Below are positions 1-64,000 of a DNA stretch of 64,000 bases, in pieces. A program made the translations under genes and the position numbers. Source of the stretch: Vreelandella boliviensis LC1 (GTDB lineage Bacteria; Pseudomonadota; Gammaproteobacteria; Pseudomonadales; Halomonadaceae); NCBI RefSeq assembly GCF_000236035.1, contig NZ_JH393257.1, forward strand, positions 656,472-720,471, written 5' to 3'. The first letter of the stretch is position 1, and each line of letters starts with the position of its first letter. The notes under the pieces are model-generated. The model saw only the letters and a list, made by a program, of their open reading frames with translations. It ran no database searches and was not told the origin of the DNA.

Positions 1-281
1 TTGGGCGCCACCACCTCCGCTGCATTGGGCAGCGCTTGCCAGCGAGCGTATATGGTGTCCAGAAACATCAGGTAACGCGGCGTATGAATCTGCTCTAAGC
101 GCTTGCGCAGCGTTGGTGAATCCGCCTCATTAGGCGCGGTTAGAGTAAGCCCCGCACTCGCCAAACCTTGACTCAGTAGCTCGGTGCGCAACGGGCCTTC
201 GGGTGACGGCGCGGGCTGTCCGCGCAGCAGAAATGTCGGCGGCGCGTGGTATGCCTGGTCAGGGTGGTAAAAGCATTTCAT
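1..281 (-). CDS. Histone deacetylase / acetylpolyamine amidohydrolase family protein (3' part outside window)
   Basis: Only the first ~94 residues are visible; the gene runs off the left edge. The translation opens MKCFYHPDQAYHAPPTFLLR and contains SPEGPLRTELL, IHTPRYLMFLD and VVAP. This matches the N-terminal layout of class II-like bacterial histone deacetylase/acetylpolyamine amidohydrolases: F/Y-H near the start, a PE..R element, then an H-x-x-YL-x-FL segment. The zinc-binding residues lie outside the window. Family members remove acetyl groups from polyamines or other acetylated amines in the cytoplasm. It follows dctM by 28 nt on the same strand, so it probably belongs to the TRAP operon and may deacetylate the imported compound (inference). 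An AAGGA sequence lies about 14 nt before the ATG, a rather long spacing. Confidence 0.65.
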   Translation of the reverse strand, partial: MKCFYHPDQAYHAPPTFLLRGQPAPSPEGPLRTELLSQGLASAGLTLTAPNEADSPTLRKRLEQIHTPRYLMFLDTIYARWQALPNAAEVVAP

Positions 282-309
282 GGTCAAGTTAGCAATCCTT
301 GGCAGCCCG

Positions 310-1584
310 TTAGAGTAAAGAAGGAATCCAGGTGGAGAGCGCTGGGAACGCCGCCAGCAGCACAATCACCACTAAAAACGAGACGTAAAACGGCAGCGAG
401 GCCACTATCGCTCGTTCGTAGGGCACCTCGGCTATTCGTGCGGCGGTCATCAACGTCATCCCCACTGGCGGGGTCACATTGGAAATATTCAGCACCACGA
501 TCATCATAATGGCGAAGTGCAGTGGATCAAACCCGAGCTGAATCATGGCGGGCACCAATACCGGCGCAATGACCACCAAGGCGGGCAGCACATCCATCAC
601 CGTGCCAATCGCTAAGAGTAGCAGGCAGACCAGCATCAGCTGTACAAAGGCCGCGTCGCTAAAGGTGGTGATCATGCTGGCCGCGTCCCTGGCTATGCCC
701 GAGCGGGTAACAAACCAGCCCAATACCGCCGACGTTGCGAGTAGAAAAAACACCACGCCGGAGAAGCGTACCGTAGTGACCAGCGCATCCCATATTTTGC
801 GCCAGGTAAGATTGCGGTAAAACACCGTGCCAATCAATATGGCGTAAACCGCCGCAAAGCCTGAGGCTTCGGTGATCGTGGTTAATCCCGAGAGAATACC
901 GCCAAGAATAATCAGTGGTACCACCATGGCGGGCAGCGCGACCAATAGCGCGATGATCGCCGCTTTAAACGGTGTCGGTGCCTGCTTAGGGTAGTTGCGT
1001 TTCCAGGCCAGAAAGAAGCTAACGCCCAGCAATGCCAACGCCATCAATAAACCGGGGATAATGCCGCCTGCGAAGAGGTCAATTACTGAAATATCACGCA
1101 GCAGGGTTGCGTAGACCACCATCACCACGCTGGGTGGAATAATCGGCCCGATGATCGATGAACAAGCGGTGACCGCGGCGGCGTACTCGGCATCGTAGCC
1201 CTGCTTTTTCATTTCTGGGATCATGATTTTGCCGATCGCGACGGTGTCGGTTACCGCCGCGCCAGTGAGTCCGGCAAAAAACACCGAGACCGAGATATTC
1301 ACGTGGGAGAGCGACCCGCGTACCCGACCAAACAGTGCATTGTTAAACGCAATCAGCTTATGGGTCAGCCCGCCTTGGTTCATCAGTTCAGCGGTGAAAA
1401 TAAAGTAAGGCACAGCGATCAACAGAAAGCCCGAAACGCCGGAGAACATGCGATCAGCAATGATCCCCAGCATTCGCTCGCCGCCCAGCGCAAAACCGCC
1501 CGCCAGCCCCGACATGGCCATTACCACCGCCACCGGCGCACCGATAAACAGCAGCAGTAGAAATACGATAATCGCAGGCGTCAT
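310..1584 (-). CDS. TRAP transporter large permease, DctM family
   Basis: 424 residues, almost entirely hydrophobic, with about a dozen predicted membrane segments, the size and composition of the DctM large permease of tripartite ATP-independent periplasmic transporters. The opening (IIVFLLLLFIGAPVAVVMAM), the FAGLTGAAVTDTVAIGKIM stretch and the SSIIGPIIPPS element are typical of the family. It forms the Na+- or H+-coupled channel in the inner membrane. The ATG overlaps the stop of dctQ by 4 nt (ATGA), indicating translational coupling. The substrate cannot be read from the permease; the neighbouring ketimine reductase-like and RidA genes suggest an amino-acid-like or N-acetylated compound. 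Confidence 0.93.
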   Translation of the reverse strand: MTPAIIVFLLLLFIGAPVAVVMAMSGLAGGFALGGERMLGIIADRMFSGVSGFLLIAVPYFIFTAELMNQGGLTHKLIAFNNALFGRVRGSLSHVNISVSVFFAGLTGAAVTDTVAIGKIMIPEMKKQGYDAEYAAAVTACSSIIGPIIPPSVVMVVYATLLRDISVIDLFAGGIIPGLLMALALLGVSFFLAWKRNYPKQAPTPFKAAIIALLVALPAMVVPLIILGGILSGLTTITEASGFAAVYAILIGTVFYRNLTWRKIWDALVTTVRFSGVVFFLLATSAVLGWFVTRSGIARDAASMITTFSDAAFVQLMLVCLLLLAIGTVMDVLPALVVIAPVLVPAMIQLGFDPLHFAIMMIVVLNISNVTPPVGMTLMTAARIAEVPYERAIVASLPFYVSFLVVIVLLAAFPALSTWIPSLL

Positions 1585-2126
1585 GAGCGGTGCTCCCCAT
1601 CGGCGCTATCTATGAGCTCGCCAATCATGTCGCGCTCATCCAGAAAATGCTCCAGCAGCGCAAAGCCATGTACCAGGTGCAGCAGCATCATAACGCCACT
1701 GATGGGCACGACAATGGCAGTGAACTTGCTAGGGATTCGGATTTGGTCGGAGACCATATAGACCTGGGTAGCGCTGGTGAAGTAGCCCCAGCCGTACCAA
1801 GTCAGCATCAGTGCAAACAGGCCGATCACCGCCAAACAGAGCCCAGCAGCCACTTGCACCATGACGCGGGGCAAACTGCGTACCAATAGGGTCATGGCGA
1901 CATGTTCGCCATAGCGCAGCGAGATGGTCATGGATAGAAATCCGATCCACGGCAGAAACAGCCGCGCCAGCGAGTAAGTCCAGCTTAGCGTGCTGCCGGT
2001 CATCAGCTTGTAGACAAACGCGGTAAACGAGATGCCCAGCATCGTCAGGACACAGCCCACACACACCACGATGGCCACCTGATTGACGTTATCGCTCAAG
2101 CGGCGCAAAGGAGTTAAAACACCCAT
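1581..2126 (-). CDS. TRAP transporter small permease, DctQ family
   Basis: 181 residues with four predicted transmembrane helices, the standard size and topology of DctQ subunits. The motif SWTYSLARLFLPWIGFLSM resembles the conserved 'W..E..R..ll.W..flG' segment of the family, and the stretch after it (ISLRYGEHVAMTLL) matches the next helix. It would bridge the periplasmic binding protein and DctM in the inner membrane. A GAGGAA ribosome site lies 5-6 nt before the ATG. It sits between dctP and dctM, and its stop overlaps the dctM start. Confidence 0.9.
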   Translation of the reverse strand: MGVLTPLRRLSDNVNQVAIVVCVGCVLTMLGISFTAFVYKLMTGSTLSWTYSLARLFLPWIGFLSMTISLRYGEHVAMTLLVRSLPRVMVQVAAGLCLAVIGLFALMLTWYGWGYFTSATQVYMVSDQIRIPSKFTAIVVPISGVMMLLHLVHGFALLEHFLDERDMIGELIDSADGEHRS

Positions 2127-2185
2127 GGCTATTCCTCACGCGGGGGCATTTGTAAAGCCCCAGCGTTTATCTATCGCTTACCGGT

Positions 2186-2215
2186 ATTGGCCCTGATTTT
2201 ATTGGCCCTGATTTT
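2186..2215. repeat. 15-bp perfect tandem duplication at the 3' end of dctP
   Basis: The 15-base unit attggccctgatttt occurs twice in direct succession (2186-2200 and 2201-2215), followed by a partial third copy. On the minus strand the repeat begins at the dctP stop codon. It is one of several such post-stop duplications in the window. Confidence 0.9.
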
Positions 2216-3288
2216 TATTGACCATAGATGCGGTAGTCGTCTTCTGCTAGCTGCTGGCCAACGCGCTCGACTTCGTCAAGTAGCCCCTGTACACGGGCTT
2301 CGTCCATGCCAAAGTCATCGACGATCCACTCCTGCCAGGCAGGGCGAGCAATTTCTGCCATGCGTTCGCGCTCGCCGTCGGGCATCAGGTAGCACGCTTC
2401 AAAGCGCTCGCAGGACTCCACCCAACTGGCCGTTGCCAGGGCGCCTGACATACCGTGGCTCAGTTGAATCGCTTCCCGCGCGGAGCTTACCAGCGCCTGC
2501 TGATGCTCTTCGGGTAGCGATTGGTACCAAGACTCACTGACCACCCAAGGGGCGCTGTTATACACATGCCCAGTGAGGGTGGTGTAGTCGGTCACTGCAT
2601 CGAAGTTGAAGGTGGTGTTGAGCACCGGTGCATTAAACTGGCCATCGGCTAGGCCAGTTTCCAGCGCAGTGATCAACTCGCCCCAGGGCAGCGGCGTGGC
2701 AGAAGCGCCTAGCGAGCGCATAATCGCCACGTGGGCGGGGTTCTCTTCGGTACGAATATTGAGACCTTCTAGATCCTCGACGGTCTCAATTAGTCTCACG
2801 TTATTGGTAAATGCGACAAAACCACCGCCATCGTCGAAGGTGCCCAAATAACGCATATCGGCGGCTTCGACGGTGCCGGACATAAAGTCGGCGAACCACT
2901 CACCGTCGAAGAAGCTCCACGCCTGTCGCCAGTTGGTAAACAGGAACGGCGCTGTGACTACTTGGTAATCCTGGTAAAACGACGACATCGCCCCGGCTGA
3001 CATAATCGTTGATTGCAGCGTGCGTCCACCCTGCACTTCCGAGCCGTTTTCTACTTCGGAGCCTAGCTGGCCGCCGCCGAAGATCGTGACTTCAAGATCC
3101 CCGTCGGTACGCGCTTCCACCAGGTTTTTGAAGTGCACCAGTGCCGGATAAATCTCGTTATTGCTCATATCCTCGGGCAGCTGCGTGGCAATCACCATCT
3201 CATAGGATTGTGCTTGGGCATTGGCGCTGGCAATAGCCAACGGAAGTGCCGCCAGGGCGGCGATAAGCAAGGATTGATTAGCTTTCAT
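2215..3288 (-). CDS. TRAP transporter periplasmic solute-binding protein, DctP family
   Basis: 357 residues with a clear Sec signal peptide (MKANQSLLIAALAALPLAIA, cleavage probably after the following SANAQA). The mature part has the DctP fold: a helix-rich solute receptor with GQLGSEVENGSEVQGG near residues 70-90 and the mid-protein GLNIRTEENPAHVAIMRSLG region carrying the conserved arginine that salt-bridges carboxylate ligands in DctP proteins. It binds solute in the periplasm and delivers it to DctQM. It is transcribed ahead of dctQM and behind the cyclodeaminase-family gene, with a 149-nt AT-rich gap in front that could hold its own promoter. Confidence 0.92.
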   Translation of the reverse strand: MKANQSLLIAALAALPLAIASANAQAQSYEMVIATQLPEDMSNNEIYPALVHFKNLVEARTDGDLEVTIFGGGQLGSEVENGSEVQGGRTLQSTIMSAGAMSSFYQDYQVVTAPFLFTNWRQAWSFFDGEWFADFMSGTVEAADMRYLGTFDDGGGFVAFTNNVRLIETVEDLEGLNIRTEENPAHVAIMRSLGASATPLPWGELITALETGLADGQFNAPVLNTTFNFDAVTDYTTLTGHVYNSAPWVVSESWYQSLPEEHQQALVSSAREAIQLSHGMSGALATASWVESCERFEACYLMPDGERERMAEIARPAWQEWIVDDFGMDEARVQGLLDEVERVGQQLAEDDYRIYGQ

Positions 3289-3374
3289 AACATACCTCGT
3301 TTTGGTTATTAGTCGGTCTTCGTTATGACTGGCGCTGTCACCTGATCGGTGACGATGTGGCGATTACTATTTTT

Positions 3375-3441
3375 ATTTTAAAAACTATTGTAAGAACTAT
3401 TTTAAAAACTGTTTTTTTAAAAACTGTTTTTTAAGAACTAT
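3375..3441. repeat. AT-rich degenerate tandem repeat
   Basis: Repeated variants of ttttaaaaactgtt / ttaagaactat, about 12-14 bp each, four to five copies, start at the stop codon of the cyclodeaminase-family gene (minus strand) and fill the gap before dctP. No hairpin terminator is evident. The tract is poor in GC compared with the flanking genes. Confidence 0.7.
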
Positions 3442-4379
3442 GGCTGTTCGGGTAGCGACTCCCATACTTCAATGGCTGCGGCTAAATCTTCAAGCGAGGC
3501 ACCCACCGATTTGAATAGCGTGATGGCGTCTGGTGCAGAGCGCCCCGGCTTAGCCCCGGCCAGCACTTCGGCAAGCTCGGCCTGAATCTGGTCAAGCTGG
3601 AACTCCCCTTCTTCAATGGCTTGCAGGATATCGCCCGCTTCGCCTTGGGCGCCGGCGTAGGTGTCCACAAACACCTCAGCGCGGCGCAAACACAGCGCAT
3701 CGGTCTCGCGCATTTGCGGCCGAAATGCGCCGATCAAATCCAAGTGCGTGCCTGGAGTGAGCCACTCGCCCTTGATCAGCGGCTGGGTTGAGAGCGTTAC
3801 ACAGCTGATGATGTCCGCCTCTGCCACCGCATCCGCCAGCTCCTCTACTACGTGGGTCTCGAAGCGCTCGGCGTACTCGTCGGCAATCGCCGCCGCTTTG
3901 CTGGAGTTACGACCCCAGATTAGCACCCGTTTGATGGGGCGTACGCTGGCGTGGGCCTCGATCACCATAGGCGCTAGTTTGCCCGTACCCACGACCAGCA
4001 GTGTTTCTGCGTTCTCATTCGCCAAAGCTTGCGCGGCCAGCGCGGAGGCCGCCGCCGTACGACGCCGGGTTAGCTCACTGCCATCGATACAGGCCAACGG
4101 CTGGCCGTACTTACCCTCGCTGAGCAGATAGAGCCCGGAGATCGCGGGGATACCGTGGTCGGCATTTTGCGGAAACACATTGACCATTTTGACGCCGATA
4201 TAACCCGCCGCTTCCCAGGCAGGCATCAGCAGCATGGTGGCCTCACCATCCGGCCGGTGCATGGCGTGATGATGGCGCGGCGGAGACTCCACGCCATTCA
4301 CGAACGTGGTGTGTAACCGTTTGATTAAGCCGTCCCACGCCAAGCAGCGCGAGACTTCTTCGCCAGAAACAACCCGCAT
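3438..4379 (-). CDS. Ornithine cyclodeaminase/mu-crystallin family; probable ketimine (delta1-pyrroline-2-carboxylate) reductase
   Basis: 313 residues. Visible family features are the YIGVKMVNVFPQN segment holding the substrate lysine, a Rossmann motif LLVVGTGKLAPMVIEAH (~residues 128-144), and HLDLIGAFRPQMRETDA. The last segment has GAFRP..RE rather than the GGDCPGKTE-type sequence of true ornithine cyclodeaminases. That form is typical of members reducing cyclic ketimines such as delta1-pyrroline-2-carboxylate with NAD(P)H, as in hydroxyproline or D-amino acid catabolism. The substrate assignment is inference; EutC-type ectoine-related enzymes belong to the same superfamily. It lies 1 nt after the ridA stop, so the two genes are tightly coupled, and upstream of the TRAP genes. 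Confidence 0.85.
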   Translation of the reverse strand: MRVVSGEEVSRCLAWDGLIKRLHTTFVNGVESPPRHHHAMHRPDGEATMLLMPAWEAAGYIGVKMVNVFPQNADHGIPAISGLYLLSEGKYGQPLACIDGSELTRRRTAAASALAAQALANENAETLLVVGTGKLAPMVIEAHASVRPIKRVLIWGRNSSKAAAIADEYAERFETHVVEELADAVAEADIISCVTLSTQPLIKGEWLTPGTHLDLIGAFRPQMRETDALCLRRAEVFVDTYAGAQGEAGDILQAIEEGEFQLDQIQAELAEVLAGAKPGRSAPDAITLFKSVGASLEDLAAAIEVWESLPEQP

Positions 4380-4380
4380 A

Positions 4381-4737
4381 TCAGGCCTCCGGCAGTGCCG
4401 CTACCACCATGATTTCCACTTTCCACTCGGGCTTGGCGAGCTGGGCTTCAAGCGCTGCACGCACGGGCGGGCGGCCAGGTACGACCCAGGCATCCCAAGC
4501 GGCGTTCATTTGGTCGAACTCCGCCATGCTGGTGACCCAGATTTGCGCTGAGATCAGGTGTTCTTTCGAGGTGCCCGCCTGGGCGAGCAGTTGATCGATA
4601 CGCGCCAGCACCTGCTCGGTTTGGCCCCGCATATCCGCGGTGGCATCTGCGGGCACTTGGCCTGCGAGGTAAACGGTGCCGTTGTGAACCGCCACTTGGC
4701 TCATCCGCGCATTGCTGTCTTGATAGGTAACGCCCAT
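4381..4737 (-). CDS. RidA/YjgF/UK114 family protein
   Basis: 118 residues from the ATG at 4737, which has AAGGA 8 nt upstream; a longer reading frame upstream lacks such a site. The family signature is present: GTVYLAGQVP near residue 20, and RPPVRAALEAQLAKPEW with the arginine corresponding to the carboxylate-binding Arg of RidA, followed by KVEIMVVAAL. RidA proteins hydrolyse reactive enamine/imine intermediates to ketoacids in the cytoplasm. Placement directly upstream of a ketimine reductase-like gene fits a pathway passing through an imine. It may equally be a divergent Rid subfamily member with a pathway-specific role. Confidence 0.85.
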   Translation of the reverse strand: MGVTYQDSNARMSQVAVHNGTVYLAGQVPADATADMRGQTEQVLARIDQLLAQAGTSKEHLISAQIWVTSMAEFDQMNAAWDAWVVPGRPPVRAALEAQLAKPEWKVEIMVVAALPEA

Positions 4738-4886
4738 GGTGTTTTTCCTTGAAAGAGGTTCTGTTGATATAAAAGGGATCTTCACAGACTAGAGCGCCCA
4801 TCGGCAAATTACTTGCCCGACACTGCGGTAGATTTGCCCGCAAGTCATGCAGACAAAAATTTTATCACTAGCGGTCAGACGAGGGC

Positions 4887-5654
4887 CTAACGATCTGAAG
4901 AAGGGGGAAGCTCAAAATAGCGCCGATAAGCGCGGGAGAAACTGCCCTGATCGCGAAAGCCCACCAGCATAGCGATATGCCCTAGGCTGAGCGTGCTATG
5001 GCGAACTAGCGTACGTGCGTGCTCTAAGCGTCTGCGCTGTACATAGGCCAGCGGCGTCACGCCAGTTAACTCACGAAAGCAGCTGTGGAAGTGCCCTGGG
5101 CTCAAGGCACATAGGGAGGCTAGCTGCTCTACGCGGATCTCATCAGCCAGATGTTGATCCAGCCAGGCATCCAAACGAGCAAGGTCGAGGCGTTCGCTAA
5201 TACAGTGTTGACCCAACTGCCCGACCGATGTGGGAGTGGCGTCATGCAGATACATGGTCAGCGCGCGTAGCAGCAGGATCGCGATTTCATTCTGCAGCGC
5301 GGGGCACTGTTCAAGCTGATTCGCCAGTGCGTGGGTGAGCTGGTTTAACGCCGGAGGCACGCTGAAAAAGCGCGGCTTATCGAAAAGGCGCTCAATCTCG
5401 CTGCCTTTCTCAAGCGAAGCCAACTGGGCAACGGGTATATCCAGAACCAAGGTACGGTTGCTGCCATCGCCCTGGTACTCATGGTGGCGCGAGGAAGGAA
5501 TCAGACAGCCACGTCTGGCCGTCACCCTTTCCCCTTGCCCCTCCATCGAAAGCTCTGTGACGCCACAGGTGGCCAGAATAAGTTGATGGAAGTCGTGGGT
5601 GTGGGCCACCTGCTCTTGGGCTAAGTTGCGGCTGTGCAGCTCAAAAAGGGCCAT
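4887..5654 (-). CDS. AraC family transcriptional regulator with N-terminal cupin-like sensor
   Basis: 255 residues. The N-terminal half (HTHDFHQLILATCGV...RRGCLIPSSRHHEYQG) is an AraC-binding/cupin sensor. The C-terminal ~100 residues contain the two helix-turn-helix units (IRVEQLASLCALSPGHFHSCFRE and LSLGHIAMLVGFRDQGSFSRAYRR). It precedes ridA on the same strand with a 150-nt gap and is therefore the likely local activator of the ridA/cyclodeaminase/TRAP genes (inference from position). The effector is unknown. Confidence 0.88.
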   Translation of the reverse strand: MALFELHSRNLAQEQVAHTHDFHQLILATCGVTELSMEGQGERVTARRGCLIPSSRHHEYQGDGSNRTLVLDIPVAQLASLEKGSEIERLFDKPRFFSVPPALNQLTHALANQLEQCPALQNEIAILLLRALTMYLHDATPTSVGQLGQHCISERLDLARLDAWLDQHLADEIRVEQLASLCALSPGHFHSCFRELTGVTPLAYVQRRRLEHARTLVRHSTLSLGHIAMLVGFRDQGSFSRAYRRYFELPPSSDR

Positions 5655-5846
5655 GGTGGGTTACCGTCTTTCGTCGAATGCTATTTAAGCACTATAAAAC
5701 GGCTAGGCAACAAAAAGCGAGGGAGAAGCCAACTGTGGGTAAACGCTCTCCCGGAGTGGCGCAGTGCGGACGACAAACAAGCTGTCATCTATCAGTCATG
5801 GGCTCGGGTTAGGGTGGGGATAAGCTGCCATAAGAGTTTAAACAAC

Positions 5847-7217
5847 ATGCCACAGCGTCGACGCCCCCCTCTCAACTCTCCGCTCAGTGACCAGGAAGTC
5901 GCGGCCCTAACGCAATTAGCCAACGGCAATGCCCTGCACCAGCAGCGTGAAGCTGACCGCGAGGCGCAGCTGGCATCTAGGTTGCCACTGTTTCACTCGA
6001 CCGCATCCGCCTGCGAGGCTCAACCGGGGGGCATGAAGATACTGATGATTTCGGATGTTTACTTCCCCCGCGTCAATGGCGTTTCCACCTCCATTGCCAG
6101 CTTTCGCGGCGCCCTTGAACGCCTGGGTCACTCGGTCACGCTGATCTGCCCCGACTACCCGTTGGGCCAAGTGGACGAGCCAGGTGTGCTGCGTATCCGT
6201 TCGCACCGGGTACCCGGCGACCCAGAGGATCGCATGATGCGCTATCGCGATCTGCTCGCTCTGACACCGCAGTTTGCAGGCAAGGCGTTTGATCTTATTC
6301 ATGTTCATACACCCTTTACCGCCCACTATGCCGGTGTTGCTCTGGGTCGTCGGCTCGGGCTTCCGGTGGTCGCGACCTACCACACGCTTTTTGAGGAGTA
6401 TGTTCATCACTATATTCGCTGGTTACCGCGACGCTGGCTACGCTGGGCCGCACGGCGGCTGTCGGTACACCAGTGCCAACAGCTCGACGCTTTGATTGCC
6501 CCTTCACGGGCAATGCAGGACGCACTTTCCCGCTACGGCGTGACCACGCCTACCACGGTAATTGCTACCGGCCTGGCGTTGGAGTCGTTCTGCCACACAC
6601 AGGGAGCCCAGCATGACAGCGACTTTCGGGCTCACTACCATCTGCCACAGGAAGCACGGCTGCTGCTCTACGTAGGCCGCGCCGCCTTTGAGAAGAACAT
6701 CAATTTTCTGATCGATATGCTGCCCAAGGTATTAGCCGAACACCCCACCACCCGGCTAATCATTACCGGCGAAGGCCCGGCTCATGACTCGCTTGTTCGA
6801 CGTGCCGAGGAAATTGGCTTGGCAGAATCGGTGCTGTTCCTCGGCTATCTCGACCGCAACGGCCCACTACAAGCCGCCTACCGCGCCGCCGACGTTTTCG
6901 TGTTTGCATCACGCACGGAAACCCAAGGGCTGGTACTGCTGGAAGCGATGGTACTCGGTACGCCAGTTGTCTCCACCGCCGCGATGGGCACGCTGGATGT
7001 ATTAAAAGAAGGAGAAGGCTGCCTAATCGCAGAGGAGAATCATGACGACTTCGCCAGCAAGGTTAACCGCCTGCTAAGCGATGACACCCTGCGCCAACAG
7101 CTCGCCGAGCGCGCCCAAAGCTACGCCGCCAGTTGGCACGAAGACACTAAGAGCACGGAGCTCGTGAGTCTTTATCGTCAGATATTGGGTGCGAGTTTGA
7201 TTAATATGAGTAAGTAA
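5847..7217 (+). CDS. Glycosyltransferase family 4 (GT-B fold)
   Basis: 456 residues from the ATG at 5847. The GT4 domain proper starts at MKILMISDVYFPRVNGVSTS (ATG at 6033), which could be the true start and would give 394 residues; neither start has a convincing ribosome site. Features are the N-terminal glycine-rich loop NGVSTSIASFRG, the LIHVHTPFTAHYAG segment, LLYVGRAAFEKNINFLIDML, and the EX7E-type donor site ASRTETQGLVLLEAMVLGTPVV. It is similar to alpha-mannosyl/glucosyltransferases that act on lipids or polysaccharide precursors at the inner face of the membrane. The acceptor is unknown. It stands alone, divergent from the araC-type gene. Confidence 0.85.
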   Translation: MPQRRRPPLNSPLSDQEVAALTQLANGNALHQQREADREAQLASRLPLFHSTASACEAQPGGMKILMISDVYFPRVNGVSTSIASFRGALERLGHSVTLICPDYPLGQVDEPGVLRIRSHRVPGDPEDRMMRYRDLLALTPQFAGKAFDLIHVHTPFTAHYAGVALGRRLGLPVVATYHTLFEEYVHHYIRWLPRRWLRWAARRLSVHQCQQLDALIAPSRAMQDALSRYGVTTPTTVIATGLALESFCHTQGAQHDSDFRAHYHLPQEARLLLYVGRAAFEKNINFLIDMLPKVLAEHPTTRLIITGEGPAHDSLVRRAEEIGLAESVLFLGYLDRNGPLQAAYRAADVFVFASRTETQGLVLLEAMVLGTPVVSTAAMGTLDVLKEGEGCLIAEENHDDFASKVNRLLSDDTLRQQLAERAQSYAASWHEDTKSTELVSLYRQILGASLINMSK

Positions 7218-7327
7218 GGGTCGGAACTCCGTTGGTACTTTAATGATTTTGGTAACTAAAGAGGCATAGCTAAGATTACTGAAACGCTGAGGTTAGAGCG
7301 GCAGCAAGGGAGATCGTTATTCCTGGT

Positions 7328-7501
7328 ATGAGTGAACGCCAAGCTATCAAAATACTCGGCCAGCCTTCGAGCACTTCCACACACACTTACGGTGGCAGTC
7401 TCTGCCATTTTCTCTCCTGGGATGGAAGCCGCCCTCTTCAGGACGGACGGCATTCGGTGAGGATCTGCAATGGTGAGGTTTCTAGTTATTCGACTCAATG
7501 A
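7328..7501 (+). CDS. Short BamE/SmpA-like ORF, possibly a remnant
   Basis: 57 codons from ATG 7328 to TGA. The frame stays open upstream for about 15 codons and reads IVIPGMSERQAIKILGQPS, which strongly resembles the 'I.pGMs..qv...LG.Ps' motif of BamE/SmpA-like domains. The rest (GGSLCHFLSWDG...HSVRICNGEVSSY) looks like a folded small domain. There is no signal peptide or lipobox, and no good ribosome site before the ATG. It may be a genuine small cytoplasmic protein with an odd start or the tail of a decayed gene. It lies in an otherwise gene-poor 383-nt stretch (7218-7602) in which nothing else is recognisable. Confidence 0.4.
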   Translation: MSERQAIKILGQPSSTSTHTYGGSLCHFLSWDGSRPLQDGRHSVRICNGEVSSYSTQ

Positions 7502-7602
7502 AAATTAATTTTATATACCAAGTAAATTCCACACAAAGAAAAAGAAACCAAACATTATAAAGAACATACAAATCCCTAGTCTATTCGAGTAGTCACTTGA
7601 CC

Positions 7603-8295
7603 TCACATCAAAGTTTTTTCTTTCTCTTCTAATGTTGCTGATAAAACTTTTAATAAATTAGTCTTATTTTCCTGCTCAATTTTACATTCAATACCGTCAG
7701 CATTTTTTTGCGCATAATCAACTGTTTCAGCTATTCCATCTATCAGATTTTTACATAAACACCGAGCATCATCTATAAGTTTTTTATTAGCTATATGGTT
7801 CTTCAAAACCAGCCCTTTAATCAACACGATATTGTAGCTAGTTAAACATTTATTTTGATTTAAAATCATATCTTCATCCAACAAACTTACTTTTTCCACA
7901 CCGTAATTATCTTTAATGAAATTTAGTCTTTTCTCTATATCCTCTTTCGATATATTTTTTAACTCACTATTTAATTCATTAATGAAAAATTTCATCCTTG
8001 CATGGAAATAAAAGCTTTTATGATAACTAGCCACAAACCCATCACATGCATTTATATAGTTTACAACCGAATCCTCATACTCTTTTAGAAATCCTAAAAC
8101 CTCATCTCTAACCCTAACTTCTTTATTAGTCTCAATTGACAAGTAGCTCCAGCTGCCTGCTATTAAAAACCCTGAAATACCGACAATAGATTCAACATTA
8201 TCAGATACTAAACCACCAACTAGCATGAAAGCGATATAACTTCCTCCCATCGCTACAATCATATAAGGCCAAAAGTTGAACTCTGGAATTTTCAT
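7603..8295 (-). CDS. Unrecognised membrane-anchored protein, AT-rich
   Basis: About 230 residues. Two hydrophobic helices sit near the N-terminus (WPYMIVAMGGSYIAFMLVGG and IVGISGFLIAGSWSYL), followed by a lysine- and glutamate-rich, helix-prone cytoplasmic or periplasmic domain of ~170 residues (KYEDSVVNY..., NELNSELKNISKEDIEKRL). I do not recognise the family. The start at 8295 overlaps the stop of the small upstream ORF as ATGA; an in-frame ATG at 8310 is an alternative. Base composition is much more AT-rich than the neighbouring housekeeping genes, which points to recent acquisition. The pairing with a tiny transmembrane protein suggests a two-component membrane module. Confidence 0.6.
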   Translation of the reverse strand: MKIPEFNFWPYMIVAMGGSYIAFMLVGGLVSDNVESIVGISGFLIAGSWSYLSIETNKEVRVRDEVLGFLKEYEDSVVNYINACDGFVASYHKSFYFHARMKFFINELNSELKNISKEDIEKRLNFIKDNYGVEKVSLLDEDMILNQNKCLTSYNIVLIKGLVLKNHIANKKLIDDARCLCKNLIDGIAETVDYAQKNADGIECKIEQENKTNLLKVLSATLEEKEKTLM

Positions 8296-8414
8296 TTTCT
8301 TTTTTTCCATTTTTTTAAAATCCTGCTTTCAACCCAGATATAAAAAATGGCCACCCCACCAATCAGGATCGCCATCTTAATTATTTGATGAAACACTTCT
8401 TTAGCTTCATCCAC
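8292..8414 (-). CDS. Small single-pass membrane protein (40 aa), overlapping the downstream gene
   Basis: 40 codons beginning with GTG, preceded by GGGGGAAGG 4 nt upstream. The product starts VDEAKEVFHQ, has one transmembrane helix (MAILIGGVAIFYIWV) and a basic tail (KKWKKRK), so the C-terminus should be cytoplasmic. The TGA stop overlaps the ATG of the next gene, the layout of translational coupling. No family is recognised. Confidence 0.5.
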   Translation of the reverse strand: MDEAKEVFHQIIKMAILIGGVAIFYIWVESRILKKWKKRK

Positions 8415-8530
8415 AATGCCTTCCCCCTGAATACCATCTATCCACAACCCGTTGTGCTAGTTGGTACCCGTCCCTGTTTGCTTCAATTCGCGGCGCGCCC
8501 TCTCTACCCCGAGGCTTCTAAGTGATCCAC

Positions 8531-8836
8531 TCACAAAGCCTGCCGTGTTAAGTCGTGAAAGTGTACGCCAGTGGCTTTGATGACCGCGGTCATTGTGCGC
8601 AAGGTAGGGTTACCCTTAGGCGATAACGCGCGATACAGGCTTTCCCTTGATAGCTTGGCACGTTCAGCGACTACTGCCATTCCACCCTGAGCCTCCACTA
8701 CATGGCGAAGCGCCATAAGAAAGGCCGTTTCCCCACCTTCCTCATCTAGTTCATCAAATGCAGTGCGTAGATAATCGATAGCCATATCAGGATCTTCACG
8801 AAGCATGGTAATCACAGCATCATCATGGCTTTTCAT
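8531..8836 (-). CDS. HigA-type antitoxin with helix-turn-helix
   Basis: 101 residues. The C-terminal half contains an XRE-like helix-turn-helix (GGMAVVAERAKLSRESLYRALS) followed by GNPTLRTMTAVIKATG, the pattern of addiction-module antidote proteins of the HigA class. It would neutralise the adjacent RelE/ParE-family toxin and repress the operon. Its start overlaps the toxin stop by 4 nt. The toxin-first order is typical of higBA. Confidence 0.88.
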   Translation of the reverse strand: MKSHDDAVITMLREDPDMAIDYLRTAFDELDEEGGETAFLMALRHVVEAQGGMAVVAERAKLSRESLYRALSPKGNPTLRTMTAVIKATGVHFHDLTRQAL

Positions 8837-9165
8837 TTCTTCAACCTCTTACGGTAGTCCACTAAAAATGCCTTCGCCTGTTCAATATCAGCTTGCTGGC
8901 GTTTTTTAGTGCCCCCGGTTAATAGAAGAACCAACCGTCTCCCCACTTTAGCGTAATAGACGCGATAGCCTGGGCCATAGTCGATACGAAGCTCCATCAC
9001 ACCGTCGCCTACGCTTTTAGTATCGCCCGCATTACCGGCGACAAGCCGGTTAAGGCGCGTTAATACGCGCATAGCAGCCTGCCGATCTTTCGCCTTGGTA
9101 GCATCTAGCCAAGCTTGGAAGGGATCATGACCATCCACGGTCAAGTAATGCGAGAGTGACGTCAT
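8833..9165 (-). CDS. HigB-type toxin, RelE/ParE family
   Basis: 110 residues matching the addiction-module killer family: DPFQAWLDATKAKDRQAAMRV at the N-terminus, then GVMELRIDYGPGYRVYYAK and LVLLLTGGTKKRQQADIEQA, ending LVDYRKRLKK. Related HigB toxins cleave mRNA at the ribosome; the activity of this one is inferred. There is no clear ribosome site before the ATG, and an inverted repeat lies 8 nt upstream, so the transcript may be nearly leaderless. Confidence 0.9.
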   Translation of the reverse strand: MTSLSHYLTVDGHDPFQAWLDATKAKDRQAAMRVLTRLNRLVAGNAGDTKSVGDGVMELRIDYGPGYRVYYAKVGRRLVLLLTGGTKKRQQADIEQAKAFLVDYRKRLKK

Positions 9166-9173
9166 AAAAACAA

Positions 9174-9191
9174 TGTAGCCTAAAAGCTACA
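9174..9191 (-). promoter_or_regulatory. Inverted repeat, probable toxin-antitoxin operator
   Basis: TGTAGC and GCTACA arms are separated by 6 nt, just upstream of the toxin start codon. Location and symmetry fit the autoregulatory operator bound by HigA/HigBA. The function is inferred. Confidence 0.5.
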
Positions 9192-9273
9192 ATCTTGCAG
9201 GCGTCAACTAATATATTTGTGCTGGTGCGACCAAAACGCGACCAAAGGAAAGAAATAGAGGAATAACAGACAC

Positions 9274-9295
9274 AAAAAAAGGCGCCTAAGCGCCT
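9274..9295 (-). terminator. Rho-independent terminator downstream of tRNA-Leu
   Basis: On the minus strand, AGGCGC, a 4-nt loop and GCGCCT are followed by seven T. It lies 12 nt past the CCA end of the tRNA gene and separates it from the toxin-antitoxin operon. Confidence 0.85.
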
Positions 9296-9306
9296 GATTT
9301 TAAAGA

Positions 9307-9393
9307 TGGTGCCGGTAGCCAGACTCGAACTGGCACACCCGTAAAGGCGGCGGATTTTGAATCCGCTGCGTCTACCAATTCCGCCATACCGGC
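9307..9393 (-). tRNA. tRNA-Leu (anticodon CAA)
   Basis: The minus strand folds as a class II tRNA: acceptor GCCGGTA pairing with TACCGGC, D arm with AATTGGTAGACGC, anticodon stem GCGGA/TCCGC with loop TTCAAAA (anticodon CAA, reads UUG), a long variable arm and the TTCGAGT T-loop. CCA is encoded. It borders an accessory patch (7218-9306) on its 3' side, a classic integration position, although no integrase is present. Confidence 0.96.
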
Positions 9394-9507
9394 AATGGAT
9401 GCGCATTATACGTAATTAACGAGGTAGGTCAATCACATTGACTGACTTTATCCAGCCAAAGCGCTATCCTATGCCGCCTGTTTGATCAACGTTAAGAGCC
9501 ATTACCC

Positions 9508-10524
9508 ATGCAGCGCGCGGATTTTCATTACGAGCTACCCGACGAGTTAATTGCTCGCTACCCTTCAGAGCAGCGTAGCGACTGCCGTTTGCTGTGCGTG
9601 GATGGCCAGAGCGGTGCGTTGGAACATCGCCGTTTTCCTGATTTGCTTGAGCTCTTAGAGCCGGGCGACCTGCTGGTGTTTAACGACACCCGGGTGATTC
9701 CCGCGCGTCTGCATGGCCATAAGGCCAGCGGCGGCAAGGTAGAGATGCTGCTTGAGCGGCCGCTGGATGCCCACCGTGGCTTGGCGCATATCCGCTCGAG
9801 CAAATCGCCGAAGCCCGGCACCGAGCTAATTTTCGAAGGTGATGTTCACGCCATCGTAGAAGGTCGCCGTGATGCGCTGTTCGAGCTGCGCTTTTTAGGC
9901 GATACGCCGATGATCGCGCTGCTGGAAAAGCACGGTCATATGCCGCTGCCGCCTTATATTACCCGCGAAGACGAGCTCAGCGACCGTGAGCGCTACCAGA
10001 CGGTTTACGCGCGGCGAGACGGCGCGGTGGCGGCGCCTACCGCAGGGCTGCATTTTGATCAACCGCTGCTGGATGCGCTGGCGGATAAAGGCATTAATCG
10101 CGCTTTTGTTACCCTGCACGTGGGCGCGGGCACTTTTCAGCCGGTGCGCGTCGACAACATCCTTGAACACCATATGCACAGCGAGTGGATTGAGGTCACG
10201 GAAGCCACCTGCCAGCAGGTGCGCGAGACCCTGGCAGCAGGCAAGCGGGTGGTGGCAGTGGGCACCACCAGCGTGCGCTGCCTGGAAAGCGCCTGCATGA
10301 AAAGCAGCGATGGGCAGATCGCACCTTACAGCGGCGATACCGACATTTTTATCTATCCCGGTTACCAGTGGCGCTGCGTGGATGCTTTAATTACCAACTT
10401 CCATTTGCCTGAATCGACGCTGCTGATGCTGGTCTCCTCTTTTGTGGGATATGACACCATCATGCATGCCTATCAACGGGCAGTGGCCGAGCGCTATGCG
10501 TTTTTTAGCTATGGCGATGCCATG

Positions 10525-10539
<15 letters not shown>
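9508..10539 (+). CDS. queA: S-adenosylmethionine:tRNA ribosyltransferase-isomerase
   Basis: 343 residues, close to the usual ~350. The start [20 protein letters not shown] and the motifs [33 protein letters not shown] and [10 protein letters not shown] are QueA hallmarks. It transfers and isomerises the ribosyl part of AdoMet onto preQ1 at wobble position 34, giving epoxyqueuosine, in the cytoplasm. It lies directly upstream of tgt, the preceding enzyme of the pathway, on the same strand. A 22-bp degenerate duplication of its 3' end (10525-10568) includes the stop codon. Confidence 0.97.
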
Positions 10540-11745
<1,206 letters not shown>

Positions 11746-11748
11746 TCG

Positions 11749-11772
11749 CCACGCGCCTTGGCGCGTGGTTTA
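11749..11772 (+). terminator. Hairpin after tgt, probable terminator
   Basis: A 9-bp perfect stem, CCACGCGCC / GGCGCGTGG with a 2-nt gap (so a slightly shorter stem in RNA), is followed by TTT only. The T-run is short, so termination may be partial. Degenerate ~15-bp repeats (variants of gccatgttttaaaaa) follow up to the yajC ribosome site. Confidence 0.55.
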
Positions 11773-11883
11773 AACTGCTTGGCTATGTTTTTAAAAGCCA
11801 TGTTTTAAAAACCATGCTTTTTAAGCTTTATTAAACCTAAGCTTTTCTAACCCAGACGTTTTCTAACTCAGGAGTTCTCTGTA

Positions 11884-12210
11884 ATGCTGGATTTCTTCAT
11901 CTCACCAGCCCATGCCCAAGAAGCCGCCGCTGGCGGTGGTATTGCGCAAATCGTCATGCTGGTCGGCTTCGTGCTGATTTTCTATTTCCTGTTGTGGCGC
12001 CCGCAGGCCAAGCGCGCTAAGCAGCACAAGCAACTGGTCACCAATTTAGACAAAGGCGATGAGATCGTCATTGGCGGCGGTTTGGTGGGTCGTATCACTA
12101 AAGTGAGCGACGAATTCCTGACCATCGAGATCTCTGAAGGCACCGAAGTTAACGTGCAGAAGAACGCCGTTGCCGCCGTACTGCCTAAAGGCACCATCAA
12201 GTCCATCTGA
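11884..12210 (+). CDS. yajC: Preprotein translocase accessory subunit YajC
   Basis: 108 residues with one membrane helix (IVMLVGFVLIFYFLLW) followed by the conserved RPQAKRAKQHKQLV and the GDEIVIGGGLVGRITKVSDE region. YajC associates with SecDF in the inner membrane. AGGAG lies about 8 nt upstream of the ATG. It heads the yajC-secD-secF operon, the usual gammaproteobacterial order after queA-tgt. Confidence 0.96.
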   Translation: MLDFFISPAHAQEAAAGGGIAQIVMLVGFVLIFYFLLWRPQAKRAKQHKQLVTNLDKGDEIVIGGGLVGRITKVSDEFLTIEISEGTEVNVQKNAVAAVLPKGTIKSI

Positions 12211-12220
12211 ACCGTGTAAT

Positions 12221-12258
12221 ACCCCTGCCGAGCCAGTGCCAGCCACCCCGGCAGGGGT
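12221..12258 (+). other. 10-bp perfect inverted repeat between yajC and secD
   Basis: ACCCCTGCCG at 12221 and CGGCAGGGGT at 12249 form a strong stem with an 18-nt loop and no T-run. In the mRNA it would separate yajC from secD. It could act as an RNA-stability or processing element, or a weak attenuator. Confidence 0.55.
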
Positions 12259-12342
12259 GACATGGTATGAATGATGGTGAACTTTGCTGTGCACGGCGTG
12301 CCCGTGCATAGCATTCCGTTTGTAATTGAAGGCAGGGCTTGC

Positions 12343-14196
12343 ATGCTCAACCGTTACCCCCTGTGGAAGTATCTGCTGATACTGGTCGTCCTGGTGGTTG
12401 GCCTTATCTACTCGCTTCCCAATCTATTCCCCGAAGATCCCGCCATCCAAATTAGCAGCGCACAAGGCGACTCGCTGGATGCGCGTCAGATAGACCGCGT
12501 TGAAACCGCCCTCAGCGAAAACGATATTGAGATCAAAGCCCTCGAAGAAGAGAACGGGCAGTGGTTAATTCGTTTGCGCCACGACGACGATCAACTTCTT
12601 GCACGCGACATTGCCGCTGACCTTTTAGGCAATGATGCAACGGTAGCGCTAAACCTCGCCGAAGCAACGCCCGAATGGCTACAGGCATTCTCTGCTTCCC
12701 CCATGACGTTGGGCCTTGATTTGCGTGGTGGTGTGCACTTCCTGCTCGAAGTGGACATGGACGCTGCGCTTACCCAACGCCTGGAAGTTAACGCCAGCGC
12801 CATGCGTGAGCTGCTGCGCAGTGAGCGACTTCGCTACCGCAACACCGAGGTCGAAGAGCGCACGCTGTCGATCGATTTTGCCAGCAGCGAAGACCGCGAT
12901 ACGGCGCGTAGTCTAATCAGTCGTGACTTCCCTGATTTTGAATACAGCAGCGAGGGCGATGGTCGCGCCTCAACGCTGGTGATGACGCTTAGCGATCAAT
13001 CGGTCAGCGAAATTCAGGACTACGCGATCAACCAGAACTTGACCACCCTGCGCAACCGGGTTAACGAACTGGGTGTGGCTGAGCCCATGGTGCAGCGCCA
13101 GGGGCCCAACCAAATCGTCGTGGAACTGCCAGGTGTTCAAGACACCGTGGCGGCCAAGCGTATTGTCGGTGCAACCGCGAACCTGGAATTCCGCCTGGAA
13201 GCGCGCAACGACACGCCGGATAACGAAACGGAAACCCTCACCTTTCGTAATGAACCAGCGCGCTCGGCTGAGCTAATGCGCGATGTAATTATTACCGGCG
13301 ATAGCGTTTCCAGCGCCAGCAACAGCTTCGATGAAAATGGCCGCCCACAGGTCAACATCAATCTGGATGGCACCGGCGGCACGCTGATGAACCGCGCTAC
13401 GCGCACCAATATTGGCCGCAATATGGCGGTGCTGTTTATCGAGCACAAAAGCGAAGACACCGTGGTAGTCGACCCGGAAACGGGTGAAGAAACCATTGAG
13501 CGCGAGCCTTACGTTGAGCGCGGCCTGATTAGCCTGGCGACGATTCAAAGCGCCCTGGGTAATAGCTTCCGGATCACCGGTTTAGACTCGCCAACGGAAG
13601 CCGCTGAACTTGCGCTGCTACTTCGTTCTGGCTCCCTTGCAGCCCCCATCTACTTCGTGCAAGAGCGCACGATTGGGCCAAGCCTGGGCGCTGAAAACAT
13701 TGAACGTGGTCTACTGTCAGTACAGATTGGTCTGTTGCTGGTCGTGCTGTTTATGCTGGTGCGTTACAAGGTGTTTGGTGTGTTTGCCAACATTGCCCTA
13801 GCGCTGAACTTAACGCTGCTGGTCGCAGTAATGTCGATGCTAGGCGCCACACTGACACTACCTGGCATTGCCGGTATCGTGCTGACGTTGGGCATGGCGG
13901 TGGACGCCAACGTGCTGATTTTTGAGCGAATACGCGAAGAGCTGCGTAACGGCATGTCGGTTCAGCAAGCGATCCAAGCCGGTTATGAGCGCGCCTTTAC
14001 CTCTATCGTCGACGCCAACATCACCACGCTGCTGGTGGCCGTTATCCTGTTCTCAATTGGCTCCGGTCCGGTTAAAGGGTTTGCCGTCACGCTCTCTATC
14101 GGTATTTTGACGTCGCTGTTCACCGCATTGATGGTGACCCGTGCCATGGTCAATTTGACCTATGGTAGCAAACCCGTCAAAAAACTATTGATTTGA
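12343..14196 (+). CDS. secD: Protein translocase subunit SecD
   Basis: 617 residues from the ATG at 12343 (AGGG 7 nt upstream), starting MLNRYPLWKYLLILVVLVVG, with the E. coli SecD length. An N-terminal membrane helix is followed by a large periplasmic domain with the P1 motif MTLGLDLRGGVHFLLEV, and then a C-terminal RND-like block of five helices with GMAVDANVLIFERIREELRNG. SecDF uses the proton motive force to pull secreted proteins into the periplasm. Confidence 0.97.
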   Translation: MLNRYPLWKYLLILVVLVVGLIYSLPNLFPEDPAIQISSAQGDSLDARQIDRVETALSENDIEIKALEEENGQWLIRLRHDDDQLLARDIAADLLGNDATVALNLAEATPEWLQAFSASPMTLGLDLRGGVHFLLEVDMDAALTQRLEVNASAMRELLRSERLRYRNTEVEERTLSIDFASSEDRDTARSLISRDFPDFEYSSEGDGRASTLVMTLSDQSVSEIQDYAINQNLTTLRNRVNELGVAEPMVQRQGPNQIVVELPGVQDTVAAKRIVGATANLEFRLEARNDTPDNETETLTFRNEPARSAELMRDVIITGDSVSSASNSFDENGRPQVNINLDGTGGTLMNRATRTNIGRNMAVLFIEHKSEDTVVVDPETGEETIEREPYVERGLISLATIQSALGNSFRITGLDSPTEAAELALLLRSGSLAAPIYFVQERTIGPSLGAENIERGLLSVQIGLLLVVLFMLVRYKVFGVFANIALALNLTLLVAVMSMLGATLTLPGIAGIVLTLGMAVDANVLIFERIREELRNGMSVQQAIQAGYERAFTSIVDANITTLLVAVILFSIGSGPVKGFAVTLSIGILTSLFTALMVTRAMVNLTYGSKPVKKLLI

Positions 14197-14247
14197 AATT
14201 CATGGATTTGAAATGCAGGGATTTAAAGAGCATGAATTTGAACCACG
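14188..14247. repeat. Four degenerate 15-bp tandem units spanning the secD stop
   Basis: Units start at 14188, 14203, 14218 and 14233, each of the form NNGATTTGAAATNCA or a close variant. The first unit contains the last two codons and the TGA of secD. The array fills the secD-secF spacer. Confidence 0.8.
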
Positions 14248-14275
14248 TGCTTAGCCCAGAACTTAAGAGGTGGTA

Positions 14276-15202
14276 ATGAAACCCCTATCACAGCTGCAAA
14301 TCGACTTTATGGGACGGCGCAACATTGCGTTTGTCGTCTCCGCTGTGCTACTGATCGTGTCGATTGGCGCCATCGTGTTCCAGCAGCTCAATCTGGGCCT
14401 GGATTTTACCGGCGGCACACTCGTAGAGGTGCGCTACGGCGCTGCGCCTTCGTTAGATGCTATTCGAGTATTACTCGAAGAGAGCGGCTTCCAAGATGTC
14501 TCCGTACAGACTTTCGGGGCGTCAACCGAGGTATTAATCCGGCTCCAACAGGCGTTTGATGCCGATGTAGGCGGTGAGGTCGTCAACCTACTGCGCTCCA
14601 GTGGTGATAGCGTAAACCTTGTTCGCTCTGAATTCGTTGGCTCCCAAGTGGGCGACCAGCTACGTGATCAAAGCGGCCTTGGCCTGCTGGTAGCACTCGG
14701 CGTGGTGATGCTTTACGTTGCCTTCCGCTTCCAGTACAAGTTTGCGATCGGCGCACTGTTGGCGTTGCTGCACGATGTACTGATTGTAGTAGGCGTTTTC
14801 GCGCTATTTCAGCTCGATTTCGACCTCACCGTGCTGGCGGCCATCCTGGCGGTTATCGGTTATTCGCTGAATGACACTATCGTGGTTTACGACCGAGTCC
14901 GCGAAGCAATTCGCACCTCGCGCATCGACGATATGCCGCAGATCTTCAACGAAGCGATTAACGCTACGCTCTCGCGCACCCTGGCAACCTCGGGCACCAC
15001 CATTCTGGTACTGCTCGCGCTGCTACTGCTGGGCGGCGATATGATTGAGAACTTCGCCATTGCGCTGCTGGTCGGTATCGTTGTGGGTACCTTCTCGTCT
15101 ATCTACATTGCGGCAGCACTGTTGCTACCGCTGAAACTCTCGCGGGAAGATTTGATTCCCACCAAGAAAGAGCTCGATGAAGAAGAGGAAGAGCTGCCTT
15201 AA
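14276..15202 (+). CDS. secF: Protein translocase subunit SecF
   Basis: 308 residues from the ATG at 14276, which has GAGGTGG just upstream; an in-frame GTG at 14270 falls inside that ribosome site. Motifs are the SecF signature LGLDFTGGTLVEVRY, and GYSLNDTIVVYDRVREAIR plus NATLSRTLATSGTTILVLLAL in the C-terminal membrane block. It pairs with SecD. The tail is very acidic (ELDEEEEELP). Confidence 0.97.
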   Translation: MKPLSQLQIDFMGRRNIAFVVSAVLLIVSIGAIVFQQLNLGLDFTGGTLVEVRYGAAPSLDAIRVLLEESGFQDVSVQTFGASTEVLIRLQQAFDADVGGEVVNLLRSSGDSVNLVRSEFVGSQVGDQLRDQSGLGLLVALGVVMLYVAFRFQYKFAIGALLALLHDVLIVVGVFALFQLDFDLTVLAAILAVIGYSLNDTIVVYDRVREAIRTSRIDDMPQIFNEAINATLSRTLATSGTTILVLLALLLLGGDMIENFAIALLVGIVVGTFSSIYIAAALLLPLKLSREDLIPTKKELDEEEEELP

Positions 15203-15240
15203 CGGCGCCTCTCTCTGCTCAACCCGTTTCTTCTGCCCAC

Positions 15241-15279
15241 AAAAATGCCCCTGCTGGTTTCCCAGCAGGGGCATTTTTT
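15241..15279. terminator. Bidirectional terminator between secF and the suhB-like gene
   Basis: AAAAATGCCCCTGCTGG, a TTT loop and CCAGCAGGGGCATTTTTT form a perfect 12-bp GC-rich core stem flanked by A- and T-runs. It can terminate the convergent secF and suhB-like transcripts. Confidence 0.92.
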
Positions 15280-15324
15280 ATTCGCCGCAAATATTCGCCA
15301 CAAAGACGACTTAATTAGCGCTGT

Positions 15325-16119
15325 TTAGAAGTGCGGCGTTAGCTGCTTGGTCAACGCTTTGTAGAGACGCGGCCCAGCAGCCATTAACTGCCCTTCCACT
15401 TTCACCGTGGGCTGGCCATCCGGGGTCCCCATCAGTGCGCCCGCCTCTTTCAAGAACAGCGTACCCACCTGCATATCCTGCTCTTCCAGACCGAGTACGA
15501 AGGCGCTATCGACGCGGCCACAGGCCAGTTCGCATAGATCCAATAGCCCACAGCCCGTCGCCATCAGGTTTTCTACCTGAGGAGCAAGCTGCTGAGAAAC
15601 GGTTAAATAGGCAGGTAGATTGCGCGGGCGCAGCCATACTTCCGGTAAGCTCATGGCCATACGCGTACCGCTGATGGCGGTAGGCTTGCTAACGCGCATA
15701 CGCTTGTCGTTGTGCTGGGCGCCGCGGCCGCGGCTGGCAATATACTCGTCGTCAGCGAACGGGCAGATAATCACTGCGTGCTCGGGGCGACCTTTGATAA
15801 GACACACCACTGAGAGTGCAAAGCCCTTACCGGCAACGGCTAAATTGGAGTAGCCGTGCATCGGTTCAATTTTCCAGACGATATCCGCGCCTTCACCTTC
15901 ACCGGCGCGATGCGGGGTGAAGCGGCCGGTAACACCGTGCTGGGGATAACCGCGTTCCAACTGCTGAACAATCGTCGCTTCGGCCTTGCGCGCTGTCTCA
16001 TCGAGCAGGCGATCAAGGTTAAATTCATCGTGTGCGTTTTCAATACGCTCGCGTACGCGCAGGAAGTGTTCAACGGCGCTGCGCGCAGCGCGCAGCGTAA
16101 ATTGGACCATCGGATTCAT
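15325..16119 (-). CDS. suhB: SuhB-like inositol monophosphatase-family protein with degraded active site
   Basis: 264 residues, aligning end to end with SuhB (MNPMVQFTLRAARSAVEHFL...; YPQHGV; FALSVVCLIKGRPEHAVI; ASRGRGAQHND; LMATGCGLLDLCELACGRVD). The metal-binding residues are mostly gone. The ITEESG glutamates are replaced by VTGRFT (R66-F67), and the DPLDGTTN motif reads EPMHGYSN (E85, H88, Y90-S91). The third-site aspartate (D215, EEQDMQVG) remains. Phosphatase activity is therefore unlikely. In E. coli SuhB also works as a Nus factor in rRNA antitermination, independent of catalysis. The neighbouring trmJ-iscR synteny marks this gene as the suhB orthologue, so a purely structural or transcriptional role is the best guess. 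Confidence 0.85.
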   Translation of the reverse strand: MNPMVQFTLRAARSAVEHFLRVRERIENAHDEFNLDRLLDETARKAEATIVQQLERGYPQHGVTGRFTPHRAGEGEGADIVWKIEPMHGYSNLAVAGKGFALSVVCLIKGRPEHAVIICPFADDEYIASRGRGAQHNDKRMRVSKPTAISGTRMAMSLPEVWLRPRNLPAYLTVSQQLAPQVENLMATGCGLLDLCELACGRVDSAFVLGLEEQDMQVGTLFLKEAGALMGTPDGQPTVKVEGQLMAAGPRLYKALTKQLTPHF

Positions 16120-16288
16120 GGTTGGGCCTTGTCACAGTGATGTTAAAGAACGGGTAATAATAAATGGGCGCAATTAGCCGCCAGTGGCGCGTAATTCTAG
16201 CAGACCGCTCTCGGGCATGCCATCGACTCATGCTAGACTGCGCGCTTTACGCGATAATAAACACCTTCTTTATTCACCGAGCCTTATC

Positions 16289-17041
16289 ATGCTTGAGCGC
16301 ATTCGCATTGTTCTTATCGGCACCAGCCATCCTGGCAACATCGGCGGCGTAGCACGCGCCATGCACAATATGGGCCTGGCAGATTTAGCCCTCGTTGCCC
16401 CCCGCTGTGAAGTGATTGCCCAGGACAGCATATCTCGTGCGTCCGGCGCTGATCACCTCCTTCATCAAGTCAGCTTGCATGCCACACTGGAAGAGGCGGT
16501 GGCTGATTGCACCCTGGCCGTGGGCGCCAGTGCGCGCTCGCGTACTCTGCCCTGGCCAATGCTCTCACCGCGGGAGTTAGCTGACCGGCTGCCCGCCGAG
16601 TGCCAGCCCGAAGGCTGCCGCGTGGCGCTGGTGTTTGGCCGCGAAGACAGCGGCCTGACGAATGCCGAGTTGCAGCGCTGCCACGCCCACGTGCATATTC
16701 CCACCAACGCTGATTTTAGCTCGCTCAATTTGGCCGCAGCGGTTCAGGTGCTTGCCTATGAATGTCGTATGGCATGGCTAAGCCAAGCTGATGCGCCTGC
16801 AGCCGTAGCAAGTGATGACGGTGAGTTGGCAACGCATGCCGAACTTGAGCGCTACTTTGAGCATTTAGAGCGCACGCTGATTGGTATCGATTTCCACGAC
16901 CCCGACCAGCCGCGGCAGCTAATGGCGAGACTGCGCCGCTTGTACCTGCGCGCCCGCCCTGAGCGTATGGAAATGAATATTTTGCGCGGGATTCTGTCGG
17001 CCACTGAAAAGGCCGCGAACACCAAGCCACCCAAGCCGTAA
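16289..17041 (+). CDS. trmJ: tRNA (cytidine/uridine-2'-O-)-methyltransferase TrmJ
   Basis: 250 residues from the ATG at 16289, starting MLERIRIVLIGTSHPGNIGG. It shows SPOUT-fold motifs: N-terminal TSHPGNIGGVARAMHNMGL, the middle VALVFGREDSGLTNAEL and the knot region IPTNADFSSLNLAAAVQVLAY. It methylates the ribose at position 32 of tRNA. The gene is divergent from the suhB-like gene and upstream of cysE. Confidence 0.95.
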   Translation: MLERIRIVLIGTSHPGNIGGVARAMHNMGLADLALVAPRCEVIAQDSISRASGADHLLHQVSLHATLEEAVADCTLAVGASARSRTLPWPMLSPRELADRLPAECQPEGCRVALVFGREDSGLTNAELQRCHAHVHIPTNADFSSLNLAAAVQVLAYECRMAWLSQADAPAAVASDDGELATHAELERYFEHLERTLIGIDFHDPDQPRQLMARLRRLYLRARPERMEMNILRGILSATEKAANTKPPKP

Positions 17042-17191
17042 CTTATTAGGCTGGAAACGCTAAACTTGAAGTTGATGCTGCGCGCCCCAACTTCACTATT
17101 CTGCTAACGTTATTCCCTGATTGATATTTCAAGACCCCCGTTCTGATATCTCAATAGTTAGACGCCGCCCTTTAACGCCAAGGATCACCTC

Positions 17192-18079
17192 ATGTTTCAA
17201 CGTCTACGTGAAGACATCAACAGCGTATTTGACCGCGACCCGGCCGCACGTAACTTTCTTGAGGTGCTGACCAACTACCCTGGCCTGCACGCCCTGGTAC
17301 TGCACCGCTGCGGCCACTGGCTGTGGAAGAAAAACCTCAAGTGGCTAGCGCGGACGTTGTCGACGTTTTCACGCTGGCTAACCGGTATTGAAATTCACCC
17401 GGGTGCCACGATTGGTCGGCGTTTTTTTATTGACCACGGCATGGGTGTGGTCATTGGCGAAACGGCGCTGGTTGGCGATAACGTGACGCTCTATCAAGGT
17501 GTCACCCTGGGCGGCACCAGCTGGAGCAAAGGCAAGCGTCACCCCACTTTAGGCGATGGGGTCATTGTAGGTGCAGGTGCCAAGATATTAGGCCCGTTCA
17601 CCGTTGGTGCCGGGGCGAAAATTGGCTCTAATGCCGTGGTCACCAAAGAAGTGCCGCCGGGCGCCACGGTGGTGGGAATTCCCGGCAAAATAGTGAAACG
17701 TGCCGACCCGGATGTGGAAGAGGCTCTGGACGTCGACCCCGCTCGCCGCGAAGCCATCTGCCAAAAATTTGGCTTTGATGCCTACGGCGTCAGCCAGGAT
17801 ATGCCCGACCCGGTAGCCCGCTCGATGCAGGCCATGCTCGACCATATGCACGCCGTGGATGAGCGTATCGAGCGCATGTGCTCGACCCTGCGCAAGTTAG
17901 ATGACAACTACCGTGACGGCCAGCTACCAACGCTGCGCGATGAAGATTTTGCCGATATTCTAGATGAACACGATACCGGCTGCCCCGGCGTTGGCAAGCA
18001 CTCGGCCACACCGCCATCCGTTCAACAAGAGACCGAGCAAAAAACCGAGCAAGACACACTGCCGCCGGGTAATGGTTGA
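17192..18079 (+). CDS. cysE: Serine O-acetyltransferase
   Basis: 295 residues. An N-terminal alpha-helical domain precedes a left-handed beta-helix of hexapeptide repeats ([54 protein letters not shown]) with the catalytic HP and the DHG elements. It acetylates serine for cysteine synthesis. The charged C-terminal ~90 residues are longer than in E. coli CysE and end in a low-complexity EQKTEQ tail. AAGGA lies 7 nt before the ATG. Placement just before iscR-iscS links cysteine supply to Fe-S assembly. Confidence 0.95.
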
Positions 18080-18105
18080 CCAAAGCACTCGGGTTTTCCC
18101 ATAAT
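18076..18105 (+). promoter_or_regulatory. Probable sigma-70 promoter of iscR
   Basis: TTGACC and CATAAT are separated by 18 nt. The -35 box overlaps the stop codon of cysE, and the start of iscR is about 50 nt downstream. I cannot recognise an IscR operator consensus here. Confidence 0.5.
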
Positions 18106-18157
18106 GGCAGCACATTTGCCGTTAGTGCGCTGAGTTTTCAGCGTCGAGGGGCTTGCC

Positions 18158-18625
18158 ATGCGCTTGACCACTAAAGGCCGTTACGCCGTTACCGCCATGC
18201 TCGATTTAGCTTTGCATGCCCACAACGGCCCGACCAGCCTAAGCGATATCTCCCAGCGCCAAGAGATATCGCTCTCCTATTTAGAGCAGCTTTTTGCTCG
18301 CCTGCGCCGTGCAGGCTTGGTCAACAGCGTGCGCGGCCCGGGTGGCGGCTATTTGCTTTCGCAGCCCGCGGACGCGATTAGCGTTGCAAAGGTGATTGAC
18401 GCGGTGAACGAAAGCGTTGATGCCACCCGCTGCCAGGGGCTTTCCGATTGCCAGCAGGGTGATACCTGTTTGACGCACCATTTGTGGTGCGAGCTCTCCG
18501 TGCAGATACGCCACTTCCTTGACGATATGACGCTGGCACAACTGATGCTGCGCCCTGATGTCATACGTATTGCATCGCGACAGAAACAGCGCGCCGAGGC
18601 GGGCATTCTCGCTTCGGCTCCCTGA
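18158..18625 (+). CDS. iscR: Fe-S cluster-sensing transcription regulator IscR (Rrf2 family)
   Basis: 155 residues starting [20 protein letters not shown], with the winged helix ([31 protein letters not shown]) and the cluster ligands Cys92, Cys98, Cys104 and His107 in [23 protein letters not shown], at the same positions as in E. coli. As [2Fe-2S]-IscR it represses its own operon when clusters are sufficient. It heads the iscR-iscS-iscA block. Confidence 0.97.
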
Positions 18626-18678
18626 CCCAACGTCACAAAACCCGAATATCCCGACCGATTAACCGCTGGAACGTAACG

Positions 18679-19863
18679 ATGACCACACCCACGCTGCCCA
18701 TCTACTTGGATTATGCCGCTACCAACCCGGTGGATGCCCGCGTGGTTGAGGTTATGCAGCGCTACCTGACGGTGGACCAGCTGTTCGCCAACCCGGCTTC
18801 GCGCAGCCATATGTTGGGCTGGCAGGCAGAACAGGTGATTGAGCAGGCGCGCCGCCAGGTGGCCGACGCGATTGGTGCCGACCCGAGAGAGATCGTCTGG
18901 ACCAGCGGCGCGACCGAAGCCGATAACTTAGCGCTGATTGGCTTTATGCGCGCCAACCGTGAACGCGGCCTACATTTAGTCACCTCGACGATTGAGCATA
19001 AAGCAGTAGTGGACACCGCCCATGCGCTGGAGAAAGAGGGCTTCGAGGTCACCTGGCTAACGCCTGGTCGGGATGGCTGCATTCAGCCCGAACAGCTGCG
19101 CGAAGCCATGCGCGACGACACCGCGCTGGTCTCACTAATGGCGGTTAACAATGAGCTGGGCAGTATTAACGATATCGCTGCCCTGGCGGCCGTTACTCAT
19201 GAGTTTGGCGCGGCCTTCCACACCGATGCCGCTCAGGCGGTCGGGCGTATCCCCTTAGACGTAGTGGCCCAGCAAATTGATCTAATGTCGCTGTCTGGCC
19301 ATAAAACCTACGGCCCTAAAGGCGTCGGGGCGCTGTATGTGAAGCGCCACCCGGATATTCGCGTTGAGGCGCTGATCCATGGCGGTGGCCATGAGCGCGG
19401 CATGCGCTCCGGCACCCTGCCCACCCACCAAATTGCGGGCATGGGTGAAGCCTTTGCGCTGATGCACCAGCAGCATGACGACGATATCGCCCATATTACC
19501 CATCTACAGCAGCGCTTTTTGCGCGGCCTTGAAGGCGTCGAGGGCGTTTTTGCCAACACGCCGCTAGGCAACGCTGTGCCTAACATTCTCAACCTGGCGT
19601 TTGAAGGCGTCGACGGGGAGTCGCTGCTAATGGCGCTGCGCGATGTAGCGGTGTCCACCGGCTCAGCATGCAACTCGGCCAGCGTCGACCCATCCTACGT
19701 GCTGCTGGGTATCGGCACACCGCGCTCGCTGGCGCTTTCATCGCTGCGCTTTAGCTTCGGGCGCTTTACCACTAGCGCCGAGATTGATCATGCGCTAACG
19801 CTCATACGCCATGCGGTGAGCGGTTTACGGACACCGCCACGCAAAGCGGCTGACACTTTTTAA
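18679..19863 (+). CDS. iscS: Cysteine desulfurase IscS, lacking the usual C-terminal tail
   Basis: 394 residues. The PLP lysine is in SLSGHKTYGPKG, and the active cysteine loop is STGSACNSASVDPSYVL. It moves sulfur from cysteine to scaffold or thiolation partners. E. coli IscS ends with a ~20-residue tail after its GRLRDLSP region that takes part in IscU docking. Here the protein stops at SGLRTPPRKAADTF, with no counterpart of that tail. The operon also contains no iscU, hscBA or fdx, so this enzyme may serve other acceptors such as SUF components, TusA or ThiI. Confidence 0.93.
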   Translation: MTTPTLPIYLDYAATNPVDARVVEVMQRYLTVDQLFANPASRSHMLGWQAEQVIEQARRQVADAIGADPREIVWTSGATEADNLALIGFMRANRERGLHLVTSTIEHKAVVDTAHALEKEGFEVTWLTPGRDGCIQPEQLREAMRDDTALVSLMAVNNELGSINDIAALAAVTHEFGAAFHTDAAQAVGRIPLDVVAQQIDLMSLSGHKTYGPKGVGALYVKRHPDIRVEALIHGGGHERGMRSGTLPTHQIAGMGEAFALMHQQHDDDIAHITHLQQRFLRGLEGVEGVFANTPLGNAVPNILNLAFEGVDGESLLMALRDVAVSTGSACNSASVDPSYVLLGIGTPRSLALSSLRFSFGRFTTSAEIDHALTLIRHAVSGLRTPPRKAADTF

Positions 19864-19875
19864 GGAGGACGCCAC

Positions 19876-20202
19876 ATGGCAACACTCAATATTACCCCGG
19901 CTGCCGCACAACAGATTCGTCACGTGCTGGACGAACGCGGCCAAGGCCTTGGCCTGCGCGTCTCGGTCAAGCCCAGCGGCTGCTCTGGCTATAGCTACGT
20001 GCTCGATTTTGCCGACTCCGTTAGCGACGAAGAAGTGCATTTTGAAGCCCACGGAGCCAGCGTCTATGTCGCTCCCGATGCGGTGGAGATGCTTAACGGC
20101 AGCGAAGTGGATTACGTCAGCGAAGGGCTGAACCGCTTTTTCCGTTTCAATAACCCCAACGTCAAAGATGAGTGCGGCTGCGGCGAAAGCTTTACCGTTT
20201 AG
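19876..20202 (+). CDS. iscA: Iron-sulfur cluster assembly protein IscA
   Basis: 108 residues of the HesB/IscA family with the three cluster or iron ligand cysteines Cys36 (PSGCSGYSY), Cys100 and Cys102 (DECGCGESF). The spacing is the same as in E. coli IscA, and the NPNVKDECGCGESF tail is nearly identical. It acts as an A-type carrier delivering clusters to apoproteins. It follows iscS by 12 nt, with GGAGG upstream of the ATG. ErpA or another A-type carrier cannot be fully excluded, but position favours IscA. Confidence 0.92.
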   Translation: MATLNITPAAAQQIRHVLDERGQGLGLRVSVKPSGCSGYSYVLDFADSVSDEEVHFEAHGASVYVAPDAVEMLNGSEVDYVSEGLNRFFRFNNPNVKDECGCGESFTV

Positions 20203-20230
20203 CCTTTTCGGTCAGGTTTCATCACCGGTA

Positions 20231-20257
20231 TTCATACCCAGGCTTAAGGGTTATAAT
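20231..20257 (+). promoter_or_regulatory. Possible ndk promoter
   Basis: A consensus TATAAT at 20252-20257 is preceded by a weak TTCATA at 20231 with 15-nt spacing. It lies 155 nt before ndk. The -35 match is poor. Confidence 0.4.
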
Positions 20258-20280
20258 CGCGCCCCTAGATACCCAACAAC

Positions 20281-20305
20281 AAGCGCCGGGTAACGCCCGA
20301 CGCTT
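20281..20305 (+). other. Stem-loop in the ndk leader
   Basis: AAGCGCCGGG and CCCGACGCTT arms (one C-A mismatch, 5-nt loop) are followed by GTTAAAAC without a T-run. It is either a weak terminator of the isc operon or a structured 5' leader. Confidence 0.5.
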
Positions 20306-20352
20306 GTTAAAACGCTAGCTGCTTAAACGCTATTAGCCGAATTATTTTCTGG

Positions 20353-20385
20353 GCCGCCCCGGCTTTCTGGGGCGGCAATTTTGCT
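20353..20385 (+). terminator. GC-rich hairpin directly upstream of ndk, attenuator-like
   Basis: GCCGCCCC and GGGGCGGC form a perfect 8-bp stem with an 8-nt loop, followed by AATTTTGC. It resembles an intrinsic terminator placed only ~37 nt before the ndk start codon, so it could attenuate ndk expression or terminate isc read-through. Confidence 0.5.
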
Positions 20386-20412
20386 TAGCCCCCATTTATG
20401 GAGACCATTAAC

Positions 20413-20838
20413 ATGGCTACTGAACGCACTCTTTCTATTATCAAGCCTGATGCCGTTGCTAAAAATGCCATCGGTGACATCATCGCCCGCTTCGAAAAAG
20501 CAGGCTTAAACGTCGTTGCAGCCAAAATGGTTCATCTTTCTGAAGAAAAAGCTGGCGGTTTCTACGCAGAGCACAAAGAGCGTCCATTCTTTAACGATCT
20601 GGTCGGTTTCATGACCTCTGGCCCGGTCGTTGTTCAAGTACTGGAAGGTGAAGGCGCTATCGCAAAAAACCGTGATCTGATGGGTGCGACCAACCCGAAA
20701 GAAGCGGCGCCCGGCACTATTCGCGCCGATTTTGCGGAAACAATCGACGCTAACGCTGTCCATGGTTCTGATTCTCCGGAAAGCGCTGAGCGCGAAATTA
20801 GCTACTTCTTTGGCAACGACGAAATCTGCCCGCGCTAA
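20413..20838 (+). CDS. ndk: Nucleoside diphosphate kinase
   Basis: 141 residues from the ATG at 20413 (GGAGA upstream), starting [20 protein letters not shown]. The catalytic histidine is in the [16 protein letters not shown] motif near residue 117. It equilibrates NTP and NDP pools via a phosphohistidine. Codon choice looks strongly biased, as expected for a highly expressed gene. Confidence 0.97.
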
Positions 20839-20927
20839 GCCTTTCAGGTAGCGCCGCCGTTTCAACTTTCGTTGCCGGCCATTTTGCGGGGGCCAGTCCC
20901 CCGCCCTCTTCTAAAACGCTGACCGCC

Positions 20928-22127
20928 ATGACCACCAATGTAGCCCAACATACGCCCGCCCCACGCACTGACGCCGAGAGCTCAGACGCCGCCCGTACGC
21001 CTGCTACAAAAGCGGCGCCTGAGCGTCAAAACCTGCTTGGCATGTCCCGCGAGCAGATGGAAGCCTTCTTCTTGTCGATCGGCGAAAAGAAGTTCCGTGC
21101 TGCGCAGTTAATGAAGTGGATTCACCAGGAAGGCAGCGATGACTTTGCTGCCATGACGAATCTCTCTAAACCGCTGCGTGAAAAACTGGCCCGGCTGGCA
21201 GAAATTCGTGGCCCAGGGGTGATTTATGAGGGTACTTCCAGCGACGGTACGCGTAAGTGGGTGCTGGAAGTTGAGGACAGCAGCTATGTAGAGACGGTGC
21301 TGATCCCGGCGGAGAACGGTAAACGCCGCACGCTATGCGTGTCCTCCCAGGTTGGTTGCTCTCTGGACTGTAGCTTCTGCTCTACCGGCAAGCAGGGGTT
21401 TCAGCGCAACTTAACCGCTGCTGAAATTATCGGCCAGGTATGGGTCGCCCAGCGCAGCGTTGGCCCGCGGCGGGATACGGCGAACCGTCCGGTGACCAAC
21501 GTGGTGATGATGGGCATGGGCGAACCGTTGCTCAACTTCGATAACGTTGTGCCTGCCATGAAGCTGATGCTCGACGACAACGGCTATGGCCTCTCCAAGC
21601 GCCGCGTGACGCTATCGACCTCTGGCGTGGTGCCGATGATCGACAAGCTTGGCGATGAAATGGACGTTAGCTTGGCGATTTCGCTGCATGCGTCTACGGA
21701 CGAGTTGCGCAATGAACTGGTGCCCATCAACCGCAAGTACAATATTCGTGCGCTGCTGGATGCTTGCCACCGCTACCTTGCCAAGTGTCCGGATAATCGT
21801 CAGGTCACCATTGAGTACACGCTGATCAAAGACGTCAACGATCAGCAGGAGCACGCCGAGCAGCTTGCTGCATTGCTTAAAGAGCTGCCGTGTAAAATCA
21901 ACCTGATCCCGTTTAACCCGTTCCCCAACTCTGGGTACGAAAAACCGTCGCGGAACCAGGTTATGCGCTTTCAGCAGTGGCTGTATGATTTAGGCTACAA
22001 CGCCACGGTGAGAACGACCCGAGGTGAAGATATTGATGCCGCCTGCGGCCAGCTTGTTGGTCGCGTGAAAGACCGCACCAAACGCAGCGCGCGCTATATC
22101 CAGTCGGTACAGCTCGATGCGGACTAA
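20928..22127 (+). CDS. rlmN: Dual-specificity 23S rRNA/tRNA adenine-C2 methyltransferase RlmN
   Basis: 399 residues. The radical-SAM cluster motif is [15 protein letters not shown]. The methyl-carrying cysteines are expected in the [11 protein letters not shown] region and in the upstream conserved segment. It methylates A2503 of 23S rRNA and A37 of some tRNAs. The first ~35 residues are a Thr/Ala/Pro-rich extension not seen in E. coli; an alternative start at GMSREQ would remove it. It is in the usual position between ndk and pilF. Confidence 0.96.
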
Positions 22128-22267
22128 GGTGGAGTGTAGAAAACCGGGCTTATCTTGACTTCCGCTTGGCACGGCGCTTTGATGGTCACGGTTTTTATTT
22201 AGCTTAGCACTGCTGCTTGTCAGTATTGCCTTACTAGCAGTTGGACGTTCACCACACGAGGATTTAC

Positions 22268-23002
22268 ATGATCGCTCACCGCAGGCGCCAACACCCATCG
22301 CGGGTGCCCATGCTCACCGTGCTTATCGGTAGCTTGTGGCTAGCCGGCTGTGCCTCGTCCAACAACCTTACACCGCAAGCCAACCCCGCGGCAGCAGACG
22401 CCTATACTCAGCTTGGCGTCGCCTATCTGGAGCGCAACAACCTTCCCCGCGCACTCAACGCATTGGATCGGGCGCTGGAAATTGCCCCACGCCATGCAGA
22501 AGCGCTGCAAGCACTGGCACTGGTCTACCAACGCCAGGGCGAAAGCGCGCTTGCCGACGACTATTTTCAACAGGCGGTGAACGCCGAACCTGACTACACT
22601 CGAGCCCGCAACAATTATGCGGCGTTCTTGTACGGTCAGGGCCAGTTTGACGCTGCCTGTAAGCAGTTAGAAACCGCATCAGAAGATGCCCAGTACGCCA
22701 ACCGAGCCCAGCTATTTACCAATTTAGGGCAGTGTTACCTGGCGCTGGAAGATTTTGATAAAGCACGCGCTCGGTTGGAGCGCGCGCAAAGTATTGATCC
22801 GCGTAATTCACGCGGCTATTTAATGTTAGCTGAACTCGAATATTCGCAGGGCAATTACTCTCAGGCCTGGGCACCGCTGCAAACCTATTTACAGCTCGCC
22901 GACCCCGATCAAGCAGCGCTAAGAATGGCGGTTGATATCGCTCATTCACGCGGCGAGCATAGCGCCGCCGCCGAATACCAGCGTCTGCTTGGCAACAACT
23001 GA
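22268..23002 (+). CDS. pilF: Type IV pilus biogenesis/stability lipoprotein PilF/PilW
   Basis: 244 residues from the ATG at 22268, with GAGGA 5 nt upstream. The lipobox LAGC lies in SLWLAGCASS, so the protein is outer-membrane anchored. It contains about five TPR units (AYTQLGVAYLERNNLPRALN, AEALQALALVYQRQGESALA, and others). It assists secretin PilQ assembly in type IV pili. It sits in the conserved rlmN-pilF-rodZ-ispG order. Confidence 0.92.
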   Translation: MIAHRRRQHPSRVPMLTVLIGSLWLAGCASSNNLTPQANPAAADAYTQLGVAYLERNNLPRALNALDRALEIAPRHAEALQALALVYQRQGESALADDYFQQAVNAEPDYTRARNNYAAFLYGQGQFDAACKQLETASEDAQYANRAQLFTNLGQCYLALEDFDKARARLERAQSIDPRNSRGYLMLAELEYSQGNYSQAWAPLQTYLQLADPDQAALRMAVDIAHSRGEHSAAAEYQRLLGNN

Positions 23003-23049
23003 CTGATTGACGCCCTGATCACCGCTTATTTAATGAAGGATGCTCAGCC

Positions 23050-24102
23050 ATGAGCGATACACAGTCACAAGAAAACGTCATTGATAGCCCTATCACGAAC
23101 GACCAAAGCACTAGCGCCTCTCCCGGCGAATTGTTGGCTCGCCAGCGTGAGCAACTCGGCATTCCACTCGCCGATGCGGCCCGGGCGTTAAACCTGCGCC
23201 CCGCAGTGGTGGGGGGGCTTGAGCAGGATAACTATCAAGAGATTCCTGTCGCCGCTTATCGGCGCGGCTACCTGCGCTCTTACGCCAAATACCTGGGGAT
23301 GGATGACCGACTGGTGCTTGAGGCTTATCAAGCCCGCAGTGGCGCTGCCGACACTGAACGCAAAGTCTCGCCGGTTTCGACTGCCAGGCCGCCCTCTCGG
23401 ATTGGCGCTTGGTTGTTTAAGCTGGTTACCCTGCTGGTGATTGTGGGTCTTATCGCTGTGACTGTTATGTGGTGGCAGAGCCGGGGAGGTAACGAGCCGC
23501 CGGGCTTTGGCTCCACTTCCACGGAAGAGACCGCTACCGCCCCCGCAGAGTCGGCCAGTGAACCAGCTGAGACTGAAGAAAGCGCTGGTTCAAGCTTCAC
23601 CAGTGGCGACGAAAGCGCGTCGCTGCAAAGTGATGCTGCGCGCGTTACACCTACAGTTTCACAAGACCAGGCCCCCGATCCGCAAGATGACGCAGACGCC
23701 ATTGCTGGGCTAGACGAGCCACTACAGGATAGCGACAATAGTGCTGCCAATGAAAATGATGAGCTCAGCAGTACCGCAGAGAATAATAGTGAAGAGAATA
23801 GTACTGTGCCCAATGGCGCTGATAGCGAGCAAACCGTTGCCGCCGCCCAAAACGCCAATGCCAATCTGCTTGAGCTGACGTTTAACGAGCAGTCTTGGAC
23901 TGAAATTTTTGATGCCACCAACCAGCGCGTCTTCGTTGGCCTGCAAACGCCCGGCTCCTCGACCACCGTCGAGGGCGAGCCCCCGTTTCGTTTAACCGTG
24001 GGTAATGCCACCGGCGTCGAACTGCGCTACCAAGGCGAGGAAGTTGACCTTTCCGCTCGCGCAGGCGCCAACAACGTCGCCCGATTTACCTTGGGAGAGT
24101 GA
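23050..24102 (+). CDS. rodZ: Cytoskeleton protein RodZ
   Basis: 350 residues. An N-terminal cytoplasmic helix-turn-helix ([20 protein letters not shown]..., ~residues 25-95) binds MreB. A single membrane helix spans ~120-142 ([20 protein letters not shown]). A long Ser/Thr/Glu/Asp-rich periplasmic linker (~145-265) leads to a C-terminal DUF4115 beta domain ([20 protein letters not shown]). It sets rod shape. The linker is markedly acidic, in line with a halophile. Confidence 0.95.
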
Positions 24103-24110
24103 CCCGTCCT

Positions 24111-25226
24111 ATGCACGCCCCTTCTCCGATAAAACGCCGCCTTTCCCGCCAGATCCAGGTCGGAAACGTCGCGGTGGGCGGTGATGCCCCCATTGCCGTT
24201 CAAAGCATGACCAACACCAATACGCTGGATGTTGCCGCGACCGTGGCGCAAATCCAGCAGTTGGAAAAAGCCGGTGCAGATATCGTTCGCGTTTCGGTAC
24301 CCGATATGGACGCCGCTGAAACCTTTGGTCAGATTAAAAAACTTGTCAATGTCCCGCTGGTTGCCGATATACATTTTGATTATAAAATCGCCCTGCGCGT
24401 TGCTGAACTCGGCGTCGACTGCCTGCGCATTAACCCCGGCAATATTGGCCGTGAAGACCGCGTTCGCGCGGTAGTTAGCGCAGCCCGTGACCATGGCATT
24501 CCGATCCGCATTGGCGTCAACGCCGGTTCGTTGGAAAAAGATCTGCAAAAGAAGTATGGCGAGCCTACGCCTGCGGCACTGGTGGAGTCCGCCATGCGCC
24601 ACATCGACTATCTTGATCGCCTCGATTTCCCCGACTTCAAAGTCAGCGTCAAAGCTTCGGATGTGTTTATGGCAGTAGCCGCCTATCGCGACCTTGCTGC
24701 GCGCATCGAACAGCCGTTGCACCTAGGTATAACCGAAGCGGGTGGACTGCGTTCAGGCACGGTCAAGTCGTCGATTGGCCTGGGCATGCTGCTGATGGAT
24801 GGCATCGGCGACACCATTCGGGTCTCGCTAGCGGCGGACCCTGTGGAAGAGATCAAGGTCGGCTTTGATATGCTGCGCAGCCTCAAGCTGCGCTCCAAAG
24901 GCATCAACTTTATTGCCTGCCCCAGCTGTTCACGCCAGAACTTTGACGTTATTAGCACCATGAACCAGCTTGAAGAGCGGCTAGAAGACGTGATGACACC
25001 GCTCAACGTTTCGGTGATCGGCTGCGTGGTCAATGGCCCCGGCGAAGCCAAAGAGACCGATATCGGCCTTACCGGCGGCAGTCCCGCAAACTTGGTGTAT
25101 ATCGACGGCAAGCCCGCCAGCAAGCTACGCAACGACCACTTGGTAGATGACCTGGAGCAGCTGATTCGCGATAAAGTGCGCGAAAAACAGCAGCAGCAAG
25201 ACGATATGATTGCCCGCAGCGTTTAA
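24111..25226 (+). CDS. ispG: 4-hydroxy-3-methylbut-2-enyl diphosphate synthase
   Basis: 371 residues from the ATG at 24111, which matches the E. coli start ([10 protein letters not shown] vs MHNQAPIQRR); a GTG at 24099 overlapping the rodZ stop is the alternative. The TIM-barrel part has [12 protein letters not shown] and [12 protein letters not shown]. The [4Fe-4S] ligands are in ACPSCSRQ and GCVVNGPGE. It catalyses the penultimate step of the MEP isoprenoid pathway. Confidence 0.97.
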
Positions 25227-25287
25227 CCGCTGGGGCTGGCTGCCAGCCTGGGCGAGCAACGCCTGATGGCAGAATAAGGAGTTTTCT

Positions 25288-26589
25288 TTGAGCAAGTCCA
25301 CCGTTAAAAAGATTCAAGCCATTCGTGGTATGAACGACCTACTGCCCAGCGATAGCCCGCGCTGGCAGTTTTTTGAAGCCAAAGTACGCCAGTTGATGCT
25401 GCGTTACGGCTTTAATGAAATTCGCACGCCTATCGTTGAGCAAACCGCGCTGTTTGCGCGCTCTATCGGTGAAGTCACCGATATCGTCGAAAAAGAGATG
25501 TATACCTTCGACGATCGCAACAGCGAGAGTTTGACCCTACGCCCTGAAGGCACCGCCAGCTGCGTGCGCGCGGCCATGGAGCACGGCCTGCTGTATAACC
25601 AAACCCAGCGGCTGTGGTACCAGGGGCCGATGTTTCGCTACGAGCGTCCGCAAAAAGGCCGCTACCGCCAGTTCCACCAGATTGGCGTCGAGACCTTCGG
25701 TTTTGATGGCCCGGATATCGACGCCGAGGTGATCCTGCTTTCAGCGCGCCTGTGGCAAGAACTAGGGCTAATGGAGCACGTTACCCTGGAACTTAACTCG
25801 CTGGGTTCATCTGAAGCGCGGGCGGCTTACCGAGATACGCTGGTGGCCTATTTTGAGCAGCACCATGATCTCCTTGATGAAGACTCCAAGCGCCGCTTAA
25901 CCAGTAATCCGCTGCGTATTCTCGACTCCAAGAACCCAGCCATGGCTGAGATGCTCGATGCCGCGCCGCAGCTGATGGATCACCTGGATGCCGAGTCCCG
26001 GGAACACTTCGAGCAACTCACCACGATGCTTGAGGCCGCAGGCATTGCCTATGTGATCAATCCGCGCTTAGTGCGTGGGTTAGACTACTACTGCCGCACC
26101 GTCTTCGAGTGGACGACTACTGCCCTGGGCAGCCAGGGTACGGTCTGCGCAGGCGGGCGCTACGACGGTCTAGTCGAACAGCTGGGCGGCAAGCCGACCC
26201 CGGCGGTGGGTTTTGCTATGGGCATTGAGCGGCTGATTTTGCTGCTCGAAACCCTTGAGCTGATTCCCGATGATGCCCTCGGCGGTTGTGATGTTTATCT
26301 GCTGCCGATGGACGATAACGCCACAACGGCCGCCATCACCTTGGCCGAGCAACTGCGTGGAGAACTGCCGGAACTACGTCTGCAGCTTCATTGCGGCGGC
26401 GGCAGCTTTAAAAGCCGAATCAAAAAAGCCGACAAGAGCACTGCTTCGATGGCCATACTGATTGGTGAAGATGAAATCGCGGCGCAATCGGCGACGGTCA
26501 AATTTTTGCGCGATGGCCGTGAGCAGCAAAGCGTTCCTCAAGCCGCATTAGGCCGCACGCTGGGCGAGCTTTTAACGGCTAACGCATAA
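25288..26589 (+). CDS. hisS: Histidyl-tRNA synthetase, TTG start
   Basis: 433 residues. The start is a TTG codon preceded by AAGGAG at about 7-nt spacing, and the product [20 protein letters not shown] aligns with known HisRS starts. Motif 1, motif 2 ([20 protein letters not shown]), the histidine-specific [15 protein letters not shown] and the motif 3 region [14 protein letters not shown] are all present, followed by the anticodon-binding domain. It charges tRNA-His. The TTG start probably keeps translation modest. Confidence 0.97.
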
Positions 26590-26656
26590 GCCCTGCAGGC
26601 TGCCTGCTTGCATGCGACGGTCTAAACAAACGACTTTAGAAGAAAGGAGCCCGCCC

Positions 26657-27313
26657 GTGGTGGAGCTGAGAAGCGAAGAAGAACAGCTAGACGCTGTCAA
26701 GCGCTGGTGGAAAGAGAACGGCATGTCGTTGATTGCAGGCGCTGTCTTGGCGGCGGCTGGGGTATTCGGCTGGAATGCCTGGCAGAACTATCAGCAAGGC
26801 CAAGCCGAAGCGGCCTCCATGCGCTATCAACAGCTGGTTAACATGACCGCTGGCAATGAGCTTGACGAAGAGCAACTAGCCAGCGCGCGGGAAATGGTCA
26901 GCGAACTGACCGACGAACATGGCAATACGCTCTACGCGGAACTCGCCCTACTGCTTGATGCACGCCTGGCTGTTCAGCAAGGTAATTTGGAAGGCGCACG
27001 CACCGCACTGGAAAACGCTGCCGACTCCTCGCGCCGCTATGTGCAGAGCCTGGCGTGGCTGCGTTTGGCCCGTGTTGAGCTCGCCGACGGCAATCCGACC
27101 CAGGCATTGACGCTGTTAGACAAGCCGATTAGCGATGCGCTAGCGGCCCAACGGGCCAACGTACGCGGCGATGCATTCTTCGCCCAAGGCGACACTCCGG
27201 CGGCCCGCGATGCATGGGAAACCGCCCTGGAACTGGCACAAACCCAAGACCAGCCGCTTTACGGCGTGCAGTTCAAGCTTGACGATCTCGGCGCTGAGGA
27301 GGCGACACAATGA
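26657..27313 (+). CDS. yfgM: Ancillary SecYEG translocon subunit YfgM
   Basis: 218 residues from a GTG at 26657, chosen because AAGGAG lies 7 nt upstream and VELRSEEEQLDAVKRWWKEN aligns with YfgM. One membrane helix (MSLIAGAVLAAAGVFGWNAW) is followed by a periplasmic TPR-like helical domain. In E. coli it joins SecYEG and PpiD as a periplasmic chaperone. It overlaps bamB by 4 nt. Confidence 0.9.
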   Translation: MVELRSEEEQLDAVKRWWKENGMSLIAGAVLAAAGVFGWNAWQNYQQGQAEAASMRYQQLVNMTAGNELDEEQLASAREMVSELTDEHGNTLYAELALLLDARLAVQQGNLEGARTALENAADSSRRYVQSLAWLRLARVELADGNPTQALTLLDKPISDALAAQRANVRGDAFFAQGDTPAARDAWETALELAQTQDQPLYGVQFKLDDLGAEEATQ

Positions 27314-28479
27314 CTTTTGGTATCCCAACGAAACAACTAGTAAGAGCAAGCTTGGGCGCGCTGTCGCTAGCACTGCTAGTCGGTTGCGCGAGTAAAGGTG
27401 AGCCTGCTTATACCCCAAAAGAGCTGCGCAGTTTCAACGAAACATCCTCGCTAGAAACTCAGTGGCGACGTAACGTGGGTGGTGGCTTGGGCCATGCCCG
27501 TTACCCCATCGCACCTTCCCGTGAAGGTAACACTGTGTTCGCGGCAGATGTCGAAGGTGTGGTGATGGCGATGGATGCCAATAGCGGCGAGGTAGAGTGG
27601 AAAATCGACCTTGATACTACTCTTTCCAGCGCGTTAACGGCGATTGCCGGTCAGGTTTATCTGGCCACCGGTAACGGCGCAGTCATCTCTCTGGATCAGC
27701 GCGATGGTAGCGAGAACTGGCGCACGCGGGTATCCAGCGAAGTGCTCGCCGCGCCCCAGGCCAACCAACAACTGCTGGTCGTACAAAGTGTCGATGGCCG
27801 CGTTACTGCCTTGGATCGTGCCAGCGGTGAAGAGCGTTGGGTATACACCAGTTCGCAACCTTCACTCACCCTGCGCGGCACCGGTACGCCGATGGTCATT
27901 GATCCGGTTAGCTTTGTTGGCCTAGCCAACGGCCGTCTGGCAACGCTGGATAACCGCAGCGGCCAGCCGCTATGGGATATGCAGATTGCCACCCCGCGTG
28001 GGCGTAGCGAAGTGGATCGCTTGGTCGATCTTTCCGGCCAGCCGATCATCAGTCCCGATGGACGCCTGTTTGTGACCAGTTATAACGGCCGTGTGGTTGC
28101 GCTGGAAGCCACCCAAGGCGACGTGCTGTGGGAAGCGGATCTGTCCAGTCGCCATACCCCAATTCTGGTCGGCGACTTCCTGTTTGTGGTCACCGATGAC
28201 AGCCAGATTGTCGCCCTCGACGCTAACAGCGGCCGCGAAATTTGGCGCAATGACGATTTAGAAGATCGTTGGCTGACGGCCCCGGCCTTCGCCGCTGGCC
28301 GCTTGGTTTTCGGTGATTTTGAAGGTTATCTTCACCTGATCGACGCTCGCGAAGGCGATATCGTGGGTCGCACTCGCGTGCACAGCTCGGGCATCAGCTT
28401 ACGCCCGGTCACTGAAGGCAGCACCATTCATGTCCAGGCCAACAATGGTCGCCTGGAAACCCTGGAAGTCACTCCATGA
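27310..28479 (+). CDS. bamB: Outer membrane assembly lipoprotein BamB
   Basis: 389 residues with the signal and lipobox [11 protein letters not shown]. The rest is an eight-bladed PQQ-like beta-propeller; repeated GxxxALDxxxGexxW units are visible ([69 protein letters not shown]). It supports BamA in outer-membrane protein insertion. It is translationally coupled to yfgM and der by 4-nt overlaps. Confidence 0.96.
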
Positions 28480-29879
28480 CACCCGTCATTGCTTTAGTCG
28501 GTCGCCCCAATGTGGGCAAATCGACGTTGTTTAACCGCCTAACGCGCTCGCGTGATGCACTGGTGGCCGATTTTCCTGGCCTCACCCGCGACCGCAAGTA
28601 CGGCAATGGCATGCTGGGCGATAAAGTCTATACGGTGATCGATACCGGCGGTATTAGCGGTGACGAAGACGGCATTGACGCCGCCATGGCGGAGCAGTCA
28701 CTCGCCGCCATTGATGAAGCCGATATTGTACTGTTTATGGTCGATGCCCGCGCTGGTCTTATCGCTGCTGACCAGGCGATTGCCAATCACCTACGGGTTA
28801 ACCAGAAAAAAACCTGGCTGGTGGTGAATAAAACCGACGGGCTGGAAGAGCACTCGGCGATGGGCGATTTCTGGTCGTTGGGGCTAGGCGACCCCTGGCC
28901 GATTGCTGCCGCCCACGGGCGCAATGTGTCTACCCTGATCGACGTGGTACTTGAGCCGTTTCCCGAGCGCGATGCCAGCATCCCTGCGGATACCGGCAGC
29001 AAAGGCGTGCGCATCAGCGTGATTGGCCGCCCCAACGTGGGCAAATCGACCTTGGTCAATCGCCTGCTGGGCGAAGAACGCGTGGTGGTCTTTGATGAAG
29101 CGGGCACCACCCGCGATGCCATCGAAATTCCCTTCGAACGCCGCGGCAAGCCCTACGTACTGATCGATACCGCAGGCATCCGGCGGCGTAAGAATATCCG
29201 GGAAGTCACCGAGAAGTTCTCTATCATCAAAACCCTGGATGCGATCAAAGAGTCCCATGTCGTTATCATGGTGCTGGATGGCTCCAGCGGCTTGGTGGAG
29301 CAGGATCTGCATCTGCTCGACTACGTATTAACCACCGGTCGTGCGCTGGTGCTGGCGGTGAATAAGTGGGATGGCCTGGAGACCGAGGCCAAGGATAAGA
29401 TGCGCACCGAGGTGAAGCGCCGCCTAGGCTTTGCCGATTACGCCGAGCTGCACTTTATCTCTGCCCTGCACGGCACGGCGGTGGGTGATCTCTACCCCTC
29501 GATTGATCGCGCCTTTGACGCCGCTAACGCCCACTGGTCGACCAACCGCCTAACCACCTTGCTCCAGGACGCGGTAAGCCAAAACCCACCGCCAATGGTA
29601 CACGGGCGGCGCATTAAACTGCGCATGGCCCACCAGGGCGGCAGCAACCCGCCGATTATCGTCGTGCACGGCAACCAAACCGAGTCGCTACCCGAAGCCT
29701 ACCGCCGCTACCTGACCAACACCTTCCGCAAGGTGCTAAAAGTACGCGGCACGCCGATACGCTTTGAGTTTCGCTCGGGCAGCAACCCGTTCGACGATAT
29801 GGCAGGCGCCAGCGACAAAGAGAAGGCCAAAAAGCGCGAGCTTAACCGCACCAAAGAGGCGCGCAAAAGCCGTCGCTGA
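28476..29879 (+). CDS. der: Ribosome biogenesis GTPase Der (EngA)
   Basis: 467 residues with two consecutive GTPase domains: the first P-loop [14 protein letters not shown] near the N-terminus, the second [15 protein letters not shown] near residue 190. Each has its own DTxG ([14 protein letters not shown]) and NKxD (NKTDGL, NKWDGL). A KH-like C-terminal domain and a basic [17 protein letters not shown] tail follow. It acts in 50S assembly. Confidence 0.98.
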
Positions 29880-29909
29880 TCGCTTTAGTAGCTTATCGCT
29901 ATTTAAATT

Positions 29910-29939
29910 CGCCCGTTTGCACCGTCAAGCGGGCGTTTT
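29910..29939 (+). terminator. Terminator after der
   Basis: CGCCCGTTTG and CAAGCGGGCG pair over 10 bp (one G-U) with a 6-nt loop, followed by TTTTGG. It ends the hisS-yfgM-bamB-der transcript. Confidence 0.8.
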
Positions 29940-30102
29940 GGTTCTAGCCTAAATAGGCGCCTGAACGCACAAATTCTCTTGACAGAACATGGCTTCAGCC
30001 CTCAAATAGCCGCGCTTATTAGACTGTACCTAACAAGTTAACATCAGCACCTTATACTCTGCATCGTTACCCCACTACTACGCCCTACTTAAGGGGAGTC
30101 TT

Positions 30103-30714
30103 ATGCTTTATGCTCGCTACTGGCGATGGCTTACCATGCTTGGCGTTGCTAGCCTACTCACGGGTTGTCTCGCTCTGCCCCAAACCGGCTTGTTTGCGTT
30201 TCGTTTGGCAGTGACTTCCCTGGGGGTCGAGGATGTTCGTATTGGCCCTTACAGCATGAACGCGGGGTTAGACACCAGCGACTTAACCAGCCTGATTGCT
30301 TCCAGCCTTGGCGCCGGTAGCCTGCCTATTCAGGCCACCATTGCCATGGGGCTGGGCTTACCCGCAGGTATGCCCCCGGTGGAGATGTCAGGCTTTCGCT
30401 GGTCGTTGGATATGCCTGGTGTCGACCCTGTGCAGGGTAACTATGAGCAAGACGTCATGCTGACCTCCGGTGATGATGCCAATTTACGCCTGCCGGTTGC
30501 CTTTGATGTACTCGCCACTGATACCCAACGCATGGCCCCCATGCTGGAGCTTGCCAGCCAGTTGGCCTCCCAAGGCGAGCTACCGGCCGGCAGTCAACTG
30601 GCTATCACGCCAGGCGATCTGCGCGGTTTAGGCATGCGGCTTCCTGCAGGTTTGTTGACGCCCACCATTCGCCTAAACGTAGGCGCCGATGGGCAGTTAG
30701 TACCCCAGCGCTAA
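30103..30714 (+). CDS. Putative lipoprotein, function unknown
   Basis: 203 residues. A lipobox LLTGC follows an N-terminal hydrophobic stretch (WLTMLGVASLLTGCLAL). The remainder is beta-rich with repeated short patterns (VTSLGVEDVRIGPYSMNAGL; GFRWSLDMPGVDPVQG; LRLPVAFDVLATDTQRM), somewhat like LEA14/late-embryogenesis-type beta-sandwich proteins, but I do not recognise the family with confidence. AAGGGGAG lies 6 nt upstream of the ATG. A terminator precedes it, so it has its own promoter. Confidence 0.75.
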   Translation: MLYARYWRWLTMLGVASLLTGCLALPQTGLFAFRLAVTSLGVEDVRIGPYSMNAGLDTSDLTSLIASSLGAGSLPIQATIAMGLGLPAGMPPVEMSGFRWSLDMPGVDPVQGNYEQDVMLTSGDDANLRLPVAFDVLATDTQRMAPMLELASQLASQGELPAGSQLAITPGDLRGLGMRLPAGLLTPTIRLNVGADGQLVPQR

Positions 30715-30892
30715 GGGTTTGTGACTAGGAGCTTGCAGCCAATCGTCTGCGGCCTAGCCTTGGTTCACAGGGGAGTGGTCAATTCAGCATCCATGCTCAT
30801 CCTCTAGGTGGGTTATGATGGGGGATTGATTTACTGCTATCAGCGGTTATCTTGTGTGCAAGAAACTCTTTCGTCTATAAGGAAACCGACTC

Positions 30893-31696
30893 ATGCGCTG
30901 GCTTCGCCTTCTCGCTGTAACCGCTTTATGTACGTCTATCGCCGCTTGTACCACCTCGCCCACCGGGCGCTCGCAACTGCTGCTGCTCTCTGATGGTGAA
31001 CTCAATGAAATGGGCCGTCAGGCATTTTCTCAATATCAGCAGCAGCTTCCCACCGCTGGTCAAGCTAGTCAGCGCTATGTGCAGTGTATTGCCGATGCCA
31101 TCGTGGCGGAACTCCCCGCAAAGCAGCAACAGTTAGACTGGCAAATCCGCGTGTTTGAATCCGAGCAGCCTAATGCCTTTGCTCTCCCCGGCGGCTATAT
31201 GGGAGTGAATACCGGCATGCTGGATATTGCCACTACCCAAGACCAGCTTGCTTCCGTGATTGGCCACGAAATTGGTCACGTGTTGGCCAACCATGCCAAT
31301 GAACGCGCCTCAACCGAGAGCGCCACCTCGTTAGGCCTGTCGGTTATTTCCAGTACTTCCGGCATGCAGTCCGCTGGTGGCCAGCAGTTGATGGGCGTAC
31401 TCGGTATGGGCGCGCAGTACGGCATCGTACTGCCCTTCTCCCGGGCCCATGAGAGTGAAGCTGATGTGATTGGCCTAGAGCTAATGGCGCAAGCAGGTTT
31501 CGACCCGCGTGAAAGCGTGACGCTATGGGAAAACATGCAGGCAGCGACAGGCGGCGGTGCGCCCCCAGAGTGGATGTCGACTCACCCCGGCCAAGGCCAG
31601 CGCATTCAAGGCCTGCAAGGCAATATGGATCAAGCCCTGGCCCGCTATGAGCAGGCCCGCAATAGTGGACGTACGCCCAACTGCCCGCGTCCTTAA
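30893..31696 (+). CDS. M48 family metalloprotease lipoprotein (LoiP-like)
   Basis: 267 residues. The signal and lipobox are in ALCTSIAACTTSPTGRSQLL. The zinc motif HEIGH lies in SVIGHEIGHVLANH, and the third ligand glutamate is probably in HESEADVIGLELM. The size and lipoprotein form match LoiP/YggG-type Zn peptidases that degrade misfolded envelope proteins. TATAAGGA lies upstream of the ATG. It is followed by a small membrane-protein gene 18 nt later. Confidence 0.92.
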   Translation: MRWLRLLAVTALCTSIAACTTSPTGRSQLLLLSDGELNEMGRQAFSQYQQQLPTAGQASQRYVQCIADAIVAELPAKQQQLDWQIRVFESEQPNAFALPGGYMGVNTGMLDIATTQDQLASVIGHEIGHVLANHANERASTESATSLGLSVISSTSGMQSAGGQQLMGVLGMGAQYGIVLPFSRAHESEADVIGLELMAQAGFDPRESVTLWENMQAATGGGAPPEWMSTHPGQGQRIQGLQGNMDQALARYEQARNSGRTPNCPRP

Positions 31697-31714
31697 CGGC
31701 TCTATGAGGTTTAG

Positions 31715-31975
31715 ATGATTCGATTGGGATTACTGCTGCTGGTGCTGCCGCTATTTGTACTGATGGGCGTGTATTTCTGGGAGCTCAACGATGTCCGCGC
31801 TTGCCAGCTTGATGGCGGACATTGGGACTATATCGAGAGTGTCTGTAGAGACGCCCAGCAACCATTCGTCTCCTGGCTTGAGCGCTCGCCGCTGTTAGTC
31901 AATGGCGGCATGCTGCTCTCGGTGGTGGGGCTGGTGATGTGCACGGTGGGACTATACGTTAAGCGGGCTAAGTGA
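31715..31975 (+). CDS. Small two-helix membrane protein, unknown function
   Basis: 86 residues with an N-terminal helix (LGLLLLVLPLFVLMGVYFW) and a C-terminal helix (VNGGMLLSVVGLVMCTVGLYV). The short loop between them holds two cysteines (ACQLDGG...ESVCRDA) that could form a disulfide in the periplasm. It sits 18 nt after the M48 protease gene and is probably co-transcribed. I do not recognise the family. Confidence 0.7.
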   Translation: MIRLGLLLLVLPLFVLMGVYFWELNDVRACQLDGGHWDYIESVCRDAQQPFVSWLERSPLLVNGGMLLSVVGLVMCTVGLYVKRAK

Positions 31976-31995
31976 AGCATTTTAGCGGCATAAAT

Positions 31996-32033
31996 AAAAG
32001 CGGGGGCGCATACACTATCCACCCCCGTTTTTT
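31996..32033. terminator. Bidirectional terminator between the small membrane protein gene and aroE
   Basis: AAAAGCGGGGG and CCCCCGTTTTTT flank a ~15-nt loop. The A- and T-runs make it usable from both converging sides. Confidence 0.85.
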
Positions 32034-32053
32034 AGTAGCGTTAACTGGTGCAG

Positions 32054-34469
<2,416 letters not shown>

Positions 34470-34512
34470 GGTCTCTCCTCACGGCTAACAGGCCTTTAAG
34501 GGTTTTATCCTA

Positions 34513-35649
34513 TCATGGCCGCGGCAACCGCACCCAGCCTCCCGCTTGCTGGCTTACCCAGCCCTCCAACTCAAGCATCAGCAGCCGCTGCTGGCAGTCG
34601 CTGACCGATGTGCCAGTAGACGCTACCAGCGTGTCGATAGGCGTTGGCGTGGCCGATAGAGACGTTAATAATGAATCGGGTAAGCTTTCAGGCAATGGCT
34701 CTTCTTTGGTCGATTTTTCTGCCGTCTCCCATAAGGGTTGCTGAATAGCGGCGTCGGGCGGGATAAACGCCTCCGCCCAGTGGCCGAGATCAGTAATGAT
34801 GTCGTCGACGCTGCAGGCCAGATGAGTACTGCCCTGACGCAATAGTGCCAAGCAGCCGCGGGCCTGGACGTTGTGCAGCGAACCGGGCAGCACAAACAGC
34901 TCACGATTTTGTTCCAAGGTGAGCCGTGCACTGACCAGCGAGCCGCTTTTTTCGGTTGCTTCGACCACTAGCGTGCCGAGCGAGAGGCCAGTTACGATTC
35001 TATTACGGCGCGGAAAAAATGCCGGACGAGCCCGCGTACCAGGAGGATGCTCGGACAACAGCAGCCCGCCGGGCAGGCGACCAAGCTGGTCATAGAGATC
35101 ACGATTCGAGGCGGGATAGATCACATCCACGCCGCAGCCAAGGACTCCGATCGTGCGGCCTTTCGCATTCAGGGCTGCACGCTGGGCAACGCCATCAACC
35201 CCTAACGCCATACCACTGACCACACACCAGCCGCGGTAGGCGAGATCCCGGGCAAAGGTTTGGGCGTTATGGGTGCCTTCGCCGGTGGGGCGACGAGTAC
35301 CTACCATGGCAAGCTTGGGGCCTTCCAGGGCGCCAAGATCGCCCTGGGCCCAGAGCACTACGGGCGGATCGGGCAATTCATTTAGCAGTGCAGGCCAAGC
35401 GGGGTGGTCGCGATGCAATACGTGGCGACTTGGGCCACTTTGCTGCCACGCCTGGGTTTCATCAATCACCTTTTGCAACGGGCTGCGGGTGGGATGTTCA
35501 AGCCACAGGCGCAACTCGCTGGCTGCACGGCTCGGTAGTGCTGCCAGCCAGCCTTCTGGCCACTGCGGCTGACGGGCTAATAGTTGCGCGATACGCAGCG
35601 CCCCCATACTCGGCAACGCATTGATCACCAGCCACGCCTGGGCATCCAT
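34513..35649 (-). CDS. dprA: DNA-processing protein DprA
   Basis: 378 residues from the ATG at 35649, chosen for its strong AAGGAGGT site 4 nt upstream. The Rossmann-like core has LAMVGTRRPTGEG, VVSGMALGVDGVAQRAAL, GVDVIYPASNRDLYDQL and FFPRRNRIVTGLS. A C-terminal winged-helix domain follows (IDTLVASTGTSVSDCQQRLLMLELEGWV). It loads RecA on incoming single-stranded DNA in transformation and recombination. Confidence 0.95.
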   Translation of the reverse strand: MDAQAWLVINALPSMGALRIAQLLARQPQWPEGWLAALPSRAASELRLWLEHPTRSPLQKVIDETQAWQQSGPSRHVLHRDHPAWPALLNELPDPPVVLWAQGDLGALEGPKLAMVGTRRPTGEGTHNAQTFARDLAYRGWCVVSGMALGVDGVAQRAALNAKGRTIGVLGCGVDVIYPASNRDLYDQLGRLPGGLLLSEHPPGTRARPAFFPRRNRIVTGLSLGTLVVEATEKSGSLVSARLTLEQNRELFVLPGSLHNVQARGCLALLRQGSTHLACSVDDIITDLGHWAEAFIPPDAAIQQPLWETAEKSTKEEPLPESLPDSLLTSLSATPTPIDTLVASTGTSVSDCQQRLLMLELEGWVSQQAGGWVRLPRP

Positions 35650-35685
35650 ACTACCTCCTTGTAAACGCGTTTTTTTTGCCACCCG

Positions 35686-36531
35686 CTAATTAGCCGATGA
35701 CTCAACTCGATCGCCCACTTCTAGCACCCGCGACGCCTGCATCACCAAGGCATAGCTGACCTGATCATAGGGCTTAAACACCATCACGGCTCCCGCTTCC
35801 GAGCCGGGCAGTTGAACCAGTTCCTGGGTGCGTGGGTCATTGATCAGTTCACCCTGTTGATTGACTCGCAGTACATGCCCCGCCTGCAAGCCATCCAGGG
35901 TGCCGATATCCAGCGTAACGATCTGCAAGCGGCCAATAAAGCGCACGCCACCTGGAACAGCAATAATATGACCTTCGACGGCATTGAGCGGCGTGCGGGG
36001 GATAAATTCACTGCCCAGTTCGCGCTCCTCCAGCGGTAAAATAATATCGTTCGTGCGCACTTCCTGGTGAGAGCTAACGACTTCAAGCTGCGCAATATCC
36101 CCTTCACTACTGATATGGCGGGCGACACCCACGTTAATCAACTCTAAGCCAAGTGGCGTGCCATCCAATGCTAGGTAGGGGTCCGACTGCCGATAGATGC
36201 CCAACTGGCCATGGCGCGGCACATCGCCACGCACGTATAACCGGTCCCCTGCACCACTGATCAGGCGGCGATCATCTCCCGCCACTACATAAGCCAGTTC
36301 CTGCAACGCCTCGGCATCATTCACAACACGGTGCTCACGCAGAAAGGCCCGCGCTTCCTCCAAGGCGATTGGCTCGATCGCTTCACGATGGGGAAAGGTA
36401 CGTACCTGCGGCGAGAGTTTGACCACCTTCTGATCACGCTCCCAACCAGCGGCATCAATGCTCAACAGCATAACGGCCGACAGCAGTAGTGCGCTAAAAC
36501 CTCCGCGATAGACGTGTTGTCTCGCTGGCAT
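35686..36531 (-). CDS. LysM domain-containing protein
   Basis: 281 residues from the ATG at 36531 (GGGGAG 6 nt upstream). An N-terminal membrane anchor or signal (GFSALLLSAVMLLSIDAAGW) is followed by a periplasmic region resembling the LysM peptidoglycan-binding proteins found next to dprA and divergent from def in gammaproteobacteria (NDAEALQELAYVVAGDDRRLISGAGDRLYV; the LysM motif itself is weak). The C-terminal half is beta-rich (GHIIAVPGGVRFIGRLQIV; LDGLQAGHVLRV). The exact role is unknown. Confidence 0.8.
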   Translation of the reverse strand: MPARQHVYRGGFSALLLSAVMLLSIDAAGWERDQKVVKLSPQVRTFPHREAIEPIALEEARAFLREHRVVNDAEALQELAYVVAGDDRRLISGAGDRLYVRGDVPRHGQLGIYRQSDPYLALDGTPLGLELINVGVARHISSEGDIAQLEVVSSHQEVRTNDIILPLEERELGSEFIPRTPLNAVEGHIIAVPGGVRFIGRLQIVTLDIGTLDGLQAGHVLRVNQQGELINDPRTQELVQLPGSEAGAVMVFKPYDQVSYALVMQASRVLEVGDRVESSAN

Positions 36532-36617
36532 ACGGCTCTCCCCAGTAGGATGAATAACTGCGATGTTGAGCGTCATGAATGCGGGCTATGTGTATCGGGC
36601 GCAGATGCCCAGAAACA

Positions 36618-36647
36618 TTGACAGCATGGTATAGTGATCCATCATAA
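36618..36647 (+). promoter_or_regulatory. Possible promoter of def-fmt-rsmB
   Basis: A consensus TTGACA at 36618 is followed after 18 nt by TCATAA, about 80 nt before def. The -10 match is moderate. Confidence 0.4.
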
Positions 36648-36724
36648 AGTACCTAAGCTAGAAGACGCCCGTCACTGCCTAGCTTGACTTAATTCAGACT
36701 CAGCATAACGGTGATTGTAACGCC

Positions 36725-37237
36725 ATGGCCAAACTTCCTATTCTTGAATTCCCCGATGAGCGCCTGCGCACCAAGGCTGCCGCGGTGGAAACCGTCGATG
36801 ATGAGGTACGCAAGCTCGTCGACGATATGCTGGAGACCATGTATGACGCCCGTGGTATCGGTCTAGCCGCGACCCAGATCGATGTCCATCGCCGTGTCGT
36901 CGTCATGGATGTCAGCGACGATAACTCCCAGCCGCTGGTGCTCATCAACCCGCGCTATATCCCGATTGGCGACGAGAAAGAGCCACTTTCGGAAGGCTGT
37001 CTGTCGATTCCCGAGTACTACGCCGAAGTGCCGCGCTTTCTTAAAGTGCAGCTTAATGCGCTGGACCGCAATGGCGAGGCCTACGAGTTGGAGGCAGAGG
37101 GTCTGCTGGCGCACTGTATTCAGCACGAGTACGACCATCTTGAAGGCGTACTCTTTGTAGACTACCTGTCTCCGCTGAAGCGTAACCGTATCCTCAAGAA
37201 GATGCAGAAACGCCATAAGCAGATCCAAGACGCCTAA
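36725..37237 (+). CDS. def: Peptide deformylase
   Basis: 170 residues with all three motifs: [16 protein letters not shown] (metal-ligand cysteine) and the HEYDHLEG zinc/iron motif. It removes the formyl group from nascent chains. It is first in def-fmt-rsmB. Confidence 0.98.
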
Positions 37238-37284
37238 ACCTTTTTCCTACTTACATTTCAGATACGTCAGGTAGCCCTCTCTCT

Positions 37285-38301
37285 ATGTCAAGATTGCGCG
37301 TTGTTTTTGCCGGCACGCCTGAATTCGCCGCCTCTAGCCTGGCAGCGCTGCTGGAAAGCCAGCACGAGGTGGTTGCGGTATATACCCAACCCGACCGCCC
37401 CGCTGGTCGCGGCCGTAAGCTAACGCCCAGCCCTGTCAAACAGCTGGCCTTGGAGCACGGTCTGCCTGTCTATCAGCCCCAGACGCTAAAAGAGCCCGCT
37501 GCTCAAGCCGAGCTAGCTGCGCTCAATGCCGACATTATGGTCGTTGTTGCCTATGGGCTGCTGCTTCCCCAGGCCGTGTTGGATATACCGCGTCTCGGCT
37601 GCGTTAACGTTCACGCTTCGCTGCTGCCCCGTTGGCGCGGCGCTGCCCCCATACAACGGGCGATCGAAGCGGGCGACAGCGTATCGGGTGTGACCATCAT
37701 GCAGATGGATGCTGGCCTGGATACCGGCGCGATGCTTACGGAAGTGCGCACACCGATTACACCGAGCACCACCGGCGGCGATTTGCATGACCGCCTCGCC
37801 ATTCAAGGCGCCAATGCCCTGATCAACACGCTGGACGCGCTGGCCACAGGTTCTGCTCATGCCACGCCTCAGCCTGAAGCGGGCGTCACCTATGCCGCCA
37901 AACTCAGCAAAGCGGAAGCCGAGCTCGATTTTGACCAGCCAGCGCATCAGCTAGCCAGCAAAGTTCGCGCCTTTAACCCCTGGCCGGTGGCCTGGTGCGC
38001 GCTGGGGGATGATCGCCTACGTTTGCTAATGGCAAATGTAGAGGAAGGCGAGCATCCGCCCTGCGATCCTGGCACGCTACTTGACCACGGCGACGATCAC
38101 CTGCGCATTGCCTGCGGCACCGATGGCCGCGACGTGTTGTGCGTGACTAGCGCGCAACTGCCCGGCGGTAAAGCGATGGCCGTGCGTGACTTACTGAATG
38201 CGCGCCACGCGCGCCTGGCTACCGGCACACGCCTTGGTGCTCATCTTGGCACTCGTCTTGATAAACCAGCGGCTCAGGCCAGCGAAGGAGAAACACCATG
38301 A
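37285..38301 (+). CDS. fmt: Methionyl-tRNA formyltransferase
   Basis: 338 residues, slightly longer than the E. coli enzyme. The N-terminal formyltransferase domain has FAGTPEFAASSL, VVAYGLLLPQAVL and the active-site segment HASLLPRWRGAAPIQRAI. The C-terminal OB-like domain has KVRAFNPWPVAW. The tail carries a Leu/Gly/Thr/Arg-rich repeat (TGTRLGAHLGTRL). It formylates initiator Met-tRNA. The stop overlaps rsmB by 4 nt. Confidence 0.97.
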   Translation: MSRLRVVFAGTPEFAASSLAALLESQHEVVAVYTQPDRPAGRGRKLTPSPVKQLALEHGLPVYQPQTLKEPAAQAELAALNADIMVVVAYGLLLPQAVLDIPRLGCVNVHASLLPRWRGAAPIQRAIEAGDSVSGVTIMQMDAGLDTGAMLTEVRTPITPSTTGGDLHDRLAIQGANALINTLDALATGSAHATPQPEAGVTYAAKLSKAEAELDFDQPAHQLASKVRAFNPWPVAWCALGDDRLRLLMANVEEGEHPPCDPGTLLDHGDDHLRIACGTDGRDVLCVTSAQLPGGKAMAVRDLLNARHARLATGTRLGAHLGTRLDKPAAQASEGETP

Positions 38302-39635
38302 GCCAAAAGCGCTCCCCTCAAAGCGGCGGCAGTGGCCAGGAAGTACGCGCCGCTGCAGCCCGCGCGCTGGCCCCGGTACTCAGCGATCAAGGCTCACTGG
38401 CTGGGCTGGATGAGCACAGCGTGGTTGCCCGCGACCGCGGGCTACTAAAAGAGCTCTGCTTCGGTACCTGCCGCCGCTTACCGCGTCTGGAAGCGTTAGC
38501 GGGCTTGTTGCTTAAGCAACCATTTAAAAAGCGCGACAGCGATGTTCAGGCACTGTTGCTGCTGGGTATTTATCAGCTGTTGTACATGCGCATCCCTGCC
38601 CACGCGGCGGTAGGTGAAACCGCTGGCGCTGCGCGCTTACTAAATAAAGAGTGGGCCACCCGCGTCTTAAATGGTTGCTTGCGCCGTCTACAGCGCGAAT
38701 CCGAGGCGCTCCAGGCTGAGGTAGACCGGGACGAGAGCGTTGCCCTAGAGCATCCGCCCTGGCTACTTAACGCCTTGCGTCAGGCGTGGCCAGAACAGTG
38801 GCGCGATATTATGGATGCCAACAATCAATCAGGCCCTATGACATTAAGGGTGAACCAGCACCACAACGACCGCGAAGTCTATTTGGGTATGCTCACCGAA
38901 AAGGGCTTGAGCGGACACTTATGCCCCCATGCCCCAGATGCTATTACGCTGGAAACGCCCTGCGATGTGACTGCGCTGCCCGGCTTTGAAGAGGGGCATG
39001 TTAGCGTTCAGGATGAAGCCGCCCAGCTCTCGGCGGCACTACTTGGCCCCTCACTAGCGCCACGACCTGGTGCTCGCGTACTCGATGCCTGCTGTGCGCC
39101 AGGCGGTAAAACGGCCCATTTGCTGGAGCAGTTTGATATTGCCCTAACGGCTATCGATAGCGATAACCAGCGCTTAGCGCGGGTGGAGGATACGCTCAGC
39201 CGTCTAGGTGTTGAGGCGGTGCTTGAACACGCCGATGCGACCGAGCGCGACTGGTGGAGCGGCACGCCGTTTGATGCCATTCTGCTCGACGCCCCTTGCT
39301 CTGGCACCGGGGTTATTCGCCGTCATCCGGATATCAAAAAGCTGCGCCGCAAAGACGATATCCGACCGCTGGCCAAGCTTCAACGCCAGTTATTAGATAA
39401 TCTTTGGCCCATGCTGCGTGAAGGCGGCACATTGCTGTATGCCACCTGCTCGGTTCTACCTGAAGAGAACAGTGAGCAGATTGAGGCGTTTCTCGCCCGC
39501 ACCCCTGATGCCCATGTCACTACGCCTAACGACGTTGCCTGGGGCATTGCCAGCGGCGCGGGTCGCCAGCTGTTTCCAGCCCAGAACAGTCACGATGGCT
39601 TTTTTTATGCCAGACTAGAGAAACGTACTGCCTAA
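38298..39635 (+). CDS. rsmB: 16S rRNA (cytosine-967-C5)-methyltransferase
   Basis: 445 residues. An N-terminal NusB-like RNA-binding domain (VRAAAARALAPVLSDQGSL...YQLLYMRIPAHAAVGETAGAARLL) is followed by the SAM-dependent methylase core: DACCAPGGKTAHLLE, LDAPCSGTGVIRRHPD and YATCSVLPEEN with the two catalytic cysteines (PC and TC). It modifies m5C967 in 16S rRNA. It is coupled to fmt. Confidence 0.97.
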   Translation: MSQKRSPQSGGSGQEVRAAAARALAPVLSDQGSLAGLDEHSVVARDRGLLKELCFGTCRRLPRLEALAGLLLKQPFKKRDSDVQALLLLGIYQLLYMRIPAHAAVGETAGAARLLNKEWATRVLNGCLRRLQRESEALQAEVDRDESVALEHPPWLLNALRQAWPEQWRDIMDANNQSGPMTLRVNQHHNDREVYLGMLTEKGLSGHLCPHAPDAITLETPCDVTALPGFEEGHVSVQDEAAQLSAALLGPSLAPRPGARVLDACCAPGGKTAHLLEQFDIALTAIDSDNQRLARVEDTLSRLGVEAVLEHADATERDWWSGTPFDAILLDAPCSGTGVIRRHPDIKKLRRKDDIRPLAKLQRQLLDNLWPMLREGGTLLYATCSVLPEENSEQIEAFLARTPDAHVTTPNDVAWGIASGAGRQLFPAQNSHDGFFYARLEKRTA

Positions 39636-39700
39636 GCGTTGCTTGAAGGTAGACGTTACCTGATACCGGGTAGTGAATTTATGACAAGGAAGGAGACACT

Positions 39701-39907
39701 ATGAGTCATCACACCTACAAGCATGTAGAACTGACCGGATCTTCAGAGAAAGGTATTGAAGAAGCGGTTCAGAACGCTCTGGCCAAGGCCTCAGAAACTA
39801 TTCAGCACATGCGCTGGCTGGAAGTGATCGACACCCGTGGCCATATTGAAGATGGTCAAGTGGCCCACTGGCAGGTCACGGTTAAAGTTGGCTTTACGCT
39901 GGAGTAA
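39701..39907 (+). CDS. Dodecin, flavin-binding storage/buffer protein
   Basis: 68 residues matching the dodecin family: [20 protein letters not shown], then the tryptophan in MRWLEV that stacks on flavin, and [12 protein letters not shown] at the end. It assembles into a 12-mer that sequesters FMN/FAD or their breakdown products. AAGGAGA lies about 9 nt upstream. It stands between rsmB and trkA on the same strand. Confidence 0.93.
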
Positions 39908-39926
39908 TCCTCACCTGCTTTTCGGC

Positions 39927-39956
39927 GGCGGCTGGTTTACACTGGCTGCCGTCTTT
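39927..39956 (+). terminator. Possible weak terminator after dodecin
   Basis: GGCGGCTGG and CTGGCTGCC can pair with three G-U wobbles around a 6-nt loop, followed by GTCTTTATTG. Confidence 0.4.
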
Positions 39957-40083
39957 ATTGCAGCGCATGATAGATGTTCTGAACGAAAACTTTCATATTG
40001 AACGTCAGGACTGAGCCCTAAGATCGCCTCTGGGTCTTAACGATATCGCGCGCTGGCGCTTTTAATGGAACCGATGCTCAGCA

Positions 40084-41457
40084 ATGAAAATCATCATTCT
40101 CGGCGCCGGCCAGGTCGGCGGCACACTGGCAGAACACCTCGCCCGCGAGGAAAACGACATTACCGTCGTTGATACTGACGCCAAAAAACTGCGCGACCTG
40201 CACACCAAACTCGATATTCGCACCGTCACTGGGGCGGGTTCTTACCCGATTGTGCTGCGCCAGGCAGGCTGCGAAGACGCCGATATGTTGATCGCCGTCA
40301 CCAATAGCGACGAGATCAACATGATCGCCTGCCAGGTCGCCCATACACTTTTTCGCACCCCGACCAAGATTGCCCGGGTACGCGCCACAGCGTACTTAAC
40401 CCGTAAAGGGCTGTTTGCCCACGAAGCGATCCCCATTGATGTATTGATCAGCCCCGAGCAGGTGGTCACCGACCACGTGCGTCGTCTGATTGAACACCCC
40501 GGCGCCCTGCAGGTGCTGGAGTTTGCTGGTGGTTTGGTACAGTTGGTGGCGGTGAAAGCGTTTTATGGCGGCCCGCTGGTAGGCCAGGATTTGGCCTTTC
40601 TGCGCCGCCATATGCCCAACGTGGACACCCGCGTGGCGGCGATTTACCGTCGCAGTCGACCGATTATTCCCCGCGGCGATACGGTGGTAGAAGCCGATGA
40701 TGAGGTGTTCTTCCTCGCCGCACGCCGTGATATTCGTGCGGTAATGAGCGAGCTGCGGCGGGTCGAGCGGGATTTCCGCCGGGTGGTGATTGCCGGAGGC
40801 GGCAACATCGGCGAGCGACTGGCGGAGCATTTGGAGCACAGCCATCAGGTTAAGATTATCGAGCACAGCCTGGAGCGCTGCACCACGTTGTCTGAACGGC
40901 TGGATCGCACCGTGGTGCTCCACGGCAGTGCCACCAGCAAGCGTTTGCTGGAAGAGGAGAATATCGAAGAGTGCGATATCTTCTGTGCGCTGACCAACGA
41001 CGACGAGGTCAATATCATGTCGTCGCTGCTCGCCAAGCGCTTAGGCGCCAAGAAGGTGCTGACACTGATCAACAACGCCGCTTATGTGGATTTAGTGCAG
41101 GGGGGCGAGATCGATATCGCCATTTCTCCCCAGCAGGCGACTATCGGCAGCCTACTTACCCACGTGCGCCGCGGCGACATCGTCAACGTCCACTCGCTGC
41201 GTCGGGGGGCGGCTGAGGCCATTGAGGCCATCGCCCACGGCGACAAACAATCGTCTAAAGTGGTGGGCCGCACAATTCGCGAGATCGACCTGCCCGATGG
41301 CACCACCATCGGCGCGATTGTGCGCGGCAAAGAGGTCATCATCGCCCATGGCGATGTGAGGGTAGAGAGCGGCGACCACGTGATTCTGTTTGTCATCGAC
41401 AAGCGCCGCATACGCGATGTGGAGCGCCTGTTCCAAGTTGGTTTAACGTTCTTTTGA
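40084..41457 (+). CDS. trkA: Trk potassium uptake protein TrkA, peripheral NAD-binding subunit
   Basis: 457 residues with two tandem RCK units. The first begins [20 protein letters not shown], the second [18 protein letters not shown], each followed by a TrkA-C domain ([20 protein letters not shown] in the second). It gates TrkH at the inner face of the membrane in response to NAD(H)/ATP. In halophiles such as Halomonas elongata, Trk-mediated K+ uptake is the first response to osmotic upshock. It is 52 nt before trkH. Confidence 0.97.
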
Positions 41458-41509
41458 TAACCCTCGAATCACTGCCACTGGCGGCTAATAACAGGAGCAT
41501 GCGACAACC

Positions 41510-42958
41510 ATGAGTCTGCGGGTTATTTTGCGCATTTTGGGGCTGCTGCTGATCCTCTTCAGCCTTACCATGCTCCCCCCAACGCTGATTTCACTGTGGT
41601 TTCGCGACGGCGTGTGGAATGCCTTTATTAGCGGCATAGCGATTTCAGTGGCGACTGGATTACTGCTTTACCTGCCCAATCGTCGCTCGCAAAAAGAGCT
41701 CCGCATCCGCGACGGTTTTATTATCGCCGCGATGTTCTGGACGGTGCTGGCACTGTTCGGCTCCCTCCCGCTGATGCTGTTCGGCGAAGGCTCGCTGGGC
41801 ATCACCGATGCAGTCTTTGAGTCGTTTTCAGGCTTGACCACCACCGGCGCCACCGTGATTACCGGCATCGATTTTTTACCCGAATCGATTCTTTACTATC
41901 GTCAGCAGCTCCAGTGGCTGGGCGGTATGGGTATCGTCGTTTTGGCGGTTGCCATTTTGCCGACCCTAGGGGTGGGGGGGATGGCGCTTTACCGTACCGA
42001 GATACCGGGGCCGCTGAAAGACTCCAAACTCACCCCACGTATTACCGAGACCGCCAAAGCGCTGTGGTATATCTACGCCACCCTCACCCTGGCCTGCATG
42101 ATTGCCTATATGCTCGCGGGGATGGACTGGTTCGATGCCTTAAGTCATAGCTTTTCCACCGTCGCCCTGGGTGGCTTTTCTACCTACGACGCCAGCATTG
42201 GTTTCTTTGATAGCGCCACGATTGAACTGATCTGTGTCTCCTTCATGCTAATCTCCGCCTTCAGCTTTAGTTTGCACTTTATTGCCTGGCGCGAAAAAAG
42301 CCTGATGCACTATTTCCAAGATCCCGAAGCGCGCTTTTTGATGATTTTTTTGCTCGCGCTGGCGGTGGTCACCGTACTGTCGCTCTGGCTGACAGACACC
42401 TATGACACCGTGCGCGGTCTGCGCCACGGGGTTTTTCAGGTCGTTTCTGTTGCCACTACCGCGGGGTTTAGTGTCGCTGACTTCTCCATGTGGCCAGGAG
42501 CCCTGCCCTTTCTGCTGTTTGTGGCAGCCTTCGTGGGGGGCTGCTCTGGCTCTACCGGCGGTGGTATGAAGGTGATACGGATTATTTTGATCATCAAACA
42601 GGGCATGCGCGAAATTATGCGCCTGATCCACCCCAACGCGGTGATTGCGGTCAAAGTGGGCAAGGTCAGCGTTCCCGACAGCATTGCCCAGGCGGTATGG
42701 GGATTCTTTTCGGTGTACGTACTGCTGTTTTTTTTAATGCTGGTGGGGGTAATGGCGACCGGGGTTGATCAGGTCACCGCCTGGTCGACGGTAGGGTCAG
42801 CGCTTAACAACCTCGGCCCTGCGCTGGGTGAATCCCACACTCACTATGGCGACATGCCCAGCCTGGCGAAATGGATATTGGTCATGGCCATGCTGCTCGG
42901 CCGCCTGGAAATTTTTACGGTACTGGTGCTGTTTACCCCCGCCTTCTGGCGGCGCTAA
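41510..42958 (+). CDS. trkH: Trk potassium transporter membrane subunit TrkH
   Basis: 482 residues, highly hydrophobic, with four P-loop/M2 repeats. The filter-like segments include SGLTTTGATVITGID, STVALGGFSTYDAS, VVSVATTAGFSVADFSMWP and VGSALNNLGPALG. It is the K+-conducting subunit. AGGAG lies about 11 nt upstream. A 13-bp tandem repeat starts at its stop codon. Confidence 0.97.
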   Translation: MSLRVILRILGLLLILFSLTMLPPTLISLWFRDGVWNAFISGIAISVATGLLLYLPNRRSQKELRIRDGFIIAAMFWTVLALFGSLPLMLFGEGSLGITDAVFESFSGLTTTGATVITGIDFLPESILYYRQQLQWLGGMGIVVLAVAILPTLGVGGMALYRTEIPGPLKDSKLTPRITETAKALWYIYATLTLACMIAYMLAGMDWFDALSHSFSTVALGGFSTYDASIGFFDSATIELICVSFMLISAFSFSLHFIAWREKSLMHYFQDPEARFLMIFLLALAVVTVLSLWLTDTYDTVRGLRHGVFQVVSVATTAGFSVADFSMWPGALPFLLFVAAFVGGCSGSTGGGMKVIRIILIIKQGMREIMRLIHPNAVIAVKVGKVSVPDSIAQAVWGFFSVYVLLFFLMLVGVMATGVDQVTAWSTVGSALNNLGPALGESHTHYGDMPSLAKWILVMAMLLGRLEIFTVLVLFTPAFWRR

Positions 42959-43022
42959 GTCCTTAACGACAGTCCTTAACGACAGTCCTTAACGACAGTC
43001 CTGAACGACAGTCCTTAACATC
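42958..43022. repeat. Five 13-bp tandem units directly after the trkH stop
   Basis: The unit agtccttaacgac starts at 42958, 42971, 42984, 42997 and 43010. The first three are identical, the fourth has one change and the fifth diverges at its end. Each unit carries TTAA, and the 13-bp period puts a TAA in all three frames. Confidence 0.9.
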
Positions 43023-43078
43023 GGTCATTCACATAAACACTTCACACCAGTCCCACTTATAGATTTTGAGAGCTGTTA

Positions 43079-44368
43079 ATGAACCACGACGATACGTCTC
43101 ACCAAGAAACATCTCATGAAGACACGTCTCATGAAAAAACGGGGCCATTGGCGGCAACGCCCACCGCGTTTCCAGCCACTAGCGGGCCGCTAAAAACGAT
43201 CACTGTCGGCGATACACGCTACACGCTGCTGGGCACGGCCCATGTATCGGCGGAAAGTGCCGACGACGTGCGCAGGCTGATGGACAGCGGTGCCTTTGAT
43301 GCGGTGGCCATTGAGTTATGTGACGCCCGCCACCACAGCATGTCCAATCCCGATGCCATGGGCGAGCAGGATCTGTTTCAAGTCTTTAAAGAAGGCAAAG
43401 CAGGCATGGTCGCCGCGAGCCTGGCACTGGGCGCGTTTCAGCAGCGGATTGCCGATCAATCCGGCATTCAGCCTGGGGCGGAAATGCGTGCGGCGGTTGA
43501 GGAAGCTAGCCGTCTCCAGCTCCCTCTACTACTGGTCGACCGGGATGTAGGCGTGACGCTGAAACGCATTTACCGCAATGTGCCCTGGTGGCAGCGCTTC
43601 TCGTTGTTTTCCGGCCTGATTGGCAGCGTGCTCTCCCGCCAGGATGTCTCTAAGGAAGATATCGAAAAGCTCAAAGAAGGCGATATGCTGGAAGCCACCT
43701 TCAGCGAGTTTGCCGCTGAATCGGAAGCGTTGTATACCCCGCTGATACGCGAGCGCGACCGCTATATGGCGCTACGCTTGGCCGAAGACGCGCCGCCGGG
43801 GCGCTACCAGAATGTATTAGTGGTGCTTGGTGCTGGCCACCTCAAAGGCACCGGCGAACACCTTGAGACCCCACTGCCCGCCGACCCCAAAGTGGAGCGT
43901 GAATCGCTGGAAGCCACCCCGCCGCCGTCCAAACTTTGGAAAGCGCTGCCGTGGCTAATTACCGTTTTAGTGCTTACCGGCTTTGCGATTGGTTTTTCGC
44001 GCAACACCGACCTTGGCTGGCAACTGGTGCTTGAGTGGTTCTTGATTAACGGCATACTCTCTGGCGGTGCGACGATTATCGCCATGGCGCACCCGGTGAC
44101 CGTGATTGCCACCTTCTTTGCCGCTCCGCTAACTTCACTGAACCCCACCATCGGTGCTGGCTTCGTAGCCGCCGGGGTTGAGCTCTTTATGCGCAAACCC
44201 AAAGTGCGCGATTTTTCATCGCTGCGCCACGATGTCACCCAGCTGAAAGGGTGGTGGAAAAACCGCGTATCGCGCACCCTGCTGGTGTTTATTCTCGCCA
44301 CGCTAGGCTCCGCTGTGGGCACCTGGGTGGCCGGATTCAGAATCGCCGGTGCACTGTTTGGCGGCTAG
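43079..44368 (+). CDS. TraB/PrgY-family membrane protein
   Basis: 429 residues. A low-complexity N-terminus with repeated DTSHE-like units (15-bp DNA repeats) is followed by the TraB domain (TLLGTAHVSAESADDVRRLM; AVAIELCDARHHSM; VVLGAGHLKGTGEHL). Four predicted membrane helices follow in the C-terminal third. TraB/PrgY proteins are proposed proteases or metal-dependent hydrolases; the substrate here is unknown. Its 3' end overlaps the convergent DTW gene by 66 nt. Confidence 0.9.
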   Translation: MNHDDTSHQETSHEDTSHEKTGPLAATPTAFPATSGPLKTITVGDTRYTLLGTAHVSAESADDVRRLMDSGAFDAVAIELCDARHHSMSNPDAMGEQDLFQVFKEGKAGMVAASLALGAFQQRIADQSGIQPGAEMRAAVEEASRLQLPLLLVDRDVGVTLKRIYRNVPWWQRFSLFSGLIGSVLSRQDVSKEDIEKLKEGDMLEATFSEFAAESEALYTPLIRERDRYMALRLAEDAPPGRYQNVLVVLGAGHLKGTGEHLETPLPADPKVERESLEATPPPSKLWKALPWLITVLVLTGFAIGFSRNTDLGWQLVLEWFLINGILSGGATIIAMAHPVTVIATFFAAPLTSLNPTIGAGFVAAGVELFMRKPKVRDFSSLRHDVTQLKGWWKNRVSRTLLVFILATLGSAVGTWVAGFRIAGALFGG

Positions 44369-45142
44369 GCGCCGCATCGCCGCAGTAGGCGGGTCGATTT
44401 TGTGATGCAATCGACTCGCCGCGTAGCTATCGTTAAACACCTCAAAGTAGTCATCCAGCACGGCAGCAGCGGTGGTATCCCCGCCCTGACGCAGCAGTTC
44501 GATAGCCACTTCCGCTGTACATAAGTGCGCTTTTGACGCCGGTTTGCGCAGCCGGTAGCGCGTCTCGCGCTCGGTTCTCAATGGCAGCACGGGTAAAGCA
44601 TCTAGATAGGCGCTTTTACGAAACATGCGCCGCGCCTGGCGCCAAGTGCCATCCAGAATGATAAACACCGGAATACGCGCCTGCGCTTTCGCCGCGTGCA
44701 CTGCTTCTATACCGACCACCCGATCCGCATAGTCGGGCTGATCGTCCGGGAAAATCACAAAGGGCGCATAACGCGGGTCTTTTAGCAGCGCGGCTAACTG
44801 GGCATCCGGCGCCACGCGGTACCAGGTAAATACCTGGGTCGTGGTGATCACATCGCCAATCAAACGTCCGGTATTGGTCGGCTTAAAGTGCTCCAACGGG
44901 TGGGTCAACAGCCATACCTGGGCATGGCTCTCCGCCTTCACCTGATAGGGGCATAGGCAGTTCAGTACGGGTAGCTGGCAGTTATCACAGCGCGTTACAA
45001 AACTGCCCCGCGCTTTAAACTCGCGGCGTGGCGGACGCGAATGTTCACTGGTTAGACTGTCTCCAGAACCAACAACAGAACGATCATTCACAGAGCTTTT
45101 ATCAACAGGGCTTTTATCAACAGGGCTATCAAAAGCTGACAT
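44303..45142 (-). CDS. DTW-domain protein, probable tRNA-uridine aminocarboxypropyltransferase
   Basis: 279 residues from the ATG at 45142 (GGAG 5 nt upstream). The N-terminal ~30 residues contain the repeat SPVDKSPVDKSSV. The four-cysteine zinc knuckle (RCDNCQLPVLNCLCP) and the motif FIILDGTWRQARRMFRKS place it with DTW proteins such as E. coli TapT (YfiP), which forms acp3U in tRNA. The convergent 3' end overlaps the TraB gene. Confidence 0.88.
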   Translation of the reverse strand: MSAFDSPVDKSPVDKSSVNDRSVVGSGDSLTSEHSRPPRREFKARGSFVTRCDNCQLPVLNCLCPYQVKAESHAQVWLLTHPLEHFKPTNTGRLIGDVITTTQVFTWYRVAPDAQLAALLKDPRYAPFVIFPDDQPDYADRVVGIEAVHAAKAQARIPVFIILDGTWRQARRMFRKSAYLDALPVLPLRTERETRYRLRKPASKAHLCTAEVAIELLRQGGDTTAAAVLDDYFEVFNDSYAASRLHHKIDPPTAAMRRLAAKQCTGDSESGHPGAHSGA

Positions 45143-45232
45143 CCGCGCTCCAGAAGAGGGAAACAACTAACAACGAAAAGGGCGCAGAGTATAAATGAGC
45201 GTGCCGTCTTTTGACGAATGTTTCCGCCACCA

Positions 45233-45264
45233 CCGTAAACCTAAAAACCTTCCAACGTTGACAC
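45233..45264 (+). promoter_or_regulatory. Probable BirA operator upstream of bioB
   Basis: The left half CGTAAACCTAAA closely resembles the BirA consensus TGTAAACCTAAA of the E. coli bio operator. The right half CGTTGACAC, 14 nt later, matches its inverted half (GGTTTACA) with two changes. It overlaps the putative -35 box of bioB, where bound biotinyl-BirA would block RNA polymerase. Recognised by eye, not scored. Confidence 0.55.
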
Positions 45265-45287
45265 CCAAAGCGCAACGCCGCTAAAGT
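45258..45287 (+). promoter_or_regulatory. Probable promoter of the bio operon
   Basis: A consensus TTGACA, 18 nt and TAAAGT lie about 35 nt before the bioB start. The -35 overlaps the right half of the BirA-like site. Confidence 0.6.
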
Positions 45288-45321
45288 CTCGTCAACTATT
45301 AAAGGTATAAAGGTTTACACC

Positions 45322-46410
45322 ATGACCGTGCCCCATAAGCAAAGCACTGAAACAGGCTATCCACAGCGTCACGACTGGACACTAGACGAGATCAACGCTC
45401 TGTTCGCACTGCCGTTCAATGACCTGCTGTTTAAAGCACAGCAGGTTCACCGTACTCACTTCGATGCTAACGCGGTGCAGGTCTCTACCCTTCTCTCGAT
45501 CAAAACTGGCGCCTGTCCGGAAGATTGCAAATACTGCCCGCAGTCTGGCCACTACAATACCCAGCTAGAGAAAGAGAAGCTGCTGGAAATCGAAAAAGTC
45601 GTTGAGCAAGCCAAGGCGGCTAAAGAAGCCGGCGCCAGCCGTTTTTGCATGGGCGCAGCCTGGCGCAGCCCCCGGGACAAAGACTTACTGCTGGTTGAAG
45701 AGATGGTGCGTCAGGTAAAAGCCGTGGGCTTGGAAACCTGCATGACGCTGGGCATGGTCGACGGCGAGCAGGCCAGCCGACTGGCCACCGCCGGGCTCGA
45801 TTACTACAACCACAACTTGGATACCTCGCCGGAGTACTACGGCGAAATCATCACCACCCGCACCTACAGCGACCGGCTTGAAACCCTCTCCAACGTTCGC
45901 GATGCGGGAATGAAAGTGTGTTCTGGTGGCATTCTTGGCATGGGTGAAGACGCCAAAGATCGTAGCGCCCTGCTGCAACAGCTGGCCAAGCTGTCGCCGC
46001 ACCCGGAATCCGTGCCGATCAATATGCTGGTGAAGGTACCCGGTACGCCGTTGGAAAATGTCGAAGATTTAGATCCCATCGAGTTTATCCGCGCCATTGC
46101 GGTCGCCCGCATTATGATGCCCCAGAGCCACGTGCGGCTTTCCGCTGGCCGTGAGCAGATGAACGAATCGACCCAGGCGCTGGCGTTTTTGGCAGGTGCC
46201 AACTCGATCTTCTACGGCGACAAACTGCTCACCACCGGCAACCCCCAGGCGGATCGCGACCGTGCGCTGTTTACCAAGCTGGGGCTGCACCCAGAAAAAC
46301 GCGAAACGTGTGAGAGCGAAGACAGCCAAGCAGCGCGCCTCGCTCAACAGGCACAGCAGCAGGTGCATGCCGAACGCGTTGCCGAGCTAGCGGTAGACGC
46401 TAGTGTCTAA
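45322..46410 (+). CDS. bioB: Biotin synthase
   Basis: 362 residues. The radical-SAM cysteines are in [16 protein letters not shown]. Further BioB motifs are [37 protein letters not shown] and RLSAGREQM (the Arg of the [2Fe-2S] site). It inserts sulfur into dethiobiotin. It is the first gene of bioBFHCDA and overlaps bioF by 8 nt. Confidence 0.98.
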
Positions 46411-47560
46411 AGCGTGGCGAGAGCGCTTAGCCGATGCCCGCCTAAGTCGCCAGCAGGCAAATCGCTGGCGAACCCGCAGAGTCATGGAAGTTAGTGCGCT
46501 CGACTTTGCTGGAAACGACTACCTGGGCCTGGCTCAAGACCCACGAGTCAGCGAAGCCCAAGCGGAAGGCGCACGTCGTTACGGCGCGGGCGCCGGTGCA
46601 TCGCATCTGGTGAGTGGCCATTTGGCGGTTCACGACGCACTGGAAGACGCCTTGGCACGCTGGACAGGCCGAGAACGTGCGCTGCTGTTTTCGACCGGCT
46701 ACATGGCCAACCTTGGTGTACTGCAAGCGTTGGCTGACCGCCATACGGCTATCTTCCAAGACCGCCTTAACCACGCATCGCTCATCGATGGCGCCGCCTT
46801 AAGTGGCGCCCGTTCGCGGCGCTTTCATCACTGCGACACAAGCGATCTGAAAAACCTGCTGGGGCGCAGCGAGTACGCCCATAAACTGGTGGTCAGCGAT
46901 GGCGTTTTTAGCATGGATGGCGATATCGCCGACATAGCCAGTTTAGTCTCTGTCAGCCAACGCCATAACGCCTGGCTAATGATCGACGATGCCCACGGCG
47001 TGGGCGTGCTGGGCGACAATGGCAGCGGCTGCGTGGGTAGCGCCTTGAGCAGCGCCGAGGTGCCGATTTTGGTTGGAACCTTAGGCAAAGCACTGGGCAC
47101 CGCGGGGGCCTTTGTAGCCGGGGATGCCGAATTAATCGATCACTTGATTCAGTTTTCACGTAGCTATATCTACACCACCGCCCAGCCCCCGGCGATTGCC
47201 GCTGCCACTCTCAAAGCACTAGAGATCGTTCAGGGAGAGCCTGAATACCGCGCCAAGCTAAACGCCAATATCACTTACTTTCGCCACGAAGCGTTGGGCT
47301 TGGGGCTACCGTTCAGCGAATCGGCCACCCCCATTCAACCACTGATATTAGGCGATGAAACGCGCACCCTACGCTGGGCGTCGCAGCTTCATCATCAAGG
47401 CATACAGGTAGGGTCGATTCGTCCGCCAACGGTGCCCAAAGGCGAGGCCCGTCTGCGTATTACCTTAAGCGCTCGCCACCAACAGGGCGATATTGACCAG
47501 CTGTTAGCCGCGCTCAACCACTGCCAGCACCAAGAGGCGTTATGCAGCCCCTGCGTTTAA
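46403..47560 (+). CDS. bioF: 8-amino-7-oxononanoate synthase, GTG start
   Basis: 385 residues starting from GTG within the end of bioB. PLP-enzyme motifs are [48 protein letters not shown] and [16 protein letters not shown] with the Schiff-base lysine. It condenses pimeloyl-ACP/CoA with alanine. It overlaps bioH by 19 nt. Confidence 0.97.
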
Positions 47561-48282
47561 TACTGCTCTCCGGCTGGGGAATCGACCGGCGTATCTGGCA
47601 GCCACTGCAGGCGCATTGGCCTGCCCACTTGGCTGCTCACCTGACTGCCCAAGCAGTCGACTGGCCTGGCTACGGCGACGCCCCTGCGCTCGGAGCAAAT
47701 GCCACGCTGACAGAGTTGGCGGAGAAAATGTCCGAATCGTTAACCAGTGATGCGGTATGGGTAGGTTGGTCGCTAGGCGGGTTACTGGCAGCGGCACTCC
47801 TTGAGGAGCTCCCCCCACCACGCGGGCTAATGCTACTCGGTGCCGGTAACACCTTCTGCGCTACCGACGGCGTCACTTCTGCCGAGCTAAGCGCCTTTCG
47901 ACGTGCCTTTCAGCGCGAACCCACCGCGACTTGGCAGCACTTTTTGCGCTGGCAGGCGCAAGGCGAGCCCAGCCCTCGCAAGGCTTTCCGCCAACTGCAT
48001 GACTTGCTGGGCGACACGCTACCCGCCGACAGCGCCACGCTCGCTACTGGCCTGGATTGGCTGGCATCAATTGATAACCGCCAGCGCCTAGCGGCGGCCC
48101 CTTGCCCAGTTGCACGGCTCACAGGGGAACACGATCCATTAATCGGCCCTGCCCAGCGCCGCGCTAGTGAGCTTTTAACCGGTGTTGGCCACTGCCCGAT
48201 GCTCTCCCAGCCCCAGGCACTCGCTGCGAAAATTGCCCATCATGCCACCCAGATGGCCAGCACCCGCATGGCGGTTTTATGA
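47542..48282 (+). CDS. bioH: Pimeloyl-ACP methyl ester esterase
   Basis: 246 residues with an alpha/beta-hydrolase fold. The oxyanion/N-terminal LLSGWGIDRRIWQPL, the nucleophile elbow GWSLGG, the acid in LTGEHDPL and the histidine in GVGHCPML are visible. It cleaves the methyl ester once pimeloyl chain synthesis is complete. Overlaps on both sides show tight coupling with bioF and bioC. Confidence 0.93.
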   Translation: MQPLRLILLSGWGIDRRIWQPLQAHWPAHLAAHLTAQAVDWPGYGDAPALGANATLTELAEKMSESLTSDAVWVGWSLGGLLAAALLEELPPPRGLMLLGAGNTFCATDGVTSAELSAFRRAFQREPTATWQHFLRWQAQGEPSPRKAFRQLHDLLGDTLPADSATLATGLDWLASIDNRQRLAAAPCPVARLTGEHDPLIGPAQRRASELLTGVGHCPMLSQPQALAAKIAHHATQMASTRMAVL

Positions 48283-49061
48283 ACACGCTAACGGCGAACA
48301 GTGATGCTAATTGGCAGACGCGGGTTGCTCACGCCTTCTCCCGGGCCGCCCCCCGCTACGATGCGCTCGCCAGCGCACAGCGCCAAATAGGTCAACGGCT
48401 GTGGGATTCGCTACCCGACAACGCCTATAACGTAGTCGATATGGGCTGCGGCACCGGTTACTGGACTCAGCGGTTGGCTGAACATTACCCCGGCGCCCAG
48501 ATCACTGGGTTAGATTTAGCCCCCGGTATGCTGGCACAAGCCCGCCAGTGCTATGGTGACGCTATACACTGGCAACAAGGCGATGCGGCGGCGATGCCGT
48601 TTGGTACCCATGCCTTTGATCTGGTGTTTTCTAACTTGGCGTTGCAGTGGTGCCGCGATATCGACGCAGTGATGGTGGAACTTTACCGCGTGCTTCGCCC
48701 TGGTGGGCAGGCGCATATCACCACGCTACTACCCGGCACTCTGAAAGAAATCGCCATTGCCTGGCAGCGCCCCGAAGCGCTGCTGCAAACACCCAATCAA
48801 GCAAGCGTCGAACGAGCGATAGCTAAAAGCGGCTTAACCGCCAGCCAACAAACGGCCACCGTTGAGTGCTTTTACTACCCCGATTTGCAAGCCGTGATGG
48901 CCTCCATTAAAGGGGTGGGTGCACAGCTTCCCCGACCAAACACTCGCCTTACCCGAGCGGATATCGCCGCCGCACAAGCGCGCTATGAGCAACTTCGCCA
49001 GCCGGAAGGTCTACCGGTGAGCTACCACTGCTTAACACTGCAATTGGAAAAATCGCTATGA
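48279..49061 (+). CDS. bioC: Malonyl-ACP O-methyltransferase
   Basis: 260 residues. The class I SAM-methyltransferase motif NVVDMGCGTGYWTQRLAEHYP is followed by GLDLAPGMLAQAR and FDLVFSNLALQWC, as in BioC. The N-terminal AFSRAAPRYDALASAQRQIG is the usual BioC opening. It methylates malonyl-ACP to prime pimeloyl synthesis. It overlaps bioH and bioD by 4 nt each. Confidence 0.95.
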   Translation: MNTLTANSDANWQTRVAHAFSRAAPRYDALASAQRQIGQRLWDSLPDNAYNVVDMGCGTGYWTQRLAEHYPGAQITGLDLAPGMLAQARQCYGDAIHWQQGDAAAMPFGTHAFDLVFSNLALQWCRDIDAVMVELYRVLRPGGQAHITTLLPGTLKEIAIAWQRPEALLQTPNQASVERAIAKSGLTASQQTATVECFYYPDLQAVMASIKGVGAQLPRPNTRLTRADIAAAQARYEQLRQPEGLPVSYHCLTLQLEKSL

Positions 49062-49747
49062 ACTTCTGGTTTGTCACCGGCACCGATACCGATGCGGGTA
49101 AAACATTAGTGACCAGCGGCTTATTGCACGCCGCCCAACAACAGCCGTTGAGCACGCTGGGTTTAAAACCCATTGCCTCGGGCAGCCAGGCAACGCCTGA
49201 CGGGCTGCGCAATAGCGATGCCCTCGCCCTGCAAGCGCAAACCGTTCCATCGGTCGACTACACCACGGTTAACCCCATCGCCTTTGCCCCTGCCATTGCG
49301 CCTCATTTAGCCTCGTTAGAGGCAGGCCAGTCGCTGGAAGTCGGCGCTATCACCGATATTCTGCGTGAAACGCTTAGCCAAACACCCAGGGACTTCACCC
49401 TAATTGAAGGCGCTGGTGGCTGGCGTGTACCATTAAACGACCATGAGGATTTTGCCGACTTGGCGATCGCCCTTGAGCTACCGGTGATTCTGGTCGTCGG
49501 CTTAAAGCTGGGCTGCTTAAATCATGCCCGCTTAACGGCCGAAGCCATCCGAGCCGACGGCTTGGTACTCGCCGGCTGGGCGGGCAGCGTGGTGGATCCC
49601 GATTTTGCCGCCGACACTGCCCGTTTTGAAGCCAACATCGCGCATCTCAATACCAAACTGGCAGCTCCGTGCTTAGGCATTATCCCTCATCTCGATACCC
49701 CCAGCGCCGCTACTGCTGCCCCCTATCTCTCCCTGGAGCCGTTATGA
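49058..49747 (+). CDS. bioD: Dethiobiotin synthetase
   Basis: 229 residues. The P-loop is VTGTDTDAGKTLV. The DAPA/ATP sites lie in LGLKPIASG and LIEGAGGWRVPL. It closes the ureido ring using CO2 and ATP. It overlaps bioA by 4 nt. Confidence 0.97.
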   Translation: MNFWFVTGTDTDAGKTLVTSGLLHAAQQQPLSTLGLKPIASGSQATPDGLRNSDALALQAQTVPSVDYTTVNPIAFAPAIAPHLASLEAGQSLEVGAITDILRETLSQTPRDFTLIEGAGGWRVPLNDHEDFADLAIALELPVILVVGLKLGCLNHARLTAEAIRADGLVLAGWAGSVVDPDFAADTARFEANIAHLNTKLAAPCLGIIPHLDTPSAATAAPYLSLEPL

Positions 49748-51039
49748 CGACACCGGTTTGGCACCGCCATGTTTGGCACCCCTATGCCCACCTAAAAACC
49801 CAGACGCCCGCGCCCAAAGTGGTAGGCGGTGACGGCGCTCACTTCGTGCTTGAGAGCGGCGAACGCCTGCTGGACGCTACCTGCTCCTGGTGGTGCATGA
49901 TCCACGGCTACGGACACCCGCGCCTGGTGGCAGCCATTCGCGAACAGGCAGGCCAGCTGTGCCACGTGATGCTCGGTGGCTTAACCCACGAACCTGCTGA
50001 TCAATTAGCCCGTGAGCTGGTGCGCATTACCCCTGACGGGCTGAATCACGTGTTCTATTCCGACAGCGGCTCGGTAGGCATGGAAGTAGCGATGAAGATG
50101 GCGTTGCAGTATCAGGTACTCACCGGCAATCCTGGTAAGCAAAAAATGCTCTCGTTGATGAAGGCGTACCACGGCGACACCACGGGCTGCATGGCGGTAT
50201 GCGACCCGGAAGAGGGCATGCACAGTCTGTTCGCCAGCCTGCTGCCCCAACACCATTTTGCCCAGGCCCCCAAGGCCCCTTTCGATGCCACGCCTGATCA
50301 GGTAGAACTCGACCTTAGCGCCCTGCGTGAGGTGCTTGAGCGCCATCATGACGAGATAGCCGCGCTGCTCATGGAACCACTATTGCAAGCCGCAGGCGGG
50401 CTCAATATGACCTCGCCGGACTACTTACGCGGCGCTCGTAAGCTGTGCGATGAGTTTGGCGTGCTGCTGATTTTCGACGAAGTGGCCACCGGCTTTGGCC
50501 GCACCGGCAAGCTGTTTGCCGCCGACCACGCGGGTGTCACGCCGGATATCATGGTGCTCTCCAAAGGATTGACCGGCGGTTATCTGGGCCACGCCGCCAC
50601 ACTTGCCACGGATCGCGTCCACAACGCCTTTATCGGCGACAGCCCACACCACGCCTTTATGCACGGGCCGACGTTTATGGGCAACCCGTTAGCATGCCGC
50701 GTGGCGCTGGAGAGTCTGCGCGTCTTTGAGGAAGAGAATTACCTGGGCAAGATTGCGACACTCAGCCAGCAGTTGCAGCGTGAGCTAATTGAAGATCAAG
50801 CGCTGAACGCGCATCCGACCGTGGCCGATGTTCGGGTGCTGGGCGCCACCGCGGTGATTGAAGCGCACTCCGCCGAGGCGCTAAAAGGCGTAGGCAACTT
50901 CGCCCGCGAGCGCGGCGTTTGGCTGCGCCCCATTGGCCGCTGGCTGTATACCATGCCCGCCTACATCACCTCTGAAGCGGAGATGGTGAAGATTACCGAC
51001 GTCATGAAAGCATGGTTTCTGGATCACTCACCAGTTTAG
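49744..51039 (+). CDS. bioA: Adenosylmethionine-8-amino-7-oxononanoate aminotransferase
   Basis: 431 residues from the ATG at 49744 (overlapping the bioD stop), beginning VWHRHVWHPYAHLKTQTPAP after MTTP. Class III aminotransferase motifs are SWWCMIHGYGHPRL, YSDSGSVGMEVAMKMALQY, LLIFDEVATGFGRTGKLFA and the PLP lysine in VLSKGLTGGYLG. In enterics bioA is divergent; here it closes a single-strand operon. Its 3' end overlaps the convergent sirtuin gene by 4 nt. Confidence 0.97.
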   Translation: MTTPVWHRHVWHPYAHLKTQTPAPKVVGGDGAHFVLESGERLLDATCSWWCMIHGYGHPRLVAAIREQAGQLCHVMLGGLTHEPADQLARELVRITPDGLNHVFYSDSGSVGMEVAMKMALQYQVLTGNPGKQKMLSLMKAYHGDTTGCMAVCDPEEGMHSLFASLLPQHHFAQAPKAPFDATPDQVELDLSALREVLERHHDEIAALLMEPLLQAAGGLNMTSPDYLRGARKLCDEFGVLLIFDEVATGFGRTGKLFAADHAGVTPDIMVLSKGLTGGYLGHAATLATDRVHNAFIGDSPHHAFMHGPTFMGNPLACRVALESLRVFEEENYLGKIATLSQQLQRELIEDQALNAHPTVADVRVLGATAVIEAHSAEALKGVGNFARERGVWLRPIGRWLYTMPAYITSEAEMVKITDVMKAWFLDHSPV

Positions 51040-51749
51040 TAAAGCAAAAGATTACCCTGCTGCTTCCAGCGATTTACCAACGCTGGAACGCCCTCACCGG
51101 CGGTGGTGTTAATCGCCAGCACACCTGGCGGACTAAGCCTATCCGCTTCCGGGTCGACCAGTGCGCAGGGCGTATCGTAGTCTATGTAAGATAACAGCGA
51201 TGCCGCAGGCATGACCGCCAGCGAAGTACCGACCACCAGTAGAAAATCAGCCTGACTAACGAGTTCGCAGGCATCTTCAAACAGCGGCACCGACTCTCCA
51301 AACCAGACGACATCCGGACGCAGTTGGCTGCCTTTATCGCAAACATGACCCAGCTCAATACCGCCCTTGGGCAACAAGTAACGCATACGCTCATCGATGG
51401 TGGAGCGCGCTTTTAAAATCTCACCGTGTAAGTGCAGCACCTGGCGGGAGCCTGCTCGCTCGTGCAGGTCATCAATATTCTGGGTAATGATACTGACGCT
51501 AAAGCCGCCTTGCTCCAGGGCAGCTAGCGCTTTATGGGCGGCGTTAGGCTTGGCGCGACGGATCTGCTCGCGGCGCTGATTATAAAACTCCAACACCTGC
51601 TGCGGATTGCGTTGCCACGCCTGGGGGGTGGCCACATCCTCGACCGGATGGTTCTCCCACAGGCCGTCGCTAGCACGAAAGGTTTTAATCCCGCTCTCGG
51701 CGCTAATCCCCGAGCCAGTAAACACCACCAAATGCGGGCTTGCTGCCAT
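51036..51749 (-). CDS. cobB: NAD-dependent protein deacylase, sirtuin family, lacking most zinc cysteines
   Basis: 237 residues. The NAD site is FTGSGISAESGIKTFRASDG, the catalytic region ITQNIDDLHERAGSRQVLHLHGE with the active histidine. EFYNQRREQI carries the Tyr-x-x-Arg pair linked to desuccinylase activity in SIRT5/CobB. The small domain reads KARSTIDERMRYLLPKGG and ELGHVCDKGSQLRP; only one cysteine remains where sirtuins carry a zinc cysteine cluster. The gene is otherwise intact and should still fold around NAD. GAGG lies 5 nt upstream. Confidence 0.88.
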   Translation of the reverse strand: MAASPHLVVFTGSGISAESGIKTFRASDGLWENHPVEDVATPQAWQRNPQQVLEFYNQRREQIRRAKPNAAHKALAALEQGGFSVSIITQNIDDLHERAGSRQVLHLHGEILKARSTIDERMRYLLPKGGIELGHVCDKGSQLRPDVVWFGESVPLFEDACELVSQADFLLVVGTSLAVMPAASLLSYIDYDTPCALVDPEADRLSPPGVLAINTTAGEGVPALVNRWKQQGNLLLY

Positions 51750-51792
51750 GATTACCTCGTCGTTAATGTTTCACTGCACCTTAAATAGAAGC

Positions 51793-53553
51793 CTAATATA
51801 CTAGCTGGCCGATACTGCCCGCAAAGCGCTGCTTATTTCGATAAGGGTAGACATCAATAACACGGCCATCGATGATCGCCTGCTGCAGTTCCAGCCAGTA
51901 ATCCGGGTCGAACAGCTCTGGGTGTTGCTCTATAAACAGACGGCGCAGCGCCGGATTAGCGAACATAAAGGGCCCGAACTCCTCCGGAAAAATATCGTTA
52001 GGACCGATGGATAACGTATCGCCCCCCTGGAAGTCATTGCCATAGGATTTAGGGATATGCCGGAAACGGCATTCGGTGAGATAGCAGACTTCATCATAGT
52101 CGTAGAAAACCACCCGGCCGTGGCGCGTCACGCCAAAGTTTTTTAGCAGCATATCACCGGGAAAGATATTCGCTGCGGCCATCTGCTTAATGGCATTGCC
52201 GTAATCTTTCAGAACCATGAGCGTCTCTTCGTCGCTGCAGTGCTCCAGGTAGATATTCAGCGGCGTCATCATGCGCTCGGTATAACAGTGTTTGATGATG
52301 ACTTTGTCGTCTCTAAGCACCACCGTCGAGGGCGCCACCTCCAGCAGATGGGCTAAACACTCGGGGGAGAAGTGATCTTGGCGAACAATAAAGTTTGAAA
52401 ACTCCTGGGTGTCAGCCATGCGCCCTACCCGGTCGTGGCGCTTAACTAGCCGATACTTTTCGCGCACCACGGCGTGGGTAACGTCTTTGGCCGGGTCGAA
52501 TTTATCTTTAATGATCTTAAATACAGTGCGAAAGCTGGGCAGCACAAACACCGCCATCACCATGCCACGAACGCCTGGGGCGATAATAAACTGATCTTCG
52601 CGTTTCGCCACTTGACGGTTCAACGCCCGGAAAAACTCGGTTTTACCATGTTTGAAAAAGCCGATTGCAGCGTAAAGTTCGCCTTCCGGTTTGTGCGGCA
52701 TTAACTGCTGTAGGTAATCGACAAACTCCCTGGGCACCGCCACCTCAACCTGAAAGTAGGCGCGGGTGAAGGAGAAAATAATCGACACCTCGTCGGTTTC
52801 GATCAGCACCGTATCAAGGTGTAGGCAGGGGTCGCCGCCCTGCTGCTCACCAAATCCCTCGCCGTGAAGCACGGGCAGTACCAGCGGCACCTGTTCGCCA
52901 CCGCCACGGATACGCCCCACTAGGTAAGCGCCTTTATTGCGATAAAAGACGCTATTTAGCAGCTCGATTTCAGTGTCATCGGCGTTCAAAATCGCCGCTG
53001 GTAAGTGCTGATGTAAAAACGTTGCGCCTAACTGGGTATCTCGAGTGATATCGGCAAAGCGATTATCCAACGGGGCATCGAAAAGCGCCCACTCGAGCGC
53101 CGCCTGCCAATCGCCGTTAACCTTGTGACGACGACACAGTTCAATCCCTGAGCGATGGGCGGCATCCTCCCGGGAGCTATACACAAACATCCAGTCGTTA
53201 CGGATATGGCGGTGGTGGAAAATGGCGCAGAACAGCGAGTTAAAGAAGGTTTCCGCCAACTCATAATCGAGCCGATGGCTGATCAGTTCGGCGTAGTGGT
53301 TGCGCGCCTCTCGCCAGCACTCGCAGTGAGAAACCACCTCGGGATCAAAGGTACGCTTTAAGCGCCCCAGAGTGACGTTGATTTTTTCCTGATAGAGATT
53401 GATACGCTCCGCCGAAGCCAGTTGGGTATCACGCCACGCCGCGTCACGAAAGCGTCGGCTCGCATCCGCCGTGATCTCTTTAAAACGCGCACGGTACTCA
53501 TCGAAGCCATGCAAAATCGTCGTCGCTAAGCGGTACGCAGGTGAGTGTTTCAC
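51793..53553 (-). CDS. aceK: Isocitrate dehydrogenase kinase/phosphatase
   Basis: 586 residues, the usual AceK length, from a GTG with AGGAG 7 nt upstream. Family segments include LFCAIFHHRHIRNDWMFVYSSR, FKHGKTEFFRALNRQ, FIIAPGVRGMVMAVF (ATP loop), NIFPGDMLLKNFGVTRHGRVVFYDYDEVC and IFPEEFGPFMF. It switches isocitrate flux between the TCA cycle and the glyoxylate shunt. No aceA or aceB is nearby. Confidence 0.97.
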   Translation of the reverse strand: MKHSPAYRLATTILHGFDEYRARFKEITADASRRFRDAAWRDTQLASAERINLYQEKINVTLGRLKRTFDPEVVSHCECWREARNHYAELISHRLDYELAETFFNSLFCAIFHHRHIRNDWMFVYSSREDAAHRSGIELCRRHKVNGDWQAALEWALFDAPLDNRFADITRDTQLGATFLHQHLPAAILNADDTEIELLNSVFYRNKGAYLVGRIRGGGEQVPLVLPVLHGEGFGEQQGGDPCLHLDTVLIETDEVSIIFSFTRAYFQVEVAVPREFVDYLQQLMPHKPEGELYAAIGFFKHGKTEFFRALNRQVAKREDQFIIAPGVRGMVMAVFVLPSFRTVFKIIKDKFDPAKDVTHAVVREKYRLVKRHDRVGRMADTQEFSNFIVRQDHFSPECLAHLLEVAPSTVVLRDDKVIIKHCYTERMMTPLNIYLEHCSDEETLMVLKDYGNAIKQMAAANIFPGDMLLKNFGVTRHGRVVFYDYDEVCYLTECRFRHIPKSYGNDFQGGDTLSIGPNDIFPEEFGPFMFANPALRRLFIEQHPELFDPDYWLELQQAIIDGRVIDVYPYRNKQRFAGSIGQLVY

Positions 53554-53624
53554 GGGCCAGGCTCCTGATCATTTTTACCAGTTTCGCGTAACCTGAAACT
53601 ACATACGAGACGACCTTGGTGGTG

Positions 53625-55193
53625 TTAGTGCGCTGAGCTCAGTAACGCCATTAACGGCGCCACCTCGTCCGGGTCAGCGAGTGCCGTTGCCACTTTGGCA
53701 ATCTCTTCTGAAAGAGGCCGATCTTTCTTAAGCGGCGGCGCATACTCGCGCACCCAGGCGCAAAGCATTCGAGAGGCGTGGCTCAGCAGGTGTGCATTTT
53801 TTAACTCAGCCCCCTGTGCCAGCACCAAAGTTTCAATTGCTAACACTTGGTAAAGCTGCTCTAAGCTTGTGCTGGCACGCCTTGCGGCGATGGTGCCCAG
53901 AGGGACGATATCTTGGTTATCGGCATTGGTGGGGATCGATTGAATAGAAGCGGGCATGGCATGGCTGCGCAGCTCAGCTACAAGCGCTGTTGCGCTGACC
54001 TGCGCGCCCATAAAACCGCTATGTAAGCCGGTGTCGAGGGGCTGCATAAACGCAGGCAATCCTTTATTTTTCAGTGGATCTGTAATCCTGGCAATACGCC
54101 GTTCGCTGTAAAGCGCCATCTGAATAAGCGCATTGTTGAGACTATCACTGGCGAAGGCGAGCTGCTGGCCAAAAAAGTTGCCCCCGTGAAGGATAAGGTC
54201 ATCATCGGCCAGCAGCAGTGGGTTGTCCGTAACTGCCTCCAACTCAATACGCACGGTCTGAGCGTGCTGCTCGACTACGTCCCAAACGGCACCCAAAGCT
54301 TGCGGCGCGCAACGTAAGGTATAGGCATCTTGGGGTAGCGGCCGGTGCTGCTCAATACCGTTGTGCATATCCGGCAGCGATGTGGGAACCCGCTGCCAGG
54401 GAGTTAATGCAGCACTATCTTCAGAGAGCGACCAAAGCCAGTGGTGCAGCTGCTGCTGGCCAGGGTGCGGACGCAGCTCACCAATAGCGGGGTGAAAGGC
54501 TTCGCGATGCCCTTCCAACAGTTCGGCGTAAAGCAGTACCAGTAACGTGCTGAGCTTTAGCGCCCGTTGCGCAGCGGTGGCGTTCAAGGCAGCAATACCG
54601 GCCGTGGTCGACGTTCCATTAACCAGCGCGATAGCGTCTTTACCCTGCAACAACAGCGGCTTCCAGCCCAACTGTTGATGCGCCTCGCCACTGTCTATCC
54701 AACTGCCCTCACGCAGGCTAACCCTTCCTTCACCACTGAGTGCTCGTGCTAAATGCGCCAGCGGGGTTAAATCGCCGCTGGCGCCCACCGTGCCACGCGA
54801 CGGCACTTCAGGCACCAAATCGACCTCTAGCCAGGCCTGCAACCGTTCAACCAGCACAGGATTGGCACCCGAGTGACCGCGCACTAAACTGGCCAGGCGC
54901 GCTACCATCATCGCGCGCGCATGGCGATGCGACAGCGGCTCGCCAACACCGCTGCACAAGTGATAGACCAAATTCTGCTGCAGCAACGCCGACTGTTTGG
55001 GATCCACATCGGTGGTCGCCAGCGGCCCGTATCCAGTTGTCACGCCATAGATTCGCCGACGTTGCTCGATGGCCTTGCATAAAAAGGCGTGGGCCTTTGC
55101 CACCGCGTTTTTTTCGGCTAAGGATAGTGTTATCGACTGTCGCCCCAACGCGATCCGTTCAATTTCTTCAAGCGAGCGACGCCCATCATCCAT
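53625..55193 (-). CDS. Tyrosine ammonia-lyase for p-coumarate synthesis
   Basis: 522 residues of the aromatic amino acid lyase family. The MIO cofactor tripeptide Ala138-Ser139-Gly140 is in GTVGASGDLTPLAHLAR. The catalytic tyrosine is Tyr49 (IYGVTTGYGPLA). The selectivity position reads QNLVYHLCSGVG, with His78-Leu79. In this family His-Leu marks tyrosine ammonia-lyases (His89-Leu90 in Rhodobacter sphaeroides TAL), while histidase has Ser-His. All three landmarks are offset by the same 11 residues from RsTAL. It deaminates tyrosine to p-coumarate, the PYP chromophore precursor. It is followed by aceK and preceded by the ligase (36 nt). AGGAAA lies 8 nt before the ATG. Confidence 0.92.
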   Translation of the reverse strand: MDDGRRSLEEIERIALGRQSITLSLAEKNAVAKAHAFLCKAIEQRRRIYGVTTGYGPLATTDVDPKQSALLQQNLVYHLCSGVGEPLSHRHARAMMVARLASLVRGHSGANPVLVERLQAWLEVDLVPEVPSRGTVGASGDLTPLAHLARALSGEGRVSLREGSWIDSGEAHQQLGWKPLLLQGKDAIALVNGTSTTAGIAALNATAAQRALKLSTLLVLLYAELLEGHREAFHPAIGELRPHPGQQQLHHWLWSLSEDSAALTPWQRVPTSLPDMHNGIEQHRPLPQDAYTLRCAPQALGAVWDVVEQHAQTVRIELEAVTDNPLLLADDDLILHGGNFFGQQLAFASDSLNNALIQMALYSERRIARITDPLKNKGLPAFMQPLDTGLHSGFMGAQVSATALVAELRSHAMPASIQSIPTNADNQDIVPLGTIAARRASTSLEQLYQVLAIETLVLAQGAELKNAHLLSHASRMLCAWVREYAPPLKKDRPLSEEIAKVATALADPDEVAPLMALLSSAH

Positions 55194-55229
55194 AGCAGTA
55201 TTTCCTGTCTAGAAGCTTGCTTTATACAG

Positions 55230-56360
55230 CTACCAGTCGGTTAGCTTGCCCAGCGCATTAGTGGGCAAAGCATCTCCATAAGTAACCCCAACGGGGCGCT
55301 CTGCGGCAGGCCACTGGGCGGTGGCTTGCGCTATTGCGCTAGCGGTTTCCTGCTTGCTGATCACAGGTACCACAAAGGCCTTCAAACGCCGTGTTGTGGT
55401 AGGCCCCGTGGTACGTATCGCACACTCGGCCACGCTTTCCAGCGCACGCAAGCGCTCGGCCACATGCTGGGGGCTGACGTTAACGCCACCGATTGTCACC
55501 ACGTCATCGTGACGCCCCAGAAGCGTAAAAGTGTGTTCGTCGTACCAGTGGGCGTTATCCAGCAGCGGTATGGCGATGTGGCTATTAACGCCCTGAATGT
55601 GCTGCGTATCGGCGCGTTGCCAATGGGCTAACAGTCGATAAGGCTCATCCTTCTGCCAGCGGGTGGCGACACCGCCGGTTTCGGTGCTGCCGTAAATCTC
55701 CAGCAGCCCGGTTAGCCCACCTGCGATCAACGCATCTGAGGTGTCGGCAGAGAGCGGTGCGGTCGAAGATACGCCGACGACATTGGCGGGCCAACCGTTG
55801 CGTGAACGGGCTAAATAGTCCCAGCGGGGCGGAACCGTAACCACTACATCACCAGCCGTTAAGGCCGGCAGCATTGCATTGTCGGCACTAATGCGCGGAA
55901 TACCCAGCACACTGGGTAGCGCCACGCCCAGCATAAAGCCATACAGGTGGTGCAGCGGTAACCAGCTAATCACGCGGTGTATCGGCGCTCGCGAAGCAAA
56001 GCGCTGCATCAAGGCATGCGCCTCGGCTTCAATATCTTCCCAGCGGTATAAATGAGCGGTAGGTGATCCAGTGCTGCCCGAAGTTCTAAACGTTAGCCCT
56101 GAGGTTTCAGTGATGGCCCGCGCCACTAAGGAGGCCCAGTCATCAAAACTTTGGGTCATTAACAGGCGGTCTTCGGCACCTGTTTCGTGTAAACAGAAGA
56201 ACTCGTTAACACAAGCAGCGAGGTGAAGTCGTTCGAGGGAATCGATAGCCGGTGTATCCTGCCAATTTGGCGCGGAGGTACCCCGATAAACAGCCAGTTC
56301 TGCACTCAGCAATGATTGCAGAACCGCCTTGCAATCGGCTTCGCTTAGCCACTGAGGCAT
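55230..56360 (-). CDS. p-Coumarate ligase (short AMP-binding enzyme) for PYP chromophore activation
   Basis: 376 residues, much shorter than general acyl-CoA synthetases but similar to pCL enzymes of PYP clusters. The phosphate loop is FRTSGSTGSPTAH (residues ~91-103), the A5-like motif LLEIYGSTETGG, the hinge/A8 region LLGRHDDVVTIGGVNVSPQH, and the A10 lysine LPTNALGKLTDW. It would activate p-coumarate as the CoA thioester for attachment to PYP. The assignment rests on the position between the TAL and pyp genes; it could otherwise be an orphan adenylating enzyme. AAGGA lies 7 nt upstream of the ATG. Confidence 0.85.
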   Translation of the reverse strand: MPQWLSEADCKAVLQSLLSAELAVYRGTSAPNWQDTPAIDSLERLHLAACVNEFFCLHETGAEDRLLMTQSFDDWASLVARAITETSGLTFRTSGSTGSPTAHLYRWEDIEAEAHALMQRFASRAPIHRVISWLPLHHLYGFMLGVALPSVLGIPRISADNAMLPALTAGDVVVTVPPRWDYLARSRNGWPANVVGVSSTAPLSADTSDALIAGGLTGLLEIYGSTETGGVATRWQKDEPYRLLAHWQRADTQHIQGVNSHIAIPLLDNAHWYDEHTFTLLGRHDDVVTIGGVNVSPQHVAERLRALESVAECAIRTTGPTTTRRLKAFVVPVISKQETASAIAQATAQWPAAERPVGVTYGDALPTNALGKLTDW

Positions 56361-56445
56361 CTTTTTATCCTTAACTATTATCCTTAACTACGTGTCTAGA
56401 CTCGCAAGAAAAATTGTTCAGTTCAAGCGCCAGGCCACCCACCCC

Positions 56446-56501
56446 CTGTTAACCACTCTCTGTTAACCACTCTCTGTTAACCACTGAGTATTAACCGTTG
56501 A
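56446..56501. repeat. Four 14-bp tandem units downstream of the pyp stop
   Basis: Units start at 56446, 56460, 56474 and 56488. The first two are identical (ctgttaaccactct), the third differs at its last bases and the fourth is degenerate. The array begins 20 nt past the pyp stop (minus strand). A second small duplication (tatccttaacta twice) lies at 56369-56393, ahead of the ligase gene. Confidence 0.88.
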
Positions 56502-56521
56502 GCAAGCGGCCTATTGAAAGG

Positions 56522-56905
56522 TTATAAACGCTTAACAAAAATCCAATAGGTATCACCTGAAATAGCTTTTTTCATATGCACTTTTACTTTCGTAGGCGTC
56601 ATCTGGTAGTCAAAAACGTATTCAAACATTGTATTGAGCTCGCCACTACTAACGCCTTCTTTAAAGCGGCCCTGAAACTCTTTGCTTTGCGTGCAGGGTG
56701 CTACCTCGGTAAAGAAGTTTTTACCGATCACGCTTTTGGGGTCTCGCCCGGTAATGCCGCCTTCCGCTGCGTTGTATTGAATAATTTTACCGTTGGCATC
56801 CAACTGGATAGCCCCGAAAGCTAGCTCATCGAGTTTTTTGTCATCCATTTTCGCCAGTGAATTTTCAATATCGTCGCCACCAAAGCGAACCGTTTCCATA
56901 GCCAT
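56522..56905 (-). CDS. pyp: Photoactive yellow protein (blue-light receptor)
   Basis: 127 residues, a PAS-fold photoreceptor with clear, near full-length similarity to the Halorhodospira halophila PYP. Chromophore-pocket residues are all kept: Tyr44, Glu48, Thr52, Arg54, the chromophore cysteine Cys71 ([10 protein letters not shown]) and Met102, each shifted by +2 from the standard numbering. The shift arises from the start MAMETV. AGGAGG sits 7 nt before the first ATG, so that start is preferred; the second ATG would give exactly 125 residues. It binds p-coumarate as a thioester and undergoes trans-cis isomerisation in blue light. The output partner is not known in most species. Confidence 0.97.
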
Positions 56906-57012
56906 TACTACACCTCCTGATTGAACGTATGGCAGCCGTTTCGAACCGCCAGAAGCTCTACAAATCTACCACGAAGATCGTTAATATTTAAATATCTGTA
57001 GAACCTATCAGT

Positions 57013-57018
57013 ATTATA
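57013..57018 (-). promoter_or_regulatory. Possible -10 box of pyp
   Basis: TATAAT on the minus strand, ~108 nt before the pyp start, in an AT-rich 160-nt spacer after the CIA30 gene. No good -35 is visible at 16-18 nt, so an activator or another sigma factor may be needed. The palindrome ATATTTAAATAT lies between it and the gene. Confidence 0.35.
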
Positions 57019-57065
57019 TTACTAAGGCAACCAACTACTACTATTGGATGGTATTGATACTATTT

Positions 57066-57569
57066 TCATCTTTTACAAAGCACTACGTTTATCGCACTTA
57101 CCTGCAAACAGAAAGGCCCTGCAGTGCGGTCTGCAATTAAGAAACCGAGTTGGTGAATCTCGCTTGGCGTTACTGCGGGGGCATCGCCAAGTAGCGTGCC
57201 ACGCCTTACCGCCTCAAAGGCGCTCCAGGGGAAGTACAGCGTCTCCCAGGCATCTCGAGAAGGTGTAAATTTCACTCGGTATGCTGATGCATTGCCAAGG
57301 GAGGTACTTTTCAGGCGCAGTTGATAGGTGCGGCCATCACCCCGCACGGTTAGCACTACGCCCTGGGCATCCGCTAGCGTTGTTTCAAAACTGTTGGGCT
57401 CACGGCGAACGGATGCAAAACCACCGCCGTTTTCCAACGACACCTCGCCATGAAACCGGCCTTCACCTTTGATAACGCTAAACCTACTCTGGGAAACCCC
57501 GCCCATGACACCATCGTCGACGGAGTGCCAGCGCTGCTGTTCACTAGGATCATTAAAGTTCAGCGACAT
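57066..57569 (-). CDS. CIA30-family protein (NADH:ubiquinone oxidoreductase intermediate-associated domain)
   Basis: 167 residues. The CIA30 jelly-roll-like domain spans the whole protein: WHSVDDGVMGGVSQSRF near residue 14, GRFHGEVSLENGGGFASVRR, then GDGRTYQLRLK and WETLYFPWSAFEAVRRG, ending IHQLGFLIADRTAGPFCLQV. Bacterial members are small, cytoplasmic and of unknown function. It lies 160 nt upstream of pyp on the same strand. Co-occurrence with the PYP cassette could be incidental. GAGG lies 7 nt upstream of the ATG. Confidence 0.88.
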   Translation of the reverse strand: MSLNFNDPSEQQRWHSVDDGVMGGVSQSRFSVIKGEGRFHGEVSLENGGGFASVRREPNSFETTLADAQGVVLTVRGDGRTYQLRLKSTSLGNASAYRVKFTPSRDAWETLYFPWSAFEAVRRGTLLGDAPAVTPSEIHQLGFLIADRTAGPFCLQVSAINVVLCKR

Positions 57570-57589
57570 AAGACCACCTCACAACGGCT

Positions 57590-57641
57590 CATAGATGCAT
57601 ACATAGATACATAGATACATACATCCATAGGTACATCGATA
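57590..57641. repeat. Short atacatag-type repeats
   Basis: About six degenerate 8-bp units (atacatag/atacatac/tacatcga) lie between the CIA30 gene start and the eat terminator. They are probably slippage-derived. Confidence 0.75.
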
Positions 57642-57643
57642 TG

Positions 57644-57677
57644 AAAAAAGCCCCAGACGTTTTAACGTCCGGGGCTT
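57644..57677 (-). terminator. Terminator downstream of the ethanolamine permease gene
   Basis: On the minus strand, AAGCCCCGGACG and CGTCTGGGGCTT pair (one mismatch) with a 6-nt loop and are followed by TTTTTT. It ends the eutB-eutC-eat transcript. Confidence 0.88.
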
Positions 57678-57704
57678 ATCACAGTAGTCTACTCGTTGGC
57701 TCGC

Positions 57705-59141
57705 TTAAAGCTTAGCGGCGGCCGGTGCGGCTTCGCTCCCGTCTAGCTCCTCAGGTGAAGTGGACACCAGCGCAAACTCCTCCTCGGCGGTTTTCGCCAC
57801 CAAATGATTTTTGCTGTACAAGAAGTAGTAGGCTGCCCCGGCGATAAATAGCACGATAGTGTAATTGAACGCGCGGGGATCAAAGGCGTACACCCCCGTG
57901 AGCGCCACCAACGCCAATACCAGCGCAATCGATGATGTCACCACGCCGCCAGGGGTTTTATAGGGACGCGGAAGATCAGGTTGTTTTACTCGCAGCATAA
58001 TGTGGCTTAGCGCCATCAGCGCATAGGAAATGGTGGCACCTACAACGGCCATCCCCAACATCAGGTCACCTTCGCCACTAAGTGACACCAGAAAGCCAAA
58101 TACGCCTGGCACGATTAGCGCCAAATAGGGCACCTTGCGCTCGCTGGTCAGCGACAGTTGCTTAGGCAGATAGCCTGCCCGGGAGAGCGCAAACACCAAC
58201 CGACTGTAGCCATAAATGATCGAGAAGAAAGAGGCAATTAGCCCGGCTAAGCCCAGCACATTAACCAGCGTGGCCAGGGTAGGATTACCTGCTGCATTCA
58301 GCGCATCCACTAGCGGTACGCCGCTTTGACCAATCATCTCAGCGCCCGCGGCACCGGCCAGCAGCACCACCACTAACAAGGCGGTAAACAGCAAAAACAG
58401 CATCGCCCCGATAATGCCTTTGGGCATATCCCGCGCCGGGTCTTTGGCTTCTTCCGCCGCCAGCGGCACGCCTTCCACCGCCAGGAACAGCCACATGCCA
58501 AACGGCAGCGCCGCCCAAATCCCGTACCAGCCAAACGGCATAAAGGTACTCGCACCCGCCGCATCGGTAGGGGCAATATCAAACAGGTTGGCCGCGTCAA
58601 AACTACCGATCAGCGCCACCGCAGTGGCAATAATGGCGAACACCGCCAAGCCACTAATCACCATCATGACCTTAAGCGCTTCCCCCACGCCCGCCAAGTG
58701 GATGCCAATAAAGATGGCGTAAAACAGCAGATACACCAACGGGCCATTAATACCCAGTAATGACTCCACCGCGGCGCCGATAAAGATCACAATCGCCGCT
58801 GGGGCCAGGGCGTATTCGATCAATACTGCAAGCCCCGTCAGATAACCCCCGGCCGGTCCCATGGCCTGACGGGCAAAGCTGTAACCACCGCCCGCAGCGG
58901 GAATTGCCGCCGACATTTCCGCCAACGACAGCACCAGCGCTAAGTACATCACCGCCATCAAACAGGCGGCAATCGCAAAGCCGCCCCAGCCCGCTTCAGC
59001 GATGCCAAAGTTCCAACCGGCGAAGTCACCGGATATCACATAGGAAACCCCTAACCCCGCCAGCAACATCCAGCCTGCGGTGCCTTTACGCAGTTGGCGT
59101 TTTGCCAAATACGCTTTATCAACTGATGGTTGTGTCATCAT
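57705..59141 (-). CDS. eat: Ethanolamine permease, APC family
   Basis: 478 residues from the ATG at 59141 (GAGGG 5 nt upstream). It has about 12 membrane helices with APC-superfamily motifs: the first-helix GVSYVISGDFAGWNFGIAEAGWGG, SAAIPAAGGGYSFARQAMGP and LAVEGVPLAAEEAKDP. The strong FAGWNFG segment is typical of ethanolamine permeases. It imports ethanolamine for EutBC and is downstream of eutC on the same strand. Confidence 0.93.
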   Translation of the reverse strand: MMTQPSVDKAYLAKRQLRKGTAGWMLLAGLGVSYVISGDFAGWNFGIAEAGWGGFAIAACLMAVMYLALVLSLAEMSAAIPAAGGGYSFARQAMGPAGGYLTGLAVLIEYALAPAAIVIFIGAAVESLLGINGPLVYLLFYAIFIGIHLAGVGEALKVMMVISGLAVFAIIATAVALIGSFDAANLFDIAPTDAAGASTFMPFGWYGIWAALPFGMWLFLAVEGVPLAAEEAKDPARDMPKGIIGAMLFLLFTALLVVVLLAGAAGAEMIGQSGVPLVDALNAAGNPTLATLVNVLGLAGLIASFFSIIYGYSRLVFALSRAGYLPKQLSLTSERKVPYLALIVPGVFGFLVSLSGEGDLMLGMAVVGATISYALMALSHIMLRVKQPDLPRPYKTPGGVVTSSIALVLALVALTGVYAFDPRAFNYTIVLFIAGAAYYFLYSKNHLVAKTAEEEFALVSTSPEELDGSEAAPAAAKL

Positions 59142-59289
59142 TTTACCCTCATGGTGTGGAACGAAAGTGTCGTCAGCGGCGTGCTGTGCTATGGGCTGCT
59201 TACTGCGTTCCATATTGTTATTGGAGAATTGTTACGACGTTGTTGTTATAAGGCTGTTGCTATACGGCTGTTGCCGTGCACCAAGGTTG

Positions 59290-60126
59290 TTAATCAGCGA
59301 CCAGAAAGTTGCGTATTGAACTGGGTGCGGCGTCCCCCTCCAGCACATCGTCTTCACTACGGTCTTTCAACTTAACCCCCGACACTTTGAGCTGACGGGC
59401 CTCTTTCAAGAGCAGAAAGAAGCGCCGCGCGGCCTCCTCAATCTGCAAACCTGCCGGACGCACGTTGGAAATACAGTTGCGTCGGTCATCTTTTAGTCCC
59501 GGTTGCGGCGCCCAGGTCATATACAGCCCCAGGCTATCCGGCGAGCTTAGCCCTGGCCGTTCGCCGATCATCACCAGCACGGCTTCAGCGTTCAGCAGCG
59601 CACCAATCTCATCGCCAATCGCCACTCGGCCCTGCTCAACAATGGTCAGCGGTGCTAGCTGCCAATCCGCAGCATCGCTGCCTAGCATCTGATACAGCGT
59701 GCTAAGAAACGGCGCGCTGTTCTGCTGCACAGCCAGCGCAGAGAGCCCATCGACAATCACCACCGCCAGGTCAAAGCGCTGCTGTGATGCGGCGGCTTGT
59801 TGAAGACATTCACGGGTTTCATCGTTGAGGCGGCGGCCATAGTCAGGCCGCTGCAGATACATGGCGCGGTCTTGGGCATGGCTATGCAAGCGTATGGGCG
59901 CCTCTGATAAATCCAGCGCTGCGGTTAACTCACTGGCAAGCGCGTCGACATCCAGCGGGGTGTGAACGGCGTCTTGAGCCTGGGCGTGGGCGAGCTGAAA
60001 CGCCAGTAGCTTGCTGGTCGGCAGGCTGACACCCGCGCGCCCCAAGCCAATCCGTGCATCGGTAAAGGCGTTCAGCCGCTCCCAGGGGTTTTCGACGACA
60101 ATGGGCGATGTTGGCTTATCAACCAT
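59290..60126 (-). CDS. eutC: Ethanolamine ammonia-lyase small subunit
   Basis: 278 residues from the ATG at 60126, which lies within the end of eutB and has AGGAG 7 nt upstream. Motifs include [34 protein letters not shown] and [15 protein letters not shown], then [22 protein letters not shown] and [15 protein letters not shown]. Together with EutB it forms the adenosylcobalamin-dependent lyase producing acetaldehyde and ammonia. The 8-nt overlap with eutB couples synthesis of the subunits. Confidence 0.96.
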   Translation of the reverse strand: [278 protein letters not shown]

Positions 60127-61531
60127 GACGAGGCTCCTGAGGTAGATGGCGCAGGCTGTTGGCAAAAGCCGCGGGCAGTTGGTCGTTGAGCCGGTGGGTG
60201 CTGATATCCTGGAAAATCTGCATTTCTTCAAGCCAACACTCAAACTCCGGCGCCGCTTTTAGCCCCAACACGCGGCGCGCATAGAGGGCATCGTGAAAGG
60301 AGGTGGTCTGGTAATTGAGCATAATGTCGTCAGAACCGGGGATGCCCATGATGAAGTTGCAGCCCGCCACGCCGAGTAGCGTCAGCAGGTTATCCATATC
60401 GTTCTGGTCGGCCTCGGCGTGGTTGGTGTAGCAAACATCGCAGCCCATGGGCACACCCAGAAGCTTGCCGCAGAAGTGGTCTTCCAGCCCGGCGCGGGTG
60501 ATCTCTTTGCCGTCGAACAGGTACTCGGGGCCGATAAAACCCACCACGGTATTCACCAGCAGCGGATTAAACTTGCGCGCCACCGCGTAGGCGCGGGCCT
60601 CGCAGGTTTGCTGGTCGAGCCCGTGATGAGCATCGGCGGAGAGCGAGCTGCCCTGGCCGGTTTCGAAATACATCACATTGCGCCCCACTGTACCGCGATT
60701 AAGCGACTGCGCCGCCGCTTCGGCTTCCGCCAGGGTGCTCAAATCAAAGCCAAAGCTGCGATTAGTAGCTTCGGTGCCACCAATCGATTGGAAAACCAGA
60801 TCTACCGGGGCGCCCTGCTCGATCGCCTCCAGGGTATTCGTTACGTGGGTAAGCACGCAGGATTGGGTGGGAATTTGATACTTCTGAATCACCTCGTCCA
60901 TCAGGCGCATCAGCTTGACGCTTTGGGCGACGTTATCGGTAGCGGGATTGATGCCGATTACCGCGTCGCCGCTGCCGTAGAGCAGCCCGTCGAGAATGCT
61001 GGCGGCAATGCCGGTGACATCGTCGGTGGGGTGATTGGGCTGGAGCCGTGTAGCGAGCCGCCCCGGCAGACCGATGGTGTTACGAAACGCCGTGGTGACC
61101 CGGCACTTCTTGGCGACTAGAATCAGATCTTGGTTGCGCATCAGCTTGCTGACGGCGGCGGCCATTTCGGGGGTAATACCCGCTTTCACCTCCGCGAGCA
61201 CCTCGCTGGTGGCGTGGTCGGAGAGCAGCCAGTTACGAAAATCGCCCACGGTCAGATGGCTGATCGGCGCGAAAGCGTCGGCGTTGTGGTCATCGATAAT
61301 CAGCCGGGTGATCTCGTCGTCTTCATAGGGGATCAAGGCTTCGTTCAAAAAGGTGGTGAGTGGCAGCTCGGCCAACACCATTTGAGCCACCACGCGCTGT
61401 TCGGCACTCTCCGCCATTACCCCGGCCAAGCGGTCGCCCGAACGTGGCGGCGTGGCTTTGGCCATCAGCTCGGCCAGGCTTGCGAAGCAATAGCTGCGGC
61501 TGCCCACCGTGGTGTGATAAGTCTGCGCCAT
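60119..61531 (-). CDS. eutB: Ethanolamine ammonia-lyase large subunit
   Basis: 470 residues. Catalytic-subunit segments include LMRNQDLILVAKKCRVTTAFRNTIGLPGRL, LLYGSGDAVIGINPATDN, PTQSCVLTHVTNTLEAIEQG, FQSIGGTEATNRSFG and YFETGQGSSLSADAHHGLDQ. AAGGAAA lies upstream of the ATG. It is the first gene of eutB-eutC-eat. Activity requires adenosylcobalamin; no cobalamin genes are in the window. Confidence 0.97.
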   Translation of the reverse strand: MAQTYHTTVGSRSYCFASLAELMAKATPPRSGDRLAGVMAESAEQRVVAQMVLAELPLTTFLNEALIPYEDDEITRLIIDDHNADAFAPISHLTVGDFRNWLLSDHATSEVLAEVKAGITPEMAAAVSKLMRNQDLILVAKKCRVTTAFRNTIGLPGRLATRLQPNHPTDDVTGIAASILDGLLYGSGDAVIGINPATDNVAQSVKLMRLMDEVIQKYQIPTQSCVLTHVTNTLEAIEQGAPVDLVFQSIGGTEATNRSFGFDLSTLAEAEAAAQSLNRGTVGRNVMYFETGQGSSLSADAHHGLDQQTCEARAYAVARKFNPLLVNTVVGFIGPEYLFDGKEITRAGLEDHFCGKLLGVPMGCDVCYTNHAEADQNDMDNLLTLLGVAGCNFIMGIPGSDDIMLNYQTTSFHDALYARRVLGLKAAPEFECWLEEMQIFQDISTHRLNDQLPAAFANSLRHLPQEPRHG

Positions 61532-61743
61532 GGCGTTTTCCTTTTTATATGACAGCTGCTTTTAGTCGCGCTGACTGCTCGTTGAGGTATAAAACTTGCT
61601 TGTATCTACCATAGCGTTATCAATAGATAGCGAGTATCGAGTTTTGGCAAACCTGCTATCATTTTGTTAATACCAATAAACACAAAGCACTAAGGCGCCA
61701 ACCAAGTAAAAAACAGTTTTTATAGCGCCAGGAGAAGACCCCC

Positions 61744-62700
61744 GTGACCCTACTCGACAGCGCGCTTGCACCAAAAAAGCGCACGCAAGAGGCGTTTGAT
61801 GCCGATGAGCATGCACAAAACCTGACGCGCTGGCAGCAACAATACGATCAGCTCAGCCCTGGCTGCTTTTACGGGCGGTTGGATGAAATCGAGCTGCCCG
61901 CCATGCAGGCGTTTAAGGAGCATACCGGGCAGGCGCTGCGCCAGGACTGCCGAGTGTGGGCGGATTCACTGTGGCTGGGCATTCCCACGCGGGCACTTGG
62001 TTCACGGATCAACGGGCAGGCGTTAGACGAGCATGAGGTGATGTGCCGACCCGGCGGGCACGATTTTGAACTGGTTACCCCAGAGGCTTTCAATATTTAT
62101 GGGCTGGTGATCCGCCTGCCGATACTACAGGCGGCCGCTCGGCAGCAGGGGGTCGTGCTAGATAAGGAGTGGCGCTGCTCACCACGACGCAGCATCACCC
62201 CGGAGACGCTGCGTGCCGTGGCGTTTTTACTTGAACGCCTGCTCTCTCATCAACAGGACGCCATTGCCGAGAAGGTGCATCAAGATATTCTGCTGACGGG
62301 ACTGCTCGAGCTACTCAAAACCAACCAAAAAAGCCATGCATTGCCGCCCAGTTACGCCCATCGCAAAGCAGTGGTGGACCGCGTTAAGCGCTATGTTGAT
62401 GAACACTTGGATGGACCGGTGACCATGGAGGAGCTTTGCCAGCTAACCCATGTGAGCCGCCGCACCCTGCAGTATAGCTTTACGACTATTTTAGGCATAA
62501 GCCCACTGCAGTTTTTACGCCTAACGCGGCTGAATCGCGTGCGTCGGGCGCTAAGGGCAGCGTCACCGGAGCAGTCGGTCACCGACATTGCCACCTATTG
62601 GGGGTTCTGGCATCTGGGCCAGTTCGCCCACGACTATAAGCAGCAGTTTGGGGAGTCTCCTTCACAGACGCTGCATGCAAAAGCGTTTTGGGCTAAATGA
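61744..62700 (+). CDS. AraC family regulator, probable ethanolamine-operon activator (EutR-like), GTG start
   Basis: 318 residues from GTG 61744 with AGGAGA 9 nt upstream. The C-terminal helix-turn-helix domain (GPVTMEELCQLTHVSRRTLQYSF and SVTDIATYWGFWHLGQFAHDYKQQFGESPSQTL) is typical of AraC/EutR. The N-terminal sensor region (LSPGCFYGRLDEIELPAMQAFKEH) resembles the AraC-type ligand-binding domain of EutR-like proteins. It is divergent from eutB across a 212-nt gap, which implies control of eutBC-eat (inference). In Enterobacteria EutR responds to ethanolamine plus B12. Confidence 0.87.
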   Translation: MTLLDSALAPKKRTQEAFDADEHAQNLTRWQQQYDQLSPGCFYGRLDEIELPAMQAFKEHTGQALRQDCRVWADSLWLGIPTRALGSRINGQALDEHEVMCRPGGHDFELVTPEAFNIYGLVIRLPILQAAARQQGVVLDKEWRCSPRRSITPETLRAVAFLLERLLSHQQDAIAEKVHQDILLTGLLELLKTNQKSHALPPSYAHRKAVVDRVKRYVDEHLDGPVTMEELCQLTHVSRRTLQYSFTTILGISPLQFLRLTRLNRVRRALRAASPEQSVTDIATYWGFWHLGQFAHDYKQQFGESPSQTLHAKAFWAK

Positions 62701-62722
62701 ACCAACACCAACAGCAGGCTAT

Positions 62723-62762
62723 ATTAAACGCGAGCAAGCTTAATTAAACGTAGGCAAGTGTT
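62723..62762. repeat. 20-bp degenerate duplication across the opgH stop
   Basis: Two units (62723-62742 and 62743-62762) share attaaacg...gcaag. On the minus strand one holds the last codons of opgH and the other begins with its stop codon. Confidence 0.7.
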
Positions 62763-64000
62763 TAGATTCACGCCCCGGCAGACCATAGTCAAACCAACTG
62801 CGGTGAGCCTTGCTGTCGTCCCAAATGTGATAGTGCAGTTGCGACATCATCACCGGGTCATCCAGAAAATCCAACCGCTCCAATCGACTCATCCCCGCTG
62901 GCCCCATCAATACGGCGCGAGAAACCCGCTCGGCTCGACGTTGGCGTAGTAGCTCGGCATCGGTGTGACGTAATGTGCCTAATGCAGTGGCCAACGCGTT
63001 CGGCACGGGATCTACCACCACTTGGACAAAAGACGGTGCCGACATACCTGTGTTCATGCGGGTAAGCAAGTTCACCATGCGCCGCAATACCCGTGGTGGT
63101 TGCGTCTCTTCGGGAATCCGGAACAGCCGCTTTTGAAAACTGAGCCGCCCTAGCGAGACACGGCTCGACAGTGCCGATACCGGAATGGATAACATTAAAG
63201 AAACGACAATCGGCGACAACCACCAAAGAAATGTCGGTTCCATAACGTAAACCCCCGCTGCCCACACAGCCCCTATTAGGGTTTGGGTCCAATGGGCGCT
63301 GATTGCATCCCTCCACGTGGTGTCGCTATTTTCCCGGGACGGTGAGCTCCACTGAACCGCCCACCCCATCATGGAGGTCAGTACAAACCGGGTGTGAAAC
63401 AGCATTCTTACCGGCGCTAATAGCATCGAGAATAGCGACTCAAGCACCATGCTCGTCAATACCTTGAGCGGCCCCCCAAATTGACGGCTACCCTGTATCC
63501 ACACCAGTACTACGCTTAGTATCTTAGGCAAGAACAGCAGCAGCGCCGTCACACCGAACAGTCCCACCGCTAGCATTGGATTCCATTGTGGCCAAACAGG
63601 GAACATCATCCCCGGCTCGGGAAAGTAGTCGGGCGTGCTAAAGGTATGAACGGCTAAAAGGGCAGTCGAAAGAACTAAGAACAGACACCATAGCGGCGCA
63701 GAAAGATAAGACATCAAACCGGTCAAAAACACGGCACGGTGTACAGGATGAATGCCTTGCGAAAAAAATAGCCGGAAGTTCATCAAATTGCCATGACACC
63801 AGCGCCGGTCGCGATTGAGCTCATCGAGCAGATTAGGCGGCATCTCTTCGTAGCTGCCTTCCAGCTTGTAGGCAATCCATACCCCCCAACCGGCGCGCCG
63901 CATCAGCGCCGCCTCAACAAAGTCATGGGATAAAATCTCGCCCGACATTGAGCCTTTACCGGGTAGCGGCGCGAGTATGCAATGCTGCATAAATGGGGCT
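62740..64000 (-). CDS. opgH: Glucans biosynthesis glucosyltransferase H (N-terminal half outside window)
   Basis: The visible ~419 C-terminal residues begin inside the catalytic region ([15 protein letters not shown]..., [19 protein letters not shown]). The processive glycosyltransferase signature, normally QxxRW, appears as RDRRW ([18 protein letters not shown]). Several membrane helices and a long cytoplasmic tail follow ([17 protein letters not shown]). The enzyme makes the beta-1,2-glucan backbone of osmoregulated periplasmic glucans. The start and the N-terminal helices lie beyond the window edge. Confidence 0.95.

Follow-up and report, generated by a model that had tools for sequence, protein, structure and literature searches.

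A pyp-pCL-TAL operon for a predicted blue-light receptor in the CIA30-aceK slot of Vreelandella boliviensis and its relatives

The closest described counterpart of the locus reported here is the pyp-pCL-TAL operon of Halorhodospira halophila, whose gene order, as given in section 8 of PMC12826048, is the same as that in the window, a stretch of 64,000 nucleotides from V. boliviensis LC1 analysed as a whole. Passages of PMC12826048 and PMC9664959 describe the signalling partner of single-domain photoactive yellow protein (PYP) as a long-standing gap. The window PYP is identical to that of H. halophila at 98 of 125 residues, counted from the alignment, with all pocket residues the same; it has two extra N-terminal residues, and its Y44, E48 and C71 correspond to Tyr42, Glu46 and Cys69. 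Judged by its sequence, the window operon belongs to this known type. As a whole, the locus is in our judgement best explained, with good though not complete confidence, as a pyp-pCL-TAL operon for a blue-light receptor, carried as a portable module in a slot between a gene for a CIA30-family protein and aceK, with a signalling partner probably encoded elsewhere.

A gene set from tyrosine to PYP

Table 1. Features of the cassette and its surroundings (window coordinates)
Feature	Position	Strand	Basis
pyp-pCL-TAL cassette	56905-53625	minus	three consecutive ORFs: PYP, ligase, lyase
Putative sigma70-type promoter, extended -10 (TTGCCT, 17 nt ending TGA, TAGGTT)	57002..57030	minus	layout upstream of pyp
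pyp, photoactive yellow protein, 127 aa, one PAS-type domain	56522..56905	minus	TIGR02373, solved PYP structures, pocket
pCL, predicted p-coumarate:CoA ligase, short ANL enzyme, 376 aa	55230..56360	minus	TIGR02372, A10 lysine
TAL, predicted tyrosine-type aromatic ammonia-lyase, 522 aa	53625..55193	minus	Lyase_aromatic, 2o6y/2o78, motifs
CIA30-family protein, upstream neighbour outside cassette	57066..57569	minus	PF08547; directly next to aceK where the slot is empty (34 genomes)
Conserved aceK leader, downstream edge of cassette	53554..53624	minus	core kept in filled and empty slots
aceK, downstream neighbour outside cassette	51793..53553	minus	NF002804, 735 bits

The PYP scored 212 bits against TIGR02373 in a profile search (curated cut-off 143) and matched solved PYP structures with an E value of 1e-65. 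The first ATG of pyp, read from the sequence, lies 7 nt past a GGAGG ribosome site. An earlier note on this DNA had stated that every key pocket residue is kept, and this was confirmed: I33, Y44, E48, T52, R54, F64, V68, A69, P70, C71, F98, M102 and W121 are all present, and the pocket is invariant across the 24 PYPs of the genus (18/18 at the slot described below and 6/6 elsewhere). Mean pN/pS of PYP over the 18 slot loci was 0.042, indicating more than chance conservation. Database sequences of named Halomonas and Vreelandella genomes also contain PYP.

By the ORF calls, pCL and TAL lie directly downstream of pyp on the shared strand. Among 80 PYP loci, 13 of them truncated, pCL was found no more than 1 kb away in 76 and a lyase no more than 5 kb away in 44. 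The only strong family for the window ligase was TIGR02372, 4-coumarate--CoA ligase, at 313 bits (model positions 45-385 of 386), which is below the curated cut-off of 334.7; the next family reached 51 bits. A serine-rich AMP-binding motif is present, and the A10 lysine is kept in 23 of 23 ligases.

The lyase scored 489 bits against Pfam Lyase_aromatic. Among solved structures, chains 2o6y and 2o78 are closest to it; both bear 'Putative histidine ammonia-lyase' as molecule name, and we take them to be TAL of R. sphaeroides and the H89F mutant of that enzyme. The top NCBIfam scores likewise fall on histidine ammonia-lyase models, as expected if the enzyme acted on histidine and no chromophore were made from tyrosine. 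We consider that reading scarcely credible. The window lyase stays under both cut-offs (443.8 versus 524, and 432.6 versus 539 for TIGR01225), whereas a separate gene of the same genome passes them as HutH, has LSH where the window lyase has HL, and is adjoined by hut-like genes, as judged by eye. The window enzyme carries the MIO triad A138-S139-G140 and the tyrosine-type selectivity pair H78-L79; the ASG triad and HL pair of tyrosine ammonia-lyase occurred together in 13 of 13 lyases examined, a count that leaves out the frameshifted TAL of genome G017. Moreover, lyases at least 70% identical to that of the window were encoded by 14 of 23 PYP-bearing genomes of the genus and by none of 59 others (Fisher p 4e-10, kinship ignored). 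The lyase thus stands apart from the histidine enzyme, as the earlier note supposed, and its motifs mark it as a tyrosine-type aromatic ammonia-lyase.

The earlier proposal of a complete gene set from tyrosine to holo-PYP was likewise upheld by the ORFs in place, the family matches and the conserved residues. TAL would convert tyrosine to p-coumarate, pCL would activate p-coumarate as a CoA thioester, and the thioester would load Cys71 of PYP to give a yellow photoreceptor for blue light, its pocket resembling that of H. halophila PYP, as predicted from families and residues. The three genes should yield a yellow blue-light sensor plus its pigment.

Within the genus, 22 of 24 pyp genes are preceded by an extended -10 layout, against a mean of 0.28 and a maximum of 3 in shuffled sequences; in other genera of the family, it is missing from 7 of the 9 pyp loci. 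The window hexamer, TAGGTT, is weaker than the -10 of its relatives. The operon is probably transcribed from this sigma70-type promoter of its own. Two other forms of control were considered and set aside. For a flagellar sigma28 promoter, the best window site upstream of pyp had 4 mismatches in 12, shuffles averaging 3.9; two relatives (loci L042 and L043) reached 2. For CarH/LitR, the window held no palindrome, and the only B12-binding_2 match in the genome was a 1238-aa frame of MetH length, taken as MetH by size. TTGTA-like repeats 11 bp apart were noticed by eye in several pyp upstream regions. An Rfam scan of the window returned a single tRNA over gathering scores and nothing else.

A fixed slot with standing neighbours

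The cassette lies between CIA30 and aceK in 18 of the 23 PYP-bearing genomes of the genus, with these two genes as direct neighbours or, once, an IS607-type element. This constant synteny is what would be expected if a neighbour (aceK, the sirtuin or the CIA30 protein, as the earlier note had suggested) were the signalling partner. However, CIA30 directly precedes aceK with the cassette absent in 34 genomes, 30 of which lack a PYP over the cut-off; the slot of genome G072, which holds 1.1 kb of other DNA, was not scored as empty. Counts covering CIA30 and aceK found these genes in 58 and 74 of 82 genomes of the genus, respectively, and the six PYP loci outside the slot are flanked by other genes. 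The two genes adjoin each other without the cassette and are therefore standing neighbours, not likely partners, and a neighbour as partner appears very unlikely. Of 35 cassette-free CIA30-aceK gaps, 30 contain the core of the aceK leader, as do 17 of 18 filled slots. Comparison of the neighbourhood across the genus, as proposed earlier, thus revealed a fixed slot and spoke against the neighbours as partners, while the observation that no chemoreceptor, cyclase or kinase adjoins the cassette held. One fixed slot, empty in many relatives, directs the partner search away from neighbouring genes; the empty slots take these off the list of suspects.

In a tree of TAL-bearing loci only, 11 slot cassettes formed one group (support 92/92); the seven TAL-less slot cassettes were left out, and only the longer piece of the frameshifted G017 TAL, excluded from pN/pS, was entered. 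Cassette presence was patchy on an aceK tree covering 59 of the 74 aceK-bearing genomes, a pattern that takes 10 changes or, with a single gain, 13 losses. Most likely, the cassette entered the CIA30-aceK slot once in the genus and was later lost many times, or exchanged with empty alleles, as the neighbours stayed. In this reading, it acts as a portable input module. Carriage on plasmids was considered and rejected: 12 records were found, the best 69% identical and none of Halomonas.

TAL is absent from 7 of 18 slots, which amounts to five losses on the tree. PYP and pCL remain under purifying selection there (mean PYP pN/pS 0.041 over the seven loci). In one such genome no aromatic lyase was found anywhere, and it would therefore need p-coumarate from outside. 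As TAL was lost repeatedly while PYP and pCL were kept, light sensing in some relatives may depend on an external supply of p-coumarate or on a different lyase.

Candidate partners and output

Since the cassette was most likely lost or exchanged at the slot while its neighbours stayed, the signalling partner is probably encoded elsewhere in the genome. We tentatively propose flagellar chemotaxis as the output, with somewhat less than even confidence, perhaps via a chemoreceptor without a sensor domain encoded beside cheW/cheA (genome G000, C1, locus L079:13788-15110). This 440-aa protein has two short membrane segments by eye, a HAMP domain and a signalling domain. Of the six PYP loci of the genus outside the slot, four have chemotaxis, kinase or c-di-GMP genes nearby: PYP adjoins MCP-CheB-CheR-CheA at L031 and an MCP, with GGDEF/EAL further on, at L032; at L033 its neighbours are a hybrid kinase and a GGDEF response regulator, and at L053 a kinase and response regulators. 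At the 18 slot loci, none of the genes directly flanking the cassette is a chemoreceptor or Che gene; such genes are linked to pyp at L031 and L032.

Flagellar-type FlhA and CheA, sorted from other types by bit score, were each found in 22 of 23 PYP-bearing genomes versus 48 of 59 others, which is not significant (Fisher p 0.16). The sensorless receptor is widespread in genomes lacking PYP (44 of 59) and was not found in G025, whose PYP is at other sites. In G045, whose PYP is identical to that of the window, flagellar FlhA, flagellar CheA and the sensorless receptor were all not found; the three lie within 14 kb in G000, so one gap in the 230-contig G045 assembly could hide them all. Other leads were discarded: a 272-aa MCP as the sensorless receptor (frame broken by unread bases), a second, non-flagellar CheA as partner (judged to be missing from 11 of the 23 PYP-bearing genomes) and PYP fusions as a guide (over 80 loci, no open frame around PYP exceeded 283 codons from stop to stop).

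Alternatively, the output may run through c-di-GMP: light-activated PYP would act on a GGDEF/EAL protein whose gene lies elsewhere in the genome, and thereby on biofilm. This would fit G045, as well as the GGDEF/EAL genes close to two of the six non-slot loci (L032 and L033), the biofilm output listed for Idiomarina loihiensis PYP in Table 1 of PMC12826048 and the 29 published pyp operons with GGDEF/EAL counted in its section 8. The 18 slot cassettes, however, are directly flanked by CIA30 and aceK (or the one IS607-type element); in the named set, 6 of the 13 slot loci have a GGDEF or EAL match 6-7 kb upstream. We regard a c-di-GMP output as rather unlikely. For the tentatively favoured chemotaxis output, a bolder and still less probable version is that PYP is a plug-in sensor docking on the host's existing sensorless chemoreceptor, used for other inputs, which would explain how the cassette comes and goes at the slot without a partner gene moving along. 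Close relatives that differ in whether this slot is filled or empty offer a ready genetic test of PYP function.

Comparison with known systems

The set itself is of a known kind; within the genus it occupies one fixed slot, empty in many relatives. Unlike H. halophila, the window host is, judging from its genus, no purple phototroph, and its cassette lies between CIA30 and aceK. Cassettes of Alkalimonas and Rheinheimera, in which pCL and TAL also follow pyp, are close to that of the window (PYP 86-88%, pCL 61-65% and TAL 75-79% identical) but have different chromosomal neighbours. Idiomarina PYP is single-domain like that of the window, and named Idiomarina relatives are 71-78% identical; in contrast to the reported biofilm output in I. 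loihiensis, the window cassette has no directly adjoining GGDEF gene. A second PYP lineage within the genus (G021, G025 and G038; also G039) has the window's gene order, except that G039 is without TAL, but its pCL is only 54-56% identical and it occupies other chromosomal sites. This lineage formed a separate clade (100/100, G039 being outside that tree), and signalling genes adjoin three of its four loci, the fourth ending at a contig end.

Cassette genes, lyase identity and putative promoter

Three consecutive minus-strand open reading frames for PYP, p-coumarate:CoA ligase (pCL) and an aromatic ammonia-lyase (TAL) lie where the earlier note placed them, transcribed in the order pyp, pCL, TAL. 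A CIA30 protein and an ethanolamine permease flank the cassette upstream, and aceK and a Sir2 protein downstream. The PYP scores 212 bits against the TIGR02373 cut-off of 143 and can be aligned over its full length with PDB PYP, 98 of 125 residues being identical as counted from the alignment. The pocket residues described as intact are indeed all kept, and the same holds for every PYP of the genus (24 of 24). The ligase covers positions 45–385 of the 386 in TIGR02372, with 313 bits, below the curated cut-off of 334.7.

The lyase, a putative tyrosine ammonia-lyase, carries the MIO triad and an HL pair. Its closest solved chains, 2o6y and 2o78, bear the molecule name 'Putative histidine ammonia-lyase'; they are the TAL of R. 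sphaeroides and an H89F mutant of it. Another lyase in this genome, on contig C4, exceeds the hutH cut-off (611.6 versus 539) and carries LSH, its end being interrupted by unread bases; its neighbors, judged by eye, resemble hutD, a GntR regulator and formimidoylglutamate deiminase. Of the 82 genomes of the genus, 14 have a lyase at least 70% identical to that of the window, and every one of these also carries PYP (the G017 lyase is frameshifted); among the 59 PYP-less genomes there is none (Fisher p 4e-10, uncorrected for kinship).

The layout TTGNNN, 14 nt, TGN, TANNNT precedes pyp at 22 of 24 loci in the genus (exceptions L052 and L053); dinucleotide shuffles gave a mean of 0.28 and a maximum of 3 in 500 rounds, the observed count being inflated by relatedness. 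The layout recurs at two of nine loci from other genera of the family (L140, L141) and at all five Alkalimonas and Rheinheimera loci, and is absent at the Halochromatium locus. No convincing sigma28 site precedes the window pyp. By eye, TTGTA or TACAA repeats 11 bp apart lie upstream of the pyp -35 box at L031 and L032; similar TTGTA-like pairs occur at many slot loci, there downstream of the -10.

Occupancy and history of the CIA30–aceK slot

In the genus, 23 of 82 genomes have a PYP above cut-off; among the other genomes of the family the figure is 9 of 193. In 18 of the 23, the cassette fills the slot between CIA30 and aceK, 11 with TAL (that of G017 frameshifted) and seven without. The slot is empty in 34 genomes, where CIA30 directly precedes aceK with 39–163 bp between matches; 30 of these have no PYP over cut-off and four have one elsewhere. 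A leader of about 70 nt precedes aceK, with core CCAAGGTCGYCTCG, and was found in 47 of the 53 genomes compared, whether or not the cassette lies upstream: 17 of 18 filled slots and 30 of 35 cassette-free gaps, the latter being the 34 empty slots plus G072, which has 1.1 kb of other DNA there (leader lacking in G036, G037, G042, G047 and G051). The window search gave no Rfam match for the leader. By eye, it begins shortly after the stop of the preceding gene, whichever gene that is, which places cassette gain or loss near gene borders and makes aceK and CIA30 standing neighbors. The proposal that either is the signaling partner of PYP is thus not borne out, since they adjoin without the cassette in the empty-slot genomes. 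The sirtuin follows aceK in 18 of 18 filled loci. In G003, an IS607-type transposase and a TnpB-like gene separate TAL from aceK.

Coordinates of the features discussed
Feature	Location	Strand
pyp–pCL–TAL cassette	window 56905-53625	minus
aceK leader	window 53554-53624	
IS607-type transposase and TnpB-like gene (L250)	G003:C14:149800-152200	
Two very large ORFs (1666 and 1387 aa)	L031:10509-19717	minus
Sensorless-type chemoreceptor: HAMP and signaling domains, ligand-domain stump below Pfam cut-off	L079:13788-15110	minus

In the aceK phylogeny of 59 genomes, where 27 of 55 inner branches are well supported, the 18 filled slots all belong to a single clade of 50, interspersed with empty or CIA30-less slots. 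Parsimony requires 10 changes of occupancy; a single gain with 13 losses would also account for the pattern. A joint PYP, pCL and TAL tree, which covers TAL-bearing loci and leaves out the seven TAL-less slot cassettes, unites the 11 TAL-bearing slot cassettes (92/92) and separates the second PYP lineage of the genus (100/100), with Alkalimonas, Rheinheimera and one other halomonad closer to the slot group (84/87, weaker). Mantel correlations with aceK distances were 0.58 for pCL, 0.83 for TAL and 0.30 for PYP, with CIA30 (0.53) and sir2 (0.89) as yardsticks. Such partial agreement would fit mostly vertical descent, with exchange also possible. Empty alleles may arise by deletion or by recombination with relatives that lack the cassette.

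TAL is absent from five subtrees of the aceK tree. Mean pN/pS, a rough ratio because synonymous sites are near saturation, was 0.042 for PYP, 0.24 for pCL, 0.14 for TAL, 0.12 for aceK and 0.26 for CIA30 at slot loci, and 0.041 for PYP and 0.23 for pCL at TAL-less loci; PYP was lowest among nine genes compared, followed by eutB (0.056). The p-coumarate of TAL-less strains must come from outside or from another lyase. Six of the seven TAL-less slot genomes have one or two other lyases, 33–38% identical to that of the window; the genome of the seventh, G044 (99% complete), gave no match to the window lyase, nor did that of G039, which has PYP and pCL outside the slot. Uptake of p-coumarate was proposed earlier (PMC12826048, section 8).

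Signaling genes and candidate outputs

As the earlier note stated, no signaling gene lies directly beside the window cassette. Outside the slot, PYP loci are followed by genes for an MCP, CheB, CheR and CheA (L031), by an MCP with a GGDEF/EAL protein about 3 kb further (L032), or by one small ORF, then a GGDEF response regulator and a hybrid kinase (L033). L053 has a histidine kinase and response regulators nearby (tblastn and by eye), the contig of L044 ends directly after TAL, and at L052, the sixth such locus of the genus, the ligase alone was scanned. Among the best 80 of 138 relatives, all PYP loci from named genomes and about a quarter from this genus, 15 have a signaling gene within 5 kb (tblastn, eight probes; 13 of 80 loci incomplete).

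Other features of these neighborhoods were recorded. L053 (G025:C2) encodes a second PYP that has diverged (76% identical); the 20 kb examined there contains no match to pCL or TAL. Two very large ORFs directly upstream of the L031 PYP-Che locus have SPOR and weak HEAT as their only recognized matches. At six of 13 named slot loci (L150, L151, L154, L155, L156, L160), a same-strand GGDEF and/or EAL match lies about 6–7 kb upstream of pyp.

Flagellar chemotaxis is tentatively proposed as the likeliest single output of the window PYP, at less than even odds. The genome encodes flagellar FlhA, two CheA and about 23 receptors. Flagellar-type FlhA, sorted on bit score, occurs in 22 of 23 PYP-bearing versus 48 of 59 other genomes, with the same counts for CheA (p 0.16); the exception, G045, speaks against phototaxis unless that part of the genome is missing from its assembly. 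A sensorless-type chemoreceptor (L079, table) adjoins cheA and a cheW, the latter named by eye; a receptor of that architecture, with HAMP and signaling domains and a reduced ligand domain, is proposed as PYP partner by Xing et al. (PMC9664959). Its N-terminal part has relatives in 65 of the 82 genomes, PYP present or not. Matches of at least 130 bits to its first 130 residues, several containing a stop that was taken to precede the true start, were found in 21 of 23 PYP-bearing genomes (not G025 or G045) versus 44 of 59 others (p 0.13), so this receptor is not tied to PYP. Output through c-di-GMP is given less weight than chemotaxis, and another two-component or unknown route takes the remaining probability.

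Comparison with known pyp operons

Our literature search, with subscription journals mostly outside it, found no publication on the CIA30–aceK slot, and a word search of the main text of Dohmen et al. (PMC12826048) returned no Halomonas, CIA30, aceK or sirtuin. For 113 inferred pyp operons, those authors report seven instances of TAL and 42 of pCL. Among the best 80 of 138 relatives here, pCL follows pyp in 76, and 44 have a lyase within 5 kb, which in 27 cases reaches at least 45% identity; as that survey counts operons across the whole family and our set comprises the nearest PYPs, the comparison shows no more than that this branch commonly has the cassette. In its organization, the cassette operon is that of H. 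halophila.
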